From assembly GCA_020027215.1 (NCBI GenBank), contig JAHRAO010000033.1:1-45774 (forward strand): a stretch of 45,774 nucleotides of DNA, read 5' to 3'. A model generated the notes under the pieces. It had not been told where the DNA came from, did not search any database, and saw only the letters and a list, made by a program, of their open reading frames with translations. The stretch is from Gammaproteobacteria bacterium. GTDB lineage: Bacteria; Pseudomonadota; Gammaproteobacteria; JABABF01; JAHRAO01. Shown piece by piece: positions 1-45,774 of this stretch (position 1 is the stretch's first letter; each line of letters begins with the position of its first letter). Made by a program: the position numbers and the translations under genes.

Positions 1-10
1 TTGTGCGTCA

Positions 11-781
11 TTAACGAATAGCTATTCCTGTGTTGCGTAGAGAGTTCTTAATTTCAACGATGGAGCATACCCCGTCGTGAAAGATACTGGAGGCAAGGGC
101 GGCATCGGCGCAGCCAATCGTAAAAGCGTCATAAAAATGTTGTGCGCAGCCACCGCCGCCGGAAGCAATGACTGGTATAGTGACCGCATTGCTCACTGCC
201 GCGGTCAGTGCCGTGTCAAATCCTATCCGTGTGCCATCCCTGTCCATGCTGGTCAATAATATTTCTCCAGCACCCATATCCGCCATTTTTTTAGCATACT
301 CCACAGCGAGAAGGTCGGTCTTTTGCGTCCCGCCATGGCTAAACAAAATCCAGCGCGGTTGATCATCGTCAGCGGCAATGTTTTTAGCATCAAGGGCAAC
401 GACAATGCACTGACTTCCAAACTGTCGCGCCGCCCGAGCGACAAAATCCGGATTGACTAATGCGGCAGTATTAATACTCACTTTATCCGCTCCCGAGCGG
501 AGTAGTTGCTCGATATCCCATTCATTGCGAATTCCGCCACCAATCGTCAGGGGAATAAAAGCACAAGAGGCAATGCGTAAGACGGTGTTTAAAGTAATGT
601 CGCGTCCTTCGGATGAAGCGCTGATATCCAACATCACCAATTCATCGGCGTAACCATCGTTGTAGCGTTGCGCAACTTCGGCGGGATCGCCAGCATCACG
701 CATATTCTGAAAACACACCCCCTTGACGACCCGTCCGCGATCCACGTCTAGGCAGCAAATAATGCGCCTGGCGACTGTCAT
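11..781 (-). CDS. hisF: Imidazole glycerol phosphate synthase cyclase subunit HisF
   Basis: HisF is the (beta/alpha)8-barrel cyclase half of imidazole glycerol phosphate synthase. It uses ammonia from HisH to close the imidazole ring, giving IGP and AICAR in the cytoplasm. The 256 residues are the normal family length. Both family aspartates are visible, D12 in [12 protein letters not shown] and D131 in VALDAKN, together with the phosphate-binding GGGIR loop. The ATG overlaps the hisA stop codon by 4 nt (ATGA), so the two are probably translationally coupled. It is the last his gene seen; only ten bases lie beyond its stop before the window edge, so hisI or hisE may follow outside. Confidence 0.97.
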
Positions 782-1512
782 GATGTCGTTTGTCCGTATT
801 TTTTGATTGCCTCAGCGAGATTGATCTTATTTTCGTATAGTGCTCTGCCAATAACCATCCCGCAAATACCTTCTGCGACGTATTGCGCAATCTCTGCGAT
901 ATCGTTAAGACTACTCACGCCTCCAGAAGCAAATACTGGTAGTGAAGATAACTGTGCAATGGTGCGAGTTTCTTCTACTGCGCATCCATTGAGCATTCCA
1001 TCACGCTCAATGTTGGTGTAAATAATGGCAGCCGCACAGTCGGCAAAAGCACCGACCAAATCGTCAATCGCTAAAGCACTGCTTTTTAACCACCCATTGG
1101 TCGCTACCTGCCCATGCTGTGCATCAATACTGATAATCACGCGTTGGCGAAACTGGCGACACAAATTGATGGCTAAGGGCGTATTGCGCACGGCTAAAGT
1201 GCCAAGGATAGCGTAATGGGCACCCAAACTGAGCACTTGCTCAATATCATTACCATTGCGGATGCCGCCCCCAACTTGTATTTTCATTTGTGGATATTGT
1301 TTTGCAATAGTGCTGATCGTATCTTTCACGCCTAACTGCCCACCCACTGCACCATCTAAATCAACGAGATGCAAGCGGCGTGCCCCTTGTTCACTCCACT
1401 GGTGTGCTACTTCCAGTGGTGAATCGCTGAATACGATTTCACTATTCATATCGCCCTTACGCAAGCGCACGCACTGACCATTTTTAATATCAATGGCAGG
1501 GACAATTAGCAT
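778..1512 (-). CDS. hisA: Phosphoribosylformimino-AICAR phosphate isomerase HisA
   Basis: HisA is a (beta/alpha)8-barrel isomerase that converts ProFAR to PRFAR, the substrate of HisH/HisF. I place the start at the ATG at 1512 (protein beginning MLIVPAID, 244 residues). The in-frame TTG at 1527 is less likely, because MLIVPAID is the usual family N-terminus and GGTGGG lies just upstream as a ribosome binding site. From this start the catalytic aspartates are D8 (PAIDIK) and D130 (SIDAQHG), and VGGGIR is the phosphate loop. The start overlaps the hisH stop by 7 nt, and the gene overlaps hisF by ATGA. Confidence 0.96.
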
Positions 1513-2135
1513 GGTGCCCACCGACAAAAGTTGCCCAAAAGCGTGAGACCGGCTCTATGGCTTTTTTCGGGATGAAACTGCACTGCTACCACATTATCTC
1601 GTGCAATGGCGGCAACATAATCCACCCCGTACGTCGCTTCGCCAATGATTGTGTTGATTTCATCGGTCATGACATAGTAGCTGTGCACAAAGTAAAAATA
1701 ATCATCAGGTGCTATATTGTGCCAAATAGGGTGGGGGCGATGAATGGTCATCTGGTTCCATCCCATATGGGGGACTTTGCGCATTGGCGATGCGCTGGGA
1801 AATTTCTTCACCTGACCGCGAAAAAAAGCCAATCCATCCACGCCACCATTTTCGCTACTTCGTTCCATCATCATATGCATTCCGATACAAATCCCCAGCA
1901 AGGGTTTATTTTCTGCTATTTCTCGGATGACGGGGATTAAATGATGCTCGTTTAATTTGCGCATACACTCTTGAATGGCGCCTACTCCGGGTAACACCAC
2001 TTTATCGGCGGCGAGAATATCTTCACTTTTGCCGCTGACGACCACTTTGGTTTCGGGCGCTACGGTGGTCAAAGCTTTGGCAACCGAATGGATATTTCCC
2101 GATCCGTAATCTACGACAACACAAGTGTTTTGCAT
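1506..2135 (-). CDS. hisH: Imidazole glycerol phosphate synthase glutaminase subunit HisH
   Basis: HisH is the class I glutamine amidotransferase that feeds ammonia to HisF. At 209 residues it is of normal length. The triad is visible: nucleophile C83 in GICIGMHMM, and H188 with E190 in VQFHPEKSH. The oxyanion region LPGVGA is at about residues 48-53. The gene lies 15 nt downstream of hisB and overlaps hisA by 7 nt, so hisB-hisH-hisA-hisF reads as one operon. Confidence 0.97.
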   Translation of the reverse strand: MQNTCVVVDYGSGNIHSVAKALTTVAPETKVVVSGKSEDILAADKVVLPGVGAIQECMRKLNEHHLIPVIREIAENKPLLGICIGMHMMMERSSENGGVDGLAFFRGQVKKFPSASPMRKVPHMGWNQMTIHRPHPIWHNIAPDDYFYFVHSYYVMTDEINTIIGEATYGVDYVAAIARDNVVAVQFHPEKSHRAGLTLLGNFCRWAPC

Positions 2136-2150
2136 AGAATCATCGATAAT

Positions 2151-2747
2151 TTATAACATCCCTTTGGTAGAAGGGGTTCCTTCCCTTGTGTTCATACGGG
2201 TTGCGTTGTGGAGTGCAATGCCAAATGCCTTGAAAATACTTTCTGCTTGATGATGGGTATTTTCGCCTCTTAAATTATCTATATGCAATGTAAGCTGGGC
2301 GTGATTGACGAATCCTTGAAAAAACTCCCGTAGTAAATCTGTGTCAAAATCACTGACCCACGGGCGAGTAAATTGCACTGGATAGGTGAGATGGGGGCGT
2401 CCCGAAAAATCAACAACGACCCGTGAAAGTGCTTCATCCAAAGGTACATAGGCATGCCCGTAGCGTTGGATACTCTCTTTGGTGCCGATGGCTTTGGCAA
2501 GTGTTTGCCCGAGTACAATACCGATATCTTCCACCGTATGGTGGGCATCCACTGCTAAATCACCGCGCGCAGTGAGGTGTAAATCCATCCTGCCGTGCCA
2601 TATACTCTGATGAAGCATGTGCGAAAAGAATGGCAATTCGGTATCTAAATGCACATCACCCGTCCCATCTAAATTGAGAGTTGCTGTAATCTGGGTTTCT
2701 AAAGTCTTGCGCTCAATTTCGGCACGGCGCAGGGAAGTATCGGGCAT
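2151..2747 (-). CDS. hisB: Imidazoleglycerol-phosphate dehydratase HisB (monofunctional)
   Basis: HisB dehydrates IGP to imidazole acetol phosphate, using a di-manganese centre. The protein is 198 residues, the size of the dehydratase domain alone. It lacks the N-terminal histidinol-phosphatase domain fused to it in Escherichia coli, so the phosphatase must be encoded elsewhere. The metal-binding repeats are visible: [17 protein letters not shown] and [13 protein letters not shown]. It is the first gene of the minus-strand his run. A TATAAT box read on this strand (plus positions 2781-2786) sits about 35 nt upstream of the ATG. Confidence 0.96.
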
Positions 2748-2780
2748 TATTTATATATAATTTTTATGAGTAATTGATTT

Positions 2781-2788
2781 ATTATAAG
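2781..2788. promoter_or_regulatory. Overlapping -10-like boxes facing both ways upstream of hisB
   Basis: ATTATA at 2781-2786 reads TATAAT on the minus strand and would start a short leader for hisB. TATAAG at 2783-2788 on the plus strand lies about 7 nt upstream of the structured segment described at 2791-3000. I see no good TTGACA-like -35 box for either direction, so this is a weak prediction. Confidence 0.3.
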
Positions 2789-2790
2789 AT

Positions 2791-3000
2791 GAATGCGTTA
2801 TTGGTGCGGATAAAAATATTTCAGACCATTACATAGTGCATGTTGTAATGTGGGAAGTTGGTAACAATAGCGCCTTAAACAGACTCCACTATCATCACCT
2901 CCCAACCCTTTGCAATAGAGAACCAATGCGGCTCCAGTATGAAATCTGCATAACTAGGCGGTTGTGTCGTCTTTACACGCATTATTGAGTAAACGCATTA
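2791..3000 (+). ncRNA. Candidate structured RNA, possibly 6S (SsrS)-like
   Basis: The segment is about 210 nt, close to the 6S RNA size. The ends can pair (AATGCGTT at 2792-2799 with AACGCATT at 2992-2999), as can an inner helix (ATTTCA at 2818-2823 with TGAAAT at 2940-2945). A 7-bp hairpin lies at 2827-2850 and an apical GTTGG/CCAAC pairing at 2857-2906. In order along the strand it carries segments resembling those I recall from E. coli 6S: GGTGCGGATA, ATATTTCAGACC, GCGCCTTAAAC, CACCTCCCAACCC and AGGCGG. The usual 6S neighbour ygfA is absent. The call rests on memory of the family and hand folding. An hisB leader on the opposite strand is the main alternative. Confidence 0.35.
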
Positions 3001-3009
3001 TGTTATCTT

Positions 3010-3042
3010 CATTGCACAAAAAAAAATTATATTTATGCAATG
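3010..3042. promoter_or_regulatory. 7-bp inverted repeat upstream of GH65 phosphorylase
   Basis: CATTGCA at 3010-3016 and TGCAATG at 3036-3042 form a perfect inverted repeat with 19 nt of A/T-rich sequence between. It lies 60-90 nt upstream of the phosphorylase start, so it could be an operator for a sugar-responsive regulator. No regulator gene is adjacent. It could instead be a weak hairpin after the RNA candidate. Confidence 0.25.
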
Positions 3043-3102
3043 GTCTTCATTTATCTATAAAATACAAAAAAAATTAAACATAATGTTGGGCGGGCAGAAT
3101 CT

Positions 3103-5448
3103 ATGAAATTAGGCAATTATGTAAATAACGACGAATGGTGCTTAGAAGAGAAAGGGATGGATTGGAAACGCATCAATGCCGATGAGACGAGGATGACGGT
3201 GGGCAATGGTTATCTTGGCACGCGCGCTACTTTGGAAGAGGGCGATCCAGCGGGATTTCCCGGCACTTATTTGAATGGGTTTTTTGATCGCTACGATGCA
3301 ACGGTGATAGATATGGTCAATGTGCCCAATTGGCTGCCCCTACAGATTCGAGTCAATGGGGCCCAATTGAATTGCCGCACATGTACATTGGTCTCCCATC
3401 GGCGGACTTTGGATATGCGCCACGGATTTCTTTATCGCCATACACTGTTTAGAGAGAGCAATGGCAATGAAACGGAAGTGGAAACGATTTGTTTTGCCGA
3501 TTGGCACTACCGCCATTTATGCGTGTTGCACTGCGTAGTGACCCCGCTCAATTATGATGGCGATATTGAAGTGACTGGGGGAGTTGATGCATGCGTTTAC
3601 AATATTGACCGCGTTCCAGATTATTCGGATCGCGCTGATTTTGATCCGCAAGTGAAGTGGAAAAAATGGGCGAGAAGCAAACATCTATACGACTTTACGA
3701 GCCGTCAGTGCGATGATAACCTTTCTTTTGTGATGCACACCCGTGACCCACAGCAATCCTTATCGTATGCACTTTCTTTATATTCAGAGGATCCCCACAC
3801 TGCATGGAGCGAACACGATTACGAATGGATAGGAAAACGTTTGCACTTTGCGGGGCAAAAAGGCAAATCCATTACGATACAAAAAAGGGTAGTGATCTAC
3901 ACCAGCCGTGATGTAGAGGCAATAAAGGTGCAGGATTCGAGTGAAAAATTGTTAACCGATACCCGCACCGAATCTTTTGAGCAGATTTTTTCTCGCCATT
4001 GTGCGCTTTGGGATGAGAAATGGCAAAAATGTGATGGCAAAATTGTCGGTGATGACGAACTGACTTTTGCCCTGCGCTTTAATATTTATCATTTACTCAT
4101 CGCCGCCGATGCCCAAGACGATCGCAACAATATAGGAGCAAAATCGCTGAGCGGCGAAGGGTATAAAGGGCATATTTTTTGGGATACTGATATTTTCCTG
4201 CTCCCATTCTTCACTTTTACTCAACCCCACACTGCGCGATCATTAGTGATGTATCGCTACCACACATTAGAGGGAGCGAAGCGTTACGCGCAAGAAACAG
4301 GTTACCAAGGCGCTCGTTATCCTTGGGAATCGGCGGCAGAAGGTGTGGAGGAAACCCCGCAATGGACGCACGATCGCAAGGTGCGGATTTGGACGGGGGA
4401 GGAAGAAATCCACATTACTGCCGACGTGGCTATAGGGGCGATCAATTACTACATTGCCACACGCGATGAGCAGATGTTTTTTTCTGCGGGGATGGAAATA
4501 CTATTAGAAGTCGCTCGGTTTTGGGAAAGCCGTCTTGAACATGATGCGGCAAACGATTGTTATCATTTGCGCAAGGTGATTGGTCCCGATGAATTTCACG
4601 AACACGTGGATAATAACTACTTCACCAATCGCATAGTGATGTTTTGTTTAGAAAAAATTGTTTACTATTACCGTGAATTTATGAAACGCCACCCCAAACA
4701 GTGTGCGCAATTGTCAAAAAAATTGGGGGTGAGTGAAAAAGATAGTGATAAATGGCTCGCAATGGCGCACAAAATATACTTGCCTTCGTCCAACGAAGCG
4801 GGAGTGATAGAGGAATTTGAAGGTTACTTCCAATTAGAAGATGTGCAAATTAGCGAGTGGGATGAACGGGGGTTGCCGATATACCCGCGCAATTTAGATC
4901 ACTATACCTGTAACCCGACTCAGTTAGTCAAACAACCCGATGTCATTATGCTGATGATGATTTTGTCGGATCAATTTAGCGAAGAAAGCAAACGGGTCAA
5001 TTACCAGTTTTATGAAAAAAGGACAATGCATAAATCTTCACTCAGCCCTGCCATTCATACGATAATGGGGATTGCGACCGGTTTACACGACAAAGCAATG
5101 GAGTATTTTCGGGTGGCGGCATTGGTGGACCTGCACGATAATCAAAAAAATACCCAAGATGGAGTGCACATTGCTTCGGCAGGAGGCACATGGCAAGCGT
5201 TTGTCTGCGGTTTTGGCGGTATGCGGGTGATGGACGAAGAGCTTCATTTTCATCCGTGGCTCCCCGACACTTGGGAGGAAATTCATTTTAGTATTCAATG
5301 GCGTGGCGATACTCTGCGGGTGAAAATAGGACATCATAAAGTGTATATTGTGCAAGAGACCGATCATGGTGAGCACTCTATCACCATCGGTGATCAGGTC
5401 TATTCGCTCACTCACCAGCATTCGTTAGAAGTGCAGTATGCACCGTGA
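3103..5448 (+). CDS. Glycoside hydrolase family 65 disaccharide phosphorylase
   Basis: This 781-residue cytoplasmic protein matches the GH65 inverting phosphorylases (maltose, trehalose, kojibiose or nigerose phosphorylase). These split an alpha-glucosyl disaccharide with phosphate into beta-glucose 1-phosphate and glucose. The N-terminal super-beta-sandwich part contains the signature GNGYLGTRA near residue 38. The (alpha/alpha)6 barrel includes the FWDTDIF motif near residue 360. The catalytic acid is E497 in GPDEFHEH. The phosphate-binding HKSSLSP motif is near residues 641-647. Family length is about 750-790, so it is complete. It overlaps or abuts pgmB, whose product consumes beta-glucose 1-phosphate. 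I cannot tell the sugar linkage from sequence, and no sugar transporter or regulator is nearby. Confidence 0.93.
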   Translation: MKLGNYVNNDEWCLEEKGMDWKRINADETRMTVGNGYLGTRATLEEGDPAGFPGTYLNGFFDRYDATVIDMVNVPNWLPLQIRVNGAQLNCRTCTLVSHRRTLDMRHGFLYRHTLFRESNGNETEVETICFADWHYRHLCVLHCVVTPLNYDGDIEVTGGVDACVYNIDRVPDYSDRADFDPQVKWKKWARSKHLYDFTSRQCDDNLSFVMHTRDPQQSLSYALSLYSEDPHTAWSEHDYEWIGKRLHFAGQKGKSITIQKRVVIYTSRDVEAIKVQDSSEKLLTDTRTESFEQIFSRHCALWDEKWQKCDGKIVGDDELTFALRFNIYHLLIAADAQDDRNNIGAKSLSGEGYKGHIFWDTDIFLLPFFTFTQPHTARSLVMYRYHTLEGAKRYAQETGYQGARYPWESAAEGVEETPQWTHDRKVRIWTGEEEIHITADVAIGAINYYIATRDEQMFFSAGMEILLEVARFWESRLEHDAANDCYHLRKVIGPDEFHEHVDNNYFTNRIVMFCLEKIVYYYREFMKRHPKQCAQLSKKLGVSEKDSDKWLAMAHKIYLPSSNEAGVIEEFEGYFQLEDVQISEWDERGLPIYPRNLDHYTCNPTQLVKQPDVIMLMMILSDQFSEESKRVNYQFYEKRTMHKSSLSPAIHTIMGIATGLHDKAMEYFRVAALVDLHDNQKNTQDGVHIASAGGTWQAFVCGFGGMRVMDEELHFHPWLPDTWEEIHFSIQWRGDTLRVKIGHHKVYIVQETDHGEHSITIGDQVYSLTHQHSLEVQYAP

Positions 5449-6112
5449 TATGAAAGCCTGTATTTTTGATTTAGATGGCGTGATTGTCCGCACCGATCAT
5501 TGTCACTTTGTGGCATGGAAAAAAATTGCTGATCAATTGAATATCCTTTTCACCGAAAAGAGTAACCAATCGTTGCGCGGTGTGAGCCGTCAAAACAGCT
5601 TGGAAATGATTTTAAGCATGGGTAATATGACGCTCGGTGCAGAAGAAAAAGAGGAATGTTTGGCAAAGAAAAATAGCTATTATCTCGCACAAATTGACAC
5701 CTTGAACACCAGTGATATTTTGCCCGGAGCGCTTGATTTACTGCGTGACTTGAAGACACACGGTATTAAGCTGGGGATTGCTTCATCCAGTAAAAATGCC
5801 CACCATATCTTACATAAGATTGGACTTTTCGACCAGTTTGATGAAGTGGTCAGTGGCAACGATATCGCTAACGCCAAGCCCAATGAAGAGATCTTTGTCA
5901 AAATGGCAGAAAAGATCAATGTTCCCCCCTCCTGTTGTATGGTTTTTGAAGATGCGGTCAGCGGTATTGAAGCCGCTCAAAATGCAGGAATGATGGCTAT
6001 TGGAGTGGGTAAAAGCGATCATTTAGTCGGGTGTAATATTCAAGTTCCCGATTTATGCGAACTCAATTTTGAAATATTAGCCGAATATTTAGATACCTAT
6101 CAGTATGATTAA
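5438..6112 (+). CDS. pgmB: Beta-phosphoglucomutase (HAD superfamily)
   Basis: PgmB converts beta-D-glucose 1-phosphate to glucose 6-phosphate and so completes the phosphorolytic route started by the GH65 enzyme upstream. The 224-residue protein has the HAD motifs: the DxD nucleophile region FDLDGVIVRTD, the serine of motif II in IASSSKNA, the lysine in ANAKPNEEIF, and the acidic motif VFEDAVSGIEAAQNAG. The start is either the ATG at 5438, overlapping the phosphorylase by 11 nt, or the ATG at 5450 two bases after its stop, which would give MKACIFDLDG. Either way the two are coupled. Confidence 0.93.
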   Translation: MHRDMKACIFDLDGVIVRTDHCHFVAWKKIADQLNILFTEKSNQSLRGVSRQNSLEMILSMGNMTLGAEEKEECLAKKNSYYLAQIDTLNTSDILPGALDLLRDLKTHGIKLGIASSSKNAHHILHKIGLFDQFDEVVSGNDIANAKPNEEIFVKMAEKINVPPSCCMVFEDAVSGIEAAQNAGMMAIGVGKSDHLVGCNIQVPDLCELNFEILAEYLDTYQYD

Positions 6113-6150
6113 AGAAGGGGAAATTTCCTCAGTGCGGTGAATCTGATGGA

Positions 6151-8016
6151 TCAATGACCAGATACGCTGTGTTTCATCAACCACTGCCGTCGGTCGTTTG
6201 CACGCTTTTTAGAGAATAAAATATCCATCATTTCACGAATGTCATTCTCCGATGCAATCTGTAACTGCATTAATTGCCGCTTATCGGGTGAGAGTGTTGT
6301 GTCGCGCAGTTGGAGAGGGTTCATTTCGCCTAATCCCTTAAAGCGCTGGGTTTGTATGGATGCAGATTTTTTTTCTTGGCGAAGAATGGAAAGGCGCTCG
6401 CGGTCGCTGTGGGCGTAGACAACACGATTGCCGCTCGCGATGCGGTAAAGAGGCGGTTGGGCGATATAAAAATGTCCCGCGTCAATGATGGGGCGAAAAT
6501 GACGCCAAAATAAGGCACAAATGAGTGTGGCGATGTGGGCGCCGTCCGAATCGGCATCGGCTAAGATACACACCTTTCCGTAGCGCAATCCGTTTAGATT
6601 GTCGGTACCCAGCGGTAACCCAATTGCCGCACTGATGTGCTGTATTTCTTTATTTGTCAATGCTTTTTCGGCATCTACTTCCCATGTGTTCAGTAATTTC
6701 CCGCGTAATGGTAAAATGGCTTGATATTCTCGGATGCGCGCTTGCTTCGCCGACCCACCTGCCGAATCCCCTTCTACGATAAAAATTTCCGCTCTAGAGC
6801 GGTCGCGCGTTGTGCAGTCCGCTAATTTAACCGGTAAGGCGGTGGGCGTTCCCCTCATGCGTCGTGATGTCGCCCGTTTCTGCCTTTTCTGGGCTTGGGT
6901 AATGGCTATGGCGGTAATTTGTTCGCCATAATGAATATGGCGATTGAGCCATTGCGAAAAACGACTTTTAATGATTTGACTGACGAATGCGGTGCATTCT
7001 TTTGAGGTCAGCCGCTCTTTGGTTTGTCCAGAAAATTGGGCGTTGGTCAAATAAACGGACAAAATGTAATGACAGCAATTCCACAGATCATCGGGAACCA
7101 ATTTAATTCCGCGCGGCAACAACTTGTGAAATTGGCAAAATTCACGCAGCGCTTCTATCATACCGCTCCGTAGCCCGTTGACATGGGAGCCGCCACTCGG
7201 AATCAAGTTAGCGTAGCTTTCACGAATATTGTCTCCCCACCCGTCGGTATCCCATTGGATACACCATTGCACACGCTGATCATCCTCTTCCACATCATCT
7301 TGGAAAATGGCATCGGCTAATAGAGATCGTTCGGCGGTTAATTCTTGCAAATAGGTGCTCATTCCGCCGTCATAGCACCATTCTTCATATGTGCCATTTT
7401 GTTCGTCCGTATAATTGACTTGCAACCCAGGGAGAAGAATCGCTTTGCACCGCAAGGATTTTTGCAGTTGTTCGCCATTAAATTTTACGCTATCAAAATA
7501 CTGCTGATCGGGGTAAAAGTGTATTTCTGTGCCCCTCTCCTGTAGTGTGCATTTGCCCACTATATGCATTGGGGTCACTAATGCGCCCTGCACAAAAGAT
7601 AAAGAATATATTGAGCCGTTTCGTTTAATGGTCACCTGTAATTTTTCCGATAAGGCATTGACGACCGATACGCCAACGCCATGCAACCCGCCGGCGAAAC
7701 GATAGTGTGTGTTGGAAAATTTTGCCCCCGCATGGAGAGTGGTGAGAATAACCTCTGCGCCGGGACGCTTTAATTGAGGATGATCATCTATCGGCATTCC
7801 TCGCCCATTGTCGATCACCCGCATAGACCCATCGCTATGTAAAGTGACCGCAATGCGGTGCGCATGGCCGGCTAACGCCTCGTCAATGCTATTATCGACT
7901 ACTTCTAGGGCTAAATGGTTGGGGCACTCGGTGTTGGTATACATTCCCGGTCTTTTGCGCACTGGCTGTAAACCAGTTAAGACGGTAATGTCGGCGGCGG
8001 CATAATTTCTTGGCAT
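6151..8016 (-). CDS. parE: DNA topoisomerase IV subunit B (ParE)
   Basis: ParE is the ATPase subunit of topoisomerase IV, which decatenates daughter chromosomes together with ParC (not in this window). The 621 residues fit ParE (about 630), not GyrB (about 800). Domain order: GHKL ATPase (LEVVDNSIDEALAGH, DNGRGMP, GGLHGVGVSVVNALS), the transducer domain, and the TOPRIM domain with EGDSAGGSAKQAR (E415) and ILADADSDGAH. Wording such as QRFKGLGEMNPLQLR near the C-terminus is typical. It converges with pgmB with only 38 nt between and no clear terminator, and diverges from coxB. Confidence 0.97.
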   Translation of the reverse strand: MPRNYAAADITVLTGLQPVRKRPGMYTNTECPNHLALEVVDNSIDEALAGHAHRIAVTLHSDGSMRVIDNGRGMPIDDHPQLKRPGAEVILTTLHAGAKFSNTHYRFAGGLHGVGVSVVNALSEKLQVTIKRNGSIYSLSFVQGALVTPMHIVGKCTLQERGTEIHFYPDQQYFDSVKFNGEQLQKSLRCKAILLPGLQVNYTDEQNGTYEEWCYDGGMSTYLQELTAERSLLADAIFQDDVEEDDQRVQWCIQWDTDGWGDNIRESYANLIPSGGSHVNGLRSGMIEALREFCQFHKLLPRGIKLVPDDLWNCCHYILSVYLTNAQFSGQTKERLTSKECTAFVSQIIKSRFSQWLNRHIHYGEQITAIAITQAQKRQKRATSRRMRGTPTALPVKLADCTTRDRSRAEIFIVEGDSAGGSAKQARIREYQAILPLRGKLLNTWEVDAEKALTNKEIQHISAAIGLPLGTDNLNGLRYGKVCILADADSDGAHIATLICALFWRHFRPIIDAGHFYIAQPPLYRIASGNRVVYAHSDRERLSILRQEKKSASIQTQRFKGLGEMNPLQLRDTTLSPDKRQLMQLQIASENDIREMMDILFSKKRANDRRQWLMKHSVSGH

Positions 8017-8124
8017 TTTGGCTATTTTATCAAACTATTGTCCATCATATATTTCTTTATGGAGCGTTTATTGTGGGCAATTGAAGTTCATGCACCGAAC
8101 ATAAAGTGACCGATTTCAGGGTTA

Positions 8125-8162
8125 CCCTCTGAATATACGATATAATTGCGTCATTCAGAGGG
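8125..8162 (+). promoter_or_regulatory. Perfect 10-bp inverted repeat around the cox operon -10 box
   Basis: CCCTCTGAAT (8125-8134) and ATTCAGAGGG (8153-8162) are exact reverse complements separated by 18 nt. The TATAAT hexamer at 8141-8146 lies in the loop, 56 nt upstream of the coxB ATG. I see no good -35 hexamer 16-18 nt upstream, which fits an activator-dependent or regulated promoter. A repressor operator or a DNA/RNA hairpin are alternatives. Confidence 0.5.
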
Positions 8163-8201
8163 CATTTCCTCAAGATAGCATATTATTTGACCGACCGCGT
8201 A

Positions 8202-9353
8202 ATGCACATAAACTTGAATACCTTATTGCTCTATACCGGCATTATGATGAGTGGTGCCTTTATCCCAGCGTCTGTGGCGGAAGAATTGCCTCGTTGGCAG
8301 CTCAATATGCCACAAGGAGTTACCGAAATCAGTCGCGACATTTATGGATTGCATATGGCGGTCTTGTGGGTGTGCGTGGTGATCGGTGTAATTGTCTTTG
8401 GCGCCATGTTTATTTCTATGGTGCTCCACCACCGTTCACGCAATAAAGAAGCGGCAACTTTTCACGAAAACTTTTGGGTAGAGGTCGCGTGGACGACCAT
8501 CCCCGCAATTATTTTAATTATTTTGTTTATCCCCTCAATGCGGACGATTTCTCAAATGTATGATACCCAAGCCGCCGATATAGATATTTTGGTAACTGGT
8601 TTTCAGTGGAAATGGAAGTACGAGTACTTGGGGGAAGATGTCAAATTTTTTAGCAATTTGAGCACGCCATCTGGGGCAATTTATGGTATAGAAAATAAAA
8701 ATAACCACTACTTATTAGATGTGGATGAACCTTTGGTTGTCCCCCTTCATAAGAAAATTCGTTTTTTGATTACCGCAAACGATGTATTGCATGCTTGGTG
8801 GGTGCCTGCATTTGCGGTTAAGCAAGATGCCATTCCCGGTTTTATCAATGAAGCCTGGGCACGTATTGAAGAACCGGGCACCTATCGTGGCCAGTGCGCT
8901 GAATTATGTGGAAAAGATCATGGTTTTATGCCGATTGTTGTGAAAGCGGTATCCGATGATGAATACAGATCGTGGTTGGCGGAACGGAAAAGGCAAACGG
9001 CACAAGAACGCACTTTAATGGCACAGCAATTCTCATTGGAGCAGTTGGTTGAACGCGGCGAGAAAGTGTATCAATCACAGTGTATGGTATGCCATAATGC
9101 AAATGGTAAAGGCATACCGGGTGCATTCCCCAGTTTGGTTGGTACCGCCATCTCTACGGGATTGATGAATGATCACATTGATATAGTGGTGAATGGCAGA
9201 GCGGGAACGACGATGCAGGCGTTTGGTAGTCAGCTGAGCCCGCTGGATTTGGCTGCGGTGATTACTTACGAGCGCAATGCGTGGGGAAATAATATGGGTG
9301 ATATGGTGCAAGCAATTGATATCGCCCGCTTTATCAATGATGCCAAGCAATAA
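8202..9353 (+). CDS. coxB: Cytochrome c oxidase subunit II with fused cytochrome c domain
   Basis: CoxB takes electrons to the oxidase through its CuA centre. I prefer the ATG at 8202 (383 residues) over the TTG at 8187. The protein has a signal-like N-terminus, two membrane helices (about 50-75 and 99-115) and a periplasmic cupredoxin domain. CuA ligands from this start are H197 (VLHAWW) and C232, E234, C236, H240, M243 in CAELCGKDHGFM. A C-terminal class I cytochrome c domain follows, with heme motif CMVCH (C294, C297, H298) and a likely axial Met near 338 (TTMQAF). The fusion marks a caa3-like arrangement. It is the first gene of the coxB-coxA-ctaG-coxC operon. Confidence 0.96.
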   Translation: MHINLNTLLLYTGIMMSGAFIPASVAEELPRWQLNMPQGVTEISRDIYGLHMAVLWVCVVIGVIVFGAMFISMVLHHRSRNKEAATFHENFWVEVAWTTIPAIILIILFIPSMRTISQMYDTQAADIDILVTGFQWKWKYEYLGEDVKFFSNLSTPSGAIYGIENKNNHYLLDVDEPLVVPLHKKIRFLITANDVLHAWWVPAFAVKQDAIPGFINEAWARIEEPGTYRGQCAELCGKDHGFMPIVVKAVSDDEYRSWLAERKRQTAQERTLMAQQFSLEQLVERGEKVYQSQCMVCHNANGKGIPGAFPSLVGTAISTGLMNDHIDIVVNGRAGTTMQAFGSQLSPLDLAAVITYERNAWGNNMGDMVQAIDIARFINDAKQ

Positions 9354-9415
9354 TGATTGTTGTGCAAACATAGAAAATGAGTCACAATAAGTAATATAAA
9401 AGTGAGAGAGTTATT

Positions 9416-10990
9416 ATGAGTGAAAGTCATCATCCCACGGGAATAAAGCGCTGGCTGTATACCACGAACCATAAAGATATAGGCACTCTCTATCTCTGGT
9501 TTAGCTTTTTGATGTTTTTGGTTGGCGGAGTAATGGCATTGGTCATTCGCGCCGAACTGTTTCAGCCAGGGTTACAATTAGTTGAGCCGAATTTTTTTAA
9601 CCAAATGACGACCATGCATGGATTGATTATGGTATTCGGTGCCGTGATGCCCGCATTTGTCGGGTTGGCGAATTGGATGATTCCTCTGATGATCGGTGCG
9701 CCGGATATGGCGTTGCCGCGACTCAATAATCTTAGCTTTTGGATTCTGCCTTTCGCATTTTTTATGCTCTTGTCTACTCTTTTTATGCCCGGCGGCGCAC
9801 CTAATTTTGGGTGGACTTTTTACGCCCCACTCTCTACGACTTATGCTCCGCCCAGCGTCACTTATTTTATCTTTGCCATTCATATTATGGGTGCATCTTC
9901 TATTTTGGGGTCTATCAATATTATTGCTACCATTATGGGAATGCGTGCCCCGGGAATGGGGTATATGAAAATGCCGCTGTTTGTTTGGACTTGGTTTATT
10001 ACTGCCTATTTGCTTATCGCCGTGATGCCCGTTTTAGCGGGTGCGGTGACCATGATGTTAATTGATATTCACTTCGGCGGTAGTTTCTTTAGTGCGGCTG
10101 GCGGCGGTGATCCAGTGCTCTTTCAACATATTTTTTGGTTTTTTGGTCATCCCGAAGTTTATATTATGATTTTGCCGGCATTTGGCGTGGCTTCGGCAAT
10201 TATTCCAACTTTCGCCCGCAAACCACTCTTTGGCTATCACTCAATGGTTTATGCGACAGCCTCTATTGCTTTTTTATCGTTTATAGTGTGGGCACACCAT
10301 ATGTTCACCGTCGGCATGCCGTTAGTCGCCGAAGGTTTTTTTATGTTTAGCACCATGATCATCGCCGTACCCACTGGGGTGAAAATATTTAATTGGGTGG
10401 CGACCATGTGGCGAGGCTCCATGACTTTTGAAACGCCCATGCTCTTTGCAGTTGCTTTTGTCATTTTATTTACGATTGGCGGTTTTTCTGGTTTGATGCT
10501 CGCTATAGCCCCTGCCGATTTTCAATACCACGATACCTATTTTGTGGTGGCGCATTTTCATTATGTGTTAGTGCCGGGAGCGATTTTTGGCATTATGGCG
10601 GCGGTATATTTTTGGCTCCCAAAATGGTGCGGTAAGATGTATGATGAAATGATGGGTAAAGTGCATTTTTGGTTATCGTTTATTGGTCTGAATGTCACTT
10701 TCTTCCCTATGCATTTTGTCGGTTTGGCAGGTATGCCAAGGCGTATTCCCGATTACGCTTTGCAATTTGCTGATTTCAATATGATTTCCAGTGCTGGCGC
10801 GTTCTTGTTTGGTTTCTCGCAAGTGTTCTTCTTGGGCATAGTGCTTCAGACGATTTTATATGGTAAAAAAGCGCGTAGCGAGGTGTGGGATAATCCCCAT
10901 GGGTTGGAATGGACACTCCCTTCACCGCCACCCTATCATAGTTTTACTCAGCCTCCACAAGTGACGATGGCACATGCAAGCCCCAGATAA
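9416..10990 (+). CDS. coxA: Cytochrome c oxidase subunit I
   Basis: CoxA is the catalytic membrane subunit (524 residues, about 12 helices) that reduces O2 at the heme a3-CuB site and pumps protons. Visible ligands are H68 (heme a), H245 with cross-linked Y249 in FGHPEVY, H294 and H295 (CuB), H380 (heme a3) and H382 (heme a). The glutamate in GHPEVY and the N86/D97 pattern in ANWMIPLMIGAPD point to an A1-type oxidase with a D-channel. GAGAGAG-like purine sequence upstream (AAGTGAGAGAG) serves as ribosome binding site. The gene overlaps ctaG by 17 nt. Confidence 0.98.
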   Translation: MSESHHPTGIKRWLYTTNHKDIGTLYLWFSFLMFLVGGVMALVIRAELFQPGLQLVEPNFFNQMTTMHGLIMVFGAVMPAFVGLANWMIPLMIGAPDMALPRLNNLSFWILPFAFFMLLSTLFMPGGAPNFGWTFYAPLSTTYAPPSVTYFIFAIHIMGASSILGSINIIATIMGMRAPGMGYMKMPLFVWTWFITAYLLIAVMPVLAGAVTMMLIDIHFGGSFFSAAGGGDPVLFQHIFWFFGHPEVYIMILPAFGVASAIIPTFARKPLFGYHSMVYATASIAFLSFIVWAHHMFTVGMPLVAEGFFMFSTMIIAVPTGVKIFNWVATMWRGSMTFETPMLFAVAFVILFTIGGFSGLMLAIAPADFQYHDTYFVVAHFHYVLVPGAIFGIMAAVYFWLPKWCGKMYDEMMGKVHFWLSFIGLNVTFFPMHFVGLAGMPRRIPDYALQFADFNMISSAGAFLFGFSQVFFLGIVLQTILYGKKARSEVWDNPHGLEWTLPSPPPYHSFTQPPQVTMAHASPR

Positions 10991-11537
10991 AAAACGCATC
11001 CACGCCATCGTTATCCGCTCATCGCTCATAACGGTGCTGATGTTTGGCTTTGGTTTTGCTCTGGTTCCGCTTTACGATGTGTTTTGTGATTTGACAGGCC
11101 TTAATGGTAAGGTGAGCCTCACCCCGATCCATCCTGTTTCCACACCGGGTGAGGTGCCGGATGTGCGGCAGATTCAAATGCAGTTTATCGCGATCAATAA
11201 TGAAACTCTGCCGTGGGAGTTTGCGCCGCGTGAATTTAGCCTGCCGATACAGTTGGGCAAACCCTATGTAACACACTATAGGGCAAAAAATTTATCCTCA
11301 CGCTCTATGACTGTCCAAGCGATCCCCAGTGTGTCGCCGGGTTTGGCGGCACAGCATTTGAGTAAAATGGAGTGCTTTTGTTTTGAACAACAACGTTTAG
11401 AAGCGGGCGAAGAAATGGATATGGCGGTGCGTTTTGTGGTGAGCCCGTCCTTACCGCAATCGTTTTCAGTGATGACACTGTCGTACACCTTGTTTGATGT
11501 GAGCGATAAAAATACGACACAATTAACCCGTAATTAA
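10974..11537 (+). CDS. ctaG: Cytochrome c oxidase assembly protein CtaG/Cox11
   Basis: Cox11/CtaG is a membrane-anchored copper chaperone that builds the CuB centre of subunit I. The 187 residues give one N-terminal membrane helix (about 11-32), the sequence VPLYDVFCDLTGLNGK just outside it (C38), and the copper-binding CFCF motif with C134 and C136. This is the standard architecture and length. It overlaps the end of coxA by 17 nt and sits 7 nt before coxC, the usual place for this gene in proteobacterial cox operons. Confidence 0.96.
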   Translation: MQAPDKKRIHAIVIRSSLITVLMFGFGFALVPLYDVFCDLTGLNGKVSLTPIHPVSTPGEVPDVRQIQMQFIAINNETLPWEFAPREFSLPIQLGKPYVTHYRAKNLSSRSMTVQAIPSVSPGLAAQHLSKMECFCFEQQRLEAGEEMDMAVRFVVSPSLPQSFSVMTLSYTLFDVSDKNTTQLTRN

Positions 11538-11544
11538 TACAACA

Positions 11545-12519
11545 ATGGCTAAACAAGACCCAGAAATTTATTACGTCCCCGAAAAAAGCCGCAAACCCAT
11601 TTTAATGGCGTTGGCGATGTTCTTAACAGTTTTTGGTGCCGCAACAACCATTAACCACATGTCAGGCACCGCAATTTTCCCCATCGGCGGCTATATTCTC
11701 TTTGCGGGGCTTGTATTATTTGTCACCATTATGTTTTTATGGTTTCGCACGGCTATTATGGAAAACCTTGCCGGCTTGAACAACGAACAAGTTAAGCAGT
11801 CATATGTACTGGGGATGTCGTGGTTTATTTTCTCCGAAGTGATGTTCTTTTTTGGCTTTTTCTTTGCTTTGGCTTATGTGCGCAATTTTGCCGTGCCCTG
11901 GCTGGGTGGTGAAGCTGATCTGTTGGGCACCATGCGTCAATCAACACACGATATATTGTGGAATGGCTTGGTAACACAGTGGCCACTGATGGAGACCCCC
12001 CAACAAGCAGTGGGTGGTGCCTCCCAGCAATTGATCGCCAATAATGGTGAATTTATTGGTCCGCATGCGAGCATGTCTTTCCCCGGTTGGCTCGGCTTAT
12101 TCACTTGGTTACCACTATGGAATACTGTGGTGTTGCTCACGTCCAGTTTCACAGTACACATAGCCCACCTGCACCTCAAAAATAACGATCGCAATAAATT
12201 GACGGTATGGCTGGGTATTACTGTTTTATTAGGAATTACTTTCATACTTCTTCAGTATATTGAATACCATGAAGCCTATAACCAATACGGCTTGACTTTG
12301 CAGTCGGGTATTTACGGCACCACTTTCTTCATGCTTACCGGATTTCACGGTTTCCATGTGATAATGGGCACGGTTATTTTATTGGTGATGTGGTTGCGCT
12401 CAACGATTGCCGGCCATTTCAGCCCCAGTAACCATTTTGGATTTGAAGCGGCATCGTGGTACTGGCATTTTGTGGATGTCGTATGGGTATGCCTATTTAT
12501 TTTTGTCTATATTTTGTGA
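11545..12519 (+). CDS. coxC: Cytochrome c oxidase subunit III
   Basis: CoxC is the third membrane subunit of the aa3-type oxidase and stabilises the catalytic core. The 324 residues contain several hydrophobic helices, the family signature SWFIFSEVMFFFGFFFAL, and the C-terminal blocks YIEYHEAY, TGFHGFHVIMGT and SWYWHFVDVVWV. It lacks fused domains. Its last 27 nt overlap, tail to tail, the DUF2909-like gene on the other strand. Confidence 0.97.
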   Translation: MAKQDPEIYYVPEKSRKPILMALAMFLTVFGAATTINHMSGTAIFPIGGYILFAGLVLFVTIMFLWFRTAIMENLAGLNNEQVKQSYVLGMSWFIFSEVMFFFGFFFALAYVRNFAVPWLGGEADLLGTMRQSTHDILWNGLVTQWPLMETPQQAVGGASQQLIANNGEFIGPHASMSFPGWLGLFTWLPLWNTVVLLTSSFTVHIAHLHLKNNDRNKLTVWLGITVLLGITFILLQYIEYHEAYNQYGLTLQSGIYGTTFFMLTGFHGFHVIMGTVILLVMWLRSTIAGHFSPSNHFGFEAASWYWHFVDVVWVCLFIFVYIL

Positions 12520-12744
12520 CGGCGCCAACACCCTTTTATCCCAAGGCGCATTAGAAGTCAAGTCGCCACTATACAATCCATAGACGATCAGTATAATGAG
12601 TAGGGCGGCAAAACACAACCGCACACCGAGTGAATGCACAGTGCGGCGCGTGCTACCTTTATCCTTAAATAAAAACACGCCGCCGCTCACCAAGCTGATG
12701 ACGAGGGCAAGCAAAACGAGCACGATCGCGATTTTAATCCACAT
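12493..12744 (-). CDS. Small twin-helix membrane protein, DUF2909-like
   Basis: This 83-residue protein has two membrane helices (about 3-26 and 43-63) joined by FLFKDKGSTRRTVHSLGVR. That pattern matches the DUF2909 family, small proteins often found next to cox genes in Gammaproteobacteria. The function is unknown; an oxidase-associated role is inferred only from the neighbourhood. It converges on coxC, overlapping it by 27 nt, and starts 23 nt from the divergent gcvT. Confidence 0.75.
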   Translation of the reverse strand: MWIKIAIVLVLLALVISLVSGGVFLFKDKGSTRRTVHSLGVRLCFAALLIILIVYGLYSGDLTSNAPWDKRVLAPSQNIDKNK

Positions 12745-12767
12745 GATTTTTCTCCGTTGCGGACAAT

Positions 12768-13901
12768 ATGGCTAGTATATCATCCACCCGCACCCCGCTC
12801 TATGATATGCATTTAGCGTATCGGGCTAAAATGGGCACATTTGCTGGTTACATGTTGCCTTTATACTATGCCCCCGGCGCTATTGCCGAACATCAACATG
12901 TGCGCCGCCTTGCGGGTTTATTCGATATTTCGCATATGGGGCAGATCCAAATACAAGGACGAGGTGCAGGCGCTCTATTAGAAAAAGTGTTGCCCAGTGC
13001 ATTGGAAAATATGCCGGTGGGACTATCCCGCTACACCCTCTGGCTCAACGATCACGGAGGCATTGTGGATGACGTGATCGTCGCGCGTCATCCCGACCCG
13101 ACAACGCACGATCAACGATTCATGTTGGTGGTCAATGCCGCTAAACGCACTGAAAAAGCACAAGAATTACAACGCCTCCTCCCAGAATTGGCGATAACTT
13201 TACTCACCGATCGCTCACTATTAGCGCTGCAAGGACCATGCGCCGCTGAACGGCTCGGCACCTTATGTCCTGAAATTTGTCATCTCGCTTTTATGCATGG
13301 AAAGCCGGTGACTCTTGATGGAAAGAAGTGTACGGTAACGCGCTGTGGCTATACGGGAGAGGATGGATTCGAGATATCCGTTGCCAGCACAGACGCCCCA
13401 CATACTGCAGAGGTGCTACTGGATCTTCCCGATGTGCAATGGAGCGGCTTAGCGGCGCGCAATTCATTGAGGCTGGAAGCCGGTTTGTGTTTATACGGTG
13501 AAGATATAGATGCGCATATCACACCTGCTATGGCAGGATTATCTTTTTGTATCCATCCGCAGCGCCGCCAAGGTGCGGCAAAGAGCGGTGGATTTATTGG
13601 TGCCCCTGCTATTTTTGCCCAGCAACCACCTTCTCGGCATAGGGTCGGCTTAAAAGGATTATCGAGAGCCCCTCTGCATGGAGGCACCCAGTTATTTACT
13701 GATAATGATACCCCTATCGGACGGGTGAGTAGCGCAACCTATGCGCCGACTATCGGCACATTTATTGGGATGGGTTATGTGGATGCTCAGTTATCGTCAG
13801 GGACGATACGGGCAATGGTGCGCAATAGATCTCGTTCAGTGGATATAGTGCCGTTGCCGTTTATTCCTCCGCGCTACCATCGTCCACCCATCAAAACCTA
13901 A
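12768..13901 (+). CDS. gcvT: Aminomethyltransferase (glycine cleavage T protein)
   Basis: GcvT transfers the aminomethyl carbon from lipoyl-GcvH to tetrahydrofolate, releasing ammonia. The 377 residues show family blocks LFDISHMGQI, GGIVDDVIV (D101, the expected catalytic aspartate, and D102), TRCGYTGEDGFEIS, and ARNSLRLEAGLCLYGEDID, followed by the C-terminal beta-barrel. The alternative, a YgfZ-like folate protein, is less likely because these catalytic blocks are intact. Genes for GcvH and GcvP are not adjacent. No glycine riboswitch is visible in the 23 nt upstream. Its stop overlaps holA by 4 nt. Confidence 0.93.
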   Translation: MASISSTRTPLYDMHLAYRAKMGTFAGYMLPLYYAPGAIAEHQHVRRLAGLFDISHMGQIQIQGRGAGALLEKVLPSALENMPVGLSRYTLWLNDHGGIVDDVIVARHPDPTTHDQRFMLVVNAAKRTEKAQELQRLLPELAITLLTDRSLLALQGPCAAERLGTLCPEICHLAFMHGKPVTLDGKKCTVTRCGYTGEDGFEISVASTDAPHTAEVLLDLPDVQWSGLAARNSLRLEAGLCLYGEDIDAHITPAMAGLSFCIHPQRRQGAAKSGGFIGAPAIFAQQPPSRHRVGLKGLSRAPLHGGTQLFTDNDTPIGRVSSATYAPTIGTFIGMGYVDAQLSSGTIRAMVRNRSRSVDIVPLPFIPPRYHRPPIKT

Positions 13902-14902
13902 GTTGGGGTACGGCGGGCCCAGTTGATACAGAGCCGTTCAATTGCCCGCCAAGGTGAAATAGTTGTCGTTTTGATCATTTCATCTATACTTTGTGCTCTT
14001 TGGAGTAATTGATATACGCTGTGTCGTGAGTGGCATTGCCCAATTTTTTGCAAAGCGATGATTTTGTCTCGCCACATGTTTTTTTCGTGGGCGCTAATTG
14101 CCGCAACCGATAATCCTTGCTCGTCGTAGCGCATCACTTTTTCCATTTGCCGAATTTGATAAGCGATGAGTCCTAATACTTCTATGGGCGAACGTTCGTG
14201 AGCTATTTGACGGAGAATACGGATGGTGCGCGGGCGATTGCCAGAGATTGCCGCATCAAGGAGTTGCCAGACCGTATATTGTGCGCTTTGGTGGGCGGTA
14301 ATATCATGGAGCGTCATAGGGGTAGCGGAGTCGGCACTTAATGCTAATTGATCCAATGCTTGTGCGGTGGCGACTAAATTGCCTTCGGTGATTTCTGCTA
14401 AGTATTGTGCCGCTTCATGCTGGAAACTTATGCCCAGTGTTTTGCCCCGCTGTATAATCCATGCGGGCAATTTGCTTAAATGAATGGGCGTGGGAATGAT
14501 AATGCCGGCACACTCTTGTGCGGCTTTGAACCACGCAGCATTCTTTTCTGCTTTAGTGAGCGCATTGCCGATAATCAATAGGGTGCATTGTGGAGCGGGA
14601 TTGTGCATATAGGCGCTCAACACAGTTCTACCCTGTGCATTGATCGGTTTGGTCACATGCAATTCGGTTAAGCGATAGGATTCAAAAAGTGATCCGTGCT
14701 GAAGGTGGTTTTGCCATTCGTCCCATTGGAATGGTGAGTCGGTATTGTGTATATGCCGATCACTGGCACCCGCTTGATAACATTTTGTACGCAGGGTATC
14801 ACTGCATTCAGCCATCTGCAATGGCTCATCGCCTAGTAGGCAATATACGGGGAGGAGGTTATTCTTGAGGTGTCGCTGAAGGCTGTGCGGGGGAATCTGC
14901 AT
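13898..14902 (-). CDS. holA: DNA polymerase III delta subunit HolA
   Basis: HolA is the delta subunit of the clamp loader; it opens the beta sliding clamp. The 334 residues are the usual length, and the N-terminus (LLPVYCLLGDEPLQMAE) is typical of the family. The degenerate AAA+ fold lacks a Walker A motif, as expected. Its first 44 nt overlap the end of lptE upstream, as is common for this pair. Confidence 0.94.
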   Translation of the reverse strand: MQIPPHSLQRHLKNNLLPVYCLLGDEPLQMAECSDTLRTKCYQAGASDRHIHNTDSPFQWDEWQNHLQHGSLFESYRLTELHVTKPINAQGRTVLSAYMHNPAPQCTLLIIGNALTKAEKNAAWFKAAQECAGIIIPTPIHLSKLPAWIIQRGKTLGISFQHEAAQYLAEITEGNLVATAQALDQLALSADSATPMTLHDITAHQSAQYTVWQLLDAAISGNRPRTIRILRQIAHERSPIEVLGLIAYQIRQMEKVMRYDEQGLSVAAISAHEKNMWRDKIIALQKIGQCHSRHSVYQLLQRAQSIDEMIKTTTISPWRAIERLCINWARRTPT

Positions 14903-15392
14903 AGGTTACGAGGAGGGATAGGTGAGATAATATATGGCGCGCCAATTCAGTGCGTATTTCCTCCCATAAAACCCTTTCTTGGTATTGTTGCCCGCTGATG
15001 GATTGAGGCGAGCGGGACGAATAGCGCACCGCACGCATGCTCTGGGTGGGGGCGAGGATCTTATTGTGCGTATCGCGCAGGGAAAAACGAGCAATGGCGA
15101 TTAGTTCGTATTCTTGTGCCGTCGCGAAATCGCCGCTAATGGTCAGTGGGTAGGTTTGCTCGCTGTATTCGGTCAGCACAATACGATACGGGTTATCCTG
15201 ATTGACCTCATGGCTAATCCCCGTTTGATGCATCTGACGGCGAATAGTTTTGCTCAAAAGAGAATCGATCTCATCGCCACTCAATTCCACCGTCGATAAA
15301 TTATCCCAACTATGGAAAGGTGTGCTGGGAATATTGAAGTGGCAACCTGAAATTGTGCCCCAAATGGCGAGAAAATATATTGCTATTTTCAC
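14859..15392 (-). CDS. lptE: LPS-assembly lipoprotein LptE
   Basis: LptE is an outer-membrane lipoprotein that plugs LptD and helps insert lipopolysaccharide in the outer leaflet. The 177-residue product starts at GTG and has a short hydrophobic signal ending in a lipobox, TISGC, with the lipidated cysteine at C17. Its size and its position overlapping holA support the call. In many relatives leuS lies upstream of lptE-holA; here leuS is absent and glnE diverges instead. The divergent gap to glnE is only 27 nt. Confidence 0.88.
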   Translation of the reverse strand: MKIAIYFLAIWGTISGCHFNIPSTPFHSWDNLSTVELSGDEIDSLLSKTIRRQMHQTGISHEVNQDNPYRIVLTEYSEQTYPLTISGDFATAQEYELIAIARFSLRDTHNKILAPTQSMRAVRYSSRSPQSISGQQYQERVLWEEIRTELARHILSHLSLLVTYADSPAQPSATPQE

Positions 15393-15419
15393 AATGGCAT
15401 TATCATATCATAATACGAC

Positions 15420-18284
15420 ATGAGTAATAGTCCGATCAATATGGATCATCTCCCTGCGCCCTTGTTGCCGATGGTCAGCCGTTTTTATCAGACCTTCATT
15501 GAATCGGGTGGGGAGACATTGACAGAGTGGTGTGTACCGCAAGACGCACACCGATTGGTATCATTGTGGGCACAGAGCCAGTATGCTGCTCGCATATGTA
15601 GTCAGCAACCCGATGTGCTTCCCATTTTATTCGCCAGCGGGCAGTTGGCGCGTCACTATGATCGTGCTGATTTTAGTCAGCAATGGGAATCCGATTACCT
15701 ACAGCGAGTACAAGATGCGCCCTCTTTGATGTCTGCTTTACGGCTTTATCGTCACCAGCATATGGTGCGTATTTTATGGCGCTATGCCGCCGCAGAAGCC
15801 GATATTGTCCATACGATGCGCGAATTGTCTTTGCTTGCGGAACATTGTTTAGATTGTGCCTTAAAGTGGCATTACCAGCAGTTATGTATTCGGCACGGGA
15901 TCACATATGCCGCAGAACACCCTGTGCCAATGGTGGTGTTGGGGCTGGGTAAATTGGGCGGAAGTGAACTCAATTTTTCATCGGATGTCGATTTGATTTT
16001 TACTTATCCCTATGATAGTGAACAAAAATTAGAGCAAGAACTTTATATTATCCTCGCCCAGCAACTCGTTACGACTATGGGAGAAATGACCGAACAGGGA
16101 TTTGTCTTTCGTATGGATATGCGTTTGCGTCCTTATGGCCAGTCAAGCGCCCTCGTTTGCAGTGATGATGCTTTGTTGCGTTATTACGAAAAACATGGAC
16201 GCGATTGGGAACGCTATGCACTCCTCAAAGCGCGTCCGGTTGCGGGCGATATTGAGGCAGGTTATCATCTACTTGAACGCTTACGTCCCTTTATTTATCG
16301 GCGTTATTTAGATTTTGCAGCCATTGATTCGTTGCGTGAAATGCATGCTTTATGGCATAAACAAAGTGGGCGCACAGATCTGAGTATCAATATTAAATTG
16401 GGTGCGGGCAGTATTCGTGAAGCGGAATTTACTGTTCAGGCGTTGCAGCTATTGCGCGGTGGACAGGTGGGCGCTCTGCGACACACTAACTTTTTAATGG
16501 TGGCGCGCACTATTCAGCGACTCGGTATTATGGCATCAAGCGAAATGGAATGCATTATAGAAGGATATTCTTTTTTACGGCGTTGTGAACACGTATTGCA
16601 AGGATGGAACGATCAACAAACCCAACAACTACCACACAACGCTTTAGAACAATGCGCTTTGGCTTACGGTATGGGTTACGAGACATGGGATGATTTTTGT
16701 ATTGCTCTACAGGCGCATCGCGATAATGTGCGGCAGGTTTTTGCCGATGTTGTTGGGACATCGCCCGCCTCCACCGATGCAACAACCGATGTATGGCAAG
16801 TGCTATGGCCTGAAATACAATCGGTGTCCGAGGCGCAGCATTTATTAGAGGAAAAATGTTTTCGCAATCCGCAAGAAACCCTTAAACGTTTGGATAGATT
16901 TCGCCGCTCTACAGCATTGCAGCAAATGCAGTCCATCGCCCGCGATAGAACAGACCAGCTTATGCCGTTGATGTTTGAGACGGCGGCGGCGAGTAGCAAC
17001 CCTGACCAAGCAATGGAATTTGGTTTGCGTTTTACCGAAACCATGTATAGACGCAGTTCTTATTTATTGCTCTTGATAACCCATCCATCAGTATTGCAGT
17101 TATTAATGCAGTTGTATACATCGAGTCGCTGGATCGGCACTACCATTGTGCGCTTTCCCGACTTATTGGATGAACTATTGGATGCCCGTGTACTTTATGG
17201 CGAGCGGCTGGTGACCGCTTTGCATCCTCATTTGAAGATTATGTGGGATAACGCCGATTGCGATGAAGAGAGCCAACTCAATAGCTTGCGCTATTTCAAA
17301 ATATCACAATTGCTCAATATTACCGCTCGCTATATAAAAGGCCGCTTGGATATCATCAATATGGGTGCTGCTTTATCGCGCGTTGCCGAAGTTATTTTGC
17401 AACAGGTGGTGATGGCAGCGTGGGAGAAAGGAGTTCGCACTTATGGCACGCCTTACAATGCTGAGGGACAAATGTCATTGGATGATTTTGCAGTCATCGC
17501 TTACGGCAAATTAGGCACCGACGAATTGGGATACGGCTCCGATTTGGATTTGGTCTTCATCTATGATGCCGAACCCACCATGATGACGGACGGCGATTCG
17601 GCAATTGATAATGCATTATTTTTTACCCACTTGGCGCAACGCATTATTTATATGCTCACCACGCAAACCGCTTTGGGTGAATTGTATGAAATTGATACAC
17701 GTTTGCGCCCTTCGGGGCGATCGGGGTTATTAGTGACCTCTTGGAAGAGTTTTGCCCGTTATCAGCATGAAGAAGCGTGGATATGGGAGCATCAGGCTTT
17801 AGTGCGCGCACGAACGGTGGTGGGAGGGAAGAATATTACGCAGCGATTTATAGATCTGCGCCGCGAAATTCTATGCCGTGAGCGCGACGTCGATGAGTTG
17901 CGCGATGAAATTGGTAAAATGCGCACACGGATGCAGGTTGTAGTAAAATCACCCTCTAAACAAACGAAATTGTTTGATTTGAAATCCAGTGCGGGCGGCA
18001 TAGTGGATATTGAGTTTATTGTGCAGTTCGCGGTATTGTCGGCGGCATCTCGATATGCCGATTTAATCGAATCTTATGATACGACACTACTACTCGCTCG
18101 CTGTAGTGAAAGGGTATTATCGGCAAATATCGTTAAACAATTGCAAGAAGCGTATGTCGTTTTGCGCGGCGAATTGTATCGGCGCGAATTGCAACAAGAG
18201 AGTATGGTGGGTGATTCGGAGTCACTTGTGCTACATCGCCAAGCGGTGCTCGATGCGTGGCGTATTGTGATGCACGATGAATGA
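15420..18284 (+). CDS. glnE: Bifunctional glutamine synthetase adenylyltransferase/deadenylase
   Basis: GlnE adenylylates and deadenylylates glutamine synthetase in response to PII and glutamine. At 954 residues it has the full two-domain layout. The N-terminal nucleotidyltransferase (deadenylylase) domain carries GLGKLGGSELNFSSDVDL with D189 and D191. The C-terminal (adenylylase) domain carries AYGKLGTDELGYGSDLDL near residues 692-710. The central helical region lies between them. Its stop is followed within 15 nt by the ilvE start, and the same glnE-ilvE neighbourhood is known in Pseudomonas. Confidence 0.97.
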   Translation: MSNSPINMDHLPAPLLPMVSRFYQTFIESGGETLTEWCVPQDAHRLVSLWAQSQYAARICSQQPDVLPILFASGQLARHYDRADFSQQWESDYLQRVQDAPSLMSALRLYRHQHMVRILWRYAAAEADIVHTMRELSLLAEHCLDCALKWHYQQLCIRHGITYAAEHPVPMVVLGLGKLGGSELNFSSDVDLIFTYPYDSEQKLEQELYIILAQQLVTTMGEMTEQGFVFRMDMRLRPYGQSSALVCSDDALLRYYEKHGRDWERYALLKARPVAGDIEAGYHLLERLRPFIYRRYLDFAAIDSLREMHALWHKQSGRTDLSINIKLGAGSIREAEFTVQALQLLRGGQVGALRHTNFLMVARTIQRLGIMASSEMECIIEGYSFLRRCEHVLQGWNDQQTQQLPHNALEQCALAYGMGYETWDDFCIALQAHRDNVRQVFADVVGTSPASTDATTDVWQVLWPEIQSVSEAQHLLEEKCFRNPQETLKRLDRFRRSTALQQMQSIARDRTDQLMPLMFETAAASSNPDQAMEFGLRFTETMYRRSSYLLLLITHPSVLQLLMQLYTSSRWIGTTIVRFPDLLDELLDARVLYGERLVTALHPHLKIMWDNADCDEESQLNSLRYFKISQLLNITARYIKGRLDIINMGAALSRVAEVILQQVVMAAWEKGVRTYGTPYNAEGQMSLDDFAVIAYGKLGTDELGYGSDLDLVFIYDAEPTMMTDGDSAIDNALFFTHLAQRIIYMLTTQTALGELYEIDTRLRPSGRSGLLVTSWKSFARYQHEEAWIWEHQALVRARTVVGGKNITQRFIDLRREILCRERDVDELRDEIGKMRTRMQVVVKSPSKQTKLFDLKSSAGGIVDIEFIVQFAVLSAASRYADLIESYDTTLLLARCSERVLSANIVKQLQEAYVVLRGELYRRELQQESMVGDSESLVLHRQAVLDAWRIVMHDE

Positions 18285-18285
18285 A

Positions 18286-18292
18286 AAGGAGG
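18286..18292 (+). promoter_or_regulatory. Strong Shine-Dalgarno site that sets the ilvE start
   Basis: AAGGAGG lies 6 nt before the ATG at 18299. It is the best ribosome binding site in the window and shows that ilvE starts at 18299, not at the in-frame ATG at 18281 that overlaps glnE. Confidence 0.8.
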
Positions 18293-18298
18293 AACGAT

Positions 18299-19249
18299 AT
18301 GAGCACAGATCAGTATATCAACCCGATACACGACCAGAATGGTGTGATCTGGTTGGACGGTCAGTTAGTGCCGTGGCGTGAAGCGACAGTGCATGGGCTC
18401 AACTATACACTCCATTACGGATTGGGTGTTTTTGAAGGGGTGCGCGCTTACCGCACCGATCAACGTGGTGCCTGTATTTTTCGTTTAGCCGATCATACAC
18501 GCCGTTTGTTCTGTTCCGCTAAAATTATGCGCATGCCTATGCCCTACACTATGGAAGAGTTGAATGAGGCGCAACGGCAGGTCGTTAGTGCGAATCAAAT
18601 AGATGAATCGTATATTCGCCCGCTGTGTTTTTACACTTCGCACACGATGGGAATACACGCCGCTGGGTTACAACCCCATGTATTGATAGCCGCGTGGCAC
18701 TGGCCTTCTTACATGGAACCCGAAGTGCGCGAGAAAGGAGTTGCGGTCAAAGTATCGTCCTATACCCGCCATAATGTTAATAGTGCCATGTCAAAAGCAA
18801 AAGTGTGTGGGCATTATGTCAATTCCATTTTAGCGATGAAGGAAGTAGAAGCGGACGGTTATGCGGAGGCACTTTTACTGGATAATGAAGGGTATGTTTC
18901 AGAAGGGAGTGGCGAAAATATTTTTATAGTGCACAACGGCACTCTGTATACTCCCGATTTAGCGACTTGTTTAGCGGGGATTACGCGCGACACTATTCTC
19001 ACTATTGCACGTGACTGCGGCATTCCGACGAGTGAAAAACGCATCACGCGCGACGAACTCATTATTGCCGATGAGGCATTTTTTACCGGTACCGCCGCCG
19101 AGGTTCTGCCCATATGTAGCGTAGATGGCATCCCGATTGGCGAAGGGAAGCGCGGGAAAATAACCGCACAATTACAATCGTTATATTTTGATACCGTCTA
19201 CGGAAGAAATAACGATTATTCGACATGGCTTACCCCAGTCGACCCATAG
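18299..19249 (+). CDS. ilvE: Branched-chain amino acid aminotransferase
   Basis: IlvE is a fold-type IV PLP enzyme that transfers amino groups between glutamate and the 2-oxo acids of leucine, isoleucine and valine. From the ATG at 18299 it has 316 residues. Key blocks are YGLGVFEGVRAY, the PLP lysine K168 in SKAKVCGHYVNS, the glutamate block EGYVSEGSGENIF, and LAGITRDTI followed by FFTGTAAEVLPI for phosphate binding. A strong ribosome binding site sits in the glnE-ilvE junction, so expression may exceed that of glnE. Confidence 0.95.
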   Translation: MSTDQYINPIHDQNGVIWLDGQLVPWREATVHGLNYTLHYGLGVFEGVRAYRTDQRGACIFRLADHTRRLFCSAKIMRMPMPYTMEELNEAQRQVVSANQIDESYIRPLCFYTSHTMGIHAAGLQPHVLIAAWHWPSYMEPEVREKGVAVKVSSYTRHNVNSAMSKAKVCGHYVNSILAMKEVEADGYAEALLLDNEGYVSEGSGENIFIVHNGTLYTPDLATCLAGITRDTILTIARDCGIPTSEKRITRDELIIADEAFFTGTAAEVLPICSVDGIPIGEGKRGKITAQLQSLYFDTVYGRNNDYSTWLTPVDP

Positions 19250-19306
19250 CGTGTTGTCCAGCACGTGATCGGGTGGCAGTGATGCGTGCTTGGCGGAGTC
19301 AACAAG

Positions 19307-20062
19307 GTGGCAGTTGAACTGAGTGAATTAGTCCACCTCGCTAATCACTGGTTGGCACCCGAATGTTTTCAAGATGGTTGCCCCAACGGATTACAAGTGG
19401 AAGGGAAGCAGCAAGTGCAGTCCATCGTCTCTGGGGTCACGGCAAGCCTCGCCTTGATTGAGGCTGCGGGTGATGCCGATCTATTATTAGTCCACCATGG
19501 TTATTTTTGGAAAAATGAATCGCCGCGCCTGTATGGTATGAAAAAACGGCGTATTGCGGCTTTGTTAGGCAAGGAAATGAGTTTGCTTGCTTACCACTTG
19601 CCGTTGGATGCGCATGCCGAATATGGCAATAATATTCAGTTGGCACATCGATTGGATTTAGTCCCTGAAGGCGCATTGTGCAAAGGCGATGATCCCCCAA
19701 TCGGATATATTGGTCGTTTGGCAATGCCAATGCGTGCTGATGAATTTGCCGCACTGCTCACCGAGCGTTTGCACCGCCAAGCACTCCATATTGGGGATCA
19801 CGATTCCATGATTCACCGTATCGGTTGGTGCACTGGCGCCGCACAATTCGGTATTGAGGATGCTGTTGCCCAAGGTATGGATGCCTACCTGACCGGAGAA
19901 GTATCAGAACAAACAGTACATATTGCCCGTGAAGAAGGCATTGCTTTTTTTGCCGCAGGACATCACGCCACCGAGCGCTACGGAGTGATCGCCCTTGGTG
20001 AAGCGCTCGCTCAACAATTCAATATCCATCACCGATTTATTGATATTGACAACCCAGTATAG
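19307..20062 (+). CDS. Nif3-like dinuclear metal centre protein (YbgI family)
   Basis: This belongs to the Nif3/YbgI family of hexameric proteins with a dinuclear metal site; E. coli YbgI has been linked to GTP cyclohydrolase I type 2-like annotation, but the role is unsettled. Metal-binding blocks are LLVHHGYFW, YHLPLDAH, TGEVSEQT and AAGHHATER. I favour the GTG at 19307 (251 residues), which has GGAG upstream and matches the family N-terminus. The GTG at 19286 (258 residues) is possible. Product ends in FIDIDNPV, as in YbgI. It is followed at once by a hairpin. Confidence 0.9.
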   Translation: MAVELSELVHLANHWLAPECFQDGCPNGLQVEGKQQVQSIVSGVTASLALIEAAGDADLLLVHHGYFWKNESPRLYGMKKRRIAALLGKEMSLLAYHLPLDAHAEYGNNIQLAHRLDLVPEGALCKGDDPPIGYIGRLAMPMRADEFAALLTERLHRQALHIGDHDSMIHRIGWCTGAAQFGIEDAVAQGMDAYLTGEVSEQTVHIAREEGIAFFAAGHHATERYGVIALGEALAQQFNIHHRFIDIDNPV

Positions 20063-20109
20063 CGGCATAACCGAGGCACCGATGTATCGAACATCGCAGC
20101 CGTGCCGCT
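20061..20109 (+). terminator. Nested hairpin after the Nif3-like gene
   Basis: AGCGGCA (20061-20067) pairs with TGCCGCT (20103-20109). Inside, CGATGT (20080-20085) pairs with ACATCG (20091-20096). It begins inside the stop codon of the Nif3-like gene. No T-run follows, so this could be a weak or Rho-assisted terminator, a transcript-end stabiliser, or a structured element before the tRNA promoter. Confidence 0.35.
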
Positions 20110-20117
20110 GGGAATGT

Positions 20118-20123
20118 TATACT
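20118..20123 (+). promoter_or_regulatory. Likely -10 box for tRNA-Leu
   Basis: TATACT at 20118-20123 ends 10 nt before the mature tRNA 5' end. No clear TTGACA-like -35 hexamer lies 16-18 nt upstream. Confidence 0.45.
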
Positions 20124-20132
20124 AAACGCAAT

Positions 20133-20215
<83 letters not shown>

Positions 20216-20253
20216 CACGAGTCAACATATCAATCAATACGAGATTATTTGCA

Positions 20254-21600
20254 GTGACGAAAAAAAAACTGGGTGGTTTAATGCGTCAGATGAAGCTGGA
20301 TCTACCGTTAGAAAAAATTGATGCGGAAATGGACCAGCGAATGAAAAAAATTTCTCAAAAGGTTCGCATAGATGGATTTCGTCCCGGCAAGGTTCCGCTG
20401 AATATTGTGCGCGAAAACTATGGGGATGCAGTGCGTGCAGAGGTGCGCGAAAAATTAGCCAAAGAAATATTTGTCGAGTATGCCCAAAAAAATAAGTTAG
20501 AGCTGGCGGCAACACCACAATTTCTCTTATCTCCCGAGCCCGCCCACGATATATCCTGTAAGGTGGTCTTTGAGATTTATCCGACAATCAAACCGATTCC
20601 TTTTAGCAAATTACAGGCGGCTAAACCCTGTGCGACGGTTACGGCAACCGATATTGAGCGCGGTAGTGAGCGTATTCGGCGTTACTATGCATTGGTGTCT
20701 AAAGTGGCGCGTGCTGCGACTATGGGCGATCAGGTGGTGATTGATTACACAATGAAAAGTCAAGCGGATGGAAAATTGTTGGAGACCCAATCGGGAGTTC
20801 AAATCACTTTAAGCGAGAAGAGTCAACAAGACGATGTGGCACAGCACTTGTTTGGTATGAAAGGGGACGAGAGTAAACAATTTCATTTTACGCGAGAGGG
20901 CGATGATGTGGATTGCGATCTGACGGTGCAGTCGGTCGGTGAATATCAATTGCCTGCTCTCAATAAAGATTTTTTTGCCCATTTTGGCGAAGAAGTGATT
21001 GATGTCGATACTTTCCACGATCTGTTGCGTCGTCAAATGGAAAATGAAATGGAACGTGCCGTCCAACAAAAGCTGAAAGAGCGCTTATTCGCCAATTGGC
21101 TTCACCTTTACGATAATCTGCTAGTACCCCAATCGTTACTCCACAATGAAATAGTTGCCTTGCACCGACAGGCGCATGGTGGTGGCGAGTCGGAGGAGAC
21201 GAATAAGGAAATGGATGAAGCCACCGTGAAAAAATATACTCCCCTTGCCGAGAAAAAAGTGAGGTTGGGAATCTTGATTGCCAATGTTGTCGCGACAAAA
21301 AATATCACTGCGGATGCGGCAAAAGTCAAAGCAGCAATTCAGCGCATCGCAACACAATATAATCAACCCGACCAGGTCGTGAATATGTATTATAAGGATA
21401 AGCGTTTATTGCAAAAAATAGAGTTATCCGTGATAGAATCTACCATTGTAGAGATGATGATAAGCGAAGCGACCATTACGGATCAGCACCTCTCTTACGA
21501 TGAACTTATCGCTACGGAGGACGATATATTTTCCCCATCCCCTTCATCTGATAAAAAAAATAATTCTTTGTGGAGATTTTTTAGACGGAAAAATGGCTGA
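20254..21600 (+). CDS. tig: Trigger factor
   Basis: Trigger factor is the ribosome-bound chaperone and peptidyl-prolyl isomerase that meets nascent chains. An upstream in-frame extension runs through the tRNA, so I place the start at GTG 20254 (448 residues), which fits the family length and N-terminus. The ribosome-binding signature appears as [12 protein letters not shown] central FKBP-like domain follows, then a helical C-terminal domain. The very C-terminus ends in a serine-rich stretch and RRFFRRKNG-like basic residues (WRFFRRKNG), unlike the E. coli end. Its stop overlaps clpP by 8 nt. Confidence 0.93.
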
Positions 21601-22207
21601 TATGAACCTCATTCCAATGGTCATCGAACAAACCCCGCGGGGCGAGCGGGCGTTTGATATTTACTCGCGCCTGCTCAAAGAGCGCATTATTTTTATTGCG
21701 GGTGCCATTGACGACCATCTTGCCAATTTAGTGGTCGCCCAGTTGCTTTATTTAGAATACGAAGGTCCGCAACAAGATATTAGCATGTACATTAATTCCC
21801 CGGGTGGGTCGGTGAGTGCCGGCTTTTCTATCTATGACACAATGCAATTTATCAAACCAGATATTAGCACCATATGCGTTGGTCAAGCGGCAAGTATGGG
21901 GGCTTTTTTGTTGAGTAGTGGTGCGCCGGGCAAACGTTTCTGCCTGCCCAATTCTAGAGTGATGATCCATCAGCCGAGCGGCGGAATGCAGGGCACGGCG
22001 AGTGATGTAGACATTCATGCGCGTGAAATATTGAATATGCGCGCTCAACTGTCGGCACTATTTGCCCGCCACTGTCAAAAAACGGTAAAAAAAATTGAAC
22101 AAGATACAGATCGCGATTACTTTATGAATGCCAAACAAGCCAAAAGTTATGGTATTATTGACCGCATATTAGATGTCCGCCCTGATACAACAGAACAAAA
22201 AAAATGA
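21593..22207 (+). CDS. clpP: ATP-dependent Clp protease proteolytic subunit
   Basis: ClpP forms the 14-subunit proteolytic chamber that works with ClpX. I start it at ATG 21593 (204 residues, [10 protein letters not shown]), because the open frame upstream lies inside tig. The catalytic triad is S101 in [10 protein letters not shown]126 in MIHQPSGG, and D175 in DTDRDYF. The gene overlaps tig by 8 nt and clpX by ATGA, so tig-clpP-clpX is a tightly coupled operon. Confidence 0.97.
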
Positions 22208-23517
22208 CTGCCGTGAATGGTTCAAGTAGTAAAAAAGTAAAAATATTGTGTTCTTTTTGTGGGAATCCAAGCACCGAGCGGAAAATCATCCATGGCCAAT
22301 CGGCAACAATCTGCGATGAGTGTGTAGAAACATGTAGAGATCTCCTCAATAGAGAAGACAATGAATTTAACCGGTCTAGTAATAATTTCCCCACCCCTCA
22401 AAAAATCAAAGAATTCTTGGATGATTATGTGGTGGGTCAGGATATAGCGAAGCGAGTTTTATCGGTTGCGGTATTTAATCACTATAAACGTTTGCGTTAT
22501 CAAGAGGGGGGTATTTACAGCAATAGAGATAAAGTAGAATTATTCAAAAGCAATATATTGCTCATTGGTCCCACCGGATCGGGAAAAACTTTATTAGCCG
22601 AAACATTAGCGCGCATGTTGAATGTTCCCTTTGCTATTGCGGATGCGACAACACTCACTGAAGCGGGTTACGTCGGGGATGATGTGGAGAGTATCATCCA
22701 TAAATTATTACAGAATTGTGATTACGATATTGAAAAAGCGCAATCCGGCATTATTTATATTGATGAATTGGATAAAATATCGCGTAAATCAGATAATCCA
22801 TCCATTTCGCGCGATGTATCGGGAGAAGGAGTGCAACAAGCACTCTTAAAATTGATTGAGGGAACAATTGCCGCAGTCCCGCAAGGTGGCGGACGGAAAC
22901 ACCCACAACAGGAATTGTACCGAGTCAATACCACTAATATTTTGTTTATTTGTGGAGGATCGTTTGATGGTTTGGAAAAAATCATTCATAAGCGGATTGG
23001 GAATAATCACCATATTGGATTTACTGCGACGACTCCTGACAAGACACCGCAGGATATTTCGCGCACAATATTATCCAAGCTCGAGCCGGAAGACCTGACT
23101 CGTTATGGGCTTATTCCCGAGTTAGTTGGTCGCTTGCCTGTGGTGGCGACGCTGGATCAATTAGATCGTCCCGCTTTGATTAATATCTTGACCCAACCGA
23201 AAAATGCGTTAATCAAACAATACGAACAATTATTTAAAATGGAAAATGTTGATATTGATTTTCAAGAAGATGCGATCATTGAAATTGCTACGCTCGCTTT
23301 GCAACACAATACAGGTGCCCGCGGATTACGAGCAGTCGTAGAAAATCTACTATTGGATGTGATGTATGCCGTGCCTTCCGATCCCTCTGTGCGCAAAGTG
23401 GTGATCAATCAAGCCACAGTAAAAGGGGATATCTCACCCATTTATGTCTACGCGGGCAAACGTACAGTTTATGCGCGCAAAAATAAAAAGAGTAAAATGA
23501 GTAAAGTAGCAAAATAA
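22204..23517 (+). CDS. clpX: ATP-dependent Clp protease ATP-binding subunit ClpX
   Basis: ClpX is the AAA+ hexameric unfoldase that feeds tagged proteins to ClpP. The 437 residues begin with the zinc-binding domain (C16, C19, C37, C40 in CSFCGN and CDECVETC). Walker A is GPTGSGKT at about 122-129, Walker B is [10 protein letters not shown], and the pore and sensor regions follow ([25 protein letters not shown]). The IGF-type ClpP-binding loop appears as HHIGFTATT, near residue 275. Its ATG overlaps the clpP stop. Confidence 0.98.
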
Positions 23518-23560
23518 ATCCCGCCTTGATGTTCTCCTCTTTTGCCTCCATAATAAATAT

Positions 23561-25984
23561 ATGAAATCAATGATAAGAAATGGTAATTTCACTTGCCCAC
23601 TGTTACCTTTGCGCGATACGGTTGTTTTCCCGCGCTCTATTGTGCCTTTAGTGGTTGGACGCCGGAATTCAGTTAACGCGGTGAAGATGGCGAGTCAAAA
23701 TGGCCATGCCATTATTCTTTTGGCACAGAAAAAAATATCCACCGATCAACCCGAACCGACAGATCTGTATTTTCATGGAACTATTGCCCAGATTCTACAG
23801 ATTGATGTGCAATCGGGAAATGACGAGCGTTTGAATATTTTGGTGGAAAGTAAACGGCGGGTGGCCTGTAAGGAAGTAAAGGTGGTCAATGGAGTGTATA
23901 TGGCGACTGGCACAGTGATTAAAGAAGAAGAGACGCATGTCAATCGCTACGAAAACTTGCCGTCCAATATTATCAAACTGTTTGAAAAATATGCAGCCAG
24001 TTATAAAAGACCATCTGTTGATATCCTCAATGCGCTGCGCGGTATTGAAGATTTTGGTTGCCTTGTGGATACGATCGCTTCGCACATCAGAACATCGGTG
24101 CAAAAAAAACAGAAACTGTTAGAGATGCTCAGTTTGCGTGAGCGATATGACTTTTTGATTAAATTGATGCAGGATGAAACTCATTCGGTGAAAGTGGAAA
24201 AAGATATCCACGGTTTGGTGAAAAAACAGATGGAAAAAAACCACCGAGAGTATTATCTCAATGAAAAAATGAAAGCGATTCAACGTGAATTAGGGAAAAT
24301 AGAAGGAGATGAAGATGATGAATTTGAGGATATTCACACGAAAATTGTTGCGGCTGACATGCCGGATGAGGCGCGCGAAAAATGTTTTGCCGAACTCAAA
24401 AAATTACGGATTATGTCATCTTTATCGGCGGAAGCATCGGTCATTCGCGGCTACTTAGATTGGATGATCCGCGTACCGTGGAGCAAACGCTCGCGCATTC
24501 GTACCCAGATCAAAAAAGCGGAGCAAATCCTTAATAGGGATCATTACGGGTTAGAAGAAATAAAAGAACAAGTTTTAGAATATCTTGCGGTTCAACAACG
24601 AGTGAAAAAAATGCACGGTCCAATCTTGTGTTTTGTCGGTGCACCAGGAGTGGGGAAAACTTCGTTAGGTGCTTCTATCGCGCGCGCAACTAATCGCGAG
24701 TTTATTCGCATGTCTTTAGGTGGCGTCCACGATGAATCGGAAATTCGCGGCCATCGCCGCACATACATTGGTTCTATGCCCGGCAGTATCATTCAACGCA
24801 TGGCAAAAGCGAAGGTCAAAAATCCACTCTTTCTTTTAGACGAAGTGGATAAAATGGGCATGGATTATCGTGGCGATCCAGCGGCGGCATTGTTAGAAGT
24901 GCTTGACCCCGAACACTCTCACGCATTTAGCGATCATTATTTAGATGTTGATTTTGATTTGTCTGAGGTGATGTTTATTTGCACCGCCAATACGCTCAAT
25001 ATTCCACCCCCTTTGCTGGATCGTATGGAGGTGATTCGCTTATCGGGGTACACTGAAAACGAGAAAATCGCTATTGGTAAAAAATATTTGCTCCCCAAAC
25101 AGCGCAAACGGCATGGGTTGAAAACGAATGAAATGAAAATTTCACCCCAAACACTCTTGCATATTATTCGCTATTATACGCGTGAGGCAGGGGCGCGCAA
25201 TTTGGAGCGCCAAATATCTAAAATTTGCCGCAAAGTCGTGAAGAAATTCACTGTGGATAAATCACTCACCGCGATTAGTATTAACAAAAAGAATGTCCAA
25301 GATTATCTTGGCGTTGCCAAATACCGCATAGATTTAGCCGATAGAAAAAATGTCGTCGGCAATGTGAATGGTTTGGCATGGACCCCTTCGGGTGGAGAAC
25401 TATTGCGCATTGAAGCGAGTGTCGTTTCGGGTAAAGGGAGGCAAAAACTAACTGGTTCGTTGGGGGATGTGATGAAAGAATCTATTCAAGCCGCACTGAC
25501 CGTCGCGCGTAATCGCGGACAATTTATCGGTATTCCCTCTGATTTCTACGAACATCACGATTTCCATATTCATGTGCCGGAAGGGGCAACCCCTAAAGAT
25601 GGACCGAGTGCGGGGATCGGTATGTGTGTGTCCTTGATTTCATCATTGACCAAAATTCCCGTTTTTTCAGATGTCGCGATGACCGGTGAAATTACTCTGC
25701 AGGGAAAAATATTACCCGTTGGTGGCATTAAAGAAAAGTTGCTTGCCGCCCACCGTTCCAATATGAAAAAAGTGATTATTCCACAAGAGAATGGAAAGGA
25801 TTTAGCCGACCTGCCCGATGAAGTCAAAGAGAAAATGGATATTTCTTTGTGTACGTGGATAGATCAAGTTTTACAAATTTCTTTGCAACGCCAACCGACC
25901 CCCTTGTCAGATGAAGAATATGTCAAAGGATGGAAAATGTATGTTGAGAGCAACCGTCACGTTGACCGCAACGTGACGCATTGA
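23561..25984 (+). CDS. lon: ATP-dependent protease Lon
   Basis: Lon degrades misfolded and short-lived regulatory proteins. The 807 residues are near the family length. The N-terminal substrate-binding domain starts with CPLLPLRDTVVFP. The AAA+ module has Walker A GAPGVGKTS from residue 360 and Walker B LFLLDEVDKMG. The protease domain has the Ser-Lys dyad: S683 in KDGPSAGIGM and K726 in GGIKEKL. It follows clpX after 43 nt with no strong promoter seen, so it may be part of the same transcript. A hairpin spans its last codons. Confidence 0.97.
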   Translation: MKSMIRNGNFTCPLLPLRDTVVFPRSIVPLVVGRRNSVNAVKMASQNGHAIILLAQKKISTDQPEPTDLYFHGTIAQILQIDVQSGNDERLNILVESKRRVACKEVKVVNGVYMATGTVIKEEETHVNRYENLPSNIIKLFEKYAASYKRPSVDILNALRGIEDFGCLVDTIASHIRTSVQKKQKLLEMLSLRERYDFLIKLMQDETHSVKVEKDIHGLVKKQMEKNHREYYLNEKMKAIQRELGKIEGDEDDEFEDIHTKIVAADMPDEAREKCFAELKKLRIMSSLSAEASVIRGYLDWMIRVPWSKRSRIRTQIKKAEQILNRDHYGLEEIKEQVLEYLAVQQRVKKMHGPILCFVGAPGVGKTSLGASIARATNREFIRMSLGGVHDESEIRGHRRTYIGSMPGSIIQRMAKAKVKNPLFLLDEVDKMGMDYRGDPAAALLEVLDPEHSHAFSDHYLDVDFDLSEVMFICTANTLNIPPPLLDRMEVIRLSGYTENEKIAIGKKYLLPKQRKRHGLKTNEMKISPQTLLHIIRYYTREAGARNLERQISKICRKVVKKFTVDKSLTAISINKKNVQDYLGVAKYRIDLADRKNVVGNVNGLAWTPSGGELLRIEASVVSGKGRQKLTGSLGDVMKESIQAALTVARNRGQFIGIPSDFYEHHDFHIHVPEGATPKDGPSAGIGMCVSLISSLTKIPVFSDVAMTGEITLQGKILPVGGIKEKLLAAHRSNMKKVIIPQENGKDLADLPDEVKEKMDISLCTWIDQVLQISLQRQPTPLSDEEYVKGWKMYVESNRHVDRNVTH
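25955..25978 (+). terminator. Perfect 9-bp hairpin at the 3' end of lon
   Basis: CGTCACGTT (25955-25963) and AACGTGACG (25970-25978) pair perfectly around a 6-nt loop. The hairpin lies inside the final lon codons and ends 3 nt before the stop codon. No T-run follows, so it is not a textbook intrinsic terminator. It could protect the 3' end of the lon transcript. Confidence 0.4.
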
Positions 25985-26000
25985 TGGTTTGCGTTGAGCA

Positions 26001-26006
26001 TATAAT
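26001..26006 (+). promoter_or_regulatory. Possible suhB promoter -10 box
   Basis: A perfect TATAAT lies 36 nt upstream of the suhB GTG, in the short lon-suhB gap. The -35 position (about 25978-25984) reads GCATTGA, a poor match, so this is tentative. Confidence 0.4.
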
Positions 26007-26041
26007 CACGGATGCCCATAAAATAATAGCGCATTAATCCC

Positions 26042-26902
26042 GTGCCGGCGACAATTAATATTGCTTTACTGGCTGCACGCAGTGCGGCGAAAGCAATTGC
26101 GTTGGCGACCAACCATCCCCATAAAATTAAAGTTCAATACAAAAGCGCGCACGACTATGTATCCGATATTGATTGTTTAGCGGAAGAAAAAATCATTGCG
26201 GTTATTAAAAAATACTATCCACAACACAGTATCCTCAGCGAAGAGAGCGGCTTATCGGTCGGTAAAATGCGCGATATGCTTTGGGTGATCGATCCGATTG
26301 ATGGCACGACCAATTTTATTCATTCGCTCCCACATTTTGCGGTGTCTATTGCGTTTTTAGAGCGCGGTGTTCCTTACCACGCGGTGATCGCTGATCCGAT
26401 GCGTAATGAAGAATTTGTTGCGAGTCGGGGCGATGGAGCATACCTCAATGATCGCCGCATCCGAGTGGCGCAACACCATTTTAAGGATGCGTTGTTTGCA
26501 TCGGGTAACCCCGCTGATAACCAACACAAAAATTATACCGCTGCTTATCGTCAATGCTTGGACGAGATTGTTACGCATTGTGCAGGAGTGCGGCGGCACG
26601 GCTCCAGTGTATTGGATATGGCTTACGTTGCCTGTGGGCGTTTAGATGGTTTTTGGGATGTGGGAATGAAGCCATGGGATATTGCCGCAGGTATTTTATT
26701 GGTGCAAGAAGCGGGTGGGATGGTGAGTAACCTTGCTGGCGGTGCCTTTGACTTGCGGGCGGGACATGTTGCCTGTGCCGCTAACAGTTGTTATGACCCT
26801 TTGTTGCAAGTGGTTAAAAAATACTTGGGTGATTGCATTGCTCCGCTCAATGGGGACATGGAGGATTATGCGTTATTGCCCCAAACGAATAAGATCATTT
26901 GA
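26042..26902 (+). CDS. suhB: Inositol-1-monophosphatase family protein SuhB
   Basis: SuhB is a metal-dependent inositol monophosphatase; in E. coli it also acts in rRNA transcription antitermination. The protein has 286 residues, starting at GTG. The metal-binding motifs are EESG at about residue 67, DPIDGTTNFIHSLP at about 84-97, and WDVGMKPWDIAAG in the C-terminal half. It stands between lon and the TerB-like gene and its stop overlaps the next ATG (TGATG). Confidence 0.92.
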   Translation: MPATINIALLAARSAAKAIALATNHPHKIKVQYKSAHDYVSDIDCLAEEKIIAVIKKYYPQHSILSEESGLSVGKMRDMLWVIDPIDGTTNFIHSLPHFAVSIAFLERGVPYHAVIADPMRNEEFVASRGDGAYLNDRRIRVAQHHFKDALFASGNPADNQHKNYTAAYRQCLDEIVTHCAGVRRHGSSVLDMAYVACGRLDGFWDVGMKPWDIAAGILLVQEAGGMVSNLAGGAFDLRAGHVACAANSCYDPLLQVVKKYLGDCIAPLNGDMEDYALLPQTNKII

Positions 26903-27354
26903 TGAAAATTTTAGCCACCTTACGCCGCACTTTGGAACGCCCATCCACGCTTCCGACACCCGCTGAACGTGAACACGCCTTACAACTTGCTCTTGCCTTA
27001 GTTATGTTGGAAGTGAGCTATGCTGATTTTGATATTGCGCCAGAAGAGCTGGCGACAATTGCGACTGTATTGCGGCGAGAATTCAATTTGACCGAACAAG
27101 AGTGCGCAAACCTCATGGAGCTGGCTATACAAGATCACCACACCAAAACCTCTTTGCACGATACGTTGCGCTTACTCAATAACACCTTGTGTGAACCCGA
27201 TAAATTGCGTTTGATGAAATCACTCTGGCGCGTTGCCCGTGCTGATCAACGAATCGATAAGTATGAAGAATATCATCTGCGAAAAATTGCTGGGTTACTT
27301 TATATTTCCCATGCCGATTTTATTCGCGCTAAACTAGAGACTGCGGGTCATTAA
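26902..27354 (+). CDS. TerB-like helical protein
   Basis: This 150-residue, probably cytoplasmic all-helical protein resembles the TerB/tellurite-resistance family. It has two similar acidic segments, YADFDIAPEELATI (about residues 38-51) and RADQRIDKYEEYHLRKIAGLL (about 113-133), the two halves typical of TerB-type folds that bind metal ions. No other ter genes are present, so tellurite resistance should not be assumed. It starts at ATG 26902 overlapping the suhB stop, and its last 21 nt overlap the end of asnB on the other strand. Confidence 0.75.
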   Translation: MKILATLRRTLERPSTLPTPAEREHALQLALALVMLEVSYADFDIAPEELATIATVLRREFNLTEQECANLMELAIQDHHTKTSLHDTLRLLNNTLCEPDKLRLMKSLWRVARADQRIDKYEEYHLRKIAGLLYISHADFIRAKLETAGH

Positions 27355-29070
27355 AAAGTGTAGCCACGATTTGTGGTCAGCACGGCAGAGCCCTAATTCG
27401 CTCGCCCATTGCAATATGGGAATGTTAAAACCAGTTTTGCGCCGCTTGTGAACTGTGGCGGGTAAATCGAGATTGAGAGTGCGAAATATCTGTCTTTTCT
27501 CCAGTTGCGGCAATGGATGTAAAAGCGGGAGCACCTGGCGCAAGAAAAATACATCCACAAAAGGAACTCTAATTTCCACTGAATGTGCCATTCCTGCCCA
27601 ATCACTGTCGCGGAGCAATTGATTGCGCATATAGTAGGACATTTCCAGCGCCATAACCTTTTTCCACGGCGTTCCTATTTTGTTGACTCGCTGCGTGAGG
27701 TGCGAAAAGTGTTGCAAGGTTTCCCACCCTTCGGCAATAATATCCGGTTCTAATACATCGGGTAATTCCCACGGCATATACAGTCCGCGCAGAATGTAAT
27801 AAGTTTGTGCCATGTCTCCCGCATAAGTAAATAATCCAGCATATTTAGGCGCAAAATGCCGACAGAGTGCGGCGAGCGTTTTGCCCACGAGTGCAATTGG
27901 GCGCAACGAAAGGGTGCGATTGATGAAAGGGATACGTTGAAAAGAAGGATACCCGCCAAATAATTCATCGCCGCCTAAACCCGATATGCACACTTTAATC
28001 CGCTGGGCAGCACAAACCTGACTAACAAAATAAGTATTCGCCCCATCAATGCTCGGCTGATCCATTGCGGTAAGAAAATGTTCCAGCGAATCGGCAAAGT
28101 GTTCTTTGTCAATGTGTTGGGCATCCCATTGGCATCTATAGTGGCGTGCCACCGCTTGTGCAATGGGGACTTCATCGTGTTGGGTGTTGCGAAATTCGGA
28201 AAAACCTAAAGTGAAAGTATGTATATTGCGCCGCTCGGCAGCCGATGCGAGAAGAACCGATGAATCTAGTCCCGCAGAGAGAAAAAGCCCGACGGGCACA
28301 TCGGCTACTAAGTGATAACGCATTGTTTCACGAATCAATTCGGTAAGGGACTGATCATGGGGTGGATCTATGTTGCGAATGTGTTCGACGAAATTGGAGT
28401 GTACGTACTGCTTCACTTGACCCTTGGACAGAGTGAGGGTCTCGCCGGCTTTAAGTAGGTAGACGCCACGATAGAGCGTGTAGGGTTCGGGAACGCTCCC
28501 CCAGAGTAGTAGACCCACTTGTCCGGCAGGTGAGGCGGCAGTCGGGAAGTGTGCCGATTGCCGCAATGCTTTCACAGTGCTCGCAAAGCGGAGTGTTTTT
28601 CCGTTATCCCAGTAATAAAGGGGCTTGATACCGAAAGGGTCGCGCCCCATAAATACCGAATCATTGCGCTGGTCGTAAATGGCAAAGGTATACATCCCGC
28701 GTAATTTGTGCACCATTGCTGTGCCGTAATGGGCGTAAAGGGCGAGGAGCACTTCAGTGTCCGAGTGTGTGCGAAAAGAGTATTGATGCTCGGCAATACA
28801 GAGGGTGCGTAATTCTTGATAATTATAAATTTCGCCATTGAAAGTGATTGTGTAATGACCATCTGCACTATGCATTGGCTGGTTGGCGGCAGTACTCAGG
28901 TCTATAATGCTCAATCGGCGGTGACCAAAGCCCACTTTTCCGTTTGGTGAGATCCAGGCCCCAGCACTGTCGGGACCCCGTGTCGTCATCGCATCGCGCA
29001 CTTTAATCAGTTCATCGTTCTCCACTGGAGGAGCGTCCCGATAAGCAATGATGCCGTTAATGCCGCACAT
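27334..29070 (-). CDS. asnB: Asparagine synthase (glutamine-hydrolysing), AsnB type
   Basis: The enzyme makes asparagine from aspartate, ATP and glutamine. The 578 residues comprise an N-terminal Ntn glutaminase domain, starting MCGING with nucleophile C2 and with TRGPDSAG, FNGEIYNY and SDTEVLL. The C-terminal ATP-pyrophosphatase domain has the P-loop SAGLDSS (usually SGGxDSS) and ISGLGGDELFGGYP. The G-to-A change is in the second P-loop position, and I infer it remains functional. Some related enzymes act in surface polysaccharide clusters, but here it is the last gene behind recJ (3 nt gap), which fits an amino acid role. Its end overlaps the TerB-like gene. Confidence 0.9.
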   Translation of the reverse strand: MCGINGIIAYRDAPPVENDELIKVRDAMTTRGPDSAGAWISPNGKVGFGHRRLSIIDLSTAANQPMHSADGHYTITFNGEIYNYQELRTLCIAEHQYSFRTHSDTEVLLALYAHYGTAMVHKLRGMYTFAIYDQRNDSVFMGRDPFGIKPLYYWDNGKTLRFASTVKALRQSAHFPTAASPAGQVGLLLWGSVPEPYTLYRGVYLLKAGETLTLSKGQVKQYVHSNFVEHIRNIDPPHDQSLTELIRETMRYHLVADVPVGLFLSAGLDSSVLLASAAERRNIHTFTLGFSEFRNTQHDEVPIAQAVARHYRCQWDAQHIDKEHFADSLEHFLTAMDQPSIDGANTYFVSQVCAAQRIKVCISGLGGDELFGGYPSFQRIPFINRTLSLRPIALVGKTLAALCRHFAPKYAGLFTYAGDMAQTYYILRGLYMPWELPDVLEPDIIAEGWETLQHFSHLTQRVNKIGTPWKKVMALEMSYYMRNQLLRDSDWAGMAHSVEIRVPFVDVFFLRQVLPLLHPLPQLEKRQIFRTLNLDLPATVHKRRKTGFNIPILQWASELGLCRADHKSWLHFLMTRSL

Positions 29071-29073
29071 AGA

Positions 29074-30804
29074 TCACGCCATAGTTAATTTTTTTATCCA
29101 TTTGACGATGAGCACAATATGTTCCATACCTTGAAAGCGTCTCATTTTAAGTTGATAAGCGATATGGACGGTACGCACCGATTTATCAGGCCACTCATTG
29201 TGATCCATTTGAAAAACAATGGCATCCATTTTCTTTTCTATAGCGTCAGGCGATGAAACTTGTAGTTTAAGATGGCGCTCCGCCATAATATGCTGTGCGT
29301 GGAGAGTAAACTCACCGTCAAATAAGGGTTCGATAAAATGCTGTCCCCAAGGACCATTTTCGTGCAGCGCTTTGGCGATAGGGATGCTCAATAGATCACT
29401 CGACAGCAGGCCATCGCTCAAAATGGTTGGCGACAAATCTTCGAGTGGCACCTGCCGTTGCACTTCGGCATTGAATATGGCACTGAATTGAGCGTAGTTT
29501 TCTTTGCGGATGGTCAATCCTGCGGCCATCGCATGTCCGCCATAAGAGAGTAACAAATTGCGATGGCGTTGGTCAATGTTGACTAGCGCGTCTTGAATGT
29601 GAAATCCGCTAATTGAGCGCGCCGATCCTTGTAGAATATTTTCTGTGCCCGCGAATATTATTGTGGGGCGATGGTAGATTGCTTTGATCCGCCCAGCAAG
29701 AATACCAATGACGCCTTGATGCCATTGTGCGTCGTAAAGACAGATTCCGTATGGGCGTTGATCATTCAATTGCATAGAATTGAGTATGTGCTGTGCTTGC
29801 TCGTGCATTGTGTGTTCAATTTTGCGCCGCTCGGTATTGTAAGTATGCAGTTCTAATGCGTGTTCATGGGCTAATTCTTCTTTTGTGCTGAGTAGACATT
29901 CCACCCCCACCGACATATCGTCTAACCGTCCCGCCGCGTTCAACATGGGGATGACTGAAAAAGCAAGGTCATCGGCGGAGAGATATGCTAATTGCCGCTT
30001 GGCAATTTTGAGCAAGGCTAATATTCCTGGCCTCGTTTTGCCACTCCGAATGCGGTGTAGCCCGTGATGGACGAGAATACGGTTGTTGTAATCGAGCGGC
30101 ATCATATCGGCAATAGTGGCGATCGCAACGAGGTCTAAGTAATGACTACAGGATACGGGGGTGATCTGTTGTTGCATAAACCAATTGTGCAAATGGGTGT
30201 GCAGTGCGGCAACTACATAAAAAACTACCGCACAACCGGCAAGGTTTTTGCTGGCAAAAGAGCATCCGGGTTGGTTCGGATTGACGATCACTGCATTGCT
30301 TGGCAGGCGAGTGCTCGGTAGATGATGGTCACTGATCAGAACGCGCATCCCTAAATCGTATGCAACTTGAATGCCTTCTATGCTGGTGATCCCATTATCA
30401 ACGGTGATGATTAAGTCGGTTCTCCGTTGATGGGCAAGTTGTGCAATGGGTTTGGAAAATCCATAACCCTGTTCAAAGCGATTGGGAATGAAGTAATTGA
30501 TGTTGCGATACCCCATATCGTGTAGCGCTAACATAGCAAGGGCGCACCCTGTTGCGCCATCGGCATCATAATCGCCAATAATTAAAATGCGCCATTGTTC
30601 CTGTAGAGCTTGCGTGAGTAAAGCCACTGCCTGATCTATGCCTTTCATATCCTGTGCGGGCAGTAGGTTTTGTAGGCGCAAATCCAATTGGGTTTCGCAT
30701 GTTATGCCGCGATTGCGGTAAATCTGTGCTAATAATTGCGGTACGGCGGCTGAGAATGCGGTATCGGTGAGCGGAGTGCGGCGCTGAATAGGGGAAGCAA
30801 TCAT
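29074..30804 (-). CDS. recJ: Single-stranded-DNA-specific exonuclease RecJ
   Basis: RecJ is a 5'-3' ssDNA exonuclease for recombination and mismatch repair. The 576 residues match the family length. DHH-family motifs are DYDADGATG (motif I, about residue 80), TVDNGI, and SDHHLPS (motif III). The C-terminal half holds the DHHA1 and OB-fold parts, including SGFHIQDAL and YGGHAMAAGLT. Its ATG overlaps the thrC stop (ATGA). Confidence 0.96.
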   Translation of the reverse strand: MIASPIQRRTPLTDTAFSAAVPQLLAQIYRNRGITCETQLDLRLQNLLPAQDMKGIDQAVALLTQALQEQWRILIIGDYDADGATGCALAMLALHDMGYRNINYFIPNRFEQGYGFSKPIAQLAHQRRTDLIITVDNGITSIEGIQVAYDLGMRVLISDHHLPSTRLPSNAVIVNPNQPGCSFASKNLAGCAVVFYVVAALHTHLHNWFMQQQITPVSCSHYLDLVAIATIADMMPLDYNNRILVHHGLHRIRSGKTRPGILALLKIAKRQLAYLSADDLAFSVIPMLNAAGRLDDMSVGVECLLSTKEELAHEHALELHTYNTERRKIEHTMHEQAQHILNSMQLNDQRPYGICLYDAQWHQGVIGILAGRIKAIYHRPTIIFAGTENILQGSARSISGFHIQDALVNIDQRHRNLLLSYGGHAMAAGLTIRKENYAQFSAIFNAEVQRQVPLEDLSPTILSDGLLSSDLLSIPIAKALHENGPWGQHFIEPLFDGEFTLHAQHIMAERHLKLQVSSPDAIEKKMDAIVFQMDHNEWPDKSVRTVHIAYQLKMRRFQGMEHIVLIVKWIKKLTMA

Positions 30805-32183
30805 AACTGCTCTAAAAGATGTTGTCGCACTGCCGCAAAATTGTTGGGCAATCGGGTATATCGCTCTGGACGGGTCGTTAAATCGCTTAAATGGGCGGGT
30901 AATTGTGGCGTGGGGGCTTGCGAGGGGATTTGTTGTGGGAATTTTGCTGGATGAGCAGTGGCTAATACGATATTGTTGTGCCCTTTTTCTGCGTCGTGCA
31001 ATTGCATCTGTGAGGAAAGCCCGACCGCCGTATGTGGGTCGGGCAGATAGTGGTGTTGTAGATAAGACCGCTCCATCATCTGCATGGTGGCTTCATCGCT
31101 GATGCTACAACTGCTAAACTCTTGGCGAATTGCACCGAGCAGAGAAGAGGGCACAGTGACACAGCCTGTTTCTTGCTGTTGTATGAAATTGCTGACCGCG
31201 ACACTATCTTTTTCGCAAATTTCAAAGAGGAGGCGTTCAAAATTACTTGCCGCAGCGACATCCATGCTCGGTGAAATAGTGTGTTGGGCAGGACGAATAC
31301 GGTATTCGCCGGTTTGAAAAAAATGGTGCACTATATGGTTGCTGTTCACCGCCACATGGATCTTGTGGATGGGTAATCCCATTTTTCGTGCTAAATGCGC
31401 TGCATAGGCATTGCCGAAATTACCACTTGGAATAGTGTAATTGATATCTGTGTCCGTACTGCCGATACTGAGTGCCGAGGTGAAGTAGTAAATGATTTGA
31501 CACATAATGCGCCCCCAATTAATTGAGTTGGCGGCGATCAATCGGCGATTGGCTAAGTCGTTCATTTGAAAAAAGTGTTTGATTATTTTTTGGCAATCAT
31601 CAAAGTTGCCTTCAATGGCAATATTGTGCACATGCGGATAGGTGACCGTAGTCATTTGCCGCCGCTGAATTTCTGATATCTTTCCATGTGGATGGAGGAT
31701 GACAATATCCATTTGCTTTGAGTGGGCAAATCCCTCAATGGCAGCCGAGCCAGTATCGCCCGAAGTCGCGGCTAATAATACGGCACGCTGCCCATTTTCA
31801 TTGAGTACATAGTCAATCATAGTACCGAGCACCGCGAGCGAATAATCCTTAAATGCCATAGTCGGACCATAAAAGAGCTCCAATAACCATATATGCTCGT
31901 CCCACTGGATTAAGGGAGCGATGGCTGGATGACGGAAATTATCCCACCCGTGCCGTAGTAACTTTTGCAGGGTGGGGGCGGGAATGTCGCTACCGATAAA
32001 GGGGTGCATTATATGCCACGCAATTTCGTGATAGTGGCATCCTTTCCACGAGGCAATTTCTTGCCGACTAAATTGCGGGACGCTTTCTGGAACATAAAGG
32101 CCTCCATCGGGAGCGGTTCCCGACAGAAGAATATGGAGAAAATTTTGTGCTTCGCTTTTGCCGCGCGTGCTAATGTAACGCAT
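30801..32183 (-). CDS. thrC: Threonine synthase
   Basis: ThrC converts O-phosphohomoserine to threonine with PLP. From the ATG at 32183 the product has 460 residues and the family N-terminus MRYISTRG; the TTG at 32186 is an unlikely start. The PLP lysine is K112 in TMAFKDYSLA. SGDTGSAAIEGF is a substrate-binding block and SGNFGNAYA binds the cofactor phosphate. It lies 3 nt after hom and overlaps recJ by ATGA, so hom and thrC are coexpressed. Confidence 0.96.
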   Translation of the reverse strand: MRYISTRGKSEAQNFLHILLSGTAPDGGLYVPESVPQFSRQEIASWKGCHYHEIAWHIMHPFIGSDIPAPTLQKLLRHGWDNFRHPAIAPLIQWDEHIWLLELFYGPTMAFKDYSLAVLGTMIDYVLNENGQRAVLLAATSGDTGSAAIEGFAHSKQMDIVILHPHGKISEIQRRQMTTVTYPHVHNIAIEGNFDDCQKIIKHFFQMNDLANRRLIAANSINWGRIMCQIIYYFTSALSIGSTDTDINYTIPSGNFGNAYAAHLARKMGLPIHKIHVAVNSNHIVHHFFQTGEYRIRPAQHTISPSMDVAAASNFERLLFEICEKDSVAVSNFIQQQETGCVTVPSSLLGAIRQEFSSCSISDEATMQMMERSYLQHHYLPDPHTAVGLSSQMQLHDAEKGHNNIVLATAHPAKFPQQIPSQAPTPQLPAHLSDLTTRPERYTRLPNNFAAVRQHLLEQL

Positions 32184-32186
32184 CAA

Positions 32187-33434
32187 TTAATCCATCATCC
32201 GCAAACAGACGGGTTGACAGGAGACGTGTGTTGAAATATTTCTAAATATCTGGGATAAATCCTTAATATTGTTCAATCGCCATACGCTATAGGTTTTTGT
32301 GCCGATCATTTTGTGTCCGCCGACTGCATTGAAGATGGTGGCGATTTTTTTATCTGCGGCAGGGGTATGTGTGGTGCGCACGTAGTAATTGTTTTGTGTT
32401 TCAGCGATAAGTGGTAGTTTGGTTTGAAAGTGTGCGGATTGTGTAAGTGGTGCTCTTTCTTTCGCTAAAGTGATGACATCGGAAATGACTGCCGACGCAG
32501 TGGGTGCACCGCCTGCTCCATAGCCGCTATACCACGATGAACCAGCACCATCGGCATCAACTTGGATAATGTTTAATTCGTCATTGACATGCGCTAGCGG
32601 ATGATCTGTGGGGAGTAGCACAGGATAAGTGTGCAACGATACGCCCTGCGCATCATAAGATGCACTGGCTAAAGGTTTAATGCGGTAGCCCATTTCTTGC
32701 GCACAGGCGATATCCGCAGCTTCAATGGAGCGAATGCTTTCAGCATGAGTCGGCGGCGGGAGCTGGGCGATATGCCCAAAAGCTAATCGCGCTAATAAGG
32801 TAATCTTGTGCAAAGCATCTAATCCATCTATGTCTAAAGATGGATCCGCTTCGGCAAATCCCATAGCCTTCGCATGCGTCAATGCGTCATCAAATCTTTT
32901 CCCTGCACTCATCGCACTGAGTATATAGTTACTGGTACCGTTGAGAATGCCTCTAATCCGAGTAATGCGATTAGCGGCGAAAGAAGTGCACAGTATATTG
33001 ACGATGGGAATGGCACTGGCAACAGCAGCCTCATATAACAAAGAGACACCTTTTTGTTCACATGTGCTGAATAATGTGTCACCGTGTGCATAAAGGAGTG
33101 CTTTGTTTGCGGTAACAATATGTTTGCCATGATGAATGGCTTTTTTGAGCAAAGTGAACGCAGTGGTGCATTCGCCGATGAGTTCAATGCATACATCAAT
33201 TTCTGGATTGCTGGCGATGGCGAATATATCGGGTTCAATGATGACGCCATCAATTTTTTGATTTGTGCGTCGCGACGCAATATGTGTGAGTTGTACGTGC
33301 CGTCCCGCACGATTATCAATTAAGGTTTGGTTGCGGCGAAACAACGCTACAACTTGAGAGCCGACTGTGCCCATACCGCATAAGCCGACGCGCAAAGGTT
33401 TTTGTGCGGCAATAGACTGATCGCGTGCGGGCAT
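32187..33434 (-). CDS. hom: Homoserine dehydrogenase
   Basis: Hom reduces aspartate semialdehyde to homoserine. This is a monofunctional enzyme of 415 residues, with no aspartokinase domain. The NAD(P)-binding motif is GLCGMGTVGSQV near residue 18, VTANKALL holds a catalytic lysine, and LNGTSNYILS and AEADPSLDIDGLDA are family signatures. The C-terminal part (about 340-410) resembles the small ACT-type regulatory domain, so feedback by threonine is likely. It starts directly after the dsbC stop. Confidence 0.96.
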   Translation of the reverse strand: MPARDQSIAAQKPLRVGLCGMGTVGSQVVALFRRNQTLIDNRAGRHVQLTHIASRRTNQKIDGVIIEPDIFAIASNPEIDVCIELIGECTTAFTLLKKAIHHGKHIVTANKALLYAHGDTLFSTCEQKGVSLLYEAAVASAIPIVNILCTSFAANRITRIRGILNGTSNYILSAMSAGKRFDDALTHAKAMGFAEADPSLDIDGLDALHKITLLARLAFGHIAQLPPPTHAESIRSIEAADIACAQEMGYRIKPLASASYDAQGVSLHTYPVLLPTDHPLAHVNDELNIIQVDADGAGSSWYSGYGAGGAPTASAVISDVITLAKERAPLTQSAHFQTKLPLIAETQNNYYVRTTHTPAADKKIATIFNAVGGHKMIGTKTYSVWRLNNIKDLSQIFRNISTHVSCQPVCLRMMD

Positions 33435-34175
33435 TTAGGGAAGATTGAGCACTTTCAAAATATCTGAAGCACTACGGTAACCGCCAATGTGCTCGCCTTT
33501 TGCAGTGAACACGGCTGGTGTGCCGCGCAATTCTAATTGCCGAACTAACTGTAAGTGTTGCTTGATAGGGCTTTGGGGGCAAGTGGTGTAATTGATATGG
33601 CCACCAGATTTGAATGTGGTCAGTGCTTTACGTGTATTTTCTGCGCACCATGCCGTTTCAATTTTACGATACGATTCCGATCCGACACCGGCGCGTGGAA
33701 ATGCGAGGTAGCGCACACTCACTCCATTCTTATTGAGCTGGGGAACTTCACGGTGAAATTGACGGCAATAACCGCAGTCAATATCCGTAAACACTGTGAT
33801 CTGCGTTTTTTCCTGACCGGTTGCGGGAAATATAATGGTTTGGCTGTCTTTGACATTATTCAATTTGTCTACTAAATATGTATCCACCAATCCATTCGGC
33901 GACATTGCGTATAAAGTGCCTTGAATGAGCCATTCTCCCGCACTATCCACATAAAAAGGTCGGCTGTCTCTAATGTTGATGGTGTATAGTCCGTCAATTT
34001 TGCTTTTGCTAATGCGCTCAACTTGTATGTTAGTTGCGATTTGGTTCAGCTTCTCGCGGAGCACATCGGTTGTGTTTTGCGGCGTATGCGTTTGTGCCTG
34101 AAGAGTTGTCGAGAGAACAATACTAACGAGCAATACGGAAATGCAGTGATATGTGTGACAGGTTAATGTATTCAT
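33435..34175 (-). CDS. dsbC: Thiol:disulfide isomerase DsbC
   Basis: DsbC is a periplasmic disulfide isomerase kept reduced by DsbD. The 246-residue precursor has a signal peptide (about 1-27, ending in LQA). A dimerisation domain follows, then a thioredoxin-like domain with active site CGYC (C134, C137) and a second cysteine pair (C177, C199). The cis-proline region is RGTPAVF. It lies between xerD and hom, as in Pseudomonas; the spacing to hom is zero. Confidence 0.94.
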   Translation of the reverse strand: MNTLTCHTYHCISVLLVSIVLSTTLQAQTHTPQNTTDVLREKLNQIATNIQVERISKSKIDGLYTINIRDSRPFYVDSAGEWLIQGTLYAMSPNGLVDTYLVDKLNNVKDSQTIIFPATGQEKTQITVFTDIDCGYCRQFHREVPQLNKNGVSVRYLAFPRAGVGSESYRKIETAWCAENTRKALTTFKSGGHINYTTCPQSPIKQHLQLVRQLELRGTPAVFTAKGEHIGGYRSASDILKVLNLP

Positions 34176-34179
34176 TGTT

Positions 34180-35082
34180 TTATCCTCGTGGATGATGGTG
34201 TGAATGTAATTGTTTTAATCGCTCACGGGCAACGTGTGTATAGATCTGGGTGCTCGATAAGTGGCGATGCCCGAGTAAAAGTTGCACCACGCGCAGGTTG
34301 GCACCGTTATTGATGAGGTGGGTGGCAAAAGCATGGCGTAAAGTATGCGGTGAAATAAGCGGAATACCAGCAAGTTGACAATAGTGTTTGATGCGATACC
34401 AAAAGGCTTGTCGGGTCATGGGCGTGTGACGGCGGCTCAGGAAAAATGTTGTACATGCCTTTTGAGCGCTCAATGCAGGATAGGCTTCTGTGCGATAGCG
34501 GTTTATCCAATAAGCGGCTTCTTCACCAAACGGAATTAGCCGTTCTTTGTTGCCTTTACCGACAATGCGCATGATATGTTGTTGCATGTTAAATTGATAC
34601 GCTTGTACGGTAATGAGTTCGGTAATCCGCAACCCACAGGCATACATCAATTCCATCATAGTGCGGTCGCGTAACCCGTAATGAAGCGAACAATCGGGTG
34701 CGTCTAATAAGTATTGGATTTCTTGTTCGCTGAGCGTGTAGGGCACGTTGCGGGTCGGTAAAGGTCCTCGTATGTGCACTGTAGGATCGAGTGCAATTGT
34801 GTGATTGCGCAATTGATGGCGGTAAAAGCTGCGCAAACTGCACAGTGCGCGCGCAATAGATGCTGAAGTGTAGCCCCGATATTTTTCTGCGACATAAGAG
34901 CATATTTCGGCACGTGATGCTTCAATCAATTGACATTTTTGAGGATATAACCATTGGGTGAATGCCTCTAAGTCGCGGCGATAGGCGGCAATAGAGTGGG
35001 GGCTTAAACCCTGTTCGTGCCACAGCGCATCTAACCAATTATCTATGAATGCAGTTGTATCAGCGGTAGATGTATTGGTCAT
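34180..35082 (-). CDS. xerD: Site-specific tyrosine recombinase XerD
   Basis: XerD acts with XerC at the dif site to resolve chromosome dimers. The 300 residues have a SAM-like N-terminal domain and the catalytic domain with R152 (GLRITEL), K176 ([10 protein letters not shown]), H246 and R249 ([10 protein letters not shown]), H272 (GHRHLS) and Y281 (TQIYTHV). The C-terminal [13 protein letters not shown] end is a XerD feature, not XerC. It overlaps rplS by ATGA and precedes dsbC. No mobile element is attached, so it is the host recombinase. Confidence 0.94.
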
Positions 35083-35465
35083 TCCGTCGGTGTGGCTGTA
35101 GGTTTCTTTTTGTTAATTTTTTCTTCAATTTTAGCCGCCCGTCCGCGCAATTCACGCTGATAGTATAGTTTGGCTTGTCTCACTTTACCGCGACGGTTGA
35201 TTTCAATACTTTCAATCAGCGGGCTATAGGTAGAAAAAGTGCGTTCCACTCCAACGCCATGCGAAATTTTGCGCACTGTGAAACCCGACCCTAATCCGCG
35301 TCGCCGAATAGCGATCACCACCCCAGTAAAAATCTGCACGCGTTGGCGCGTGCCTTCAACGATTTTAAGGCGCACCGTTACCGTGTCGCTAGGGGCAAAG
35401 TCAGGGATAGTTTTTTGTGCCATTTGTTGGCTTTCTATTTCGGTAATTAATTTATGTTTACTCAT
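35079..35465 (-). CDS. rplS: 50S ribosomal protein L19
   Basis: L19 sits at the 30S-50S interface. The 128 residues include the diagnostic [22 protein letters not shown] and [14 protein letters not shown], then [19 protein letters not shown]-like basic residues ([14 protein letters not shown]). The C-terminus is slightly extended with lysine-rich sequence. It lies 20 nt after trmD and overlaps xerD. Confidence 0.97.
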
Positions 35466-35485
35466 CGTGAATATGTCCAGGATAT

Positions 35486-36169
35486 TTATGTTATAGGAGA
35501 TAAATCGGGACGCTTTGTGTGCGTCCGTTGTTCGGCATTTTTTTTGCGCCAGTTTTCAATTGCACGATGATCGCCACTGAGCAGTACGGGAGGTACTTTA
35601 TGGCCATGATACTCTGCGGGACGTGTGTATTGAGGGTAGTCTAATTGATTGTTGGTAAATGAATCTTGGCGAGCAGATAAATCGTTTCCGAGTGCTCCCG
35701 GCAACAAGCGCGCTAGCGCATCGATGAAGACCATAGCGGGAAGTTCGCCACCACTCAACACATAGTCGCCAATGGAAATTTCTTCGTTTATTTCGTTTTC
35801 AATGACTCGTTCATCAATCCCTTCATATCGCCCAGCAACCAATAACAATCGGGTATGCGATGCATATTGCGTCAAGCGCTCTTGGGTGAGGGGGGTTCCT
35901 TGCGGAGATAAATAAATAGTATGCACTGGTGCAGTCAAATGCTTGCGCGCAGCAGAAATGGCGCTGACGAGCGGGGGAGCACACATGACCATGCCCGGAC
36001 CGCCACCGTAAGGACGATCATCTACTGTGCGGCGATTGTCTGTGGTGTAATCGCGCGGATTGAAAAAATGAATGTTGAGTTGCTCGTTCTGCACCGTGCG
36101 CCCTGTGACTCCGTATTGCATCACAGCACTAAACAATTCGGGGAAAAGAGTAATAATACCAATGTCCAT
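35486..36169 (-). CDS. trmD: tRNA (guanine37-N1)-methyltransferase TrmD
   Basis: TrmD is the SPOUT-class methyltransferase that makes m1G37 in tRNAs and so prevents +1 frameshifting. The 227 residues show [12 protein letters not shown], the knotted region [14 protein letters not shown], and [15 protein letters not shown], as well as RQDSF for catalysis. It lies 3 nt after rimM in the conserved rpsP-rimM-trmD-rplS order. Confidence 0.97.
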
Positions 36170-36172
36170 TAT

Positions 36173-36718
36173 TCAAAAATCCATTGGCCAATCGACGACA
36201 ATGCGATTGTTGGATAAATCAATCTCACGGACAACCCGTTCGGGTAAATAGGGAATGAGTCGTTCTTTCGGCTGCTTTTCTTCCTGTGTGTTGGTGACCA
36301 CAAGGACATCGTTAGCGCCCGTTGCCATAATATCGTGCACTGTGCCGATCTGCTCATCACATTGATCAATGTGATAGACATCTAATCCCTTAATTTGATG
36401 CCAATAAAATTGCCCAGACGGCAAAGCGGGTAGAGCAGATGAGCGCAAGGCAAGCGCACTATTTTGATAACCTTGTGCGCTATCTCTATCATCACACCCA
36501 ACTATATGGATAATAAATTGCCGGTGATGGTGACGCGCTTGATCGATATTGATTGCGTGCCATTCTTCATTAAACTGTATAGACAATGTATCGGCATATT
36601 CCATTATTGTGTGCGGTTCTTCTAAATAGGAGCGGAGTTTAACCCACCCTTTGATGCCGTGCGCTCCAGACACGTTCGCGACAATAATGAACTGGCGATC
36701 ATCAGAGGGGGTGTGCAT
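36173..36718 (-). CDS. rimM: Ribosome maturation factor RimM
   Basis: RimM helps mature the 30S head and binds S19. The 181 residues have the N-terminal RimM domain beginning VANVSGAHGIKGWVKLRS, and a C-terminal PRC-barrel region with GTVHDIMATGANDVLVV and IPYLPERVVREID. The start ATG overlaps the rpsP stop by one base (TAATG), so ribosomes leaving the unusual rpsP tail could reinitiate here. Confidence 0.95.
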   Translation of the reverse strand: MHTPSDDRQFIIVANVSGAHGIKGWVKLRSYLEEPHTIMEYADTLSIQFNEEWHAINIDQARHHHRQFIIHIVGCDDRDSAQGYQNSALALRSSALPALPSGQFYWHQIKGLDVYHIDQCDEQIGTVHDIMATGANDVLVVTNTQEEKQPKERLIPYLPERVVREIDLSNNRIVVDWPMDF

Positions 36719-37431
36719 TATTTTTTCGCCTTTGGATCTTGGCTGTCCGCCGCAGTGCTTTTTTCGTTTGCCGTTTCATCGGCACTGGCACTGCTATCGC
36801 TTTTTTCGTTTGCCGTTTCATCGGCGCTGGCAGTGCTGTCGCTTTTTTCGTTTGCTGTTTCATCGGCACTGGCGGTGCTGTCGCTTTTTTCGTTTGCCGT
36901 TTCATCGGCACTGGCAGTGCTGTCGCTTTTTTCGTTTGCCGTTTCATCGGCGCTGGCACTGCTATCGCTTTTTTCGTTTGCCGTTTCATCGGCACTGGCG
37001 CTGCTATCGCTTTTTTCGTTTGCTGTTTCATCGGCGCTGGTGCTGCTATCGCTTTTTTCGTTTGCCGTTTCATCGGCACTGGTAGCATCTGTTTTTTGCG
37101 TTTCCTCTCCCAGCGGATTTTTCTTGGTGTTGCGGCGGGCACTTTTCTTTGCTAACATTTTCTCCCGCCGCTGTGCTTGTTCTTCGCTGGAGAGCTTGTT
37201 TTGGGTGACAAGAAATGCGACCCGCTTGCTCATTTGTGCGCCTTGGTTGACCCAATGATCAATGCGATCGGTTTTAATCCGCACCCGCTCTTCTTTTCCG
37301 CGCGCATGAGGGTTGAAGAACCCGACTTGTTCAATAAAGCGCCCATCGTTGGGGGCACGACTATCGGCAACAATGAGATGGTAAAAATAGTGTTTTTTTG
37401 TGCGCGTTCTTGCTAAGCGGATTTTAACCAT
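36718..37431 (-). CDS. rpsP: 30S ribosomal protein S16 with long acidic repeat tail
   Basis: S16 is an early 30S assembly protein. Residues 1-82 are a normal S16 ([36 protein letters not shown]). The E. coli protein ends near there. This one continues to 237 residues: a basic linker (about 83-106, [13 protein letters not shown]), then a tail of eight tandem 14-residue units of the type [14 protein letters not shown] (119-225), then [12 protein letters not shown]. Each unit has four acidic residues and one lysine, so the tail is strongly acidic and probably disordered. The frame is open throughout. The gene starts the rpsP-rimM-trmD-rplS-xerD-dsbC-hom-thrC-recJ-asnB run. Confidence 0.96.
36757..37077 (-). 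repeat. Tandem 42-bp repeat array inside rpsP (about 7.6 copies)
   Basis: Seven full 42-bp units and one partial unit repeat head to tail. The invariant core is TTTTTTCGTTTG with GTTTCATCGGC nearby on the plus strand. Copies differ mainly at synonymous or S/T codons. Because 42 is a multiple of 3, the coding frame is preserved, and long spurious frames open on the other strand too. Confidence 0.97.
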
Positions 37432-37503
37432 ATATTTCTTTCACCATAATTGATAAATCTATTGAAAAATTGTTGGCAGACAATTGCGCCGACAGGCACA
37501 TTT

Positions 37504-37532
37504 ATTGTACGCTAAAAATGGTGTGTAATCAA
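37504..37532 (-). promoter_or_regulatory. rpsP: Promoter of the rpsP operon
   Basis: On the minus strand TTGATT (plus 37527-37532) and TACAAT (plus 37504-37509) are 17 nt apart, a good sigma-70 match. Transcription would start near 37497, leaving a leader of about 66 nt before the rpsP ATG. This is the best-formed promoter I found. Confidence 0.65.
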
Positions 37533-37564
37533 TATATTTACCCGCTAATCCTATCGCAGTCTGT

Positions 37565-38761
37565 TCATGCGCGTGGCGATGAAGCTTCAATGGCAACTAG
37601 TGCTGGGAGCGGCTCGTTTTGCATAAACTGGAGAAATGCGCCACCTCCCGTAGAAATGTAAGATACTTTCTCGGCAATGTCAAAGGATTCAATAGCAGCA
37701 ATCGTGTCGCCACCCCCTGCCACTGAAAACCCTTGATTATCTGCCACGGCACGGGCAATGGTTTCCGTGCCATGACGGTAAGCGGGGCATTCAAAAACCC
37801 CGACAGGTCCATTCCAAATAATTGTCTGTGCCTGACGGATAATATCTCCCCAGCGTTCGGCGTCACAAGGGGCTAAATCAAAAATAGATTCATCGTGTCT
37901 AATGGTATCCCGCCCTAAACAGCGCACCGCAGTAGATACCTGATCGCTGATTTTGTTCCCGACTATGACATTCTGTGGTACCACCACCGATGGGTGCTGC
38001 AAGATAGTTTGGGCATGATGCACCAAATTGGGTTCTACAATGGATTGTCCGATAGCATATCCTTGTGCGGCAAAAAAGGTATTGGCCATGCCCCCGCCAA
38101 TCAATAGGTGATCTACTTGTGTCGCCAGTTTTTCTAACATCGCCAGTTTAGTGCTAATTTTTGCGCCACCCACAATGGCGACAACTGGGCGCGATGGGTG
38201 TGCAACGACGCGTTGCAACTGTGTTAATTCTTCAACGACTAAAGGGCCTATGCACGATAGGGGTGCGTGGTGAGCAATCCCGCAAGTGGATGCGTGGGAG
38301 CGATGGGCGGTGGCAAAAGCATTCATCACATAAATATCGCATAGAGCGGCAAATTGTTTAGCGAGCGCAGGATCATTTTCTTTTTCGCCACGATGAAAGC
38401 GAACATTTTCCAGCAACGCTATGTGCCCCGGAGAAACAGCCACTTCATGCATCTCCACCAATGGAACGGATTGCCCGAGTACAGCGCTCAATCGTTCGGC
38501 AACTATGGACAATGAGTTACTGGAACCTTGGCGGGAATGATTTTTTGCCGTGGGATTGCCTAAATGCGACATCAAAAGGAGCGCGGCCCCTCGTTCTAAT
38601 GCCATCCGAATGGAAGGCACTGTGGCTCGTATCCGCACATCAGAGACAATGGCACCATTTTTGATAGGAACATTGTAATCTACGCGCATGAGCACCCGCT
38701 TATGATGCAAATCAATATCGGACATGGTGCGCATACGGCGCATGGAAACATTGGACGTCAT
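37565..38761 (-). CDS. pgk: Phosphoglycerate kinase
   Basis: Pgk transfers phosphate from 1,3-bisphosphoglycerate to ADP in glycolysis and runs in reverse in gluconeogenesis. The 398 residues start at an ATG overlapping the tkt stop (ATGA). Internal starts at MRTMSDIDL or MSDIDL would be closer to the usual N-terminus. Family blocks are RVLMRVDYNVP, LLLMSHLGNP, NVRFHRGEKEND, VAIVGGAKISTK, IWNGPVGVFE and VAGGGDTIAA. It is the second gene of tkt-pgk. Confidence 0.96.
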   Translation of the reverse strand: MTSNVSMRRMRTMSDIDLHHKRVLMRVDYNVPIKNGAIVSDVRIRATVPSIRMALERGAALLLMSHLGNPTAKNHSRQGSSNSLSIVAERLSAVLGQSVPLVEMHEVAVSPGHIALLENVRFHRGEKENDPALAKQFAALCDIYVMNAFATAHRSHASTCGIAHHAPLSCIGPLVVEELTQLQRVVAHPSRPVVAIVGGAKISTKLAMLEKLATQVDHLLIGGGMANTFFAAQGYAIGQSIVEPNLVHHAQTILQHPSVVVPQNVIVGNKISDQVSTAVRCLGRDTIRHDESIFDLAPCDAERWGDIIRQAQTIIWNGPVGVFECPAYRHGTETIARAVADNQGFSVAGGGDTIAAIESFDIAEKVSYISTGGGAFLQFMQNEPLPALVAIEASSPRA

Positions 38762-40821
38762 GATGGATTGTTTCCTTGCTTGGAGTGCTTGGAGTGTCTT
38801 TCCAATACCGCCCGCCCAACGGGTAGCACGCTTTCTACGCTAAAACCAAATTGACGCATGAGTTCCGTGCCGGGTGCGGATGCCCCGTAGTCGTGCAGCC
38901 CACAAACCTCACCGTCTAATCCCACCCATTTTCGCCAATAATCACCATGCGCACTTTCAATGGCTAAACGGCACCGCAGTGCGTTGGGTAAAACTTTTTC
39001 GCGATACTCAGCGGGTTGGGTAGCAAAACGATCGGTGGAAGGCATAGAAACCACCCGCACCCCCACAGATGAATCATTTTCTTCTAATTGCTGAGCGACA
39101 TCTTGTGCCAAATGGACTTCTGACCCAGTGGCGATAATGATGAGATCTATTTGACCATCCCGTGCTTCGCGCACAATATACCCGCCTTTGTCTATGAGCG
39201 ATATTTGGTGTGCGCTGCGTTGGATATGTGGGGTGGTTTGCCGAGTAAGGATTAAAGCGGTTGGTCCATCATGGTTTTTCAGCGCTTCACCCCACGCGAC
39301 AGCGGTTTCGGTTAAATCGGCAGGTCGCCATAGTGCGAGGTTTGGAATAGAGCGCAGTAAAGTGAGGTGTTCGACTGGCTGATGGGTGGCACCATCTTCG
39401 CCTAAACCGATAGAATCATGGCTGTAAATGAGGATACAGCGTTGATGCATTAATGCTGCCATGCGCACTGCATTAACGGCGTATTCCATAAATACTAAAA
39501 AAGTGCCTCCGTAAGGAATAAACCCGCCATGCAGGGATAAACCACTCATCATTGCGGTCATGGCAAATTCGCGCACTCCGTAATAAATGTAATTGCCATT
39601 GTAATGTGCGGCACTAATCGGTTGACTGGTTGGGCAAATAGTGTTGTTGGAATCGGATAAATCTGCCGACCCACCGATGAGTTCGGGCAGCGCAGCCGAC
39701 AAATGCGTTATACAGATTTTTGATGCTTTGCGCGTTGCCATATCGCTATTTGTGCGTTGGCAATCGGCAATAAATTTTTGGTATTCACTCGGTAGATCTT
39801 GTGGTAATTCACCGTGCATCCGTCGCACTAATTCATGTGATAAATCGGGATAGTCGCGTTGGTAAGCCATCCATTTTTCTTGCCATCGGCTATGCAATTG
39901 TTCGCCTTGCGCTCGCGCGTCCCATTTTTGATAGATGTCCGCGGGCACTTCAAATGGTGCATGATGCCATCCGAGGTTTTCCCGTGCCGCTGCTACTTCT
40001 TCTTCTCCTAATGGTGCGCCGTGCGTGGCGGCTGTCCCCTGTTTATGAGGAGCGCCATAACCGATAATGGTGTGGCAAATGATGAGGGTCGGGCGCTCGG
40101 TCTCGGAACGCGCAGCGTCAATGGTGTCGGTGATGGCAGCACTATCGTGTCCATCAATGCACTCGATGACTTGCCAGCCGTAGGCACTAAACCGTTCAGC
40201 GATATTGTCGGTATACCATCCAGAAACTTCTCCATCTATAGAAATGCCGTTGTCATCATAAAAAACAATGAGCTTGGATAAAGCGAGGGTGCCGGCGAGT
40301 GAGCAGGCTTCATGCGAAATCCCTTCCATCATACAGCCATCGCCGGCAAAGACATAGGTGTAATGGTTAAAGAGAGTGCAATTGTCGCGATTGTATCGTG
40401 TCGCTAATAGGCATTCGGCAAGTGCCATACCCACTCCATTGGCAATGCCTTGCCCTAAAGGCCCAGTCGTTACTTCTACGCCAATTGTCGGATCAATTTC
40501 TGGGTGTCCCGGAGTTTTGCTTTCCCATTGGCGGAAACGGCGTAATTCGTGGAGGGGTAAATCGTAACCGCTTAAGTGCAGTAAGGCGTAGTGCAACGCG
40601 GCACCATGACCGTTGGAGAGAATAAAGCGATCGCGATCCCACCAAGTGGGAGTGTTGGGATCGTGGCGCAAATATGTGCGCCATAATCTTTCTGCAATAT
40701 CCGCCATGCCCATTGGCATACCCGGATGTCCAGAGAGGGCTTGTTGAACCATATCCATACTGAGTGCGCGCAACGCATTGGCATAATATCGGGGAGATTC
40801 TTGTTTTGGGGCTGTGGTCAT
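38758..40821 (-). CDS. tkt: Transketolase
   Basis: Transketolase moves two-carbon units between sugar phosphates in the pentose phosphate pathway. From the ATG at 40821 (the TTG at 40824 is unlikely) it has 687 residues, normal for the family. The thiamine diphosphate region is GDGCMMEGISHEA with DDNGISIDG, the N-terminal signature is LSGHPGMPMGMADIA, and HDSIGLGEDGATHQPVEHL lies in the pyrimidine domain. It diverges from ribBA and is coupled to pgk. Confidence 0.97.
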   Translation of the reverse strand: MTTAPKQESPRYYANALRALSMDMVQQALSGHPGMPMGMADIAERLWRTYLRHDPNTPTWWDRDRFILSNGHGAALHYALLHLSGYDLPLHELRRFRQWESKTPGHPEIDPTIGVEVTTGPLGQGIANGVGMALAECLLATRYNRDNCTLFNHYTYVFAGDGCMMEGISHEACSLAGTLALSKLIVFYDDNGISIDGEVSGWYTDNIAERFSAYGWQVIECIDGHDSAAITDTIDAARSETERPTLIICHTIIGYGAPHKQGTAATHGAPLGEEEVAAARENLGWHHAPFEVPADIYQKWDARAQGEQLHSRWQEKWMAYQRDYPDLSHELVRRMHGELPQDLPSEYQKFIADCQRTNSDMATRKASKICITHLSAALPELIGGSADLSDSNNTICPTSQPISAAHYNGNYIYYGVREFAMTAMMSGLSLHGGFIPYGGTFLVFMEYAVNAVRMAALMHQRCILIYSHDSIGLGEDGATHQPVEHLTLLRSIPNLALWRPADLTETAVAWGEALKNHDGPTALILTRQTTPHIQRSAHQISLIDKGGYIVREARDGQIDLIIIATGSEVHLAQDVAQQLEENDSSVGVRVVSMPSTDRFATQPAEYREKVLPNALRCRLAIESAHGDYWRKWVGLDGEVCGLHDYGASAPGTELMRQFGFSVESVLPVGRAVLERHSKHSKQGNNPS

Positions 40822-40957
40822 CAATTTACTGGGGCGCCTTCTTGATCCCCAAAATCCTCAAAGAATAAGTTTTTTATTGTCCATACTCCATTTACGGGCA
40901 TTTATTGTAACCAATTGCGGTGAGGGGGTCAAATCACCCGCCAATGGTGCGCATTTA

Positions 40958-40988
40958 TTGACCGATTATATTGGCAGTGGGATACAAT
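40958..40988 (+). promoter_or_regulatory. Possible promoter for ribBA
   Basis: TTGACC (40958-40963) and TACAAT (40983-40988) are separated by 19 nt, slightly long for sigma-70. The 196-nt gap 40822-41017 shows no FMN riboswitch (RFN) sequence that I recognise. Confidence 0.35.
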
Positions 40989-41017
40989 GGAATACATATT
41001 GTTTAATAAGATATGCT

Positions 41018-42142
41018 ATGACTTTCCATACCACCGAACAACTGATCGCCGATATAAAACAAGGAAAAATGGTCGTTTTGTTGGATGATGAAAATCGTGA
41101 AAATGAAGGTGATTTAGTGCTTGCTGCCGAAGCGGTCACCGCTGAACATATCAACTTTATGGCACAGCACGCGCGCGGTTTGATTTGCCTTGCTCTGACC
41201 GCCGCCCGTTGCGAGCAATTACATCTCCCGTTGATGGTCGCAGATAACCGCTCGGTGCAAAAGACGAAATTTACTTTGTCTATTGAAGCGGCAAGCGGAG
41301 TGACCACAGGTATTTCTGCCGCCGATAGAGCGCATACCATTCATACGGCTATTGCCGCACAGGCTCAACCCGAAGATGTCGTGCGTCCGGGACATATCTT
41401 TCCCCTACAAGCGGAAGATGGCGGCGTGTTATCCCGTGCTGGACATACCGAAGCGAGTTGCGATTTGGCGCGTTTGGCACAAATGGAACCGGCGGCGGTG
41501 ATTGTTGAAATTATGAATCCAGACGGGAGCATGGCGCGACAGAGTGAGTTGGAGGCATTTGCCAAAAAACATCAACTCAAAATTGGCACCATAGCCGACC
41601 TCATTCACTACCGTTTGGCAAATGAAAAAACGGTGACCTTGATTGAATCGGGCACGATGAACACCGATTACGGCACATTCCAATTACATCATTTTTGCGA
41701 TACCCTCAATGGAGGGATACACTTAGCATTGACTGCCGGCACTTTTGACGCACAAACACCAGTTCCCGTGCGCGTCCATGTACCCAGCTTGTTGCGTGAT
41801 ATGTGTGCAGTGCAGTTTGATCATCAGCGTTATTGGAGTGTGTCGCGGTGCTTAAAAAAAATTGCACAAGAAGGTTTAGGCGTTTTAGTACTCCTCAATT
41901 ATTGTGAATCCCCAGATGATGTGTTATCCAGTATCAAAGTCGTATTAGGGCAGCGCAGTGTACCAAAATTGCCTATCCATAGTGGCGCTTATATTCATGT
42001 TGGAATCGGTGCACAAATTTTGTCGGCACTGGGCGTCACTAAAATGTCCCTTATGGCAACTAATCCCGGTCCCTATACGGTAAAAGGGTTTGGGTTAGAT
42101 GTGGTGAATTATATTCCCTACGATGGTAATGAAAGCCAGTGA
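41018..42142 (+). CDS. ribB: 3,4-dihydroxy-2-butanone 4-phosphate synthase with degenerate GTP cyclohydrolase II domain
   Basis: The N-terminal domain (about 1-205) makes 3,4-dihydroxy-2-butanone 4-phosphate from ribulose 5-phosphate for riboflavin. Its motifs are intact: LLDDENRENEGDLV, GHIFPLQAEDGGVLSRAGHTEA and EIMNPDGSMAR. The C-terminal domain (about 210-374) is related to RibA but lacks the zinc-binding CxGDVFxSxxCxCG cluster and its catalytic surroundings; instead it reads RDMCAVQFDHQRYWSVSRC. GTP cyclohydrolase II activity is therefore not expected, and a separate ribA must exist. Such ribB-type fusions with an inactive RibA half are known in Gammaproteobacteria. Start chosen at ATG 41018, 374 residues. 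Confidence 0.93.
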   Translation: MTFHTTEQLIADIKQGKMVVLLDDENRENEGDLVLAAEAVTAEHINFMAQHARGLICLALTAARCEQLHLPLMVADNRSVQKTKFTLSIEAASGVTTGISAADRAHTIHTAIAAQAQPEDVVRPGHIFPLQAEDGGVLSRAGHTEASCDLARLAQMEPAAVIVEIMNPDGSMARQSELEAFAKKHQLKIGTIADLIHYRLANEKTVTLIESGTMNTDYGTFQLHHFCDTLNGGIHLALTAGTFDAQTPVPVRVHVPSLLRDMCAVQFDHQRYWSVSRCLKKIAQEGLGVLVLLNYCESPDDVLSSIKVVLGQRSVPKLPIHSGAYIHVGIGAQILSALGVTKMSLMATNPGPYTVKGFGLDVVNYIPYDGNESQ

Positions 42143-42160
42143 GGCGTTATATTTGATACG

Positions 42161-42820
42161 ATGAATCCACTTGCACTTGCCAATTATCAACGCCCACGTC
42201 TACAAATGCCCCATGGCGCACAGCGATTGTTACTCCATTCGTGTTGCGCACCCTGTGCAGGAGAAATTATGGAAGCATTGGTCGCGTCAGATATTCCGAC
42301 TACTTTGTTTTTTTACAATCCCAATATTCATCCCGTTGCCGAATATATGTTGCGCAAAGAAGAGAATACTCGTTTTGCGCACAAACTCGGTATGCCGATT
42401 GTGGATGCTGACTACGACTCCGAGCGTTGGTTTGACCGCACCATGGGGCAGGAAAACGAGCCGGAACGCGGGGCACGTTGCACCACGTGCTTTGATATGC
42501 GCTTTGAGCGCACGGCAGAATATGCTCAAAAAAAAGGGTTTACCCTCATAAGTTCCACTTTGGGGATTTCACGCTGGAAAAATATGGAACAAATTAACGA
42601 TTGCGGGATGCGTGCGGCACACCAATACGGCATTCACTATTGGACTTTTAATTGGCGCAAGCAGGGCGGTGCGCAAAGAATGTTGGAAATCGCTAAGAGT
42701 GAGCAATTTTACCAACAGGAATACTGCGGCTGTGTTTACAGTTTGCGGGATACGAACCGCTGGCGGCAAAAATGTGGTCGCGCGCGCATTCACCGTGGCG
42801 TAAAATTTTATCGCCCCTAG
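42161..42820 (+). CDS. queH: Epoxyqueuosine reductase QueH
   Basis: QueH reduces epoxyqueuosine to queuosine in tRNA and is an iron-sulfur enzyme unrelated to QueG. The 219 residues contain the diagnostic cysteines: SCCAPC (C28, C29, C32), RCTTCFDMR (C107, C110) and YCGCVYS (C189, C191). [11 protein letters not shown] is a further family block. It follows ribBA after 18 nt, so the two may be cotranscribed. Many Gammaproteobacteria use QueG instead, so the lineage has taken the QueH route, or has both. Confidence 0.93.
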
Positions 42821-42889
42821 CGATTATTACTCCTTAGGATGTGAATGATTGTATGGAGAGTACTCGTATCGATGTGAGGTATTTTCTCA

Positions 42890-43804
42890 ATGCAGTGGTT
42901 TGATTGGCTATCCGTCGTTTTGTTATCCATACTGTGGGGCACGTCTTTTTTCTTTGTGGAATGGGCAATCGAGTCTATGGACCCATGGACTTTGGTTTTT
43001 TTACGCTGTGCCATTGCTGCCTTATTAATGGCGATAGTGGTGCGTAAACAGCATCCCATCCATTTTATTGTTAAGCGCTGGCGTCCATACGCGGTGGTCG
43101 GTTTTTTGGGTTCGGCACTTCCTTTTCTCTGTTTTGCTTGGGGACAAAAATATATTGATAGCGGTATGGCAAGTATGCTGAATGCGCTCACCCCTGTGTT
43201 TGTTGTGCTCATGGCAGTGATAACCGGTAAAGAAAAATTTAATATTTATCGCTTCGCTGGGGCATGTGTTGCTTTTGTTGGGGTGTTTATTTTGATTGCC
43301 CCTAAAGTAATAGGGGAATTGGCAGGTATGCTGGCAGCAATTTTTGCCGCCCTGTGTTACGCTATTGCAACAATTTATGCTTGGCAGCGGATCAATAGAT
43401 TACCGCCTGCTGAAAATGTCTGTGGGAGCCTATTTTATGCTGCTCTGTTTGTCGCTCCATTTGCATTGTGGCAACAACCATGGCTGGTATCCATTGAAAC
43501 TAAAGCAATAATTGCGGTCTTGTGTTTGGCAGTTGCCAATACTTTTTTAGCGTATTTGTTGTATTACTTTATTCTTAAACACGCTGGGGGCTTTTATGCG
43601 GTCTTAGCTGTATTGCTGATGCCGATTGTAGCCGTTTTGATGGGCGTATTCTTGCTCGGTGAGCGTTTATATAGCGGCTTTTTTATCGGTGGGGCGTTGG
43701 TTATTACGGGCGTTATTTTTGCCGATGCGCAATTGCGCCAGTGGATAATCACCCACACTATTCGTCTTCCGCCTGTGTCGCCACAACGCAAGAATGAGCG
43801 GTAG
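42890..43804 (+). CDS. EamA-family (DMT) inner-membrane transporter
   Basis: A 304-residue membrane protein with about ten hydrophobic helices arranged as two EamA repeats, the mark of the drug/metabolite transporter superfamily. The first repeat has LLSILWGTSFFFVEWAI and the second begins near ALCYAIATIYAWQ. The end, LGERLYSGFFIGGALVITGVI, is typical. Substrate cannot be predicted. GAGG lies about 10 nt before the start. Its last 138 nt overlap the 3' end of the convergent surface-protein gene, including the soluble C-terminal tail. Confidence 0.88.
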   Translation: MQWFDWLSVVLLSILWGTSFFFVEWAIESMDPWTLVFLRCAIAALLMAIVVRKQHPIHFIVKRWRPYAVVGFLGSALPFLCFAWGQKYIDSGMASMLNALTPVFVVLMAVITGKEKFNIYRFAGACVAFVGVFILIAPKVIGELAGMLAAIFAALCYAIATIYAWQRINRLPPAENVCGSLFYAALFVAPFALWQQPWLVSIETKAIIAVLCLAVANTFLAYLLYYFILKHAGGFYAVLAVLLMPIVAVLMGVFLLGERLYSGFFIGGALVITGVIFADAQLRQWIITHTIRLPPVSPQRKNER

Positions 43805-45127
43805 GAATAGCCATGCCGGTAACCCTTTCGGGGTGATGGCGACTGAACATCCGCCGCCGCCGCCACTTGCCGCTACAGGTGAATTCACTATATCAATAGA
43901 GACTTGGACGGGAATGGAATTGGCAGTGCCGTCATTGATCACGAAGACAAAGCTATCGCGTCCAGTACTATTCGCTGCTATATATTCTATGGTCGCAGTG
44001 GCGGTGATAGCCGAGGATCCTCTGACTAACATTCCCGTAGTGGGGCTGGTGATATCCCCATGCTGCAACACACCAGTGAGTGGTGGTTCTTGTATGTTGT
44101 AGCTAAGTTGATCATTGAGGTTAGCATCGCTTCCCGTTAAGGTGATTTGCACCCTCCCCCCCGACTGTACGCTGACCGTGTTAATGAGTGCAACGTTGGG
44201 AAGGACATTGATATTGACCATTTGTTCAATACCGATATTGACGCTGGCGGTCGATATAGAGAAAGCATCTGCCACCTGAAAGACAAATGAATCCGTGCCA
44301 CGGTAATTGGCGTTGGCTGTATAACGCACAATGGGCATATTATTGGTCAAGGTGATGACTCCCGATGGGTTGACATTGGAAAATGAGCCATTTGTTGGCT
44401 GGGTGATAATCGTATAAGTGAGGGTGTCATTGCTGGCGTCTGTCGCGCGCAAGGTGATAGCGATAGTCGAATTGACCGATATTTGATGCGATGTCGGCTG
44501 GGCAGTGGGTGCACCGTTATAACGGATTGAGCGGCTCTGACAATTTGCTGTGGCATCTCCTTGATTGCTATTTGATTGATTAACTGGCATCACACAAAGC
44601 GACAAGGTGCTCACCCCTTGGCCAGCAGTTTGTAAAGCGTTGGAAGGTTGCCATATTATCTGGTCCCAGCGCACTATTCCCGCATTCAGTGATTTGGGTG
44701 CGTTATGGGTGACCGAGGGTCCAATAATACGCGCTTCAGTATGCTGGGAGGGAACACTGACCTGACCAGAAGCCGTCTGTAGGTTAAACCCTGCATGTGT
44801 GTAGGTCATAGTGTCATCAATGGTTAATTGGAACGCAAAAAAGTTGCGTTCATTTTGCGCACGGGCAGTAAAAAGTTCATCGTTGACTAATCTAATGGCA
44901 CTACCTCCAATCGCTATAAACGTGAGTGTGCTGGCTATCGCTGTTGTGGGGTTGTGGCAACCACTTTGATTACAGCTGGTCGTTGGCATGCTGTTATTGA
45001 GAGGGGGAGTAGGAGGACCAACGCCGCCTGAATTTGTATATCCAACATGAGCGATGCTCAATAGGAATACTGTCGCAAGAAATCTGCGCACAAATCTGGC
45101 GACTAGTGAATTACTCAAACTATTCAT
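43667..45127 (-). CDS. Exported surface protein with CxxxxCH, Ig-like repeats and Gly-rich C-terminal sorting signal
   Basis: From the ATG at 45127 it has 486 residues. A signal peptide (about 1-30) is followed by a domain with CNQSGCHN (C52, C57, H58), a CxxxxCH pattern seen in choice-of-anchor V-type proteins that may bind heme, and a region to about 200. Two Ig-like/cadherin-like repeats follow (about 205-300 and 305-415), each ending like YRGTDSFVFQVADA or GRDSFVFVINDG. Near the end come five Gly and a Cys (about 422-427), one membrane helix (about 437-449) and RHRR, a GlyGly/JDVT-CTERM-like sorting signal. Such signals usually end just after the basic residues; this protein runs on for about 33 residues. 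It likely acts on the cell surface, role unknown. Confidence 0.8.
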   Translation of the reverse strand: MNSLSNSLVARFVRRFLATVFLLSIAHVGYTNSGGVGPPTPPLNNSMPTTSCNQSGCHNPTTAIASTLTFIAIGGSAIRLVNDELFTARAQNERNFFAFQLTIDDTMTYTHAGFNLQTASGQVSVPSQHTEARIIGPSVTHNAPKSLNAGIVRWDQIIWQPSNALQTAGQGVSTLSLCVMPVNQSNSNQGDATANCQSRSIRYNGAPTAQPTSHQISVNSTIAITLRATDASNDTLTYTIITQPTNGSFSNVNPSGVITLTNNMPIVRYTANANYRGTDSFVFQVADAFSISTASVNIGIEQMVNINVLPNVALINTVSVQSGGRVQITLTGSDANLNDQLSYNIQEPPLTGVLQHGDITSPTTGMLVRGSSAITATATIEYIAANSTGRDSFVFVINDGTANSIPVQVSIDIVNSPVAASGGGGGCSVAITPKGLPAWLFLPLILALWRHRRKTNSVGDYPLAQLRIGKNNARNNQRPTDKKAAI

Positions 45128-45160
45128 CAATAAGTGTATTTTACAGCAATTTAATTTAGT

Positions 45161-45178
45161 ATTATAATTGAATTCAAT
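45161..45178 (-). promoter_or_regulatory. -10 box and 12-bp palindrome between the surface genes
   Basis: ATTATA at 45161-45166 reads TATAAT on the minus strand, about 34 nt before the surface-protein ATG. Directly beside it ATTGAATTCAAT (45167-45178) is a perfect 12-bp palindrome and may be an operator. A second ATTGAATT occurs at about 45200-45207. Confidence 0.4.
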
Positions 45179-45262
45179 AGTATTTCTATGTAAAAAGGCA
45201 TTGAATTATTGTATAGTATAAAGGGTAATTGGGTTGCCGTTATTTAGATTATTGCATGTTTA

Positions 45263-45774
45263 GTGAGATATAAATATTTATTGATTGCGTGGCTTGGGTT
45301 CGCTGCACCCGTTTGGGCAGCAATGGATTCGGATAACGATACGCTGCTTGAGATAACCACCGCCACAGAATTAATCGCTTTGCTCGATGACCTCAATGGC
45401 GATGGCATTGATGACGGACGGTTGGATACTGTAACCCCCACCGGCAGTGCGACCTGTCCCCCTATGGGATGTAGCGGTTATGAATTGGCGAATAACATCA
45501 CCCTCAGCGGAGAATGGACGCCGATAGGGACGAACAGCAATCCATTTGCCAGCGTATTCAATGGCAACGGCTTTGCGATCAGTGGATTATCCATCAATGC
45601 GTCATCCACCGATTATATTGGTTTGTTCGGGGCGGTCAATGGTGGCCAGTTGCGTAATTTAGTGATCGTTCGCCCCGAGGTGATAGGGCGGAGCCATACG
45701 GGCGCTCTGGTGGGTCGTGCGATGAATACCGACATCACACGTATCACCCTCCAAGGCGATGGGAGCGATACGAC
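45263..45774 (+). CDS. GLUG-repeat exported protein, partial (runs off the window)
   Basis: An open frame from GTG 45263 continues to the window end (170 codons plus two bases). The product starts with a signal peptide (MRYKYLLIAWLGF..., cleavage likely after VWA), then acidic Asp-rich segments (MDSDNDTLLEI, DLNGDGIDDG) that may bind calcium. Next comes a GLUG-type repeat: YIGLFGAVNGGQLRNLVI, then VIGRSHTGALVGRA. GLUG proteins are usually large, repetitive and extracellular. No strong ribosome binding site precedes the GTG. It diverges from the other surface protein with a 135-nt gap. Confidence 0.75.
   Translation, partial: MRYKYLLIAWLGFAAPVWAAMDSDNDTLLEITTATELIALLDDLNGDGIDDGRLDTVTPTGSATCPPMGCSGYELANNITLSGEWTPIGTNSNPFASVFNGNGFAISGLSINASSTDYIGLFGAVNGGQLRNLVIVRPEVIGRSHTGALVGRAMNTDITRITLQGDGSDT

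Follow-up and report, generated by a model that had tools for sequence, protein, structure and literature searches.

The window, by which we mean the whole stretch of 45,774 nucleotides that was analysed, is one entire contig of a gammaproteobacterial genome of 1.53 Mb (46 contigs, 97% complete). Close to its end, a gene for a putative surface protein converges on a gene for an EamA-family transporter, and the two overlap; the features of both are collected in Table 1. As the initial annotation had described, the surface protein carries a CxxxxCH motif and, towards its C-terminus, five glycines and a cysteine, a single hydrophobic helix, the basic residues RHRR and 33 polar residues. That annotation had also equated the polar tail with the part of the gene that overlaps the transporter. 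The tail does lie within the overlap, but the 138 bp extend further, being made up of the stop codon, the 33 codons of the tail, those of RHRR and roughly eight more from the helix, and the last residues of the transporter (PPVSPQRKNER) are encoded opposite the sorting signal of the surface protein.

Table 1. Features of the surface protein gene and of the convergent transporter gene, in positions of the window
Feature	Coordinates	Strand	Basis
Surface protein coding sequence	43667..45127	-	486 aa plus TAA; ORF listing and translation
Start codon ATG	45127 (first base)	-	Minus-strand ORF
N-terminal signal peptide region, about residues 1-30	45038..45127	-	By eye: basic start, hydrophobic stretch
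Choice-of-anchor V-like domain, residues 23-195	44543..45061	-	NF041895, 29.0 bits, below cut-off of 42; aligned with 15 relatives
CNQSGCH (C-x4-C-H), residues 52-58	44954..44974	-	Translation; CH invariant in 16/16
His141 of SVTH, candidate second axial ligand	44705..44707	-	Alignment A3, column 183, His in 15/16
Big_9/cadherin-like repeat 1	44234..44518	-	Pfam PF17963, best stretch 204-298
Cadherin-like repeat 2	43889..44179	-	Pfam PF16184, best stretch 317-413
C-terminal sorting signal of Cys type (SGGGGGC, RHRR and the hydrophobic helix between)	43769..43867	-	TIGR03901; leave-one-out model
Sorting-signal Cys, C427	43847..43849	-	One hydrophobic stretch behind it
RHRR, residues 450-453	43769..43780	-
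33-residue polar tail KTNSVGDYPLAQLRIGKNNARNNQRPTDKKAAI	43670..43768	-	Antisense to transporter, codon register aligned
Stop codon TAA	43667..43669	-	Minus-strand ORF
EamA-family transporter, convergent	42890..43804	+	Pfam EamA, 6.3e-46; 138-bp overlap

On the other side of the surface protein gene, a divergent neighbour (45263-45774, plus strand), a protein start cut by the contig end, contains a GYELANNITLSGEWTPIG block. A close match to this block occurs in a large frame on contig C27 (GYELASNIRLTSNWTPIG), and large repetitive frames were also seen on C3, C6 and C25; for its 1.5 Mb, the genome seems to devote much to large surface proteins. Elsewhere in the window, a gene for an asparagine-synthase-like amidotransferase (27334-29070, minus strand; 378 bits, cut-off 267) lies at one edge of a series of ORFs on the minus strand that extends to about position 37431; its product also matches the XrtA/PEP-CTERM amidotransferase model (333 bits, cut-off 817).

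The C-terminal signal had been likened to the JDVT or GlyGly types, and a search of the genome for further such ends had been suggested. Four more were found, all Cys-type, so that this signal occurs in five proteins on five contigs: the surface protein and proteins on C35, C43, C36 and C9. A model built from the other four gave the surface protein 33.0 bits, as compared to at most 6.6 bits for 200 shuffles. Because the same model gave the three GlyGly-type ends compared from the genome, which lack the cysteine (SGGAIYWW, SGGGWMWL and RGGAIGQI), scores of only -0.8, 7.0 and 0.2 bits, sequence comparison supports placing the surface protein's signal in the Cys (JDVT/MYXO) class and not in the GlyGly class. 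When left out in turn, the other four Cys-type ends scored 16.0-25.4 bits, with best shuffles at 3.7-10.3 bits and the best GlyGly-type end at 8.9 bits, and a profile built from all five Cys-type ends matched, at E < 0.1, only those five inputs in the genome. A GGGC codon pattern was also tried as a signal finder and set aside as uninformative, as it occurred in 41 places and in 39 of the reversed control.

Among the existing models, TIGR03901 (MYXO-CTERM) matched residues 423-453 of the surface protein with 20.1 bits, at its cut-off of 20 (23.5 bits in the genome search), while in 14 control genomes it produced no match over the cut-off and sub-cut-off matches in seven. Similar to MYXO-CTERM, the signal combines an invariant cysteine, a helix and an Arg-rich end. 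The JDVT-CTERM model NF033191 did not match the surface protein at E <= 1, nor were the C36 and C9 proteins listed by it, in contrast to the two remaining Cys-type ends, which reached 23.0 and 19.4 bits (cut-off 27).

What sets the surface protein apart is the length of chain behind the signal. From the first basic residue to the chain end we counted 37 residues, versus 7-13 in nine other signals, these nine being a sample of available ends, with four of Cys type and three of GG type from the same genome and two Cys-type ends from other genomes (L072, with JDVT-CTERM at 29.2 bits, over the cut-off of 27, and L087, at 14.8 bits, under it). The surface protein's signal is thus not at the extreme C-terminus, with 33 residues lying behind RHRR. 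A paralogue of the same architecture in this genome (C36:15989) ends with SSSSSGC, a helix and RRGRQHK, and has no tail. The tail, which had been called unusual together with the overlap, is indeed an outlier against the nine signals, but long convergent overlaps that arise by 3' extension have been described before as a class. Palleja et al. (2008, PMC2478687) list 178 convergent overlaps of more than 60 bp in 338 genomes, with 124 classed as misannotations due to 3' extension and 54 as perhaps real. Our case resembles these in exceeding 60 bp and in that one of the two genes is extended at its 3' end compared to its relatives; it differs in that the extension sits on a cleavable sorting signal and may cost the cell nothing.

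Either a lost stop codon or a recent deletion joining the two genes had been offered as the origin of the tail. Stop loss is the likeliest cause, because the paralogue and three other Cys-type proteins, in a comparison of all five Cys-type ends, stop soon after their basic residues; a joining deletion is possible but less probable. The normal stop just past the basic cluster would have been lost through a point change, a one-base indel, a small deletion or an assembly error, and the frame would then have continued, antisense to the convergent transporter, until it met a stop. Starting from 25 long ORFs of the window, taken as genes, in-register antisense runs had a median of 16 codons to the stop, and 26% stayed open for at least 33 codons, so a lost stop would yield such an unremarkable run without selection. 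The tail is polar because a membrane helix read antisense in aligned codon register is polar.

Stops just after the basic cluster were thus seen in the paralogue and three other Cys-type proteins, although no close homologue was found. In the genome collection, in which the taxonomic family of this bacterium is represented by this genome alone, no close relatives of the whole protein were detected; in two genomes of the order, searches at E <= 1e-15 returned only the surface protein itself and its own-genome paralogue, and for the class the queries were the domain model and the transporter. These searches turned up no homologue that carries this tail apart from the transporter. Because a close relative is lacking, the causes of the tail are not separable, and stop loss, one-base indel, small deletion and sequence error all fit it. 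The nearest relative of the transporter, at L041 (the same record as L153), was set aside: its downstream gene is on the same strand and reads as a guanylate kinase, so that both the surface gene and the overlap are missing from this locus.

One of these causes, a sequencing or assembly error with the true stop just past RHRR, is a less likely candidate within the preferred explanation. In another frame, a stop lies six codons from where RHRR begins, so one inserted or lost base would suffice, though a nearby stop in one of the two other frames is common by chance. The predominance of misannotations among long convergent overlaps (124 of the 178; PMC2478687) and the division of the assembly into 46 contigs speak for an error as well, whereas the genes elsewhere on the contig are long and intact.

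Less probable again is a deletion that fused the ends of two once-separate convergent genes and so gave both proteins new ends. Such an event would account for a surface protein whose chain past the basic cluster exceeds that of the nine others by 24-30 residues, and for a transporter with 25 residues past its IFAD motif, compared to 17 in its nearest relative (48%) and 1-22 in 27 homologues (the usable ones among 29 homologue loci). However, the transporter exceeds the longest homologue by just three residues, so that its end is hardly odd and lends weak support to a two-sided fusion. Stop loss alone, starting from a short overlap, fits the same facts (gcvT and holA, another convergent pair in the window, overlap by 4 bp), and the unfused state was seen in no relative found.

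The initial annotation had anticipated a dedicated sorting protease of CAAX or rhomboid-like type, and the genome encodes one of each. MrtJ, the protease of the JDVT system (NF033192), was found with 108.6 bits (cut-off 75), and is the sole match of the genome to PF02517 at E <= 10. PF02517 alone is uninformative, being over its cut-off in 11 of 14 control genomes, and it is the MrtJ model that counts. The MrtX model gave the same protease 41.7 bits, far under its cut-off of 180. Additionally, there is one rhombosortase (TIGR03902; 130 bits, cut-off 84), a model with no match over the cut-off in any of the 14 control genomes. The mrtJ gene is flanked by genes read as DAHP synthase and priA, with no client adjoining. 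In this the genome departs from the JDVT-CTERM/MrtJ system (NF033191/NF033192), in which MrtJ and a single JDVT-CTERM protein form a two-gene neighbourhood (PMC11980579); here five proteins with the signal are spread over five contigs, while the over-cut-off MrtJ and the two partial JDVT-CTERM matches among the other Cys-type ends are points of likeness.

For the route of the protein, the MYXO-CTERM/MrtX system offers the nearest analogy. Its clients are thought to be lipidated at the cysteine, cut by MrtX and exported by type II secretion (PMC11980579). The same source describes that system as specific to myxobacteria, and the protease here is MrtJ and not MrtX. A Cys-type sorting end (GGGGGGGC) was also found on a protein that looks trypsin-like by eye (L168, 677-1669, plus strand, on contig C43 of this genome, G000) and is encoded directly upstream of gspF (484 bits, cut-off 424), and therefore at least the GspF part of type II secretion is present, the pathway that is also presumed for MYXO-CTERM clients (PMC11980579). 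By analogy, we infer lipidation, cleavage and secretion for the surface protein. It would be exported by Sec and held in the inner membrane by its helix; the signal cysteine would be lipidated, after which MrtJ would remove the helix and everything behind it, and type II secretion would carry the lipid-anchored protein to the outer surface.

It is improbable that the rhombosortase, rather than MrtJ, cuts this signal. The genome does hold an over-cut-off rhombosortase, and the surface protein resembles the clients of the GlyGly-CTERM/rhombosortase system (TIGR03501/TIGR03902) in its Gly-rich stretch, with five glycines, its helix and its basic end; moreover, a choice-of-anchor V paralogue in the genome, on C33, bears the GlyGly signal. 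Unlike the surface protein, however, the three GlyGly-type ends compared have no cysteine, and they reach at most 7.0 bits by the model that gives the surface protein 33.0, and at most 8.9 bits over all five leave-one-out Cys-signal models.

The tail would be on the cytoplasmic side of the membrane and would be lost together with the peptide that MrtJ removes, so that it probably has no effect. A C-terminally FLAG-tagged TraA is still cut by MrtX, both in Myxococcus and in E. coli provided with MrtX, although the FLAG tag is small and not comparable to a tail of 33 residues (PMC11980579). The codon score of the tail counts against its being junk: at 0.35 it equals that of real genes (0.27 +/- 0.13 in 320 windows) and is reached by 2.2% of 320 same-register antisense windows (0.06 +/- 0.14), this being one test on 33 codons, to which we attach little weight. 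That the tail was selected, as a cytoplasmic peptide with a role before or after cleavage, is nevertheless very improbable, because for all its codon score and its seven basic versus two acidic residues (counted by eye), which fit the positive-inside rule, it is missing from the paralogue of the same architecture and from eight other signals, and its polarity is explained by the antisense reading of a membrane helix. As a whole, we think it probable, with some reserve, that this is a sorted surface protein processed by MrtJ, whose tail is an overrun past a lost stop and probably has no effect.

The role of the N-terminal domain is a more interesting matter than the tail. The choice-of-anchor V model (NF041895) matched five places in the genome at E <= 0.01. 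Two, the surface protein and C36:15989, have Cys-type ends. The C33 protein passes the model with 72.1 bits and carries a GlyGly-CTERM signal (17.1 bits, cut-off 15.5), and a large protein (C36:74214) passes with 52.8 bits and has a GG-like end by eye. The fifth (L131, 1665-2585, minus strand, on C9 of G000) is a copy of the domain with a Cys-type end, without the N-terminal half or the CXnCH motif, and is probably a truncated or decayed gene. The surface protein itself scores 29.0 bits, below the cut-off of 42, and has C-x4-C-H in place of the commoner C-x2-C-H; it shares with the family the CH motif, the conserved blocks and a conserved second histidine.

To compare these domains, we used an alignment (A3) of 16 sequences, four from this genome and one each from 12 others of the class. 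Fourteen of them are among the 16 over-cut-off matches and two are below-cut-off matches of this genome; the C9 copy and second copies in G177 and G036 (without a locus) were left out. CH is invariant in all 16, in a sample that was drawn by the model of the choice-of-anchor V family and may favour this motif. The first cysteine precedes it by a spacing of two in 11 sequences, four in the four from this genome and five in one. The second histidine is present in 15, with glutamine in the other. Searches against solved structures returned weak matches to cytochrome c6, putidaredoxin and others (best E 0.0075), none covering the domain, and Pfam gave six families for the 16 domains, each matching one (best E 0.0077), again with none covering it. 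A fold prediction of residues 33-204 made with no alignment had a mean pLDDT of 33.7, too low to be of use. The literature searched contained no paper on choice-of-anchor V, and among 15 listed of 20 papers on 'choice-of-anchor' none dealt with this domain by its title.

From its sequence, it is plausible that the choice-of-anchor V N-terminal domain binds heme covalently, and we regard this as a fair hypothesis. The CX4CH motif occurs in a putatively exported protein, and part of a heme-maturation gene set was seen in the genome, with CcmE at 171.7 bits (cut-off 171), the heme lyase CcmF/NrfE at 660 bits (cut-off 569) and a protein of DsbE/CcmG type at 173 bits (cut-off 123). The ccmE-ccmF-ccmG-like genes lie side by side (L169, 4969-7680, minus strand, on C2 of G000). 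CcmC was not found in this 97%-complete genome, as PF01578, which was expected to catch it, matched only CcmF and one protein without a CcmC match. CcmE speaks for the heme reading and the missing CcmC match against it, and the two balance. The C-x4-C-H spacing is no bar to heme, because NCBIfam includes a model named for CxxxxCH/CxxCH c-type cytochromes and CX4CH is counted as a heme site in PMC5566968. Whole-protein scans of four proteins found choice-of-anchor V, cytochrome c domains and PKD repeats together in L071, L072 and L073; the fourth, L087, is choice-of-anchor U and not V, and has no cytochrome c domain. L072 (10-2094, minus strand, in genome G284) combines choice-of-anchor V with PKD repeats, two stretches of cytochrome c and an over-cut-off JDVT-CTERM signal, and judged by these matches is likely a surface cytochrome with a myxosortase-type anchor.

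A more far-reaching reading, which we put forward tentatively, is that the domain binds a single heme in the c-type manner and has so far gone unrecognised as such, its two histidine ligands coming from CXnCH and from the ELTH-type histidine, and that this bacterium with its small genome exposes such heme proteins at the surface through two sorting proteases working in parallel, MrtJ for Cys-type and rhombosortase for GlyGly-type ends, with the same domain on either anchor; the tail, which is as long as the signal, would then show that the protease needs no signal at the chain end. This genome is a natural test, having the two sorting proteases together with a domain family that bears either kind of anchor. 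The tail itself is probably an accident, yet a useful one, because continued cleavage of the protein would mean that sorting is independent of a signal at the very end of the chain, and programs that seek such signals at C-termini only would be affected. Should the domain bear heme, its family, at present named after its anchors alone, would turn out to consist of surface redox proteins.
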